Origin: a virus | DNA: 40,924 bases | Direction: 5' to 3' (one strand) | IMG/VR virus record: IMGVR_UViG_3300021963_000257 | Location: 1 to 40,924 of that record | Shown: piece after piece, positions 1 through 40,924 of the stretch | Layout: every line of letters starts with the position of its first letter | Numbering within the stretch: position 1 is the stretch's first letter | Notes under the pieces: model-generated | Database searches by the model: none | What the model saw: the letters and a program-made list of their open reading frames with translations, nothing else | What the model was told of the DNA's origin: nothing | Position numbers and translations under genes: made by a program

Positions 1-371
1 CGCATTGCGAAGATGAGTCCAGTAGGACCACTCATTGGTTGAACACCAGCCAGGTCATATGCGACCAGGTTAGGCATCGAACGACGGATCAGTGAGATCA
101 GTACGGGATCGAAACCTGCGGTAGGACCACCAGCCAGTGATCCACCACCGAAACCACCACCAGCACCAGCAGCATTGCCACTGTTGGTTGGGGATTCCAT
201 GAGGCTTTGCATTGAACCGTTGTCAAATGCACTTTGCTCTCTTAAAAATCTTTCTTGGTTTTCCAGCAGGACTGCGGTTACCGCTCTACGATGGGAATCT
301 TGGATTGGATCAAGACCCTCATAGTTGAGGAGAGGTGCCCACTTTTCCTGCAGATGCTCGGATTGGAACAT
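1..371 (-). CDS. 23: Major capsid protein gp23, N-terminal part (cut by window edge)
   Basis: This is the first 123 codons of the T4-type major capsid protein, which forms the head hexamers. The start MFQSEHLQEKWAPLLNYEGL aligns with the T4 gp23 prohead delta-peptide (KWKPLLEGEGL in T4). The part before the window edge contains LISLIRRSMPNL and GVQPMSGPTGLIFAM, which are hallmark gp23 sequences. A Gly-rich linker lies at about residues 68-83. The tripeptide L57-M58-E59 before Ser60 sits where T4 gp23 has its gp21 cleavage site (LTE/A), so maturation after E59 is likely (inference). The ATG at 371 has AAAGGT 8 nt upstream (380-385). I see no clear late promoter in the 44-nt gap after gp22, so transcription may come from the gp22 promoter. 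The C-terminal three quarters lie outside the window. Confidence 0.95.
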   Translation of the reverse strand, partial: MFQSEHLQEKWAPLLNYEGLDPIQDSHRRAVTAVLLENQERFLREQSAFDNGSMQSLMESPTNSGNAAGAGGGFGGGSLAGGPTAGFDPVLISLIRRSMPNLVAYDLAGVQPMSGPTGLIFAM

Positions 372-415
372 TTGCGTTTACCTTTGGGAATGTTTACGTT
401 TGATTAATATTAAAT

Positions 416-1507
416 TCAGTTTTTAGCAACAGCCTGAAGAGTCTTCAGGTATGCAGCCATTGGTCCCGAAATATTTTCGGTAGAATGGTCTACACCTTCG
501 GAAAGGGTTTCAGTATGTGCTTTAGGAGTTTTATTTGCTGGGAAATAAGATTCCTTCAGCATCTCCAGTTTTTCACGATATTCTTCTTCACTTTCAAACT
601 CAACACTTTCGGCAAGTGAAGCGAGCTTCTCTTTCTGAGTAGCAGCAAGGCCCTCAGAAATCTGATCGAAGATTCCATCAGCAACCGACTCTGCGAGTCT
701 TTGGTTCAGTTGGATATTCTTCTCAATCTGCTCGTTGAGTTTTGTCTCCATGTCATCAAGTTTTTCTACCATGCTCTCAAGGACATCATATTTATCTTCA
801 GGGATTGATACATAATGTGCTTCAAAAAGACCCTTCATTCCTTCAAGGAATGATTCGGTCATCTCAGTCTTAAGACCTTGCTCGACTGCCAGTTCATTTT
901 CGGTGAACCATTCGTCAGCAACGTACTCGAGGTAAGAATCAACTCTTTCCTTGAGTGCTTCTTTGATTTCTTCGACTTCTTCTACAAGTCTCTCTTCATA
1001 TTGTGCTTCGAGAGCTTCTTTGATTTCTCCAACTTTTGAAAGCAGAGCTGCTTCAAAGATTGTTTTTGCTCTTTCTTTAAACTCTTCGGAGAGTTCTTCA
1101 CCACCAAGGAGAGCATTAACATCATCTTCGATGTTATACTCTTCTACGGTTTCTTCTTCAACAACTTCAGTTTCTTCTTCGACAACTTCTTCTTCTTCAG
1201 TCTCTTCAACTTCAGCAAGAACTTCTTCATCATCAAGATCTTCTTCTTCTTTAACTGATTTCATAGCATCAGCAGATTTAGCACCTTTATTTACAATATC
1301 CTTAACTTGTTTAAGGGTTGCTCCAGGTGTCTTCAGTTTTGCTGAGTCGTCATCAGATTTATAATTTTCTGGGGTAGGACCACCCAGATCTTCATAAGAA
1401 CCTGCGATTGAAGTATCCATTGGATCTGCTGCTTTTGCACCAGCATTAACAGCGGTCTTGGATTGCTTAGTGCCTACTTCCATTTCTTGTAAATCTCCAC
1501 GAGACAT
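416..1507 (-). CDS. 22: Prohead core scaffolding protein gp22
   Basis: This 363-residue protein lies between the gp21 protease and the gp23 capsid genes, the invariant T4 position of the major scaffold, around which gp23 assembles and which gp21 later degrades. It is strongly acidic: residues about 86-125 are dominated by Glu, and the central and C-terminal parts are Glu/Lys/Leu-rich and predicted almost fully helical, as expected of a core protein. It is longer than T4 gp22 (about 269 aa), mainly through the N-terminal linker and the Glu tract. The ATG at 1507 has CGGAGAG at 1513-1519 and a perfect late promoter TATAAATA at 1545-1552. The assignment rests on position and composition; sequence similarity to T4 is weak in this family. 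Confidence 0.9.
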   Translation of the reverse strand: MSRGDLQEMEVGTKQSKTAVNAGAKAADPMDTSIAGSYEDLGGPTPENYKSDDDSAKLKTPGATLKQVKDIVNKGAKSADAMKSVKEEEDLDDEEVLAEVEETEEEEVVEEETEVVEEETVEEYNIEDDVNALLGGEELSEEFKERAKTIFEAALLSKVGEIKEALEAQYEERLVEEVEEIKEALKERVDSYLEYVADEWFTENELAVEQGLKTEMTESFLEGMKGLFEAHYVSIPEDKYDVLESMVEKLDDMETKLNEQIEKNIQLNQRLAESVADGIFDQISEGLAATQKEKLASLAESVEFESEEEYREKLEMLKESYFPANKTPKAHTETLSEGVDHSTENISGPMAAYLKTLQAVAKN

Positions 1508-1512
1508 TTGAA

Positions 1513-1519
1513 CTCTCCG
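1513..1519 (-). promoter_or_regulatory. Ribosome binding site of gp22
   Basis: The minus strand reads CGGAGAG five bases before the ATG of gp22. It is a good Shine-Dalgarno match and supports the chosen start. Confidence 0.7.
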
Positions 1520-1544
1520 TTTAACCTTAGTTTAAAACTATATT

Positions 1545-1552
1545 TATTTATA
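1545..1552 (-). promoter_or_regulatory. T4-type late promoter for gp22
   Basis: The minus strand reads TATAAATA, identical to the T4 late consensus recognised by the gp55 sigma-like factor. It lies in the 47-nt gap between gp21 and gp22, 38 nt before the gp22 start. It is the only perfect consensus copy among the intergenic sites found here. That fits the high demand for scaffold, and for capsid if transcription reads through. Confidence 0.88.
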
Positions 1553-1554
1553 AA

Positions 1555-2205
1555 TTAAAGATTTGCTAGAAAATCACTGAATAAGTTTAACTTATTTTCT
1601 TCTAACTTTTTCTGATCTACAAGAGTATTAATTGTCTTGTAAGTTTTCTGTGCATACTTCTCACGAAGGATGCCACCATCCCATACCCATTCTTTACCCT
1701 CCATAATTCCTTCAACAAATGCATCGGGTGCAGAAGGGTCTGCTACGATATCAGCAGCAGTTGCAAGCATGAAGTCATCACCAACAATATTGACTCCCTC
1801 ACGAGTTAACTTAAGTGAACCAATACCACGAGAAGAAACACCAAGTTTCACACCTTCAGAAATCAGAGATTCTGCAATCTTTCCCATAGGGGTAGAAAGA
1901 ATCTTTGCTTTTCCAATAAAGTTAGAACCACTTTCTCTCAGAGAAACAATCTTGTGGGAAACTCTATCTAAGTTTACGGTAGGACCATCTGGATGTCCAA
2001 GTTCTCCAAGTGCTCTACCGGCAAGAACATGATTCTCATTATAACGAGCAACTTCACGACGAAGAGTTTCCATAGGATACATACGACCATTGCGGTTTTT
2101 AATGTCTCCTTGGAGGAAAACTCCTTCGATGTAAAGTGATTTTTTACCGTCCTTGTTTTCGACGATAAATTCTACCTGTTCGATTTCTTCTCTAATGAGT
2201 TTCAT
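1555..2205 (-). CDS. 21: Prohead core maturation protease gp21
   Basis: This 216-residue serine protease matures the prohead by cutting scaffold, capsid and internal proteins. Family signatures are clear: LYIEGVFLQGDIKNRNGRMY (25-43), GRALGELGHP with the likely catalytic His71 (T4 has GELNHP), GVSSRGIGS with the likely nucleophile Ser124 or Ser125 (T4 GVSSRGLGS), and PSAPDAF at 157-163 (identical stretch PSAPDA in T4). Length is close to T4 gp21 (212 aa). The C-terminal 40 residues are charged and may be self-cleaved, as in T4. The ATG at 2205 is only 4 nt after the stop of the 88-residue gene, has no Shine-Dalgarno of its own and probably depends on coupling. Confidence 0.95.
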   Translation of the reverse strand: MKLIREEIEQVEFIVENKDGKKSLYIEGVFLQGDIKNRNGRMYPMETLRREVARYNENHVLAGRALGELGHPDGPTVNLDRVSHKIVSLRESGSNFIGKAKILSTPMGKIAESLISEGVKLGVSSRGIGSLKLTREGVNIVGDDFMLATAADIVADPSAPDAFVEGIMEGKEWVWDGGILREKYAQKTYKTINTLVDQKKLEENKLNLFSDFLANL

Positions 2206-2209
2206 TTGA

Positions 2210-2476
2210 TTAATTGGTAAGTCCTACTTTTGCTGCTTTAATGGATGATGAAGTCCATATAACATCAGTTGGAAGTTTCTCCAGAAATTCAATGGAGTTT
2301 CCAGGCATTGTAAAATAGTTTGTAGTTGCTGCTCCAACAATTGTAGAAACACCAACCGTAACAATACCTGCAGTGTCATTATGAATTCTTACACAAGTAG
2401 CACTTCCAATACTTGTAGCAGCACCTGCAGATGCACCTGTAGAAACTTCAGTCTCAATTATCTTAGTTCTTTGCAT
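2210..2476 (-). CDS. Small conserved-type protein of unknown function (gp68 position)
   Basis: I do not recognise this 88-residue protein. It is rich in Ala, Thr, Gly and Val, alternates in a way typical of a small beta domain (RIHNDTAGIVTVGVSTIVG, NYFTMPGNSIEFLEKLPTDV), and has no signal peptide, membrane segment or Cys pair. It occupies the slot of T4 gene 68 (a prohead core protein) between 67 and 21. However, gp68 is charged and helical, so this is not an obvious homologue. A small virion or decoration protein is an inference from location only. It has its own late promoter, GATAAATA at 2502-2509, 26 nt before the ATG at 2476. Confidence 0.75.
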   Translation of the reverse strand: MQRTKIIETEVSTGASAGAATSIGSATCVRIHNDTAGIVTVGVSTIVGAATTNYFTMPGNSIEFLEKLPTDVIWTSSSIKAAKVGLTN

Positions 2477-2501
2477 TTTTATAATAAAGTCTTATACTTT
2501 T

Positions 2502-2509
2502 TATTTATC
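2502..2509 (-). promoter_or_regulatory. Late promoter for the 88-residue gene
   Basis: The minus strand reads GATAAATA, seven of eight bases of the T4 late consensus. It is fused to the TGA stop (2508-2510) of the preceding gp67-like gene, giving TGATAAATA. Distance to the ATG at 2476 is 26 nt. Confidence 0.7.
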
Positions 2510-2687
2510 ATTCTTCGTAGTCTTCATTATTTTCTTCTTCAGTTTCTCCACTGAAAAGAAAATCTGCCACTTGTGGTTTGAAAGAATCAACTCTTTCAGA
2601 TGCTTTTGCAAATAAAAGATCTTTAATTTTATCACTAATATGAGAGGGACTCTCATCACTAGTAATCATATCCATTAATTCATCCAT
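2508..2687 (-). CDS. 67: Prohead core protein, gp67-like
   Basis: This 59-residue acidic protein sits directly after the portal gene, the T4 position of gene 67 (prohead core protein PIP). It has an N-terminal amphipathic helix (MDELMDMITSD), a Lys/Phe-containing middle (LLFAKASERVDSFKPQVADFL) and a very acidic tail ending ETEEENNEDYEE, the same layout as T4 gp67. I chose the ATG at 2687, not the TTG at 2699 that makes the longest ORF. It starts MDEL and stands 26 nt from the promoter at 2713-2720, the same spacing as in the next gene. The function (initiating the scaffold core at the portal, later cut by gp21) is inferred from the T4 counterpart. Confidence 0.7.
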   Translation of the reverse strand: MDELMDMITSDESPSHISDKIKDLLFAKASERVDSFKPQVADFLFSGETEEENNEDYEE

Positions 2688-2712
2688 GATTTTAATCAAT
2701 AGTATTCTGAGT

Positions 2713-2720
2713 TATTTATT
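2713..2720 (-). promoter_or_regulatory. Late promoter for gp67-like gene
   Basis: The minus strand reads AATAAATA, one mismatch to the T4 late consensus. It overlaps the TAA stop of gp20 (2719-2721), so the junction reads TAATAAATA. Distance to the chosen ATG is 26 nt. Confidence 0.65.
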
Positions 2721-4383
2721 AAATTTCCCCACCCTTTGGTATTTCTACCGTTTTCTCCACAGATCCTAAGTCTGGTTCCGTGACAGGTTTTCCTAAATCC
2801 ATACTTGCAGGATCTGCCTGAATTGGTTGTCCTGTTTCCGGATCTACTTGCATTTGAGATGGATCTGGAATAATTCCCTCTTTAATTTCCTTTTTAATCA
2901 ACATATCTTGCTCAACGATCTCTTGATCAGTTTGACGAAGAACTTTTCTTCTAAGATAATCTTGAGAGAAATATCTCCCAACATATGGTTCTGCAGTCGC
3001 TGCCAAACTAAGCCTTTCGTTTAAGAGTTCGGCATCTTTAAGTTCTGCAAAATGATTATCATATAAGAAATCATATTGAATATGCTCATTCATAATCTCC
3101 CAGTCTTCGGGAGTAATAATATTCTTAAGAATAAGTTGAGTTTTCAACATGTCACTAAACATATTAGAGAATCTCTTTCTCAAACGACCAACGAACTTGC
3201 TGAATTTGAGTTCATCTCTTAAGATTTCTGATGAACGTCCAAGATTAAAACCACCTTCTCCACCTATTCTAGTTGGTGGAACATTTAATGATTTATAGAG
3301 TTTTTCTTGAAAATATTTGATATCTGTAATCTCTCCGAGATTTTGACCTCCAGGAAGAGTAGAGATTTCGGTTCCTCTACCACCTTCACGTCGAGGAAGC
3401 CAAAAATCTTCAAGCATACTCATGTATTTTTTGTCATCACGGATTTCCCCGGTGTTAGCATCATATACTAACTTATTACGATATCTCATCATTACATCTC
3501 TGAGATATTGCTCTGCCTTTACCTTGGGAAGATTTCCAACATCAATATAGAAAATTCTTCTTTCCGGAGCACGAGATAATCTATAGATAACAAGTGAATC
3601 CTCAATCATCCTTAATTGATTGAGTGACTTGATTGCTTTATGGAGATAAGAAAGTGTTGATCCCTTATTTCTATCTACAAGACCCGAAGTACAGTAAGTA
3701 ATAGAATCTTTAGACATTTTGATTCCATTATTAGCACCAGATGCTGTTGGATTTGCGGTGGGGTAAGCTGTTTTGGGACTATAAACAAAATATTCTTCAA
3801 TCTCCGGGAACTCATAATCCATAGGATTATCAGATCTCATATTCGATAGACGGAGATGGTCATCTTTTTTCTTCTTGTTTTGTCTCACATAACGCATCTT
3901 AAGGGCATCAATATAACGAAGTTCCTGAATGCCCTCATGTGGATTTTTCAAGTCAATCACTTTATGATAGTAAAGACGACCATCAATATACCAATTTCTG
4001 TAGATTTCGTGAGATTTTTTATCAAAGTCGAGTAGTTCTAAAATATATTTAAACTCTTCTCTAATTTTTTTCTTGATACCATCGCTTGCGTTCAGATTAT
4101 CTAAATCAATCTGAACAGGGCTATCATTTGTATCTGATACAATAGCTTCATTTACAATATCTTCAATAGCACTATCACATTCTGGATGAAGTGCCATCTC
4201 ACGATATCGTTTGATTAAATCAAACTCGGTTCTATAAACTCCTTCAATATCGACATAAGAACCAAAAAAACCACTACTCAAGTAGTGGTCAGTCCCATCC
4301 TCGTTATTTTGAGGAACAGGACTGACTATACTTGATGATAGTGGTTCGTTATTCTCAATAGAGAATCCAAACAATTTTGCCAT
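2719..4383 (-). CDS. 20: Portal vertex protein gp20
   Basis: This 554-residue protein is the dodecameric portal through which DNA enters the head and to which neck and terminase bind. It is close in length to T4 gp20 (524 aa). Typical portal-family stretches are FDLIKRYREMALHPECDSAI (about 54-73), EAIVSDTNDSPVQIDLDNLN, the conserved RNWYIDGRLYYHKVIDL block, YRLSRAPERRIFYIDVGNLP and GRSSEILRDELKFSKFV. These also contain the region used for cyanophage g20 surveys. The start MAKLFGFSIENNE is cyanophage-like. A late promoter (4411-4418) precedes it. An intrinsic-terminator-like hairpin lies inside the coding region at 4264-4289. Confidence 0.96.
   Translation of the reverse strand: MAKLFGFSIENNEPLSSSIVSPVPQNNEDGTDHYLSSGFFGSYVDIEGVYRTEFDLIKRYREMALHPECDSAIEDIVNEAIVSDTNDSPVQIDLDNLNASDGIKKKIREEFKYILELLDFDKKSHEIYRNWYIDGRLYYHKVIDLKNPHEGIQELRYIDALKMRYVRQNKKKKDDHLRLSNMRSDNPMDYEFPEIEEYFVYSPKTAYPTANPTASGANNGIKMSKDSITYCTSGLVDRNKGSTLSYLHKAIKSLNQLRMIEDSLVIYRLSRAPERRIFYIDVGNLPKVKAEQYLRDVMMRYRNKLVYDANTGEIRDDKKYMSMLEDFWLPRREGGRGTEISTLPGGQNLGEITDIKYFQEKLYKSLNVPPTRIGGEGGFNLGRSSEILRDELKFSKFVGRLRKRFSNMFSDMLKTQLILKNIITPEDWEIMNEHIQYDFLYDNHFAELKDAELLNERLSLAATAEPYVGRYFSQDYLRRKVLRQTDQEIVEQDMLIKKEIKEGIIPDPSQMQVDPETGQPIQADPASMDLGKPVTEPDLGSVEKTVEIPKGGEI
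4264..4289 (-). terminator. Terminator-like hairpin inside gp20
   Basis: On the minus strand a perfect 9-base inverted repeat, ACCACTACT then TG then AGTAGTGGT (4289-4270), runs into a T tract (4269-4264). This is the layout of a factor-independent terminator. It lies about 95 nt inside the portal gene, over codons for roughly HYLSSGFFG. Stem GC is moderate, and translating ribosomes would disrupt the structure. It may be an attenuator or a coincidence of codon choice. Confidence 0.35.
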
Positions 4384-4410
4384 TATTAAAGTTTCTATCT
4401 ACTTATGATC

Positions 4411-4418
4411 TATTTATT
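4411..4418 (-). promoter_or_regulatory. Late promoter for gp20
   Basis: The minus strand reads AATAAATA, overlapping the TAA stop of gp19 (4417-4419) to give TAATAAATA. It lies 28 nt before the gp20 ATG at 4383. Confidence 0.7.
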
Positions 4419-5031
4419 ATGCTCCAGTTCCAGGTGCTTCTGGGAAGTAGTACTGAACTTGGAAGTCAACAGTAAATTCTTCAATTGTGTCTGAAGAATC
4501 ATATGAGAGATCAATAGCGGAAACTGCAGTTGGGAAAATATCGATAAAACGATATTGTGCCAAGATATTTGCGTTGTCACCAGTCGTGTTATTGCCTTGA
4601 GTGTTTGATGGGCTTCTGCCAAGTTGATAAACGATAGCTTGACCCATGTAATCTGAAGGGTTTGCAAGACCGGAGTGATCTCCATATTGAGCAAGGTTTT
4701 GCATCCATGCTTCAAATGCTCTTCTGTGTGAGAAGTTTTCATCGTTGATGATGGTTACGGTCCATACATCAAAAGTTCTGTCTCCAGCAACTTTCAGAGT
4801 ACGACCTCTGAAAGGAACATCGATTGATGCAACGTTCGATGCTGGAAGTGCAGCTGCTTTACAAAGAAAACGGAAGTTCTCTTTATCAAACTGTCCAGTT
4901 CCATCACCTTGAACACCAAGACTTACTCCTGCTGGAAAGGTAACATCAACTTCAAACAGATTAGGACGAGCACCACCACCAATCAGTTTTGATTTGAATT
5001 GTGAGATGCCTCTTGTTGGAATTTGTGCCAT
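4417..5031 (-). CDS. 19: Tail tube protein gp19
   Basis: This 204-residue protein polymerises into the inner tail tube. It starts MAQIPTRGISQFKSKLIGGG, followed by RPNLFEVDVTFP, the usual cyanophage gp19 opening. FLCKAAALPASNVASIDVPF and GRTLKVAGDRTFDVWTVTII are the tube-family core (compare T4 gp19, 163 aa). It is somewhat longer than T4 through loops around residues 140-165. It lies between sheath and portal as in T4. Its strong Shine-Dalgarno AAAGGAGG (5041-5048) and a weak late promoter TATAAATT (5052-5059) fit a protein made in high copy. Confidence 0.96.
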   Translation of the reverse strand: MAQIPTRGISQFKSKLIGGGARPNLFEVDVTFPAGVSLGVQGDGTGQFDKENFRFLCKAAALPASNVASIDVPFRGRTLKVAGDRTFDVWTVTIINDENFSHRRAFEAWMQNLAQYGDHSGLANPSDYMGQAIVYQLGRSPSNTQGNNTTGDNANILAQYRFIDIFPTAVSAIDLSYDSSDTIEEFTVDFQVQYYFPEAPGTGA

Positions 5032-5040
5032 TTTTAGGTT

Positions 5041-5048
5041 CCTCCTTT
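5041..5048 (-). promoter_or_regulatory. Strong ribosome binding site of gp19
   Basis: The minus strand reads AAAGGAGG nine bases before the gp19 ATG. It is the strongest Shine-Dalgarno match I noticed in the intergenic gaps and suits a major structural protein. Confidence 0.85.
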
Positions 5049-5051
5049 AGT

Positions 5052-5059
5052 AATTTATA
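5052..5059 (-). promoter_or_regulatory. Possible late promoter for gp19
   Basis: The minus strand reads TATAAATT, seven of eight consensus bases but with the last base changed. It lies in the 36-nt gap between gp18 and gp19, 21 nt before the gp19 start. The call is weaker than the others because the changed position is within the usually invariant TAAATA core. Confidence 0.45.
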
Positions 5060-5067
5060 ATCTAAAA

Positions 5068-7293
5068 TCAAACTCTGCCAGCAACTTCTTCGAAACTTAC
5101 ACCAGTTCTGGTGGCAACGAAGGTAAGTGTGACGTAGTTAATAGACTTAGCTGGTTTCAGGAAGATGTCAGCTCTGAATTCATTATTATCAATTACGTCA
5201 GGAGTGTTATTTGTTTCATCGCAAACTACCAGGAATCCATAAATACCTCTCTTTGCCTGAACATCACGGAGATATGGTTCAACAATATTAACAAAGTTTG
5301 CTCTCGTAATTTGATCGTTCAGTTCAAAGAGTTGTGCCTCTGCTGACTTCTGAAGTGCTTGCTCAACGGTCAGGAACAGACGACGAACGTTGATTCTATC
5401 GAATGCTGATGCATATCCAAGAGCAGTCTTATCACCAAAGAGAAGAATGCCAATTCCAGGTTGATTAACAATAGAGTTAATTCTTACTGGGTACAGTTGA
5501 TCTCTTTGTGCCTTATTTGGATTATATGCGAGTTTAATCGCATTATTCAAGATACCTCTTTGCTGTCCTGCAGGTGAGAACCAAGGATAAGCAAAGATTG
5601 AAGTTCTTACGCATAAACCAGCAACATCTGGGTTGCATGGAATATAACGGAACTTATTGTTAAATCTATCGTAGGTATATTTGTATCCACTATCAAAGAT
5701 TGCATATGAAGAAGATGAAAGTGGGGCAAAGAATTTAATAATGTTGTCAGTCTGGGTATCCGTATTCGTAATTGGTCCACCATCTCCCTGAATAACATCA
5801 GATCTATGTGGAGAAACAACTGCTATACAATCTTTTCTATTATTTGCAATTGAAATCAAATGATTTGCTTTTGCTTGAGATTCGAACTTATTACCAAGAC
5901 CAGGACCCATGATAAGATAATCAACTGCGATCTCATCCTTATTGGAGAAGAGATTGTATGAAGTAAAAAGATTTCCAAGTGTTGCTGTCATTCCATTTGT
6001 TGGGGAATAATCAACACCACCACCAAGAGCATAGGTTACATTTCCTAATGCACTGAATGTAACTCCTTGTGCGAGTTGGTTCCATTGACCCTCACCCTCA
6101 GTTACCTTAACATATCCTGAAGAGAATCCAGTTGCTATTGGAGAAGTTCCATGGTAACTATCTGATCCTACAGAAGGATTATCTCCAACATAAACATAAG
6201 AAGAATATAATGCCAGATAATCTTTCCAGAAGTTTCTTTGTGGGGAATTAATTGCCGAGATGGAATCTGATGCTTTAGAAAGATTTAAATGCCTCTCTAA
6301 AAGATTTCCTTGAATTCCAGTTACGGATCCGGTGTCATCAACAATAACTACGTGGAGTGCATCATTTTTACCCTGCCTATCTAACACATAACCATTGCTA
6401 ACTGGTTTTGGTGCGATAGAACTCCAGAAAATCGTAGTATTTGTTAAATTCAAAGTCTGTTGATCATACCAATCAACAACAGAATCTGCTACGGTTACGG
6501 TTCCATTTCCTGTTGCAACACCCAAATCATCATAGAAAATAATAGAATCTAATGCTTGGAATGATGAGTTTGCATCACCTTGAGAATATGAAATAGGATA
6601 TTCTACACCAGCATCAGTTGCAGCAGAAGAAACTCTTGATACAACCTTAATATCAATAGTGCTGTTTCCTGTAGTTGAAGCAGTAGAAACTCCAGTAATA
6701 ATACCTTTAATATATCCATTAAATCCTGTGGTTGATCCAACACCAGGAATAACTGCATTGACTAAAGGAGTTGTAATGCCATATCCAACAATAGCACCAG
6801 CAGCACTAGGATCTGTTGTGGTAATTCCAATAGTTTGATCTGCCTTATCATCAATCATACAGATCTTAAGATTGTTTGCCCAAGAACCAGGATTCTTTGC
6901 GGCAAATACATAATCTGCTATATCATCAGCATAACCATTTGCTTGATAATCATCGAAGTTTTTGATCTTCAGTGTAGTTGTATATGCAAAACCTACACCA
7001 GCGTTTGCGTTATTTAAGGATGTCCCGTCAGTTCTTACAACCTTAAGAACGCCACCATATGAAAGGAATGATGATGCACTCATCCAGTATTCATATTGTC
7101 CATCGGTAGACATTGGCTTACCGAATACATTAATCAGTTCTTGTTCTGTGGTAATGTCAATTGCATCATCAACTGGACCAATCGAGAAAGGACCCGCAAT
7201 TGCTCCGATATTATCTAAAACATTATCAGCTCTTCCTACAGTTAAGTCAACCTCTCTGACGAGTACGCCTGGAGATAATTGAGGAGTCGCCAT
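5068..7293 (-). CDS. 18: Contractile tail sheath protein gp18
   Basis: This 741-residue protein forms the contractile sheath around the gp19 tube. It begins MATPQLSPGVLVREVDLTVG, the classic sheath opening, followed by GPFSIGPVDDAIDITTEQEL and SFLSYGGVLKVVRTDG. The conserved C-terminal sheath domain is visible from about residue 575: AYPWFSPAGQQRGILNN, YPVRINSIVNQPGIGILLFGD, INVRRLFLTVEQAL, and the end FLKPAKSINYVTLTFVATRT. It is longer than T4 gp18 (659 aa), with a Thr/Ser/Gly-rich variable middle that is probably exposed. The ATG at 7293 has AGGAGA five bases upstream and a CATAAATA late promoter at 7327-7334. Confidence 0.97.
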   Translation of the reverse strand: MATPQLSPGVLVREVDLTVGRADNVLDNIGAIAGPFSIGPVDDAIDITTEQELINVFGKPMSTDGQYEYWMSASSFLSYGGVLKVVRTDGTSLNNANAGVGFAYTTTLKIKNFDDYQANGYADDIADYVFAAKNPGSWANNLKICMIDDKADQTIGITTTDPSAAGAIVGYGITTPLVNAVIPGVGSTTGFNGYIKGIITGVSTASTTGNSTIDIKVVSRVSSAATDAGVEYPISYSQGDANSSFQALDSIIFYDDLGVATGNGTVTVADSVVDWYDQQTLNLTNTTIFWSSIAPKPVSNGYVLDRQGKNDALHVVIVDDTGSVTGIQGNLLERHLNLSKASDSISAINSPQRNFWKDYLALYSSYVYVGDNPSVGSDSYHGTSPIATGFSSGYVKVTEGEGQWNQLAQGVTFSALGNVTYALGGGVDYSPTNGMTATLGNLFTSYNLFSNKDEIAVDYLIMGPGLGNKFESQAKANHLISIANNRKDCIAVVSPHRSDVIQGDGGPITNTDTQTDNIIKFFAPLSSSSYAIFDSGYKYTYDRFNNKFRYIPCNPDVAGLCVRTSIFAYPWFSPAGQQRGILNNAIKLAYNPNKAQRDQLYPVRINSIVNQPGIGILLFGDKTALGYASAFDRINVRRLFLTVEQALQKSAEAQLFELNDQITRANFVNIVEPYLRDVQAKRGIYGFLVVCDETNNTPDVIDNNEFRADIFLKPAKSINYVTLTFVATRTGVSFEEVAGRV

Positions 7294-7298
7294 GTTTT

Positions 7299-7334
7299 TC
7301 TCCTGATACTTCAGTTTAACTGAAAATATTTATG
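7299..7334 (-). promoter_or_regulatory. gp18 control region: late promoter and ribosome binding site
   Basis: The minus strand carries the late promoter CATAAATA at 7327-7334, 34 nt before the gp18 ATG, and the Shine-Dalgarno AGGAGA at 7299-7304. Between them, 7310-7324 is a 15-base inverted repeat, TTCAGTT and AACTGAA about one central base, close to the expected start of the transcript. Confidence 0.75.
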
Positions 7335-7385
7335 AAAATGGACTTTTTGAATGGGGAAATGGTGTGTGAACTAAAATATAAGTAA

Positions 7386-7616
7386 CTACCAATCAGGATA
7401 TTCCCATTTATCCAAAACTCTTGTTGTCATTCTACTAGATACTATCCTTTTGATCGTACATTCTTTACATTCATAAGAATATGAAGAAGGAACGGGACCT
7501 CTATCCTTTCTCGTTCTATAAAATCCATCAATAAGATTTTTTACTTCACCACATACTCTACACTTTCTATCATTCAATAGTAAGTGTCCTAGTCTAATCT
7601 GACCGTCTATGTCCAT
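7386..7616 (-). CDS. Small Cys4 zinc-binding protein between gp17 and gp18
   Basis: This 76-residue protein has two Cys pairs, CRVC at about residues 19-22 and CKEC at about 49-52, separated by a segment with GEVKNLIDGFYRTR. That spacing, with the G-x-V/x-K-x-x-x-x-F-Y pattern, is typical of small treble-clef or HNH-type zinc modules in phages. No HNH catalytic His-Asn-His is visible, so nuclease activity cannot be claimed. I chose the ATG at 7616 over the GTG at 7634, because this ATG overlaps the gp17 stop as TAATG, a standard coupling arrangement. Translation should therefore follow gp17. A role in packaging or DNA binding is inference from position. Confidence 0.78.
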   Translation of the reverse strand: MDIDGQIRLGHLLLNDRKCRVCGEVKNLIDGFYRTRKDRGPVPSSYSYECKECTIKRIVSSRMTTRVLDKWEYPDW

Positions 7617-9262
7617 TAGGATAGATACTCCCACATATAAGATCTATCACCATATTCATCTGCATACCAACGATCTCCTTCAGAATCTACAAAACTATTA
7701 CCATCCAATCCATCAACGATGAATCCAAATGGTGCCATATCCTGCTCAATTTGATTCTTCTGTTCTTCATAGATTCTCTTGCGAACATCTTGATCGGTAA
7801 GTTCTTTGAAGTAATCTTGTGCGACCAACCAAGCATAAATTACCAAGCACATAGCTAAGTCATCATTACATCCTTCTTCTGCTTCGAAAGAATTGTGCTT
7901 CTGAATAAAGGTTGTGAGTTCTGCAATAATCTCATAATCGTTAATGAGAAGTTTGTTTTCTTCAATCATCGTCTTGAGGTTTAAGCATCCAACCTTCTTC
8001 ACGGTCTTTGACATTTTTACACCAAGTTGAGTCTTCTTGCCAGAGAATCCCTGACCCACGATTTGACCTGCTCTACCACGCATAGAACACATAAGAAGGT
8101 TATTATACTCCAAGTCATAATGAACGATACTTGCTACCTGATCTCCAACATCATTTACTTCACATAATATGTAAGAGTCATTATAGTTCTTTGCCACATC
8201 CACAATAATGCTTGGGAATAACATCGGTTTAATTTCGTTGTTTCGATACTTTGCAACTACTTTGTGTGGGAATGTTGTGATATCTATGACTGCGAATGCT
8301 GAGTAATCATTTCCAACACCACGAGCAACATCAACAGTGATTACATAATCATGATTCTCTTTTACATCTTCATAAACATCTAAACCTGCACTTCGTTTTA
8401 GTGGGTGGTCATAAACAAGACTCTTAAGTTTACTGGGTGCAATAAGAGTGTCAACAGATCCTAAGAACTCGCACTCAAACTCAACCTTGAATTGTTGATC
8501 AGATGTGTTTGCAATTGTTTGAGCTTTCCAGACTTCATCTCTACCAGGGACTTCACTCCAGTGAACATCTGTTGGAATATATTCATTTTTCCTCTTTTCA
8601 GCATCATGCCACATACGGTAGAAGTGATTCATACCATGTGGTGTGGAAACAATAATTACTTTCGTACTTTTACCAGAAGTAATAGTAGGATAAACAGATG
8701 CAAAGAAAGAATCTGCAATATGATTTGGAACGAATGCAAATTCGTCCAAGAATAAAATGTTAAATGACATTCCTCGGACAGCAGATGCTGATGTGGATGC
8801 CGCAAGAATCTTAGAACCGTTTTCTAATTCCAAAGAACCTTTGTTCCAAGATATAATACCCTGCTGCATCCACTTGGGCAAGTTTTCATAAGCAGTCTGT
8901 AACCTGTCCAGGAGCTCCCTTGCAGTCGCTGCTTTGTTTGCAAGGATACCTATGTTCACATTATCATTAAAGACGGCATAGTGGAGCAGGAAGGACACAA
9001 CAGTGGTTGATTTACCAGTCTGTCGTGGCATCTTACATATATTAAATCTGTGATTGTGGAAGTTGTTGACTAACTTCTCCTGAAACGGATACATCTGAAA
9101 AGGTTGTAGTCCCTTATCCAGAGTCACAATCTTCACATAGTTCTTTGCAAAGTAAACAGGATCTTCTTTACATTTTACAAACTCTAAGATTTGTTCTTGA
9201 GTGAATTCGATCGGCGTATTTGCTTTTTTTAATAATGGATTACCAAGATATACATCACTCAT
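7616..9262 (-). CDS. 17: Terminase large subunit gp17 (packaging ATPase and nuclease)
   Basis: This 548-residue motor packages DNA through gp20 and cuts the concatemer. The ATPase domain has Walker A MPRQTGKS (78-85, T4 SRQLGKTT), Walker B ILFLDE with D173/E174, and the coupling motif STPHG (206-210). The RNase-H-like nuclease domain has the expected acidic triad: D311 in VITVDVARG, E368 in LCEVND, and D467/D468 in CNDDLAMCLVIYAW. Length matches the family (T4 610 aa, with a shorter N-terminus here). Unlike T4, where 16 and 17 overlap, it is separated from gp16 by three genes. The ATG at 9262 lies 2 nt after the stop of the 527-residue gene, with no clear Shine-Dalgarno, so coupling is likely. 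Confidence 0.97.
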   Translation of the reverse strand: MSDVYLGNPLLKKANTPIEFTQEQILEFVKCKEDPVYFAKNYVKIVTLDKGLQPFQMYPFQEKLVNNFHNHRFNICKMPRQTGKSTTVVSFLLHYAVFNDNVNIGILANKAATARELLDRLQTAYENLPKWMQQGIISWNKGSLELENGSKILAASTSASAVRGMSFNILFLDEFAFVPNHIADSFFASVYPTITSGKSTKVIIVSTPHGMNHFYRMWHDAEKRKNEYIPTDVHWSEVPGRDEVWKAQTIANTSDQQFKVEFECEFLGSVDTLIAPSKLKSLVYDHPLKRSAGLDVYEDVKENHDYVITVDVARGVGNDYSAFAVIDITTFPHKVVAKYRNNEIKPMLFPSIIVDVAKNYNDSYILCEVNDVGDQVASIVHYDLEYNNLLMCSMRGRAGQIVGQGFSGKKTQLGVKMSKTVKKVGCLNLKTMIEENKLLINDYEIIAELTTFIQKHNSFEAEEGCNDDLAMCLVIYAWLVAQDYFKELTDQDVRKRIYEEQKNQIEQDMAPFGFIVDGLDGNSFVDSEGDRWYADEYGDRSYMWEYLS

Positions 9263-9264
9263 AA

Positions 9265-10848
9265 TTAATCTTCTACATAGATGAACGAAGCACTAGCAGC
9301 AGTCATATTGCTTGAAGATGAAACAACTGCTGTTAGATAGTTATTCGGTGGAATGTGAATGCCAATATTAGACAAATCAACATCAATTGTTGAATTACTT
9401 GTCATATGAAATGCTGCAATTGGTGGAGTTGATTGTGCTGGTAAAACAAACAATCCAGTGCTATCTCGTGAAGCAAAAAGAGATGCATTGAATTCTGTTT
9501 GGGTAGTCCATCTCAGATAATTTGTAGTTATTGGATTGTAATACAAGTATATAACTGCAGGATCTCCAACTGTATTTACTGAAGCAGTAAGTCTCATTGG
9601 GAGAAGATCACGAGTATTAATCTTACCTTGATAAATTAGTCTATTTTTGAGTGAAATAAGATGATAAAGAGAACCAGGAGTATTCATTGCATCAGTTCTT
9701 GTTGCAGTTACTGAATATGGGAGTCTTGTTCTTTCGACAATACCTTCAATTGCTCCTAAGAAAGATGCTCCTCTACAAGTAACAACACCAACACCATTAT
9801 TTAAATTTGCTGCCACATATCCAACTTTCATTGATGGATTGTCTAGATGTGGATACTCATTTTTATTTGTATAGTGCTCGTGATGGAAGAAAATCATATC
9901 CCCATTGAGAGGATTTTCAACTGCATAACGAATTTCTCCTGCACCCAACCAACGGAAGTTAATTTGATATACATTTAACTTTGATGGATCTAAAGTGATC
10001 CCAGAATATCCTGTGCCATCAAGTTTATCAATACTAAAATCTTCTTGGAATGTCCAATTTTCAGTTTGTGTTTCTCCGACTTGTCTTGTTTGTTGAGTAA
10101 AAGTTATAGTTGCGGTGCTCGTAATATTGAATGTATTAGTTTGTGGACCAAGAGATGTAGCCAAAAATCTTAATCTACTTTGATCATATTCCAAAACATA
10201 TAAGGCATTAAAAAGTGCTTGTGATCTTAGTCCTTGTGCAAGTTGGGAAATATTTCCCTCAATAGTTCCTGAACTTAAAACTACTCCAGTAAATGTAACA
10301 CCATTTAATGTAACAGTTACAGTTCCATTTGCTAAGGCAGTGAAGTTAAAATCGTGGATATGTGCTTTTCCTCCGTTAGCACGAAGAACACCAAACTGTC
10401 CATTGGTGTGAGCATATCCAATTTGAACTGCTTGCTCCTGGTTAAATAAACCTACCCTTTGAGTAAATCCTACAGGATTATCCGAAAATGATGCAGTAAA
10501 TCTGGTAACAGCACCTTGACCTGGACGGTATCTGAGAAAGTTAGTACTTCTTATAACACCATAAGAGTTTGCATCTGAACCAGCACCTACAGTAAATCTA
10601 GAATCGCCGTTAGTAGCAATTCCACTTGCACTAAATGTAAATGTCTCAAACTCTCTAGGATCCAATCCATATACAGCATCACCCTGAATCTTTGGTGTTA
10701 ATGGTATAGCAAGGTTTTCTCCAAAAGCAGATTTAGAACATGCACCTTCATTTAGAAGATTTCCATACTCATCAGCACGAATATAAACTTCATGAAGTGT
10801 TCGTTCTTGATTAAGATAATCTTGTGTAGATTTATTCCACTGAGCCAT
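9265..10848 (-). CDS. Probable virion-associated beta-rich protein in terminase cassette
   Basis: This 527-residue protein has no enzyme motif, signal peptide or membrane segment that I can see. It is Thr/Asn/Ser/Gly-rich and beta-rich. Residues about 95-140 contain STNFLRYRPGQGAVTRFTAS, then IGYAHTNGQFGVLRANGG. About residues 298-345 contain FRWLGAGEIRYAVENP, MIFFHHEHYTNKNEYPHL and NPSMKVGY. I recall this pair of blocks (RYRPGQG..RFTA and WLG.G.I.Y.V...G....H..) from structural proteins of marine phages and giant viruses, but could not check it. The assignment as a virion component is therefore inference. It starts 4 nt after the 106-residue gene and runs to within 2 nt of gp17, so it is co-transcribed with packaging genes. 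Confidence 0.7.
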   Translation of the reverse strand: MAQWNKSTQDYLNQERTLHEVYIRADEYGNLLNEGACSKSAFGENLAIPLTPKIQGDAVYGLDPREFETFTFSASGIATNGDSRFTVGAGSDANSYGVIRSTNFLRYRPGQGAVTRFTASFSDNPVGFTQRVGLFNQEQAVQIGYAHTNGQFGVLRANGGKAHIHDFNFTALANGTVTVTLNGVTFTGVVLSSGTIEGNISQLAQGLRSQALFNALYVLEYDQSRLRFLATSLGPQTNTFNITSTATITFTQQTRQVGETQTENWTFQEDFSIDKLDGTGYSGITLDPSKLNVYQINFRWLGAGEIRYAVENPLNGDMIFFHHEHYTNKNEYPHLDNPSMKVGYVAANLNNGVGVVTCRGASFLGAIEGIVERTRLPYSVTATRTDAMNTPGSLYHLISLKNRLIYQGKINTRDLLPMRLTASVNTVGDPAVIYLYYNPITTNYLRWTTQTEFNASLFASRDSTGLFVLPAQSTPPIAAFHMTSNSTIDVDLSNIGIHIPPNNYLTAVVSSSSNMTAASASFIYVED

Positions 10849-10852
10849 TAAT

Positions 10853-11173
10853 TCAAATCCAATCTAATTTTGCGGGATGATATCTCTTATCGTCGGTTAC
10901 TCGAATAGAACCTTTTGAGTTCTCGTTAATGTATATATTCTGAACAATTGAACCCGGATATTCATCTTGGAGATATTGAGTTAACTCATTCTTTGTTGGA
11001 ATGCCATTTTCAGTTACCATAGAAATTCTATGGATGTTTCCTCTGTAAATAATATCCGCAGAAAACTCTTCTGTCTGCGGTTCAGGTTGATTATTTCCAC
11101 CAACAATCAGAGTTCCATTGAAATCTCCGGAAATGTTGATGCTTTCTGATAAGAATTGTTTGAATGATTTCAT
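10853..11173 (-). CDS. Putative internal head protein with capsid-targeting N-terminus
   Basis: The first eleven residues of this 106-residue protein, MKSFKQFLSES, align position for position with the capsid-targeting sequence of T4 internal proteins (MKTYQEFIAEA in IPIII). The LSE tripeptide at 8-10 matches the L/I-x-E site after which gp21 cuts. The expected mature product starts at Ser11. Residues about 38-85 form a small module (IIYRGNIHRISM, IPTKNEL, YPGSIVQNIYINE) that is also present in the adjacent 639-residue protein. The ATG at 11173 lies one base after that gene's stop, so both are made from one transcript. A head-packaged, possibly injected protein is a well-supported inference; its target is unknown. 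Confidence 0.75.
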   Translation of the reverse strand: MKSFKQFLSESINISGDFNGTLIVGGNNQPEPQTEEFSADIIYRGNIHRISMVTENGIPTKNELTQYLQDEYPGSIVQNIYINENSKGSIRVTDDKRYHPAKLDWI

Positions 11174-11174
11174 T

Positions 11175-13094
11175 TTAGTTACAGTTCCAACGACGAAGAG
11201 CTTTATTAATTCTGGAATCAGGATCTCTTGCAGTTTCGGCAGAGGTTAATCTTTTTTTCATTCCGGTCATACGACGGCAAAAGGACTTACGACGTTCAGC
11301 CCTCTTGCCCGTAGGCTTTTTTTCGGTTACTGCAGTTTGTAGTTTTGAACCTGGATTCTCTTTACGATATGCATCAACTGCTTTCTGACTGAGACCATCA
11401 GTTTTATCTTTACGATTTACTGATTGCCAATCTTCAGTTTGTAAAAAAGGTTCTCCTGGTTCATATTCAGCAACATGATATGACTGAACTCTTGCACCGG
11501 GATATACTTTTTCAATCTGATCTTGAACATCTCTTCTGCTTGGAACAGATACTTGTGGGAAGAAAATCTTAAGTGAATAAAACTTTCCTTTCCAAGTTAA
11601 CATTACATGCATCAGATTTCCAGTCTTTGCTGGAATTCTTACTGCTTCTTCAAGTTCAACATCTTCACTTACAGATTTCCATCCACCACCTGCTTTTTTA
11701 TATTCTTTTGCTGCCCAACCATTAGCATAGGCAGATGGATATACATCAAACTTTGCTTTTGCTCTGGACTTCATTTTGGACCAGAGAGTTGGATTTGTTG
11801 GAACATTTTTTTCATTAATAACTTCTGCTTCCAACTGTAAAAGAATTTTATCTACAAGTTTAATATCTTCTCCGAATAATTTTGGTCCCTTTGTTTTTCT
11901 CTCTGCTGCTGCCCTTTCTCCTTCAGTAGAACCTTTTTGAGCAAGAGTTCTAATTTTTTGAGCACGTTGTGCTTGTCTATGTTTTTGTGGATCGATAGTT
12001 AAATCTGACTCACTTACAGGAACACAATTTGGAACTTCTTTACCACCTTTCTTCTTCATACCCACTTGCTTATATCCAGTCCAGCAAGGTCCTTTTGCTT
12101 CCTCAATATCATGTTCACCACTATCTAAGTAGTCTGCGGCACTATCGAGATAGTCTGCTGCTTTCGTGATCTTAGACTGTACCCACGCTTCAATATTTCC
12201 CTCACCTTTACCCATTTTTTTCTTAAGTCTCTTTACGGCATTTTCTACTGTAGAAAGTTCGGAACGAGCCATAGAGTGCTCATGATCTTTTTGTTCATTT
12301 GTTGGGTGAATTTGTGCAATATCATACTTTGCCTGATTTGTCATAATTGCGGGAGGCATTGAGAACATATCCCAATATCTTGGACCATATGCACACTCAC
12401 TTCTAGTTTCATTTTTTTGACACTTGGGACAATATCTAACCGATCCCATTTGTTCCTGAATTTTATTAGATACCATCTTTGGTTTTCCTCCTTTTCCTGG
12501 ACGATCTGCTACTGGATCTTCTTTTCTTTTTCTTTTTACAGCAGCAGCAATCTCATCCTTAGACATTTTTGCTGCCTTTTCTTTTGAAAGACACTTTGGT
12601 TTACCTTCTCCAGGTTCACGAGCACACTTACCAATTCTCTCACCTTTAGTATTATAACGATCCCATCCACCGCCACCTACTCCACCTTCACTACCAGTTC
12701 CAAACCACTTACGAAGATCTTCATCTACTCTTTTCTTTCTTCCTTGGCAGTGAGCTTTCTGTGAAAATCCTTTTGGATTATCACAGTCAATCGATTTTTT
12801 ATATTTTTCACTCCAACCTTCATAAGCCATACCTCTACGAGTATGCTTAAGTTCTCCTTTTTGCTTTGCCATCAGAGTTTTAGAAACTTTTCCAAAATCC
12901 TTGATAGGATTTTCGTCGGGAACTGGTTTCTTAGGATTGTCGTAAATATCAACATCTCCATCGGCATCACGATCAACATATTGAACGGTTGAATGATGAA
13001 CCAACTGTTTCATATCCAAATTGGGATCAAGCTGATGTTGCTTTTTTCCAAGATGTGGAGTTTTATGAGTAAATTTGGTGAACTGGGGTTTCAT
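11175..13094 (-). CDS. Large basic mosaic protein, candidate packaged polyprotein
   Basis: This 639-residue, Lys/Arg-rich protein is a string of short modules. From the ATG: a 12-residue EF-hand-like loop at 41-52 (DRDADGDVDIYD); a Cys module at 99-121 (SIDCDNPKGFSQKAHCQGRK); a Gly-rich Cys module at about 126-190 (KWFGTGSEGGVGGGGWDRY); a module with CPKC (222-225); a tandem repeat AADYLDS (312-325); GPCWTGYKQVG to PNCVP (335-359); an SAYANGWAAKEYKKAGGGW module (454-472); a YPG module (495-545) shared with the next gene; and a C-terminal Arg/Cys domain (DGLSQKAVDAYRKENPGSKL, KRAERRKSFCRRMTGMKKR, ending RRWNC). I remember several of these (DUF5872- and DUF6321-like) from marine phages and giant viruses. 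I chose the ATG at 13094 over the TTG at 13097. A late promoter lies at 13119-13126. The function is unknown. Confidence 0.75.
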   Translation of the reverse strand: MKPQFTKFTHKTPHLGKKQHQLDPNLDMKQLVHHSTVQYVDRDADGDVDIYDNPKKPVPDENPIKDFGKVSKTLMAKQKGELKHTRRGMAYEGWSEKYKKSIDCDNPKGFSQKAHCQGRKKRVDEDLRKWFGTGSEGGVGGGGWDRYNTKGERIGKCAREPGEGKPKCLSKEKAAKMSKDEIAAAVKRKRKEDPVADRPGKGGKPKMVSNKIQEQMGSVRYCPKCQKNETRSECAYGPRYWDMFSMPPAIMTNQAKYDIAQIHPTNEQKDHEHSMARSELSTVENAVKRLKKKMGKGEGNIEAWVQSKITKAADYLDSAADYLDSGEHDIEEAKGPCWTGYKQVGMKKKGGKEVPNCVPVSESDLTIDPQKHRQAQRAQKIRTLAQKGSTEGERAAAERKTKGPKLFGEDIKLVDKILLQLEAEVINEKNVPTNPTLWSKMKSRAKAKFDVYPSAYANGWAAKEYKKAGGGWKSVSEDVELEEAVRIPAKTGNLMHVMLTWKGKFYSLKIFFPQVSVPSRRDVQDQIEKVYPGARVQSYHVAEYEPGEPFLQTEDWQSVNRKDKTDGLSQKAVDAYRKENPGSKLQTAVTEKKPTGKRAERRKSFCRRMTGMKKRLTSAETARDPDSRINKALRRWNCN

Positions 13095-13118
13095 CAAATA
13101 ATATCAAGGATCTTTCTA

Positions 13119-13126
13119 TATTTATG
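13119..13126 (-). promoter_or_regulatory. Late promoter for the terminase-internal cassette
   Basis: The minus strand reads CATAAATA. It contains the TAA stop of gp16 (13122-13124) in frame and lies 25 nt before the ATG of the 639-residue gene. The cassette and gp17 therefore have their own late start. Confidence 0.75.
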
Positions 13127-13547
13127 TTTTTTCATCAGTAAGACCATTCTTCAGTAACTTTGATAACTCTGCTGTGGAACCAACAAAGAGTGCATTAGTA
13201 ACATTTGTAGGTCCTTTGACCTTTTGCTCATCAATATCTTTAAGTTTCTTTTGAAGATCAATAAGTTTATCTGTTGCATCAGCAACATTCTTGATAAGTT
13301 GCCCTGCAACTTCGTATGCTCTAGGCATCTCACTTTCTTGAGCAAGTTCCAAAATACCATTAAGAGCTTCTTGACCCTTTTCGATAATTGAATAGAGATT
13401 ACCTCTAGTATACTCATAATCTTTTTTGAGATCGTTTGATACTGAGGCTATAGATTCTACTTTTTCCTCTATGGATTCCACTTCCCGAGATACTATATCT
13501 CCAGCAACATTAAATGCATCATTAAGATCATCGAATTTTTTTGTCAT
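13122..13547 (-). CDS. 16: Terminase small subunit gp16
   Basis: This 141-residue, almost all-helical protein has the layout of T4 gp16 (164 aa): a charged N-terminus, a central coiled-coil oligomerisation region and a short C-terminal tail. The stretch EYTRGNLYSIIEKGQEALNG then ILELAQESEMPRAYEVAGQL corresponds to the T4 coiled-coil region with its SPRHMEVFATL. NVTNALFVGSTAELSKLL matches the T4 C-terminal NIQNATVFMGSPTELMDEI. It recognises packaging sites and stimulates gp17 (known for T4). The start at 13547 is chosen because AAAGAG (13555-13560) stands 7 nt before it; the upstream in-frame ATG at 13553 is only 1 nt from that site. Confidence 0.92.
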   Translation of the reverse strand: MTKKFDDLNDAFNVAGDIVSREVESIEEKVESIASVSNDLKKDYEYTRGNLYSIIEKGQEALNGILELAQESEMPRAYEVAGQLIKNVADATDKLIDLQKKLKDIDEQKVKGPTNVTNALFVGSTAELSKLLKNGLTDEKT

Positions 13548-13554
13548 TTTCATA

Positions 13555-13560
13555 CTCTTT
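13555..13560 (-). promoter_or_regulatory. Ribosome binding site that decides the gp16 start
   Basis: The minus strand reads AAAGAG immediately after the gp15 stop. It is 7 nt from the ATG at 13547 but only 1 nt from the in-frame ATG at 13553, which favours the downstream start. Confidence 0.5.
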
Positions 13561-13562
13561 CA

Positions 13563-14561
13563 TTAAAACGAACCATTAAATCCAAAGTCATCACCAAACT
13601 GAATAAGATTTGCATCTGCCGTTGTGATTAATTTAACTTCAGCGCCTGAAACATGAGCAGTCGATGAAGTTTTATTATATGCTCTTTCAACAGTTACCTT
13701 GTTGCCAGACTTAGAAGCTACTCTAAAGTTTTCATTATCAATAACAATAACACCTCCAACAGAAATTGAAGATGCATCATTGACTTCAATTATAGTTGCA
13801 ATGTTAGTAATATCCTTGGAAAGATTTGTTATTACATTATTTGTATAACTCTTAGTTGCGGATGGTTCCACTGAATAAGTAACTTCTCTTGTTGGAGTGT
13901 TTGTTCGATCTCCAGCAATATATCCAACAGAAACTTTTTGAATAATATCTTTGGAAACATCTGCAACAGGACCAAACAGATAAGTCTTGGCAGTAAATCT
14001 TAGAGTATAAATGAGTGCCCTTCTAGTTGAGTAATCACCTTCATAATCATCTTGCATAGAAATTCCTTCGAGAACTACAGGAATGTCTCTTTTTTCTCCA
14101 ATAGTTTCGACCAAATCAACACTCATGGTGTATGCTGGTTGAAAATATGGAATTATTTGCTCAATAATTTGAAGCATATCATCATTTAACTTAGTCATGA
14201 TACTAAGTTCAAATGACATATTATACGGAACTGGCATATAAGACTTTCTTGGCTTAGTCTTATCTGCAGTTACTGCTGATAAAAATGTTTGAGTGGTTGT
14301 AACCTTCCTTGAAGTATCATAAGTCAATCCAGTGAACTCAAATGACATTCTTGGGAGTGACATTTGGACAGGTTGATTTAAATTTGGTGCCTGCTCCAAA
14401 CGTGCCAAAAACTTTTGGGTGGGTCCGTAAGCAAGAGGAACTTTTATGTTGCTTACAACCGCATCCGAATCATTAGTATGTTGAATAGAAATATTATTAA
14501 ATAAAGAACCAAATGATACAATAGTTCTTCTTAATATTTCGTGATAAAAATACTCAAACAT
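13563..14561 (-). CDS. 15: Tail terminator / sheath stabiliser gp15
   Basis: This 332-residue protein caps the tail tube and sheath and joins the tail to the neck. The opening MFEYFYHEILRRTIVSFGSL aligns with T4 gp15 (MFGYFYNSSFRRYATLMGDL). YNMSFELSIMTKLNDDMLQI with IIEQIIPYFQPAYTMSV matches the T4 block YELSIFTRYEDDMFQIVEQILPYFQP. It exceeds T4 gp15 (272 aa) through a C-terminal addition at about residues 255-310. This carries a small module (VNDASSISVGGVIVIDNENF, then ERAYNKTSSTAHVSGAEV) that also occurs in the 842-residue protein and in gp7. A late promoter (14584-14591) lies 23 nt upstream, fused to the gp14 stop. Confidence 0.95.
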   Translation of the reverse strand: MFEYFYHEILRRTIVSFGSLFNNISIQHTNDSDAVVSNIKVPLAYGPTQKFLARLEQAPNLNQPVQMSLPRMSFEFTGLTYDTSRKVTTTQTFLSAVTADKTKPRKSYMPVPYNMSFELSIMTKLNDDMLQIIEQIIPYFQPAYTMSVDLVETIGEKRDIPVVLEGISMQDDYEGDYSTRRALIYTLRFTAKTYLFGPVADVSKDIIQKVSVGYIAGDRTNTPTREVTYSVEPSATKSYTNNVITNLSKDITNIATIIEVNDASSISVGGVIVIDNENFRVASKSGNKVTVERAYNKTSSTAHVSGAEVKLITTADANLIQFGDDFGFNGSF

Positions 14562-14583
14562 TTGTCATGAGATTGTGATAAAC

Positions 14584-14591
14584 TATTTATG
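14584..14591 (-). promoter_or_regulatory. Late promoter for gp15
   Basis: The minus strand reads CATAAATA with the TAA stop of gp14 (14587-14589) inside it, 23 nt before the gp15 ATG. Confidence 0.75.
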
Positions 14592-15969
14592 GATTTCCAA
14601 ATGGATTGGATTCACTGAAGTCTATTATATTATCTGCTTCTGTTTCTATAACATCATTTTCTGCATACTTATCTATAGTATTATAGTTATTTACGATTCT
14701 GACTTTATAAGTTGCTCCCGATTTAGACCCCGTTAAAACATCACCATTTACAAATGATCCTGTTATATTTGAAACTTGAAGTACGTTTGTAACAGAATTC
14801 CAGTTTCTGACAACTGCAGTTGTTGAACTAATACTTCCCACTACAGTTTCATTAAAAATATAAGTTCCTATTCCCGACGAATATGGAGATGCTATAGTTA
14901 TAGTTGGAGCAACGGTATATCCTAAACCAGCATTTGTGATATAGATCGATGTTACAACTCCTGCGGTGTTTATTTTTGCTCTTGCAGTTGCAGTTATTCC
15001 TGCACCTGGGGAACCAGTAAAAGTAACTAATGGAGAAGAGTCATATCCAGATCCTCCGGAAGTTACTGTAATAATGCCAACTATTCCATCACCAATAGTT
15101 GATGTTGCAGCTGCTCCAGCACCACCTCCACCGACAAATACTACAGAAGGAGCAACTGTATATCCATATCCTGGATTTACAATTTCAACCCCCTGAACTT
15201 TATAATTTTCAGTGTTTCCATTACAATCAACTAATCCACCAATAAGAGTCGCAATTCCAACCGCAGTAAGACCTCCAGAAGGTGCTGATGAAATAGCAAC
15301 TCTAGGTGCAGAAGTATAACCATTACCTCTATTGGTTACTGTTATAAATCTTACTCCACCGTTAACTATTCCTGTCAGTGCAGTTGCTGTAGATCCAACA
15401 CCAACCATATTCAGTGATTGGATAAAACCTTCCTCCACAATATTATCATCTATTTCATCGAAACCAGTATCAACAATTTCATCTTCATATCTGAAAAGTT
15501 CGCACCTTAACTCATAAACATATGTTTTTTGAAGTTGATAAAATGGTTTTTCATGCTCTACAAATTTAATTTCAAATAATCTATCTCCAAGAGGAAACCA
15601 AATTAAATCACCTTCTTTTGGTCTAGAAGACAATTTTATATTTGGTAGATTTTTTGATAGAGGAGCAATATAAGTTTCAAATCTTTCCTTCGAAATAATC
15701 AAGTTTAAATCATTTAATGGTTGAACTCCAAATTTTGATAATATAGTTCCTTGCCCCTCATATCCATCATAAGTATCTACATAAGCTTCTATAGGATACG
15801 CGTTATCAAATTTAGACTCAATAACCTCTTTTATTACTGTTTTTTCGGTAACATATTTTCTCGGAAGATAATAAACCTCAACTCCATACATTCGGAGTTG
15901 TTCATTAATCAAATCCTGTATTAATCCCTGTTCTGCTGCAGAACCTTGAAGAAAAAATGGATTTAACAT
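14587..15969 (-). CDS. 14: Neck protein gp14 with a repeat insertion
   Basis: This 460-residue protein is a head-completion (neck) protein that, with gp13, readies the filled head for tail joining. The N-terminal part matches T4 gp14: MYGVEVYYLPRKYV (T4 MRGVECYYVPREYV), DGYEGQGTILSKFGVQ (T4 EGYEGQNSFFSNFGMQ), and KEGDLIWFPLGDRLFEIKFV (T4 [20 protein letters not shown]). The C-terminal DKYAENDVIETEADNI resembles T4 DQYAEVDQINSEAKEY. Between them, about residues 190-390 are an insertion of GxGYxxxP repeats absent from T4 gp14 (256 aa). I chose the ATG at 15969, one base after the gp13 stop, over the upstream TTG at 15978. Confidence 0.94.
   Translation of the reverse strand: MLNPFFLQGSAAEQGLIQDLINEQLRMYGVEVYYLPRKYVTEKTVIKEVIESKFDNAYPIEAYVDTYDGYEGQGTILSKFGVQPLNDLNLIISKERFETYIAPLSKNLPNIKLSSRPKEGDLIWFPLGDRLFEIKFVEHEKPFYQLQKTYVYELRCELFRYEDEIVDTGFDEIDDNIVEEGFIQSLNMVGVGSTATALTGIVNGGVRFITVTNRGNGYTSAPRVAISSAPSGGLTAVGIATLIGGLVDCNGNTENYKVQGVEIVNPGYGYTVAPSVVFVGGGGAGAAATSTIGDGIVGIITVTSGGSGYDSSPLVTFTGSPGAGITATARAKINTAGVVTSIYITNAGLGYTVAPTITIASPYSSGIGTYIFNETVVGSISSTTAVVRNWNSVTNVLQVSNITGSFVNGDVLTGSKSGATYKVRIVNNYNTIDKYAENDVIETEADNIIDFSESNPFGNP
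14870..15365 (-). repeat. GGxGYxxxP repeat insertion in gp14
   Basis: There are four imperfect copies of a unit of roughly 40-60 residues: V-x-I-x-V-x-N/S-x-G-x-G-Y-T-x-x-P-x-V, followed by a Gly/Ala-rich turn. Visible cores are NRGNGYTSAPRVAI, NPGYGYTVAPSVVF, SGGSGYDSSPLVTF and NAGLGYTVAPTITI. The insert splits a T4-like neck protein. Confidence 0.88.
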
Positions 15970-15970
15970 A

Positions 15971-16810
15971 TTATCCAATCATATCTAGTGGTGGAAGTTC
16001 ATAAGTATTGGACATCTTTTCCATGATGTTTTCAAGTTCTTTTTGTGCATCATCATAAATTTGTCTTCCATTAAGTTCTATACCTCCAGGAAGTTTTACT
16101 CCTTGGAACTTAATCAAGTTTTGTCCCCACTGTTTTTTTATCAGAGATGTCAAATACATTTTTAAGAAAGAATCATTCCAAACTTTAGAATAATCATTTG
16201 GATCTAAACTTCTATAACAATCGATAATCAAATAAGTTCCTGCGGTTACTGATCCCCAATCAATATCTAAGTATAAACGATCTTGTCTTTTATTAAATCT
16301 AATTTGTTTTTGTGTTGTTAGTAAAAAGTTAATATCTTCTAAGTAAGTTTTTACCATTGCATAAGTTAAAAGTTCAGTGGATCCCCAATAGTAAATATCA
16401 TTTAAGAATAATTGATACTTCACACTGAACATATTATTTGTGATAGTATTAGTTCCATCAAAGTGGAATATCTTATTTACACCAATAACTGAAGGTGGGA
16501 TTTGAAGATAGTTTCCACCTTCATAAAAGTTGAACTGAGTGGTCAAACCTACATTATGATTTACTGTTATTGTGCTTATTCCAACTCCAGATGTTGGTTG
16601 TGCTCTACCTCTGTTAATATCATCATCAGTAATCTGATATTTTAAAAATGTTGGATATACACCATCAAAATGTCTTTCTTGGAAAAACTGAATAGCATCA
16701 TCAACTAAATCTTCAATTTGTTCATCCGCAACATTAATTTCCAAAACTGGAGCACCCAGTTTTCTCTTGCAGTAATCAATTAATTCTTGTCTAGTTGATG
16801 GTTGTGCCAT
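15971..16810 (-). CDS. 13: Neck protein gp13
   Basis: This 279-residue protein is the partner of gp14 in head completion. Typical gp13 sequence includes TRQELIDYCKRKLGAPVLEI, VADEQIEDLVDDAIQFFQER, HFDGVYPTFLKYQITDDDI, FSVKYQLFLNDIYYWG and DCYRSLDPNDYSKVWNDSFL, near T4 gp13 in length (309 aa). Its ATG at 16810 overlaps the stop of the 54-codon gene as TAATG, and gp14 follows after one base. The four genes from the 842-residue protein to gp13 are thus chained by overlaps, and gp14 joins them at a one-base gap. Confidence 0.95.
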   Translation of the reverse strand: MAQPSTRQELIDYCKRKLGAPVLEINVADEQIEDLVDDAIQFFQERHFDGVYPTFLKYQITDDDINRGRAQPTSGVGISTITVNHNVGLTTQFNFYEGGNYLQIPPSVIGVNKIFHFDGTNTITNNMFSVKYQLFLNDIYYWGSTELLTYAMVKTYLEDINFLLTTQKQIRFNKRQDRLYLDIDWGSVTAGTYLIIDCYRSLDPNDYSKVWNDSFLKMYLTSLIKKQWGQNLIKFQGVKLPGGIELNGRQIYDDAQKELENIMEKMSNTYELPPLDMIG

Positions 16811-16974
16811 TAGAATTTAGATACAACTTCTTGCTGTTTTAAATATAATTTAATATAAGACTTTGCGTAGTTCTTAAGAACTTCAATATCATCTACACTA
16901 TCTATATCTCTAGAAAGTTTCTCATATTCAAACATTTTATTTACATCATCTAATTGTATTTGATTAGGATTCAT
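16810..16974 (-). CDS. Small 54-residue protein upstream of gp13
   Basis: A short ORF translates as MNPNQIQLDDVNKMFEYEKL and continues SRDIDSVDDIEVLKNYAKSY to an end KQQEVVSKF. It is charged and predicted to be two helices. The support is its position: it fills an otherwise empty 160-nt gap exactly, its ATG overlaps the stop of the upstream 74-residue gene as ATGA, and its TAA overlaps the gp13 start as TAATG. I recall similar small proteins before gene 13 in cyanophages but could not check. No function is known to me; a virion-assembly helper is a guess from context. Confidence 0.82.
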   Translation of the reverse strand: MNPNQIQLDDVNKMFEYEKLSRDIDSVDDIEVLKNYAKSYIKLYLKQQEVVSKF

Positions 16975-17195
16975 TTTGTCAAGTTCCTTAATAAATCTTT
17001 GATTTCACCTAGATCATTTTTGACCTGATTGATATCACTTTCAAGTTTCTCTATTCTATTTAATTCTTTTTCTTTAGTTTTTTTCAAATTCATATATGAA
17101 TTATATGATAAAGAATCGGAATTCACTATCATATTTGTATTAGCATCTCTATAAAGATTTGGATGATTTTCTACTTTAATTTTTTTCATGATCAT
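16971..17195 (-). CDS. Small coiled-coil protein, neck-gene cluster
   Basis: This 74-residue protein has two visible parts: an N-terminal NHPNLYRDANTNMIVNSDSL segment and a C-terminal coiled coil, about residues 38-73 (KEKELNRIEKLESDINQVKN, then DLGEIKDLLRNLTK), with heptad Leu/Ile spacing. I do not recognise a T4 counterpart, but similar small proteins (YRD...I.N.D, then a coiled coil) are common beside gene 13 in cyanophages as I remember them. Its first ATG overlaps the stop of the 842-residue gene (ATGA) and its own stop overlaps the next ATG (ATGA). It is probably an assembly or structural accessory. Confidence 0.78.
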   Translation of the reverse strand: MIMKKIKVENHPNLYRDANTNMIVNSDSLSYNSYMNLKKTKEKELNRIEKLESDINQVKNDLGEIKDLLRNLTK

Positions 17196-19720
17196 GCAAG
17201 TGCGATAACTCTAAGGTCTCTTAATCTTGGTGGATATGCCTGACTTGTAGAAGATCCAATAATCTTAATTGTAAAATATCTAAACGAAGGTAAATTATCT
17301 ACAGTGAATTCATAGTCTTTAAATTCTATCGTATTTGAATCAAATCCAATAATATCAGTCTTGGCAAACTTAGAATCCGGAGTGCCATCACTTAGAGAAT
17401 CATTGGGTTCTAATCCAGAATCTAATCTCTGCTTATTTACATATCCGGGGAATGGATAGTATATTGGGCTTTCGTCTTTATTACTTAAAACAGAATATAA
17501 AACTCTTAAATCACAATAAGTATTAATATGTGCAGAAACTAATACCTTAATAGATGTTGCAGAATTTTCTAATGAAAGGGTATCTGTAGCATAAACAAAA
17601 GACGATGGATCATTTTCTAATGTAGAAACTCTATCATCAGTTGCATAATTTTCAATTGGATTATTAATTCTATTTGTTGTAAAAATAACACCAACTCTAT
17701 CTAAATCGATAACAGGAGAAATGTAATCATTTGAAGTAAATAAATTGGAAGTTAGAGTAAAAGATTTATTTCCCGGTAAATTTGAAAGTTTTGTTGATTC
17801 ATTTATTTGGGAACATATTAGTCTAGGATTTGTGAAGTAGTTGTTTGAATTTAAGTTTATATCTTCAAATCCACGATCTAAGAATGAAGTTTCGGAACCA
17901 TCAACACTTGTGCCACTAACTGTTCTAACAAATGAACTAATACTAGTCCCTGGAATGGTCAATGTTTGTACCGTTGGTCTTATACTTTCAAACTGTATAT
18001 TTTGAGTTGCTTCAATACCAGAACCTCCAGAAGATTTCGTATCATTGATATAAAGATTTGGGAATGAAGATGAACTTCTATTGGTTATTCCTTGCGGTAG
18101 AGGTCCAGTGTACTCTGTATTTGAAGTGTTTATCTTTAATGTATAATAGTCAAGATCTATTGGATCAGAAACAGATGCGTCAGATAATATATGTTGTTTA
18201 TTGATTCTTCTTAATGAAACTCCTGCTACTTCATACTTATATACGAATGCTCCAGCATCATAACTAAATGAATTAGTTCCATCAATTCCTCTAGTTATTC
18301 CGGTTAAAGTGTTTGAACTCACTCCCTCATAAGAAATTATTTCATCACCAATTAAGATATATCCTGGATTTGTACTTGCTACTCCTACATTTTCAAAAGT
18401 TGAAAAATTAGTAGCATCTTGTAAAATAATTTCTGAAGTAGAAGTTGATTCATATCCTGTTGTTAAGATAGTCGGCAAAACATCAGATTCAACTCCGGAA
18501 ATTATTACAGAGTTTTCTGTTGCGTGCATCCCATGATTTTTATGGTTCACTTTTATGTGAAGTCCATCTGTTACTTCTATTAATCCACCAGGAAGAATAG
18601 TAACATTTCCACCAACAGATGCATTAAGATCTGTTGTTATTCCGGAATTATTAATATATTGAATAGTTTTTCCTACACCAACTTGAAATGTTCCTTGAAC
18701 CTGATCTATAATCAGTTGATTTACTCCAAAAATATCGGATACTGAAAACTGCGCATTAAGACCTAAAGAACTAATACCAACCTGAGTTGGTGTTAGCACA
18801 TCACCAATAACATATCCCGCACCACCACTGGTAATTGTCGCAGCAACTGCTACTCCATTTTGTATGCTGACACTAGCCGTTGCATTGACTCCACTACCCG
18901 TTAAACTTGTCAACGAAACATTATTGTAAGTATAGTTTCCTATAGATGGAGTATATCCTATTCCTGGATTAATTACATTTAATGTACCAAAAGCAGATCC
19001 TGCAGAACCAACATAATTGCCGGTTCCATTAGATCCTTGTTGTAATATTGTATTCCCTAAAGTTAAATTAGAATCTTGAACTGTTGTACCTAATCCAACT
19101 CTAATTCTTTTTGATGTAAACTCTAAAGAATCTTTTAGTAAGTTTGGTACTTGATTATTACCAGATAGCATATCTGGATTATAAAAATTGATACTTCCTT
19201 GAGTTTCTATAAATCTTGCCCTATAAAGATTGAATTTCAAATCTTCATATGGACTTTCATTCCAAGTAGATCCATTTTGAGATTTAAATAAACCACCAGA
19301 GTTTGGTTGTTTTGTTACAACATTTCTAGAAAATTCTTGTCCACCTCCTAAGGCAACTCTATCAGAAACATTGCTAACATCAAACTCACCAAGATTAGAT
19401 ACCCATACATTATAAAGATCTGAATTCGAAGTTATTACCAAGGCATGAAATGTTCCTCCAGAAAGATATACTGGAGAATCAAAAGTAAATTTTGTCGGGA
19501 TTAATGCATTATTTGATATATTAACTTGATCTGCGTCAAGGACAACTTCAGAAAATGGATAAACTGAACTTGTAGGATATCCTAGTTCTAAAGGTCTTAA
19601 TTGAACTGTTACTGGAAGTTGATCGTCTTTAGATTGAAAAAACAACTCAACAGAAGTCACAAATATCCCTGTAGAGGGATTAACATAAAAAGTTTGTGCT
19701 AATGGATCTGCTAGTTTCAT
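17192..19720 (-). CDS. Large virion structural protein (842 aa), baseplate/fibre region
   Basis: The opening MKLADPLAQTFYVNPSTGIF, then VTSVELFFQSKDDQLPVTVQ, PVYLSGGTFHALVIT, GGLFKSQNGSTW and DLKFNLYRARF, is the pattern of a cyanophage structural protein that normally follows or is fused to DUF4815 proteins (recalled, not searched). About residues 245-320 carry GxGY repeats (INPGIGYTPSIGNYTYNNVS, TSGGAGYVIGD). About residues 425-500 carry the RGxxGT module (YILIGDEIISYEGVSSNTL, TGITRGIDGTNSFSYDAG). NHKNHGMHATENSVIISGVE is another familiar block. It sits where T4 has the short-fibre and fibritin genes, but no fibre motif is evident, so the exact role is unknown. GAGGA precedes the ATG by about 5 nt. 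Confidence 0.82.
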   Translation of the reverse strand: MKLADPLAQTFYVNPSTGIFVTSVELFFQSKDDQLPVTVQLRPLELGYPTSSVYPFSEVVLDADQVNISNNALIPTKFTFDSPVYLSGGTFHALVITSNSDLYNVWVSNLGEFDVSNVSDRVALGGGQEFSRNVVTKQPNSGGLFKSQNGSTWNESPYEDLKFNLYRARFIETQGSINFYNPDMLSGNNQVPNLLKDSLEFTSKRIRVGLGTTVQDSNLTLGNTILQQGSNGTGNYVGSAGSAFGTLNVINPGIGYTPSIGNYTYNNVSLTSLTGSGVNATASVSIQNGVAVAATITSGGAGYVIGDVLTPTQVGISSLGLNAQFSVSDIFGVNQLIIDQVQGTFQVGVGKTIQYINNSGITTDLNASVGGNVTILPGGLIEVTDGLHIKVNHKNHGMHATENSVIISGVESDVLPTILTTGYESTSTSEIILQDATNFSTFENVGVASTNPGYILIGDEIISYEGVSSNTLTGITRGIDGTNSFSYDAGAFVYKYEVAGVSLRRINKQHILSDASVSDPIDLDYYTLKINTSNTEYTGPLPQGITNRSSSSFPNLYINDTKSSGGSGIEATQNIQFESIRPTVQTLTIPGTSISSFVRTVSGTSVDGSETSFLDRGFEDINLNSNNYFTNPRLICSQINESTKLSNLPGNKSFTLTSNLFTSNDYISPVIDLDRVGVIFTTNRINNPIENYATDDRVSTLENDPSSFVYATDTLSLENSATSIKVLVSAHINTYCDLRVLYSVLSNKDESPIYYPFPGYVNKQRLDSGLEPNDSLSDGTPDSKFAKTDIIGFDSNTIEFKDYEFTVDNLPSFRYFTIKIIGSSTSQAYPPRLRDLRVIALA
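18775..18992 (-). repeat. GxGY repeats in the 842-residue protein
   Basis: Two copies of the same beta-unit seen in gp14 and gp7: NPGIGYTPSIGNYTYN, then the Ala-rich turn GSGVNATASVSI, then TSGGAGYVIGDVLT. They are embedded in an unrelated structural protein. Confidence 0.7.
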
Positions 19721-19762
19721 TTATCCTCAGAATAATTTATTTTTTTATAGTCCCTTTAAGTA

Positions 19763-19770
19763 TATTTAGA
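19763..19770 (-). promoter_or_regulatory. Possible late promoter for the 842-residue gene
   Basis: The minus strand reads TCTAAATA, seven of eight bases of the late consensus with the TAAATA core intact. It lies in the 73-nt gap after the 1860-residue gene, 43 nt before the ATG at 19720. It would also serve the coupled neck genes downstream. A second, weaker AATAAATT lies at 19734-19741. Confidence 0.45.
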
Positions 19771-19793
19771 TGGTTTTACTTGTCACAAAAAGA

Positions 19794-22700
19794 TCAGTAA
19801 CCTCTCGATCTCGGTGATGAGGATGATGAACGTGAAGATGATGAGGATCTGCCACTGTAACCACTACTTGGTCTTGGTGGATTGGTTATACGACGAGTTG
19901 AACCTCTACTTGTACTTGGTAAATTAGGTGAACCTCCAATCAGTGGTTGATTATAATTTGCAGCATACCCACCACTTGGACTTGCTAACTTACCACTTTT
20001 CTGTCCAGTTACATATACATATGGGTCAACTGTCCATGCTCCAGAACTACTTGCATTTTGGCCAGTCCAAGTGCTTTGTGCTCCTGGTCTATACTCATAT
20101 TTTCCATTACCAAGCAATACACCATTTGAAACTGTTCCATCAGTATTAAATGTAACTCCTCCAATTGTCGATCCACTAATAGATGATGGTGAAGAGTTGA
20201 AAATATTAACAGACGAAGATGATGGGGGAGAAGAACTAGAACTTCTTGGTCGAGAAGGTGAAGGTCTTACAGTTGATGAAGGGCTTGTTGGTCTTGGAAC
20301 CGAAATTGGACCTGGACCTGGAGGTGGTGGAATTGGTACGGAGGAAATACTAGTATTAGTATCACTATCAGTTACTGGTTCTGATTCTGTAGCAAGACCG
20401 GTCTCAAGTCTAAGATCTCTAGTTACTAGGATATTTTCCTTCGTATTAGTTGCAAATCCTTCGGCATAGAACTTTTCTTCTGCGCTTGTAGTAACTAATC
20501 CACCAACTAATGTATTAACTTCACTATTGGTTATCCTGAAAAGTTTAATTCCAACCTTAAACTTTGGTGAAGAAAGACTATTTGGATTTGGAACATAGAA
20601 AGAACCTATAACAGTACCAACATTATCCGTAACTAATCTAACATTGGTCACTATTGCTGTTGCACCACTTCTCATTCCTCTTAATTTCATTCCCTTTGTT
20701 GCATAACCATTATATGTGCCTTGAGTTATATTTGATAATGAATATGTATCAACATTTAATAAAGTTGATGATTCCGAATAAACAAAAGGTATGGTATTAT
20801 CTCTACTATATGGATTTAAAGTAAAGATATCTTTGGGTTTATTGTATGCCCCATACTTATGATTAGGTGCTGCTACTCTAAACTTAAATGAACTAGCTTG
20901 TGGTGGTGAGATAAATTCTGGTTTTCTTCCAGATCTTCTTCCACCAGGAGTTGGAGCAAGTGTGAGTGTTGGGAAGGATGGTGAAGGTTGATATACAATA
21001 TTTGGTTCAGCATAAACAGTTTCACCAACTTCAAAAACACCATTAATCATACTAATCTCTAATAATTTCGGAGTGCAATATCTGGTGACATTGACACCAT
21101 CAAAGAAATTATAAACTTGTGTAAATGGTTTCATTCTCTTGGCAGTAAATTCAATATTTCTCTTCCTCATATAAGGAACTAAATCAATACTTACAACCGA
21201 GTCCCCTAAAGATCTCTTATTAAATTCTTCAGATGCAATTTGTCTAGTGCCTGATCTGGTTCTTGTTCCCGTTCTTGTTTTAGTTACAGTAGTTTCAGTA
21301 ATATTACTAGAACCCTGTACATATTTTTTGACATTATTTTGCGTTGAAGATCCAGTCCAAGTTGTTTCCCAAGAATTCCAGGTAACAGGACCAAATCCAG
21401 TTTGAGCATCAAATCCTTCTTTGGAAAGTTGCTGTAAAGTTTTAGTGTAGTTACCCTCTACTTCTATAGATGTAGATGGAAGTCTAACTGGATCAATCCA
21501 AACATCAGATGCTGGATATAACTGAATTGTTCCTGAATAGTATGTACTTCTAAATGGAGCAACATTTACTACTTTAGTCGCATATGGTTGAGAAGTTTCT
21601 AACTCTTCTTCATAATTCAAAGTTAAGAGTTGTCCAGTTACCCTTACCCCAGATCCTGTCAAATCCTCAACGAATCTCAAATCAACATCAGAATTTGAAG
21701 TTTGAGTTAGTCCGAGTAAAGACTCTGACCCAATAACCAAATCTAATTGCGTAGTATAGTGAGTTGGTCTTAATTCGGAGTTTGAAATATCGATGGAGTT
21801 TTTAACACCAGTAACTTTTTTCTGATATAAAGTGTTAGCAAAATTATCTACAAAAAATCCTGATTTAAATCTATCTAAACCATTTTCATCCCTAATTGTA
21901 AAATTAGAAGTATCAGTTTCCAGTAAGGATAATGTAGTATAAAATTCTAAGTTGCTTATTCTTTCTTCCAACTTTTGAATGTCGGACATTCTATATCTCT
22001 TATGTCTTACCAAAGAAACAGTTGCTTCATCAACTGTTTCGAGATATGCAGGTAGAGAAATCGTTGCAATTTCTATTGCATCTGCAACTGGAAGAGGAAG
22101 TTGTGGATTTTCTGATGCTTCTCCGGTTTTGAGTTGGAAAAGACCATCTTTAGTGAAAAATATTTTATCAATTCTTGGAAGATAGAATGAATAATCGATA
22201 ATTATAGATTCATCAGAAGCTAATACTTTAGTGTATTGATTCTGATCGGAAACGAAATTTCTTCCTAAAAATTCAAAGGGAGATCTTGATCCTTCTGATG
22301 GAGTAATTGGGGAAACTCTAGGTCTTACATCAATTACATCGGACACTGATCTCTCAGTACCATCAATAACGCTAGGGAGAGTTTTATAGTTAAATTGCTG
22401 ATATGAATTTACGGTTAAAATATCTCCCCTATCAGATTCCGCAATTTCTGCAGATTCGAAAATTACTCTGATTTTTCTATTAGATTCTTTTATATTGGAT
22501 TTTCTTATTATTTTTGAGTAATTATAAACAGTTTCTGAGTATCCAGAGTCTAGACTATATCTGTTGGTTATATTGTTACTTCCACCGGAAATATTTGATA
22601 TTATTGCTTCTATTCCAGATTCTTCGAATCTTACAAGTTCTCCCACAGAGAAAGAAGTATCATTTAAGTAAACAAACCCAACTGATAGATTATTTTCTAC

Positions 22701-25376
22701 CTCTACAAATATTGCAATTTTTTCTCCAGAATCACTGATTATCCTTTCACCAACTATAAGATCTGAAGTTGATCCTGATGGACCAGAAAGTGTTGAAAAA
22801 GTTATTGTGGGGATAGTGGGATTATTGGTATCTGTAGATTCAAAAATTCCATATATTCCAGTAACATCGGGGGTTAATAAACAAATCTCTTCATCCTGAA
22901 CTCTAGTTCCGTATGGATAGTTACCATATGTCAATCCATCATTAAGAGTAGTATTACCAATACCAGATCCCTCATATTTCGAATTGGAAATAACTAGTGA
23001 ATTAATTCTCTTTTTATTTTTAACTTTTTCTCTAACATTAATCTTTCTTAATGTAGTTATAAGTTTTGCTGGACCATCAGCAGAAAGTCCATTAATATCT
23101 AAACCTCTTCCACCAGTGTTAAACTGGAATTTATCTTGACTCAGTGGCTCGATAGTTCCATCATTTCTTATTAAGACATATCTCTCTTCATCATAAGGTA
23201 AAAATGTTTCATCAGAAGAAATCAAAGTTGGTGAAATTGTAATACTTCTGGATGAAATTGTTACATCAAACTGTTTTCTTATTGTTAAATTTGATTCAGT
23301 TAAATCTACTGATGCAATTTTCTCTTTCGGTAATAATGTATAAAGTGTGTTATCTGTAGAAGGTTGCAGTTTATTTACTAAAATCCTAAAGTCGCTAGGG
23401 TCAATGGATACTGATGGAAGAGATCCCTCACATATTCCCGATACTGTTGTTACTCCAGTAATTTCAATGTATGATTTTTGTACGTCTTTTACTCTTGCGT
23501 AAGTTGGTACATCAAAATTTGGATCAGAAAATGCTACAAGATTTCCTACCGTAGCAATACCAATAAAATAAAGACCAGTAGAAGTTACAGTACTTACTCC
23601 ACTACTTGCAGGACTAATATTTACCTGACCAATAATATTTGATGTATATTGAATAGTATCTGCACTAAATGTTGCTCCAACACCAACATTCGAATAAAGT
23701 GATTTTACATCTCCAATTCCATAAGATGTAACTGCTGTAGAAACTCTTGTATTTTCAATACCATCAAAAATTAATCTCTCACCAACACTGAATTTACCAG
23801 TGATATTATATGCAGTTAATATTCCAGAATTGGAAACATTATATCTTAAGAATCCTACTGCACCGCTAGATTTTCCTTTTATTTGAGTGGGGGTAGATAA
23901 AGAAATTGGTTCATTGAGAGAAATTTCGGTATGTGTTTGAATATCATACAATGAAATGTCCCACTCGTTTAGATTTAGATTACTGGTATTATAAGATCCC
24001 GATTCTAAAGCAAAATCGTATACTCTAGCAACACCAATCTCCTTACCTGCCGCTATTGTACTTGCTACTCCAGAGATAGTGTAATTATTTGGGGAAGTCC
24101 CTACTCTACTATCTCTCAAACTAACATAGTAAGAAGTTGATATTCCGATAGTAGGACATCCACTTACTCTATTTAAAGTAAATGAGGCACCAACTGAATA
24201 AATTAACTGTTGATTTGTTACTAATTTGGTAGTTCTTGGTTTTTGGAAATCAATAAAAGTTGTGGAAACTGTTTCACATTCAAAACCACGAACATAAGCT
24301 TTGCTTGGGGATATCTGATATGTACCTAAATTATCCGATGGAACATTTCCCGAATAAGTTTGTGAATTTTTTGCAAAAACTCCATTATTTCCCAAGTAAT
24401 CATTTAAAGTTTCTCGCACAACCAAAGTGGGAGGTATAACGTAGTAATCTCCAGATTCATCATAAGTTCTTCTAGCAAATTCTTTTCTAAGTTCTCCCAA
24501 TTCAGAGTTTACGACTCTATCAATTAAAACACCATCAAGTATGGAAGCAATCTGAACAAAATTAGAAGGATTTTCAACATCTTGAGGAACTTTTGTTAGA
24601 ACTGCATTAATAGAAAATCTATCTGCCCCAGGTGCAGCATAGTTTAAAAATCCATTAGCATTGTCATTTAGAGATTGATCTTCATTTGAAGTTATTATTC
24701 TTTCTTCAATTTGAAAACCTACTTTATAATTTGGTCTAGTAGAATATCTGTCTAAAAATAATATTTGAGTGGGAACACTTACAAAAGTTCCTCTTAAATA
24801 GTATACTCCACTATTTAAAATAAATACTGACCCTACAGACGTTGAATTTTCGGGAAGAGTCCTAGCAAAAGCCTCACCCGAATTAATGAAAATATTTTCT
24901 GCCGAAAGTAAAATATCTTGTTCACATATTAACTGTTCTCCATCAATGAATGTATTAGATCCATTAACTCCTGTATCCAGATAATTAATATGGAGAGTGT
25001 TATTTCCTCTTTCAGAATCTATCGGACCACTAATAGATATGACTCTAGCTCTTACTCCACTAATCGATCCCCTAATCGTAGATCCAGTCAATAAATCAAT
25101 ATACGTTAATATATCAATCCCATTAAAAAATGGTTCAAGTTCTACTGCATCGAACTGATTATTATATTCCCAATTTCCAGGTATTACGACAGTTCCTTCA
25201 CTTCTTAAGGTAAAATTGCCAAGTTGTTCAATCTGATTTTGTAAACTAGATTGAATTGACGTTAACTCTCTTGCCTGTATTGGATACCCAGGCTTAAACA
25301 GTATTCTTTGATAATTTTTTTGTGGATCGAAATCATCAAAGTATGGGAAAATGTTGAGATTAGTCTGTTGTGGCAT
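19794..25376 (-). CDS. DUF4815-type virion structural protein (1860 aa)
   Basis: The N-terminus has the DUF4815 signature: YFDDFDPQKNYQRILFKPGY, then PIQARELTSIQSSLQNQIEQ and GNFTLRSEGTVVIPG (residues about 11-68). A second conserved region follows at about 1053-1150: IIIDYSFYLPRIDKIFFTKD, RYRMSDIQKLEERISNLEFY and TTLSLLETDTSNF. Family members are particle-associated proteins of T4-like cyanophages and relatives, thought to belong to the baseplate/fibre region (family knowledge). The last 180 residues change character: Pro/Ser-rich (PIPPPPGPGPISVPRP) and then Ser/Arg-rich to the end (YSGRSSSSSRSSSSSPRSRG). It begins 6 nt after gp8 and lies where T4 has genes 9-12, so a connector or receptor-binding role is plausible but inferred. 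Confidence 0.85.
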   Translation of the reverse strand: MPQQTNLNIFPYFDDFDPQKNYQRILFKPGYPIQARELTSIQSSLQNQIEQLGNFTLRSEGTVVIPGNWEYNNQFDAVELEPFFNGIDILTYIDLLTGSTIRGSISGVRARVISISGPIDSERGNNTLHINYLDTGVNGSNTFIDGEQLICEQDILLSAENIFINSGEAFARTLPENSTSVGSVFILNSGVYYLRGTFVSVPTQILFLDRYSTRPNYKVGFQIEERIITSNEDQSLNDNANGFLNYAAPGADRFSINAVLTKVPQDVENPSNFVQIASILDGVLIDRVVNSELGELRKEFARRTYDESGDYYVIPPTLVVRETLNDYLGNNGVFAKNSQTYSGNVPSDNLGTYQISPSKAYVRGFECETVSTTFIDFQKPRTTKLVTNQQLIYSVGASFTLNRVSGCPTIGISTSYYVSLRDSRVGTSPNNYTISGVASTIAAGKEIGVARVYDFALESGSYNTSNLNLNEWDISLYDIQTHTEISLNEPISLSTPTQIKGKSSGAVGFLRYNVSNSGILTAYNITGKFSVGERLIFDGIENTRVSTAVTSYGIGDVKSLYSNVGVGATFSADTIQYTSNIIGQVNISPASSGVSTVTSTGLYFIGIATVGNLVAFSDPNFDVPTYARVKDVQKSYIEITGVTTVSGICEGSLPSVSIDPSDFRILVNKLQPSTDNTLYTLLPKEKIASVDLTESNLTIRKQFDVTISSRSITISPTLISSDETFLPYDEERYVLIRNDGTIEPLSQDKFQFNTGGRGLDINGLSADGPAKLITTLRKINVREKVKNKKRINSLVISNSKYEGSGIGNTTLNDGLTYGNYPYGTRVQDEEICLLTPDVTGIYGIFESTDTNNPTIPTITFSTLSGPSGSTSDLIVGERIISDSGEKIAIFVEVENNLSVGFVYLNDTSFSVGELVRFEESGIEAIISNISGGSNNITNRYSLDSGYSETVYNYSKIIRKSNIKESNRKIRVIFESAEIAESDRGDILTVNSYQQFNYKTLPSVIDGTERSVSDVIDVRPRVSPITPSEGSRSPFEFLGRNFVSDQNQYTKVLASDESIIIDYSFYLPRIDKIFFTKDGLFQLKTGEASENPQLPLPVADAIEIATISLPAYLETVDEATVSLVRHKRYRMSDIQKLEERISNLEFYTTLSLLETDTSNFTIRDENGLDRFKSGFFVDNFANTLYQKKVTGVKNSIDISNSELRPTHYTTQLDLVIGSESLLGLTQTSNSDVDLRFVEDLTGSGVRVTGQLLTLNYEEELETSQPYATKVVNVAPFRSTYYSGTIQLYPASDVWIDPVRLPSTSIEVEGNYTKTLQQLSKEGFDAQTGFGPVTWNSWETTWTGSSTQNNVKKYVQGSSNITETTVTKTRTGTRTRSGTRQIASEEFNKRSLGDSVVSIDLVPYMRKRNIEFTAKRMKPFTQVYNFFDGVNVTRYCTPKLLEISMINGVFEVGETVYAEPNIVYQPSPSFPTLTLAPTPGGRRSGRKPEFISPPQASSFKFRVAAPNHKYGAYNKPKDIFTLNPYSRDNTIPFVYSESSTLLNVDTYSLSNITQGTYNGYATKGMKLRGMRSGATAIVTNVRLVTDNVGTVIGSFYVPNPNSLSSPKFKVGIKLFRITNSEVNTLVGGLVTTSAEEKFYAEGFATNTKENILVTRDLRLETGLATESEPVTDSDTNTSISSVPIPPPPGPGPISVPRPTSPSSTVRPSPSRPRSSSSSPPSSSSVNIFNSSPSSISGSTIGGVTFNTDGTVSNGVLLGNGKYEYRPGAQSTWTGQNASSSGAWTVDPYVYVTGQKSGKLASPSGGYAANYNQPLIGGSPNLPSTSRGSTRRITNPPRPSSGYSGRSSSSSRSSSSSPRSRGY

Positions 25377-25382
25377 AATAGT

Positions 25383-26939
25383 TTAGAATTGCAAAATTAC
25401 CTTGATATCTTCTTTTTGGTTTGATGATCTAGTAATGGAGGGTCTATTATCTACATAGATTATATTTCCAGAATGTTTTTGAACTTCTGGAGTAGCAATA
25501 CCATTCTCAAAATACTGCCCAAAATAGTATGTCCTACTATTTATTACGGTAGAGATACCACTAAATGAAGTATCTATACTTAATGAAGTTCCACTTGATC
25601 CAACAACAACTGTAGTTCCACCCGATCCAACAGAGGAAGTAAATTGATTCAAATTAAATCCATAAGTTGGATTTGTATTACTAGTTCCATCTGTATTGAA
25701 TCCTACTAGTGATTTATCCTGCCAGTATTTTAAAACACCAGTATTTTGATCATAAGAAACCACTCTTCCAACTGCAGTTGATCCAAATCCGACAGTTTGA
25801 GTTATAACAGAATCTGCATCAAAAGTTGTTGAACTATAACCAATACCAGTTAATTTTATTGCAGATAAAGCACTAACTTTATCTGTAGAAAGAATAGTTG
25901 TTGAATTATAAGACAAAGGATTTTCAACAATACCAACTCTTGCTATTTGATTTCCAATAATAAAGTCTGGATTTTGCAAATCATTTTCTATCCTTGAATA
26001 GAGCATTACATTATATGCTCCAAGTTCACGATATATATTATGACCATGCCCACCCTTTGGTGGAATTATCACATCAAATGTTGGTCTTGTTATTCCTGAC
26101 GGAACATTTCCACTTTCAAGATCTACACTTGCAAAAGTATATCCAGATCCTCCTTTAGATATTGTAATAGACTCCACTTTAGAGTCGGCATTAACTACTA
26201 TTGTTGCTTCTGCACCTGCACCATCACCTTTTATGGGAACATTATAATAAGTTACATTTGCTGTTCCTACTCCAACTCCTCTATTAGTAATAGTTGCAAT
26301 TTTTAATTGACCACTATTTTTTGCATTATCTCTAACTGCAGAATCTGTAGAATTTGTTTCCCAATCTTTAGGAACGGGAATAAAATTAAGAGAATCAAAT
26401 TTTACAATATCACTAGGTTTGATGGTATAAAGATATTTCCAAATATATCCATCTCCACTAGTTCCTGCGGATCTAGGTTCTAAATCAGTAAATGTTGGTT
26501 CATCCAAGGACGGTCTACCTTCTGGATTTTCGGGAGAAACTCCATTGTTTAAGCAGATATAAACTTTATAATCACTATTCACGACATAATAGTTTGCCGC
26601 ATATAAACTAGTTGCTCCGGATGGTTTTGAAGTATTTGTTCTACTAATGTCATGTCTATACATATCATAAGTAGTTCCAGAAACCCATGAGTTTCTTTTT
26701 ACTACTTGAGAAATATCTGATGCATTGATTTTTTTCAATGCGATCATAGTATCCCAATAATCATCCTCCTGCTCAAAACTATCTTTTGGTGCAGGAGGAG
26801 CAACATCCCAAGTTGATGAATAATCTGTTGCATTTGGAAGACCAACAAAAGCATAATATGAACTTGCAGATGAAGTTGCTGCAGAAACAAAGTTCTTAGC
26901 ATTCAATATTCTTAATTGGTCAGTTATAATTGCAGACAT
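25383..26939 (-). CDS. 8: Baseplate wedge protein gp8, enlarged
   Basis: This 518-residue protein is recognisable as gp8 from both ends. YAFVGLPNATDYSS, DVAPPAPKDSFEQEDDYWDT, MIALKKINASDISQVVKRNS and SGDGYIWKYLYTIKPSDIVK match the T4 N-terminal half (GDGYVWEYLFEIPPD in T4). The C-terminus KHSGNIIYVDNRPSITRSSN then QKEDIKVILQF matches T4 RHSGEMIYMENRPPIIMAMD with QTEEINILFTF. T4 gp8 is 334 aa; the extra residues (about 210-460) include a GxGY repeat pair and Ser/Thr/Gly-rich beta sequence. In T4, gp8 binds gp7 and gp10 in the wedge. A late promoter fused to the gp7 stop lies 19 nt upstream. Confidence 0.92.
   Translation of the reverse strand: MSAIITDQLRILNAKNFVSAATSSASSYYAFVGLPNATDYSSTWDVAPPAPKDSFEQEDDYWDTMIALKKINASDISQVVKRNSWVSGTTYDMYRHDISRTNTSKPSGATSLYAANYYVVNSDYKVYICLNNGVSPENPEGRPSLDEPTFTDLEPRSAGTSGDGYIWKYLYTIKPSDIVKFDSLNFIPVPKDWETNSTDSAVRDNAKNSGQLKIATITNRGVGVGTANVTYYNVPIKGDGAGAEATIVVNADSKVESITISKGGSGYTFASVDLESGNVPSGITRPTFDVIIPPKGGHGHNIYRELGAYNVMLYSRIENDLQNPDFIIGNQIARVGIVENPLSYNSTTILSTDKVSALSAIKLTGIGYSSTTFDADSVITQTVGFGSTAVGRVVSYDQNTGVLKYWQDKSLVGFNTDGTSNTNPTYGFNLNQFTSSVGSGGTTVVVGSSGTSLSIDTSFSGISTVINSRTYYFGQYFENGIATPEVQKHSGNIIYVDNRPSITRSSNQKEDIKVILQF
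26115..26310 (-). repeat. GxGY repeats in gp8
   Basis: The insertion holds TITNRGVGVGTANVTYYNVP, a GDGAGAEATI turn, and then ITISKGGSGYTFASVDLESG. This is the same unit as in gp14, the 842-residue protein and gp7. Confidence 0.7.
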
Positions 26940-26957
26940 TTTATGAGTTTTTTTATC

Positions 26958-26965
26958 TATTTATG
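26958..26965 (-). promoter_or_regulatory. Late promoter for gp8
   Basis: The minus strand reads CATAAATA with the TAA stop of the giant gp7-like gene (26961-26963) inside it, 19 nt before the gp8 ATG. Confidence 0.72.
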
Positions 26966-29900
26966 AGACATATTGATTGTATTTGAGTGGATTGTATCTT
27001 TGGACAATCGGGGAAGTGCCTAATCCAGAAATACCATTATTATAATATGTAAATGATTTTGTATCAGTTCTGACTAAATTATATATTCTTCCCCAACTAT
27101 ATTCACCATAAAAATTACTATGACCCAATCCAGTTAATCCATTATATCCAGAAACACTAACAGTTACTTTTGCAACATATGTCAATCCAACACCAATAAT
27201 ATTGGTTTGACCAATAGATACCGCAGCAACTTCATAAACATTATCAATAAATGATGTTCCAATACTAATTGTTGAACCATCTTGATAAATCGAAGTTAAT
27301 CCGTTTCCAATATTCGAATTAAATACCGTAAAGTAGTATCCTGGTTTAATTCCACTCACTCCAGTAGTTGCAATACCAACAGAATTTACGTCAAGATTCC
27401 TTAAGAAAGAATTTTTAGGTATAAAGAGATCAAATACTATCCCCGTTGAAGCAACTCCAACTGACGTTGTTTTTACTCCTGAAATAATTCCAAAGTCTCC
27501 CTCATAAGAAACCTTATCAATTACTTCTCTATTTACAGAAGGAGACTCTATTAATACTACAGGAGGATTTGTTGTAGTATACCCAGTTCCAGGAGAAACT
27601 ACATTAATAGAAGAAACTATTCCTCCAGTTGATATTGATGAAAGAGCAGTGGCTCTTTGATCTGTACCCAATCCTACCGGATTTTCAATAGTAACAGTGG
27701 GATTTGTAGAATAACCAAATCCACCATCAGATATAACAATAGAACTTATAGTTCCTGCAGCAGAAACTATTGCTGTTGCAGCAGCTGCTACTAGAGAATC
27801 TTGAGATGTAATAATGATTTTCTTTTGAGGTAGTTCGGATATTCCATCTTGGATATATTCGTCCGAACTATCGAAGAAAGTTTTAACACTCTCTACAAAA
27901 ATCTGAGTAGATGCTGTGGAAACATTTTGTATAATATTAGTTGATGGTGTGATTATTGGTTCGTAAATAATCCTATCCTTACCAACTTCTTTACCATTAA
28001 TGATCTTATCCTGAGTTTGTCTGCACCAAATTACAGGTCTTAGATAATTTGGATCGTTTGAAATTCCAGGATAAGAATATACATTAGTTCTTGCTGTATC
28101 AGTAGAAACAACCTCCTCACTAACGAGTCTTGAGTTTTCTTTAAATCTAATATCATCATCATTTAATATTACAGTATCCCCAATTTTTACTGTTTCTACA
28201 ATATCAACATTTATTGTATCGATTTCACCAGTTCCTTTATAGAAAACTATCTTACAGTTATCACCTTCTTTTGGTGCTTCTGCAAATGTTATAATACTTC
28301 CACCATTAAAAAAGTAACCTTGATTTGGAACTTGTAGTACGTCATTCAAGAATATAAGAAGATTTTGTTCAATATCAATATTAGATCCTCTTCTAGATTT
28401 AATACTAGTAATATTTCCATTCAATTTAATTGGGAATGTAACTCTATTACCATCAAATAGATTATCGATAGAATCAAAAACTTGAAGATCTCCAATGACC
28501 CATCCAGTAAATTCATCACTAATAGTTTTATCAATAGTAATTTGAAACTCTTTGAAAGGGATGGTTGGATCAGTTGGAATTCCAGTTGATCCTCCAGCAT
28601 TAAAAGTTAGAGTTTCTTTTTGACCATAACCATATCCACTATTTGTTATTTCAAACGCAATAACACTAGAACCTTGTCCAACAACAATATTTGCAACTGC
28701 TCCAGTTCCTAATCCACTAGAAGTAGAACTATAAATTAGTGGAATATTAGAATATGAAAGAGGAGAATCAAATACTACTATTGGTGGATTAGATGAAGTA
28801 TAACCAACTCCAGGATTAGTGATTGCAACACTTACAACATGACCACCACTAATCAAAGCCTTTCCAACATATTCAATATTATAATTTCCTGTACTTGCAG
28901 TTGTTACACCAACATTTACTACAGTTTGAATTCCAACTCTATATCCAGAACCACTATTTCCAATCGATATTGTGGAAATTGATCCTGCAATAGAAACAAT
29001 CGCAGTACCTGCAGCAGAAACAAGAGGTTGATAACCAAGACCTGCTGTTGATCCTACTGATACAATCATACCTCCTCTGGGAATAGTGGATGTGTTTACA
29101 TCATAATTTGTAGATGATGCAGTTCCTGTAAATGTAATAGATGTAATTCCAGATGTCTCTAATAAATCGTAGTCACCAACAACCGAAACTAGTCCAGGTC
29201 TAGAAGGTCCTTGGAAAATATCATTAATTAAAATGATTGCATTACTTGTAGAGAATCCAGAAATATTTGATTTATTTGAAGTTAATGTGAATTCATTTGT
29301 TCGACCATTAAACTTTGTCGATAAACTATCAAATATATAATTTTTCGAATAAGGATCCGAATCTGTATTTGGAACTCCAGATCTCATAAACATTCTTCCA
29401 CTAAATGTGGAATGAGTTCCAATATCACTAAAATCTCTTTCATCTGGTTTATTTGTAGTAGATCCTATAGGTGTTAATCCATAGGGGGCATCGAGAAAAT
29501 GAAGTGCATTTTCTACTATATTGTAATTTCCAGAAATTTTAGTTATGATTGAGTCTTTTGCATGAGTCGCAATTCCAGTTCCAAGCCATGGCCTTCTTAC
29601 AGTTACTGTATTTGGATTTGTTCCGAGTCCAATAGAAGTAATCTTCATAATTTCATCATTAATTTTAATTAAATCTCCACCAAAAAATGAAGTTATTCCG
29701 GAAAAATCAAATCTATTATCTGCTCGACCAATAAATGATGTGAGAGATGATGTTATTGCGGTAGAAACAATCGGAGATTGTATTAAATTATCAATACTAA
29801 GTAAAACTCTAGAATTTTGATTTCTAGATATAAATCTATGAGAAGTTCCAATACCAACACTAGTAATATTGACAGTATTTGGAGGAACTGCTAAAGCATC

Positions 29901-32900
29901 CTCAGTAGAAACTGCCACTTTAACATAAAGTTCATTTTCTTTTACGATATAAAGAGTTTGTGGTAACTTGTCCGTCAATCCTATTCCAGCAACAGAAGTA
30001 GTTGCAATTCCAATAGCAGAGGTTGTTCCTGCACCAGAATAAGAATATGTAACCTCTTCTCCAGTAACAAAGAAATTTTCTGGTATTTTTATAGTAGAAG
30101 TCAAACCTAAACCAACAATAGACGGATCACTTCCATCAAAATATCTTTCAAAGATTGGTCTTTGTTTATGAGTTAAATTGAAAGTTCTCTTAAGATCGGA
30201 CTCTGCTCCAAGATAAAATCCATCACCAGAATTTATAGATGCATTATTAAAATCTAGTTTATTTGTAGAAATTGTATCATCAGTTGTTCCAATAGAACTT
30301 GTAAATACGACCACTTCAGTATCAATATTGGCATTAGGAGTGAAATTTAATTCAACCTCACCAGATCCTGCTACAGTTGCACCAATTGATCCAAGAGAAG
30401 AACCAGTTTGAACTATTCCAAATTCAGAAACATATGGAGTAGAATCTTGATCTACTACAACAACTTCCGAAACCTGATATTCATTATTTGTAGTGTCTTT
30501 TACTGAAACGATATAATATGCACCATCATAGTTTATGGAATATGTTGAAATGCTCGTTATACCGGGAGTTGGTGAGGATGGTATTGAAACATAACTAGAT
30601 TCAATTTTAGAATTGTTAAAAATATGAGATCCTGTGGAAGTTGGATTATCCGATAATGATATTTGTAAAGAATTTATATTATATGCAATGGTGGTGGTAT
30701 CATTTGGAATAAAATCCAGATTAATATTTGATCCCGAATAATAAACTTGATATGTTCCTAATCCAACAGTAGATACAGTTTGTAAACTTGTCGTTGTTAA
30801 TTGACCATACTCCTCAAAATCAACATTTGTTCCATCATGTAAAATAGTTATTTCATCGACCTCATAGTAAGATTTATCAACTGATACAATTTTAACTAAA
30901 ACCTTAGATGCTCTATAAGTAGATGCAATACCTACAACAGTTATTGGTGAAGATGATGAAGATGGTAAAGTTGTCGTACTAGATCCAACATATACTGAAT
31001 CTCCAAGATTTGTATTGCCTACACCTAGAATAGTATCCTCTATAGTAAAAGATAATACATTGACATCATAATCATTAATCTGAGATTTTCTTGGATAGAA
31101 CAGAAGTTGACCTTCAGATCCACTAATATTAAAATCAAATGATCCAAGATCTGCAAAAGTTTCAACTCTACCATATTGATTTAAGAATCCATTTGATCTA
31201 TTATGTAAAAGAGAAACTAATAAAATTTGACGATCATCTGTAAAAACTCTATCTCTAGTGTAAGTTATAAATTTATTATATGTTCTATCCAGACTAAAAG
31301 TATCAACGACGCTAAATCTAGTAAATCTTGGATTGCTACTAAAATCACTACTAAAATCATCAATACTTAACACCCTATTTCCAACAGATTCTGTATAATC
31401 ATATAAATCTCTAGAATCAAATATAATCTCATTCGATTTTATTGTTCCATCGATGGTTATATTATTTTCTTTCGCAAGATCAAAATCATAAACACAATTT
31501 AAATCCATAACAGATGATATGTCTACAATAACAGTAACATCTCCATTATTTTGATCTGTAGAAACTCCAACAAATTCATCAATATTTGATATTACTTGGA
31601 GATCACTAAACTTTTTAAATCCTACTGTATGGTTGAGAGAGCTTACTGGTTCTCCCCAAGTATCATATTGAACTTCCGACTTAAGTGAGTAAGAAAAATA
31701 CTGATAATAATCCGAGTCATGAATTCTTTGAGTTTCATCATTTAAGAATCCTTTATTAGTTTTCCACCCATCACTCATTATATTAAAAGCAGAAACTTCA
31801 TAAGTCATATCGGGATTAAATCTAGAGTCGGTAACAATACCAACTGATTTGGAAGTTAATCCTCTGATTTGTGAACCTAAGATAAAATCATCTGATGTTG
31901 AAACTTTTAATGTACCATTATTTGAGTTCCATTCTTCAACTATTCCGTAATAATTTTCAGATATTACCTCTTCACCAACATAGAACTCATTAGCTTTTAA
32001 AGAAATATCAAATATTGGGAAATACTTTTCAGGAACAACTTGACCGGAAGAATTAATAAAATCATAATTACCAGGATACTCATTTTTACCAAGATATTCT
32101 CTCAAGTTATATGAAATAGTTGCTCCAGTTTGTCCAATATTTGGATTGGTACTAGTAACTGTGAAGAGAGAATAGTTATATGAAGATGAGTTATATCCCT
32201 TAGCAGTGGTTCCTACTCCAACACTAACATTTTCAATTAATATTTTTTCACCAACTTCAAATGGAAAATCAGTAATACTACTAAAACTAGAACCCAAAGT
32301 TACTACAACATCTTTTGAATTATTATCAAAAGTAATATTTGATATACTAATTCCATTAGTATTATTGATGGGAATGATAGTTGGTTTTATTCCAAAAATA
32401 CCTTTACTATTACTTAAAATAGTAACTTCAGAATCTCCCAAAGAATATTTCAAATCAACATCAGAAATAATTGATTCGTCTGATCCTTTCAAAATTAAGT
32501 CTGGAGGCAATGAATAATTCTTTCCTACCGAAGAAATTCCAACTCTACCAATAGAATAAAATGCATTAACTACAAGTAAATCTGAAAGTTTTGCTGCAGG
32601 TGAGAGTGTTGGATCTGATGGATAATCAAATCCAAAGTTTTTAATTTCAATCGAGGTTATATTGCCAATTTGATCAGACAATAACTCAACCGAGGCATCA
32701 GATCCATAATCGGAAATTATTGTTGAAATTCCTGGAATAGATTTTGAATCTGAATACTTTACTCCGGATAATAAATTAAATAATCCATTTATAGGACCAA
32801 AAGCAGTGTCAGAAGTCGTTACATAATTTACTTGCGAATTTAAGTTCGTATATATCGGATTTTGTGGAGTTTCCTTGATATTATAACTGAAAGTAGTAGT

Positions 32901-35900
32901 ACCGATCCCTACTATTTGAAAAATGCCAGAATACGCACTATCAACCATTTTTATGGTATTATTATTCGGGACTTCACTATCCTGAATAATTTCTTGCTTT
33001 ATTGATGGCGAGATATTAATATTCGTTGGTGTTAGTTTATAATAAAGAGTTTCTGGAGTATTTTCGGTTATTTTTAATGAAACATAAGCATTAGTTGAAA
33101 TACCAATCTGACCAAATTTTACAACCTCACGATCATTAAAAGTTAAACTAAAGTCAAATTTATTTTTAAAGGATGAATCATAGTAGAAATCAAAATCAAA
33201 TGCGGAATAAATTTGAGAATTATTTGTAAAGGATAAAGAAGAGTCTGATAAGTCAAATATTATACTTGAATTCTTAACCAAATTAATTTTTGGATTTATT
33301 TGTGATAATGATCCACTACCAACAGAAGTAAAGTCTATAAAATCTGGGAACTTTTTAGTTGATTTGTAATAACTAGTTGCTAACTTTATTTCATCTTTGT
33401 TAACTGAAATTACATAGTAAACATTTTGATCTATCAATCCTCCTATTGGAGAAAGTGATTTATATAAAATCTTATCTCCACTATTATATCCATGATCACT
33501 TAAAGTTATAGTATTTGAAACTATATTTACTTTATCGGAAGTAAATGTTCTTTCATTTAATACTAAAACTCTATTATAATCATTATATTTTACCTTATAA
33601 GTTGTTGATCCTAAAGAAACAACAGAAATATCGATAGTATCTAAAAGAGATAATCCATGTGTTGATGCAGTAGAAACAGTAACTGTGTTTTTGTATACAC
33701 TTCCCAATAAGTTATTAGTATAGTTTGTTCTAAAACTATGATTATTTCCATTACCAATTGAAGTAAAGTAAAGAGTAGATTTTGATGAATTTATTGTTCC
33801 AAGACCAACAAAAGATCCATCAGTTCCTAGTCCAATACTAACTGTTGATATTCCAATTAAATCATCAGAAACTTTCGCCACATAAACTATTGAGTTTTCT
33901 TTTAAGGTAAATGATGAAACTCCGTCAGTAGATACTGATATTGGATTTGCCCCATTAGAAGAATATACCAACTCAGTATTTGTTGTTAGTTGATGTCCTG
34001 GAATATAAATTGTTTTTGTTGGGATAAAAATTTGTGTTAATCCAGCTCCTGGATTTGAAAATACTAAAGTAGTTCCAACACCAGTTCCTGAAGTAGATCC
34101 AAGACCAATAGATTCTATTGGATTGAAATAATATTGTCTGTTTAAGTTATACTGATATGATGTTTGAATTCCCGCCTGAATAGTAAACTTTCTTGATTTT
34201 TCTGTTAAAGCAATACCTACAGGGAATGTGGAAAATCCAGAAGTCGTATTATTTTGATTTCTCAATACTTTAATTCTAGAATTATTTTTATCTACATTCA
34301 ATACCTTTACTTCTTCATCTAAAATTTGATATACATCATTTTCTCTTATCGATAGATTACCATAAACATTAAAGTACGTTACAATGCCGGTGTATCCAGT
34401 GGATCCAACACCAGCATTAAGTTTTAGTGTATTAGTGTTTAATATGATATTTGAAGTTTCTGTAATTTCGGGAATTGAAATCGTAACAAGATCGTTATTT
34501 AAATATCCATGAGGAGTTGTACAATATCCTACGAGATAATTGCTACGTCCATCTAACAAAAATTCTACATTTGAAAACTCGGAAGTTGCAACACTAACCG
34601 AATTAACAGGTTTACCTTGAATGGAAGTTACTTTTGAAATATCTGTTGTATTTTTAAAAGTGACAATATCACCTACTTTATAATTATTTCCTCCAGTAGT
34701 AATTCCTACAGAGGTAATTTTTCCATGTGATATAGATTTTACTTTAGAAATCTCGCGTATCTCACTATTGGTTTTGTTGAGATAATTATAAAAACTATTA
34801 AAACTATCAAAATTATATGGTTTAATATTTCTTATAAGTTTCTTTTCTACAAAATCAGTATCATTTTGGTTTGAAGTTATTTGATAATTGAATAATATTG
34901 TAGTTGACTTGAAAGTATTGCCAATTATATAAGGGAAAACTGGTTTTCTGTAATTAGAAAATGGTCCTCCTGATTCTACAGGACCATCATTAACAGTACA
35001 AAAATATGCATATGTTCCTTCTGGAAATTCTGGAGTTGTGCAAAATCTTCCATTATGTTCATCCAAATCACCAGACCCATTATATTGATAATCTTCAACA
35101 AAAAATCCACTAGGATATATTGATAAAGATGGTCTATTTGGTTGAATATTTTCAATATATCCCGGTTGCAGTAACTTTACTGTTGAACCACCAGATGCAA
35201 CTGAATAACCATATGGACCATATATTGGATTGCCATCATAAGCCCATCCAAGTATCGGTGAATGGGAAGTTGATCTTTGCTCAATTCCATTAAGAACAAT
35301 CAAATCGGGAACATAAACAATCTCTCCACCTACATTCCTCTTGGTTAATGTATATTTTCTTAAACTTCTTGGAGCATATTTATGGGAATATTGCAGATCA
35401 TATCTTTGATTGAAATTATTTACAACAACTCCATCATCATCTACTATTTTTTGAGTTTTTATTAGTCTTTCTACTTCATTAATTCTCCAGGATTTTATAT
35501 CAGCATTTAAATCTAATTTTGATCCTGCAAAAATTATATCAATTGAAGTAGTATCTTGAGTATAACCAATACCTTTATTTTCAATTTTAACTGATACTAA
35601 TCTTCCGTTTGATACAATAGGAACTAACTTTGCACCAAATCCAGTGCCATTAACGACTAAATTTGGAGCAGCATCATATCCAAATCCGGAGTTACTAATA
35701 ACAACATCTGTTATAGATCCATTATTAACTATTGGTGTGACTTCTGCTGATATCTTATCACCCAATGAAAATTGTGGTTGCCTATTGAAATTAATAATAT
35801 CTTCAGATCCATATCCAATTCCACCATTTGAAACAAAAATAGATTGGATTTTTCCTCTGAATATTGGCTGTAAGACAGCATCAAAATTTTGATTAGATAA

Positions 35901-38900
35901 TGTAGAAATTCCAATATTGCCAACAACACGAACACTTATTGGTTCATAATCAAAAATATGAGTTCCTGATCCTGCTGAAGTTAAATTTACATACTGCTTT
36001 GTTTTATAGTAAAAATCTTTTTCTTCGGAAGAAATTCCTACAATAGATAATTTAATATTATCTTCATCTACTTTGGTTACGTAGTATGAAGTTGATTGCA
36101 ATCCACCAATGAGTGCTCCAGTAGAAGTATATGTGATTATTTCACCGCTAGAATAATTATGATTATTAATCGTGATTTGATTCAGTGCTGTATTGATTCC
36201 TGAAGAAGTGCAAGAAGTTTTTTTGGATTGATAATTTCTACCAGAGTTAACTACTACTATTGATGATATTTTTTTCTTAAGATTTGATGATGTAAATTTG
36301 TGATTACCAATACCATATGAAGTTAAAGATATCGTGTTTATTCCAGATACACTATCATTAAAAGACTTGTAAAGTTTTATTTTAGTTGCATCTTGAACAG
36401 AAACATAATACAATGAAGAAGTTGAAAGTCCACCAACTACAGTCTGACCTTCTGGATTATAAAAAACAGACTCATTATCTCTAAATTTATGAAAAGTATT
36501 AAATCCTATAGTGTTATTTGACAAATCAACTAAAGAAGATGAAGATGAATTAAAATAAATCTCATGTTCAAACGTAGTTAATTTTGCTCTAGCATCTGCA
36601 CCGAATCCATTTCCTCCGGTAATCAATATTTTTGGTTCATCCAAATAATCAAAACCAGGATCGATTACATCAATTTTTAAAAGTGATCCATTTACGGAAG
36701 AATATACAGACGCTCCAGATCCAACAGAATCATTAATTATAATCTGGGGTGGATTGATAACATCAAAATCATCACTCGACGAAAGCACATTAACTTTCTC
36801 TATAGGACCATAATATACAAAATCATTTGATTTGTAATTATAAGCTTCAACCCCATTTACAAAAATACCAATTGCTTCAGCAGCAGGAGTGCTATCCTTT
36901 AAAGTAGAATCAAATGGTCTTTTAATTTTTCTTAGAAGATTTTGTGGTTGAATATATTTTCTATCTAAAGATTCTGTAGTCTGATTTCTAAGTACGAAAA
37001 TATCATTGTCCGCAATACCAGAAATTGAAATATATCTTTTACCAAAAATATCATTTCTACTTCTAGATATTTTAAATGTATTTCCTGTTATCCTGGTAAT
37101 AAAATAAATTTCCGTTTGAAGATCTAATGAACTATTTTGCCCAGGATAATAAACTACAGAATCTCCAGTATAAAGACCATGATTTTGTGAATAAATTTCC
37201 TGATCGAATCTAAAAGTACCGGAAAATACTACTTTCCTATCATTTGGAGATACTATCTCATTCCCATAAAAAGGTAAAGATGAAGATGCAACATAAATTG
37301 ATCCATCTTGTTCGGAATAATATACATTCTGAACATCCGCATTATATTTACTTAGATTATTTTCTGGATATGTGAAATTTGCTTTTAGAAGTTGTTTTTC
37401 TACCTTATATTCGAAATTCAAGTTCAGTATAGAATTTGATCTAACTTCAACAGAAGTATTACTCAAATATGAAACTACAGTCGAAGAATAACTTTGACCG
37501 ATGGAAGAAATTATTTTTATACTATCACCAATTTTTAAATAATGTTCGTCGTAAAAATTTATTTGATAAATCGGTCCAGATGAAGAATCTTTTAATCTTA
37601 AGGATTTGACATTATATGTCACTGGAATATTGAAAAACCAATTATTTGATTCACTACCAAGTAATTTCTTACCAAGAGACTTTATCTTAATAGAATCGCC
37701 TACTTGATGATTAGTTGAAAATGTGTTATTTGTTAACTTTGATAAAATCCCAGTCACTCTTACTGAGATTATATCATCACCATCATATGAATAAGCAAAA
37801 GCATCTAATCTAATAAAATTTTCCTTTTGGATGATTTGATTTATTCCTGAACATCCAAGAAACTGATTTAGATTTTTGGAAGTATAATTGACATTCAAAA
37901 AAGTACCATTTTGTAAAGATACTACTAAAGTTCCCTGATCAGGAAATCCAACAGTAGAATCTACATCAATAAAATCAGAGTTTATCTGAGTATCAGTGAG
38001 AACTTTTGTGTTTGGGTGAATAGAAAAATCGCTAAAAATAGATTGAACATTAGTATCAAAGTAATAATCTAAACCTAAAATAAAGTATTCTCTATTATTT
38101 TCGACAAATGGTTCTACACTTACTACAGTTCCTTGGGATTTAGGAATATTATAAATTTGATCTTGATATAGTGTTCTATTCTCCAAATCTCTTGGATTTC
38201 CTTGAATTCCCTCGACTACTAAAAACTTCAAGGTTCTATATTCTGCCGTTGAGGGTTCAATTACAAAATCTCTCAGCTTTAAAACCTCTACATCTTTACC
38301 ATATAAGGCTCTAAAAAGAATTTCAAAAGATTCATCAGATCCTTTGCTCTTATAAAAATCTTTTGCCTGCTTAATAAATATTCTTTCATTCAATCCTTCA
38401 TAAAATTCTCTATCCTCAAATCCTGGAGTAATTTGTGCTTTTAATTTTCTGAAAAATTCTTGTAAAAATACTACGCTTAGATTTACGATCGATGATCCAC
38501 TAGTATGAGTTTGCGAGTTAGTTTCTTGGAATAAAAGTTCACCTTCATGTTGTGTTATTCCACTAAATCCACGAATGCACTCTTCGAAAGTGGTGCTTGT
38601 TTTTGACTTATACGTTATAATCTCATCATCAATTAAAATTAATCCATATCTGTCAGGGAATCCTGCTGTAGATTCTACTGATAATGTTTGGCTGAAATAA
38701 TCAACATTATCAAGCAATACCGTAGATTGAACTAAATTTGTCAGGTTATCTACCTTAACATATTTGTCGATATTTTGAATTAAATCAAGAGTTGCTCCTT
38801 GATTTTCTAAGGCATTATAATATTCCGATAAAAATTCGGAGACAAGAGGAAACTCTTCTCGTACAAAATCGGGAAGTTGATTTTGTACTATTGAATTGAT

Positions 38901-38921
38901 CTGAATTCTAGTATTGCTCAT
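26961..38921 (-). CDS. 7: Giant gp7-like baseplate wedge protein (3986 aa)
   Basis: At almost 12 kb this is the largest gene in the window. T4 gp7, the wedge initiator, has 1032 aa. Similarity to gp7 is confined to the N-terminal ~230 residues: QLPDFVREEFPLVSEFLSEY, and FIKQAKDFYKSKGSDESFEI then LFRALYGKDVEVLKL (182-216), equivalent to the T4 block YSTKGIEASYKFLFKVLYNEEVEIEIE. The rest is beta-rich and repetitive: RGxxGT modules at about 75-130 and 3060-3130, HGxxxGDxVxY modules (about 570-650, 800-1000, 1800-1880), GxGY repeats (about 745-780, 1020-1130, 2085-2115, 3310-3440, 3720-3800), and a YHYH-like domain at about 1218-1310. Position between gp6 and gp8 supports the name. It may be better seen as a gp7 head fused to a long exposed assembly. 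Confidence 0.82.
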   Translation of the reverse strand: MSNTRIQINSIVQNQLPDFVREEFPLVSEFLSEYYNALENQGATLDLIQNIDKYVKVDNLTNLVQSTVLLDNVDYFSQTLSVESTAGFPDRYGLILIDDEIITYKSKTSTTFEECIRGFSGITQHEGELLFQETNSQTHTSGSSIVNLSVVFLQEFFRKLKAQITPGFEDREFYEGLNERIFIKQAKDFYKSKGSDESFEILFRALYGKDVEVLKLRDFVIEPSTAEYRTLKFLVVEGIQGNPRDLENRTLYQDQIYNIPKSQGTVVSVEPFVENNREYFILGLDYYFDTNVQSIFSDFSIHPNTKVLTDTQINSDFIDVDSTVGFPDQGTLVVSLQNGTFLNVNYTSKNLNQFLGCSGINQIIQKENFIRLDAFAYSYDGDDIISVRVTGILSKLTNNTFSTNHQVGDSIKIKSLGKKLLGSESNNWFFNIPVTYNVKSLRLKDSSSGPIYQINFYDEHYLKIGDSIKIISSIGQSYSSTVVSYLSNTSVEVRSNSILNLNFEYKVEKQLLKANFTYPENNLSKYNADVQNVYYSEQDGSIYVASSSLPFYGNEIVSPNDRKVVFSGTFRFDQEIYSQNHGLYTGDSVVYYPGQNSSLDLQTEIYFITRITGNTFKISRSRNDIFGKRYISISGIADNDIFVLRNQTTESLDRKYIQPQNLLRKIKRPFDSTLKDSTPAAEAIGIFVNGVEAYNYKSNDFVYYGPIEKVNVLSSSDDFDVINPPQIIINDSVGSGASVYSSVNGSLLKIDVIDPGFDYLDEPKILITGGNGFGADARAKLTTFEHEIYFNSSSSSLVDLSNNTIGFNTFHKFRDNESVFYNPEGQTVVGGLSTSSLYYVSVQDATKIKLYKSFNDSVSGINTISLTSYGIGNHKFTSSNLKKKISSIVVVNSGRNYQSKKTSCTSSGINTALNQITINNHNYSSGEIITYTSTGALIGGLQSTSYYVTKVDEDNIKLSIVGISSEEKDFYYKTKQYVNLTSAGSGTHIFDYEPISVRVVGNIGISTLSNQNFDAVLQPIFRGKIQSIFVSNGGIGYGSEDIINFNRQPQFSLGDKISAEVTPIVNNGSITDVVISNSGFGYDAAPNLVVNGTGFGAKLVPIVSNGRLVSVKIENKGIGYTQDTTSIDIIFAGSKLDLNADIKSWRINEVERLIKTQKIVDDDGVVVNNFNQRYDLQYSHKYAPRSLRKYTLTKRNVGGEIVYVPDLIVLNGIEQRSTSHSPILGWAYDGNPIYGPYGYSVASGGSTVKLLQPGYIENIQPNRPSLSIYPSGFFVEDYQYNGSGDLDEHNGRFCTTPEFPEGTYAYFCTVNDGPVESGGPFSNYRKPVFPYIIGNTFKSTTILFNYQITSNQNDTDFVEKKLIRNIKPYNFDSFNSFYNYLNKTNSEIREISKVKSISHGKITSVGITTGGNNYKVGDIVTFKNTTDISKVTSIQGKPVNSVSVATSEFSNVEFLLDGRSNYLVGYCTTPHGYLNNDLVTISIPEITETSNIILNTNTLKLNAGVGSTGYTGIVTYFNVYGNLSIRENDVYQILDEEVKVLNVDKNNSRIKVLRNQNNTTSGFSTFPVGIALTEKSRKFTIQAGIQTSYQYNLNRQYYFNPIESIGLGSTSGTGVGTTLVFSNPGAGLTQIFIPTKTIYIPGHQLTTNTELVYSSNGANPISVSTDGVSSFTLKENSIVYVAKVSDDLIGISTVSIGLGTDGSFVGLGTINSSKSTLYFTSIGNGNNHSFRTNYTNNLLGSVYKNTVTVSTASTHGLSLLDTIDISVVSLGSTTYKVKYNDYNRVLVLNERTFTSDKVNIVSNTITLSDHGYNSGDKILYKSLSPIGGLIDQNVYYVISVNKDEIKLATSYYKSTKKFPDFIDFTSVGSGSLSQINPKINLVKNSSIIFDLSDSSLSFTNNSQIYSAFDFDFYYDSSFKNKFDFSLTFNDREVVKFGQIGISTNAYVSLKITENTPETLYYKLTPTNINISPSIKQEIIQDSEVPNNNTIKMVDSAYSGIFQIVGIGTTTFSYNIKETPQNPIYTNLNSQVNYVTTSDTAFGPINGLFNLLSGVKYSDSKSIPGISTIISDYGSDASVELLSDQIGNITSIEIKNFGFDYPSDPTLSPAAKLSDLLVVNAFYSIGRVGISSVGKNYSLPPDLILKGSDESIISDVDLKYSLGDSEVTILSNSKGIFGIKPTIIPINNTNGISISNITFDNNSKDVVVTLGSSFSSITDFPFEVGEKILIENVSVGVGTTAKGYNSSSYNYSLFTVTSTNPNIGQTGATISYNLREYLGKNEYPGNYDFINSSGQVVPEKYFPIFDISLKANEFYVGEEVISENYYGIVEEWNSNNGTLKVSTSDDFILGSQIRGLTSKSVGIVTDSRFNPDMTYEVSAFNIMSDGWKTNKGFLNDETQRIHDSDYYQYFSYSLKSEVQYDTWGEPVSSLNHTVGFKKFSDLQVISNIDEFVGVSTDQNNGDVTVIVDISSVMDLNCVYDFDLAKENNITIDGTIKSNEIIFDSRDLYDYTESVGNRVLSIDDFSSDFSSNPRFTRFSVVDTFSLDRTYNKFITYTRDRVFTDDRQILLVSLLHNRSNGFLNQYGRVETFADLGSFDFNISGSEGQLLFYPRKSQINDYDVNVLSFTIEDTILGVGNTNLGDSVYVGSSTTTLPSSSSSPITVVGIASTYRASKVLVKIVSVDKSYYEVDEITILHDGTNVDFEEYGQLTTTSLQTVSTVGLGTYQVYYSGSNINLDFIPNDTTTIAYNINSLQISLSDNPTSTGSHIFNNSKIESSYVSIPSSPTPGITSISTYSINYDGAYYIVSVKDTTNNEYQVSEVVVVDQDSTPYVSEFGIVQTGSSLGSIGATVAGSGEVELNFTPNANIDTEVVVFTSSIGTTDDTISTNKLDFNNASINSGDGFYLGAESDLKRTFNLTHKQRPIFERYFDGSDPSIVGLGLTSTIKIPENFFVTGEEVTYSYSGAGTTSAIGIATTSVAGIGLTDKLPQTLYIVKENELYVKVAVSTEDALAVPPNTVNITSVGIGTSHRFISRNQNSRVLLSIDNLIQSPIVSTAITSSLTSFIGRADNRFDFSGITSFFGGDLIKINDEIMKITSIGLGTNPNTVTVRRPWLGTGIATHAKDSIITKISGNYNIVENALHFLDAPYGLTPIGSTTNKPDERDFSDIGTHSTFSGRMFMRSGVPNTDSDPYSKNYIFDSLSTKFNGRTNEFTLTSNKSNISGFSTSNAIILINDIFQGPSRPGLVSVVGDYDLLETSGITSITFTGTASSTNYDVNTSTIPRGGMIVSVGSTAGLGYQPLVSAAGTAIVSIAGSISTISIGNSGSGYRVGIQTVVNVGVTTASTGNYNIEYVGKALISGGHVVSVAITNPGVGYTSSNPPIVVFDSPLSYSNIPLIYSSTSSGLGTGAVANIVVGQGSSVIAFEITNSGYGYGQKETLTFNAGGSTGIPTDPTIPFKEFQITIDKTISDEFTGWVIGDLQVFDSIDNLFDGNRVTFPIKLNGNITSIKSRRGSNIDIEQNLLIFLNDVLQVPNQGYFFNGGSIITFAEAPKEGDNCKIVFYKGTGEIDTINVDIVETVKIGDTVILNDDDIRFKENSRLVSEEVVSTDTARTNVYSYPGISNDPNYLRPVIWCRQTQDKIINGKEVGKDRIIYEPIITPSTNIIQNVSTASTQIFVESVKTFFDSSDEYIQDGISELPQKKIIITSQDSLVAAAATAIVSAAGTISSIVISDGGFGYSTNPTVTIENPVGLGTDQRATALSSISTGGIVSSINVVSPGTGYTTTNPPVVLIESPSVNREVIDKVSYEGDFGIISGVKTTSVGVASTGIVFDLFIPKNSFLRNLDVNSVGIATTGVSGIKPGYYFTVFNSNIGNGLTSIYQDGSTISIGTSFIDNVYEVAAVSIGQTNIIGVGLTYVAKVTVSVSGYNGLTGLGHSNFYGEYSWGRIYNLVRTDTKSFTYYNNGISGLGTSPIVQRYNPLKYNQYVS
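34990..35270 (-). other. YHYH-like domain inside the gp7-like protein
   Basis: Residues about 1218-1310 contain SHSPILGWAYDGNPIYGPYG, followed 45 residues later by DLDEHNGRFCTTPEFPEGTY then AYFCTV. From memory, the order HSP-x-x-GWAxDG-x-PIYGPYG ... LDE-x-NGR ... P-x-GTYAYF is that of the YHYH domain of bacterial and phage secreted or structural proteins. Its biochemical role is not established to my knowledge. Confidence 0.7.
35540..35860 (-). repeat. GxGY repeat cluster in the gp7-like protein
   Basis: Three consecutive units: SNGGIGYGSEDIINFN, SNSGFGYDAAPNLVVNGTGF and ENKGIGYTQDTTSIDI. Further copies lie at about 36585-36690, 32580-32670, 28600-29000 and 27535-27770 within the same gene. 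Confidence 0.82.
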
Positions 38922-38925
38922 ATTT

Positions 38926-40830
38926 TTACAGTCTTACTAAGTCTCCGTTGACAAAACTTGAACTTGATATGTATGTTGTACCCGAAACATCCGCACCAGA
39001 TGCAATTCTATCGGATATCATAGTTAAAGTGCTGTTAGTAGTATTTAGTTGCAGATAAAGATCTTGAAGACCTATAACATCATTAGATTTTGGAACAGCA
39101 GATATCTCTATTAATGGAGATCCACTCTCTGATTTTGCCGTAGATGTGATAGTTATTGGGGATAAGTAAATCTCTCCCTTAACATAATCAATAGTTCCAA
39201 TATTTTGAGAAACAACCGTTGGGGAACCTGGATTCTTGAATAGGAAAATAGTTCCAGAGAGTAAACTGCTATCAGGTATATCTGAAATATAAACTGTTTC
39301 GGTAACTCCGGATACATTAAAACCAGAAGACTTTATATTAAATCCTCTAGTATCTTTTACATGAAATTCATTACCATAACAAATTTCATAAGTGGATAAT
39401 TTATTAATTAATGGTCTTAAATTTCTTCTAATAACGATTTTAGTGATATTTGAAGTTATAGATGAATGACTACTATCAATTATATTAAGAAACTTACTAT
39501 ACTTAAATCTTGCACCATATCTATTAAGTTCTGTAGAATCTGAATACTGTGATATATTGCTTTGAATTATACTTGATACATCCTGAGAACTTTTTGCTAG
39601 ATTTGGATTAAAATAAACTGACGAATCATATTCAACATACAGATATTTCAAGTCTAATATTTCCGGTACAATACCCGACACCGAATATTTTCTAAGTTTT
39701 CTTAGTAAGTTAGCCTTTACTAAAGTGGAAATAGTTTCTCCATTAATTGGTTTGATAGAAATAAAGACTTTTCCGAATTGTGGAGGATTTAAATCTTCAC
39801 CACCAAAAACAGAAATTGATTCTGCTTCTGGATAAATCTGTGGGATTATAGATTCATAGTCCGTCGATGTAACTGCTCTTAACTGAGATGAATAAATCTG
39901 AGTAGCATATTTCTTTATAGAATCAACAGATTCTATTTCTTGTCCACTTCTGGATGGAGAGTTTGTAGTTAAAAGTGAGATGCCGGAGTTAACAACTCTA
40001 TTTCTATCATCAATAATTCTTCCACTATATGTGAAAGAACTGACCCCGTTAGCATCTTCACCATTTGATGTCACATAGGTTACTTCAATATAGTTTAAGT
40101 TGTTTAATTTTTCCCCAAAAACTCCATCACCAAATATTAACTCATATCTTTGATCTTCGATTTCTTGAATAAAGAATACTCTAGATCTTGACCTAACTTC
40201 AAATAAAGAATCTGATAAAGTAAACTGTCTGCGAACAGTGCTAGATTGAGTGTCCCTTACAGAAACTCTAATAAGTGATGTATCTATATTTGGATTATCT
40301 AAAATAAACTTTTGATTTGGGTTATTTGAATCTACAGTAAAGTTTTGAGTAAGAAAAGTACCCTCATATACATCAATATTAGTAAAGTTTGCAATTCCAT
40401 TTACTACAGGAACAGTGATATCTGAAGGAACTATGAATGAATAACTAGTTGATCCAAATGCAGATGAACTGTTACATACAACTCCACTTTTTAAAGTAAT
40501 TTTTACTGGATTTATCGACAGTCCTCTAGTATCTACGAAAAATGATATATTTGCTCTTGCAGATACTCTTGATCTTGGAACATATCCAACATTTCTCGCA
40601 AGAGATACTACATTTTCCCTAAGAGTTGCACTATCAATAAAAACCTCATTACTAACCATGTTAGCATTATATGAGGAAATATATGTATTATATGCTAATA
40701 CATCTATAATGGTTGAAAGAGTAGATCCTTCAAAATCGTAGTCGGTAAAATTTGAATTCGATCTAAGATAATCCTTAATCGAAGTTTTTATTTGATCGAA
40801 GTCTAAGTTAGTGAAATTTACTAGTGCCAT
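38926..40830 (-). CDS. 6: Baseplate wedge protein gp6
   Basis: This 634-residue protein (T4 gp6 is 660 aa) forms the iris ring of the baseplate, linking the wedges. Family features: FTDYDFEGSTLSTIIDVLAY then NTYISSYNANMVSNEVF (T4 FLDYDFEGSRLNVLCDLLAYNT), RENVVSLARNVGYVPRS, YELIFGDGVFGEKLNNLNYI, and EVTYVTSNGEDANGVSSFTY (T4 EYISTNGADANGAVGFSY). The C-terminal half has RAVTSTDYESIIPQIYPEAE then SISVFGGEDLNPPQFGKVFI, typical of the baseplate J-like/gp6 fold. The ATG overlaps the preceding gene's stop as TAATG, so it is coupled to the probable gp25. Confidence 0.96.
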   Translation of the reverse strand: MALVNFTNLDFDQIKTSIKDYLRSNSNFTDYDFEGSTLSTIIDVLAYNTYISSYNANMVSNEVFIDSATLRENVVSLARNVGYVPRSRVSARANISFFVDTRGLSINPVKITLKSGVVCNSSSAFGSTSYSFIVPSDITVPVVNGIANFTNIDVYEGTFLTQNFTVDSNNPNQKFILDNPNIDTSLIRVSVRDTQSSTVRRQFTLSDSLFEVRSRSRVFFIQEIEDQRYELIFGDGVFGEKLNNLNYIEVTYVTSNGEDANGVSSFTYSGRIIDDRNRVVNSGISLLTTNSPSRSGQEIESVDSIKKYATQIYSSQLRAVTSTDYESIIPQIYPEAESISVFGGEDLNPPQFGKVFISIKPINGETISTLVKANLLRKLRKYSVSGIVPEILDLKYLYVEYDSSVYFNPNLAKSSQDVSSIIQSNISQYSDSTELNRYGARFKYSKFLNIIDSSHSSITSNITKIVIRRNLRPLINKLSTYEICYGNEFHVKDTRGFNIKSSGFNVSGVTETVYISDIPDSSLLSGTIFLFKNPGSPTVVSQNIGTIDYVKGEIYLSPITITSTAKSESGSPLIEISAVPKSNDVIGLQDLYLQLNTTNSTLTMISDRIASGADVSGTTYISSSSFVNGDLVRL

Positions 40831-40924
40831 TATCTCGTTGGCTGTAGTGCGAATGATAACTGTTGAGGAAGAACATCAATTCCAATTATATAATAGTTAA
40901 TAGTCACATTAAACTCATTATTAT
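40830..40924 (-). CDS. 25: C-terminal end of probable baseplate wedge protein gp25 (cut by window edge)
   Basis: The last 30 codons of a minus-strand gene are visible: NNEFNVTINYYIIGIDVLPQ then QLSFALQPTR and TAA. The alternating hydrophobic strand NVTINYYIIG followed by a short polar tail fits the C-terminus of gp25-family (lysozyme-like wedge) proteins. Gene 25 directly before gene 6 is the usual order in T4-like cyanophages. Only 30 residues are seen, so the identity is tentative. Its stop overlaps the gp6 ATG (TAATG). Confidence 0.6.
   Translation of the reverse strand, partial: NNEFNVTINYYIIGIDVLPQQLSFALQPTR

Follow-up and report, generated by a model that had tools for sequence, protein, structure and literature searches.

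A late gene cassette between the terminase genes of a T4-like cyanophage pairs a protein bearing a predicted capsid-targeting leader with a variable lectin-like protein

Results

Two adjacent genes lying between the terminase subunits of a T4-like cyanophage form an obligate, tightly linked pair, located at either of two sites of the head module (16-17 or 20-21). As judged from their sequences, the product of the first, p106, has a capsid-targeting (CTS) leader of the T4 type that is conserved in all homologues, and the product of the second, p527, joins a fixed N-terminal tail to an exchangeable lectin-like body. The window analyzed is a 40,924-nt contig (IMG/VR virus record IMGVR_UViG_3300021963_000257), to which all coordinates refer.

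The locus, on the minus strand, is bordered upstream by the terminase small subunit gp16 (13122..13553; PF11053, E 2e-9; phrog_445, E 6e-54) and downstream by the large subunit gp17 (7616..9262; PF03237, E 6e-24; PF17289, E 2e-15), which is 86.5% identical to Bellamy gp17. T4 genes 16 and 17 overlap by 17 nt (NC_000866; 96194-96688 and 96672), as the original prediction had stated, and the separation of about 3.8 kb that it gave for this contig was measured as 3,859 nt from gp16 stop to gp17 start. This interval holds three tightly linked late genes, encoding p640 (640 aa; 11175..13094, within an ORF at 11175-13097 with an ATG at 13094), p106 (106 aa; 10853..11173; phrog_1742) and p527 (527 aa; 9265..10848; phrog_1645, E 8e-34). 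The p640-p106, p106-p527 and p527-gp17 gaps are 1, 4 and 2 nt, in agreement with the predicted run into gp17 with gaps of 1-4 nt. The full set of three genes also occurs in the culturable relatives S-T4, Sf-CH5 and S-B43, whose hosts are Synechococcus WH7803, WH8102 or MW02. A gp21 protease and a gp22 core are present too: searches with the window ORFs 1555-2205 and 416-1507 recovered, respectively, the proteins annotated as head maturation protease and as scaffold in named relatives.

A late promoter core, ATAAATA, lies across the TAA stop codon of gp16 (ACATAAATATAG; 13119..13125, minus strand). The cyanomyovirus late promoter consensus, NATAAATA, is matched by this motif (PMC2984593). Of the 12 ATAAATA sites on the window's minus strand, nine have a gene start no more than 60 nt downstream; positions this close to a start account for 3.4% of the window (binomial p 1.3e-11). 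This overlap and this concentration before gene starts bear out the proposal that the cassette has its own late promoter fused to the gp16 stop. The promoter is kept at this position in about 44 of 126 relatives; some 16 further ATAAATA matches at +23 among relatives are coding coincidences.

In T4, positions 4 and 7 of the leader serve targeting and positions 8 and 10 processing, with cleavage after L/I-x-E (PMC9026906). The 10-residue N-terminus of p106, MKSFKQFLSE (11144..11173, minus strand), obeys these rules at positions 4, 7 and 10 in all 174 homologues: residues 4 and 7 are always aromatic and residue 10 is always Glu. Position 8 is L or I in 166 homologues and M in the other 8, and a cut by gp21 is predicted after E10. 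The leader of T4 IPII and IPIII, MKTYQEFIAE, follows the same position rules. The head-targeting peptide previously noticed is thus a genuine CTS-type leader, and p106 is likely to be targeted to the head. Like IPI, IPII and IPIII, p106 varies between relatives; unlike these internal proteins it is acidic (pI 5.0), its head location is a candidate one, and its partners have no leader, the CTS being absent from the N-termini of both p640 (MKPQFTKFTH) and p527 (MAQWNKSTQD). The best fold matches of p106 (Z at most 5.3) are common alpha/beta arrangements (ribosomal eL20, T7 Gp2, phi29 p6), and we claim no family for it; the absence of T4 IPI* among the matches listed carries no weight.

The p527 gene is always accompanied by that of p106. 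The pair was found at 148 loci at one site (site A) and at 31 at the other (site B), never in two copies, and keeps its order and spacing at both, with a gap of -1 to +8 nt in 135 loci. In line with swapping between phages, Spearman correlation with gp17 identity was 0.77 for gp16, 0.67 for gp18, 0.38 for p106 and 0.14 for p527.

The structure model of p527 (pLDDT 86.7) is beta-rich, as expected from the original prediction. Its N-terminal tail (MAQWNKSTQDYLNQER...; 10756..10848, minus strand), modeled with low confidence, is a probable docking peptide: the first 20 residues are almost invariant (88% conserved), against 20-60% for the body. Residues 50-370 (9739..10701, minus strand) form a concanavalin/GH16-like jelly roll matching 3i4i (VIA Z 17.1, rmsd 2.8, 181 aligned), and residues 371-527 (9268..9738, minus strand) a C-terminal beta domain. 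The jelly roll is a fold common to GH16 glucanases and legume-lectin/concanavalin-like proteins. Sequence identity to these is about 10%, and the GH16 catalytic motif E-x-D-x-(x)-E is absent from the window p527 and from 61 of 62 homologues, which points to a binder rather than an enzyme. The bodies fall into 12 classes, several of which are present at both sites. A homologue, S-SZBM1_190, was found by virion mass spectrometry (MS; PMC9146016), in keeping with the predicted virion protein. We consider it very probable that p527 is present in the virion and improbable that it is injected into the host; it resembles a displayed lectin-fold protein more than one of the T4 internal proteins. The HFTV1 turret, whose head is a galactose-binding plus deacetylase-like protein (PMC12494034), was dropped as a model for p527, since the 418-aa HFTV1 protein listed by Foldseek could not be matched to that turret head.

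The first gene encodes a basic protein (pI 9.6, net charge +40, 11 Cys) that is module-shuffled, much as the basic mosaic protein proposed earlier. p640 carries a C-terminal DUF6321 domain (11187..11411, minus strand; PF19846, E 1.2e-15, 58.3 bits against a gathering cut-off of 28.5) and an internal domain related to p106 (11475..11633, minus strand; hhalign probability 94%, E 1.3e-7), which Foldseek recovers in other DUF6321 proteins. Module strings gave 78 architectures in 145 ORFs, figures that are indicative only, since the patterns were crude and hand-written. A CTS is present in 10 of 23 short DUF6321 relatives, and DUF6321 homologues occur in virions (S-SCSM1 gp029, S-CREM2 ORF137). In small pelagiphages and cyanopodoviruses the domain lies beside non-structural genes, so its use is not restricted to the head. 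A sequence search of solved structures returned no useful relative for p640, p106 or p527.

Across 98 loci the gp16-gp17 interval ranges from 260 to 7,820 nt, and its gene content varies between conserved gp16 and gp17, which is what the original prediction anticipated from an alignment across phages. In other cyanophages it contains PTOX, gnd, zwf, petE, NblA and homing endonucleases, and in the pelagiphage HTVC008M an oxygenase and a PrnA halogenase. The idea of a variable locus for head-packaged proteins is supported for this lineage, by the CTS on p106 and by virion homologues, but is too general as a rule, metabolic genes being frequent in the 0.26-7.8 kb intervals of relatives. Nor is the locus undescribed, as had been suggested: it is the published cyanomyovirus hyperplastic region or gp16-gp17 hot-spot (PMC2984593, PMC3037559), which is cited as spanning g15 to g18 (Millard 2009, as cited in PMC2984593). 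The present locus resembles that region in genomic place, in variability and in belonging to a late structural module; published accounts emphasise metabolic genes. In the literature searched we found no description of the CTS-tagged p106, of its pairing with p527 or of the alternative location of the pair between gp20 and gp21.

N-termini were also scanned for CTS-like leaders. Under the stricter pattern 162 of 4,149 ORFs matched, against 19 of 16,343 internal Met positions. In 16 cyanophage and pelagiphage genomes 12 of 32 CTS-like ORFs fell in the 16-17 interval (0.93 expected), most of the 12 belonging to the p106 family, so that they are not independent events; in this genome scan reversed sequences gave 6 matches in 8,060 ORFs, and the T4 control recovered IPII and IPIII. 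The loose pattern includes probable chance matches (two short T4 ORFs; several in S-PM2, S-CAM9, S-RIM2, Bellamy and S-B43), and a match is not proof. By virion MS, five of eight CTS-like proteins were detected over three phages (together p = 0.006): 3/3 in S-CREM2, 1/3 in S-SZBM1 and 1/2 in S-SCSM1 (PMC10665884, PMC9146016, PMC9602691). The five include the enzymes NMNAT and SAM lyase. Among the S-CREM2 proteins are ORF136, whose gene lies in the 16-17 interval, and a SAM lyase with a CTS (PMC10665884). For S-SCSM1, gp029 and gp031 are taken as detected from their GenBank 'virion protein' labels, together with the 45 virion proteins that the paper states were found by MS. These data concern whole particles, in which inside and outside are not distinguishable. 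The expectation that cassette proteins occur in virions held for homologues of p640 and p527 (PMC9146016, PMC9602691, PMC10665884). Homologues of p106 went undetected in both proteomes able to show them (S-SZBM1_191 and S-SCSM1 gp030); mature p106 yields only about three usable tryptic peptides.

Discussion

On balance we favor the view that the known 16-17 hot-spot holds, in this lineage, a group of genes for virion cargo that are expressed late. The promoter at the gp16 stop would cause all three proteins to be made with gp17 during prohead formation. The leader would draw p106 into the scaffold core, a gp21-type protease would cut it after Glu10, and the mature protein would be retained in the head. 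For p527 the conserved tail may provide the way into the virion, perhaps with p106 holding it, and p640 would go into the head to neutralise or bind DNA. The least certain points are the binding of p527 by p106, for which we see an even chance of contact, and whether the p527 body lies inside the head or is displayed on it.

The p527 data also fit a lectin for adsorption at the capsid surface, neck or tail, anchored by its tail rather than carried as head cargo, with variability reflecting host-surface glycans. The non-catalytic fold speaks for this, as do a variable body exchanged between phages on a fixed anchor, as in receptor-binding proteins, structural matches that include S-TIM5 virion and giant-virus proteins, and the filling of the same slot by fiber-like genes in S-SM2, Bellamy and P-TIM68. 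Against it, p527 is locked to a head-targeted partner and occurs mostly at two head-module sites; we regard this role as a serious possibility falling somewhat short of even. It is rather unlikely that p106 is instead a prohead-core or assembly protein resembling T4 gp67/gp68, mostly cut up and lost, with p527 a structural protein that it helps assemble. The alternative gp20-gp21 site is the exact place of T4 genes 67 and 68 (NC_000866), the leader implies core entry, and p106 combines its acidity with non-detection in S-SZBM1 and S-SCSM1 virions (PMC9146016, PMC9602691). However, cleavage reduces the core proteins of T4 to many pieces (PMC9026906), whereas p106 consists of one leader and one conserved folded domain, and it is absent beside the terminase or portal in many head-making cyanophages (S-SM1, S-SM2, S-PM2, P-SSM2, Bellamy).

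We doubt that the interval is merely a permissive insertion hot-spot whose three genes have just a late promoter in common. Its published hyperplasticity (PMC2984593, PMC3037559) and the metabolic genes, homing endonucleases, PrnA and NblA inserted there would fit, but the p106-p527 arrangement is constant at two sites, CTS-like genes are over-represented in the interval, DUF6321 proteins recur there in most cyanophages, and two of the three proteins have homologues in virions. Injected anti-defence proteins, as with T4 IPI*, seem very improbable. T-even internal proteins likewise have a CTS leader and undergo fast allelic exchange (PMC3012670), and S-CREM2 virions contain ORF136 and the SAM lyase (PMC10665884), but neither the lectin nor the basic mosaic fold is suggestive of an inhibitor. 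Searches of Pfam, NCBIfam and PADLOC returned no defence or anti-defence family match for the cassette proteins (for PADLOC none at E 0.1, in a library of defence rather than most counter-defence proteins), leaving no pointer to the counter-defence role suggested originally.

Under the favored virion-cargo reading, our results suggest that head filling in cyanophages follows the T4 route, with part of the cargo freely exchanged from phage to phage. The best-known cyanophage variable region would then be partly a place for exchangeable virion cargo, rather than an island of metabolic genes alone. A bolder and doubtful extension makes p106 a CTS-tagged adaptor that enters the prohead core and brings with it, via the invariant p527 tail, a lectin-like protein from a set of a dozen exchangeable ones. 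If true, different glycan-binding cargo would be loaded or displayed on one address system at either head-gene site, and that system would also carry the known virion enzymes NMNAT and SAM lyase.

Cyanophage virions repeatedly contain enzymes and unknown proteins of unexplained entry, for which contaminant status was raised by the authors (PMC10665884). NMNAT and SAM lyase, MS-detected in virions, share a CTS-like N-terminus with p106; unlike it, they are recognisable enzymes with genes elsewhere in the genome. This T4-type tag, carried by the cytidylyltransferase/NMNAT (T4-GC190) in nine phages, by SAM lyase in one and by the p106 family, offers a testable sorting mechanism for viruses that are among the most abundant in the ocean.

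Organization of the gp16-gp17 region

The window holds the structural gene cluster of a T4-like cyanophage on the minus strand, in the order gp13-gp14-gp15-gp16-[p640-p106-p527]-gp17-82-aa endonuclease-VII-like-gp18-gp19-gp20-p63-p88-gp21-gp22-gp23. Pfam/PHROG matches identify gp15, gp16, gp17, gp19 and the neck proteins; for gp18 and the head genes the assignment comes from matches to annotated relatives and from the gene order in them. gp17 is 86.5% identical to that of Synechococcus phage Bellamy. T4 genes 16 and 17 overlap by 17 nt, whereas 3,859 nt separate the gp16 stop from the gp17 start here. The coordinates and gaps of the original prediction, including its 3.8-kb spacing, were all correct and its observation was sound. 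As it had also proposed, a late-promoter core (ATAAATA) overlaps the gp16 stop; such cores are concentrated at gene starts (9/12 in the window, P = 1.3e-11), and p640-p106-p527 form an operon-like arrangement with this motif. The 82-aa ORF (7386-7634; phrog_4723) overlaps the gp17 end and lies behind gp17 in many relatives. gp14 (14587-15978) has an extra C-terminal segment, residues past ~250 matching baseplate/tail protein repeats.

p106 carries a T4-type leader

The N-terminus of p106 (106 aa; phrog_1742), MKSFKQFLSES, follows the position rules of the T4 capsid-targeting sequence (CTS), in which residues 4 and 7 govern targeting, residues 8 and 10 processing, and cleavage follows L/I-x-E (PMC9026906). 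The predicted head-targeting peptide was thus borne out: positions 4 (F/Y), 7 (F) and 10 (E) are kept in 174/174 homologues, and position 8 is L/I in 166 and M in 8. Among the retrieved loci, CTS-like starts occur in 162/4,149 ORFs, whereas internal methionines give 19/16,343. All but six of the 162 (156) are p106, partly as p106 itself recruited many of these loci. The AlphaFold model places a short helix at residues 4-9 and joins it through a disordered linker to a beta-beta-alpha-beta domain, which is also found within p640 (hhalign 94%, E 1.3e-7) and in other DUF6321 proteins.

p527 combines a fixed tail with an exchanged body

p106 adjoins p527 with a gap of -1 to +8 nt (135 loci). The pair precedes gp17 in 148 loci and lies between gp20 and gp21 in 31, never with two copies per locus; the latter gap, an alternative site in cyanophages, holds prohead-core genes 67 and 68 in T4. 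Conservation reaches 88% over residues 1-20 of p527 (MAQWNKSTQDYLNQERTLHE), a tail modelled at low confidence and hence probably disordered. The body is 20-60% conserved and falls into ~12 classes. Its similarity barely correlates with that of gp17 (Spearman 0.14, vs 0.77 for gp16 and 0.67 for gp18) or of p106 (0.06). Recruitment of some loci by p527 similarity can lower these values. Individual cases are independent of this bias, for example loci L107 and L108, with gp17 at 97-98% and p527 at ~30%, and the phages of L183-L185, which carry the window's p527 class at 82% with gp17 only ~79% identical. p527 is a fixed tail plus an exchanged lectin-like body, with p106 as constant partner.

p640 and DUF6321

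The predicted basic mosaic protein corresponds to p640 (pI 9.6, net +40, 11 Cys). Its relatives are likewise basic (median net +35) and share a C-terminal DUF6321, upstream of which modules are shuffled, giving ~78 different orders among 145 ORFs when counted with rough patterns. Stand-alone short DUF6321 proteins bear a CTS-like leader in 10/23 cases vs 5/3,324 control windows, and in the contigs inspected two adjoin an NMNAT-like gene. DUF6321 homologues are present in virions of S-SCSM1 (gp029, labelled a virion protein) and S-CREM2 (ORF137, 4 peptides). DUF6321 is not bound to T4 heads in its function, since small pelagiphages and cyanopodoviruses have it too.

Proposed route into the head

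p106 would enter the scaffold core, be cut after Glu10 and then be kept; p527 may join via its tail, possibly through p106, and p640 may bind or neutralise DNA. Display of p527 on the head, which we rate somewhat below even, is a serious rival to such internal cargo. S-SZBM1 virions contain the p527 homologue S-SZBM1_190 (3 peptides), a finding that fits either location, and the model of residues 50-370 shows a jelly roll of GH16/concanavalin-like fold (Z 17.1) that lacks the GH16 catalytic motif. A purely assembly-related role for p106 also deserves serious weight, at a distinctly lower probability. The p106 homologue was not found in S-SZBM1 virion mass spectrometry (PMC9146016) and has no virion label in S-SCSM1 (PMC9602691); p106 yields few tryptic peptides. 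These rivals are compatible with each other, and their probabilities need not sum to one.

The gp16-gp17 interval across phages

The interval was predicted to be an undescribed variable locus for head-packaged proteins. Its novelty did not hold, as published comparisons had already described cyanomyovirus genomes as hypervariable from g15 to g18 and had placed a Synechococcus-enriched hot-spot at gp16-gp17 (PMC2984593, PMC3037559). Variable gene content was confirmed across cyanophages and a pelagiphage, the interval ranging from 260 nt (S-SSM7) to 7,820 nt (S-RIM2) in the 98 loci where both terminase genes are present; complete genomes may exceed this (S-SCSM1, ~9.7 kb). It holds PTOX, gnd and zwf in S-SM1 and S-BM3, PTOX and gnd in S-CAM9, petE in S-SM1, S-RIM2 and S-RIM8, NblA in S-SCSM2R, and an oxygenase and PrnA in pelagiphage HTVC008M. 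Given these metabolic and other genes, the interval overall is not a head-cargo locus, and the prediction was wrong as a general rule. For the window's lineage it was partly right, the p106 CTS and the virion homologues of p527 and p640 supporting head-cargo use in some phages, this one among them. In S-SZBM1, an 87-aa protein of unknown function immediately past gp16 (S-SZBM1_195; L261:7378-7641) ranks with the most abundant proteins of the virion (emPAI 2.66; PMC9146016).

CTS-like leaders and virion proteins

All ORFs of 17 complete phage genomes (T4 and 16 cyano/pelagiphages) were scanned with a single loose CTS-like pattern. In T4 it recovered IPII and IPIII, together with gp61.1 and two short ORFs that probably match by chance; gp61.1 (L514:467-631; T4 18966-19130), a 54-aa hypothetical protein, starts MKTFKEFIKED, closely resembling the internal-protein leader. 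The other genomes gave 32 matches, 12 of them in the gp16-gp17 interval vs 0.93 expected by ORF share; most of these are p106 orthologues, so the enrichment amounts to a single evolutionary association together with S-CREM2 ORF136 and S-SZBM1_192. The largest family elsewhere is a cytidylyltransferase/NMNAT in nine genomes (L374:8819-10048 in S-SCSM1; L365:389-1477, S-SZBM1_140; L358:4608-5468, S-CREM2 ORF154; and orthologues).

Virion proteomes of three phages were compared. All 3 CTS-like ORFs of S-CREM2 (SAM lyase ORF6, interval gene ORF136 and cytidylyltransferase ORF154) are in its mass spectrometry table (PMC10665884), the cytidylyltransferase was detected in S-SZBM1 (PMC9146016), and the S-SCSM1 NMNAT is a virion protein (PMC9602691); the DUF6321 protein S-SZBM1_192 was absent from S-SZBM1 virion data (PMC9146016). 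Since 5/8 pooled CTS-like proteins are in virions vs 1.4 expected (P = 0.006), the tag in cyanophages tends to sit on genuine virion proteins, and on the cytidylyltransferase/NMNAT it would explain the enzyme's entry into particles. In the literature searched, no link between the CTS and cyanophage proteins was found, both terms occurring together only in a T4 review. Two more CTS-like proteins of freshwater cyanophage DSL-LC03, of 412 aa (L402:694-1932; no match in a Pfam search) and 257 aa (L405:3765-4538), are new head-cargo candidates. The SAM lyase found in S-CREM2 virions (L352:3837-5081) starts with the CTS-like leader MKDFDSFLEE.
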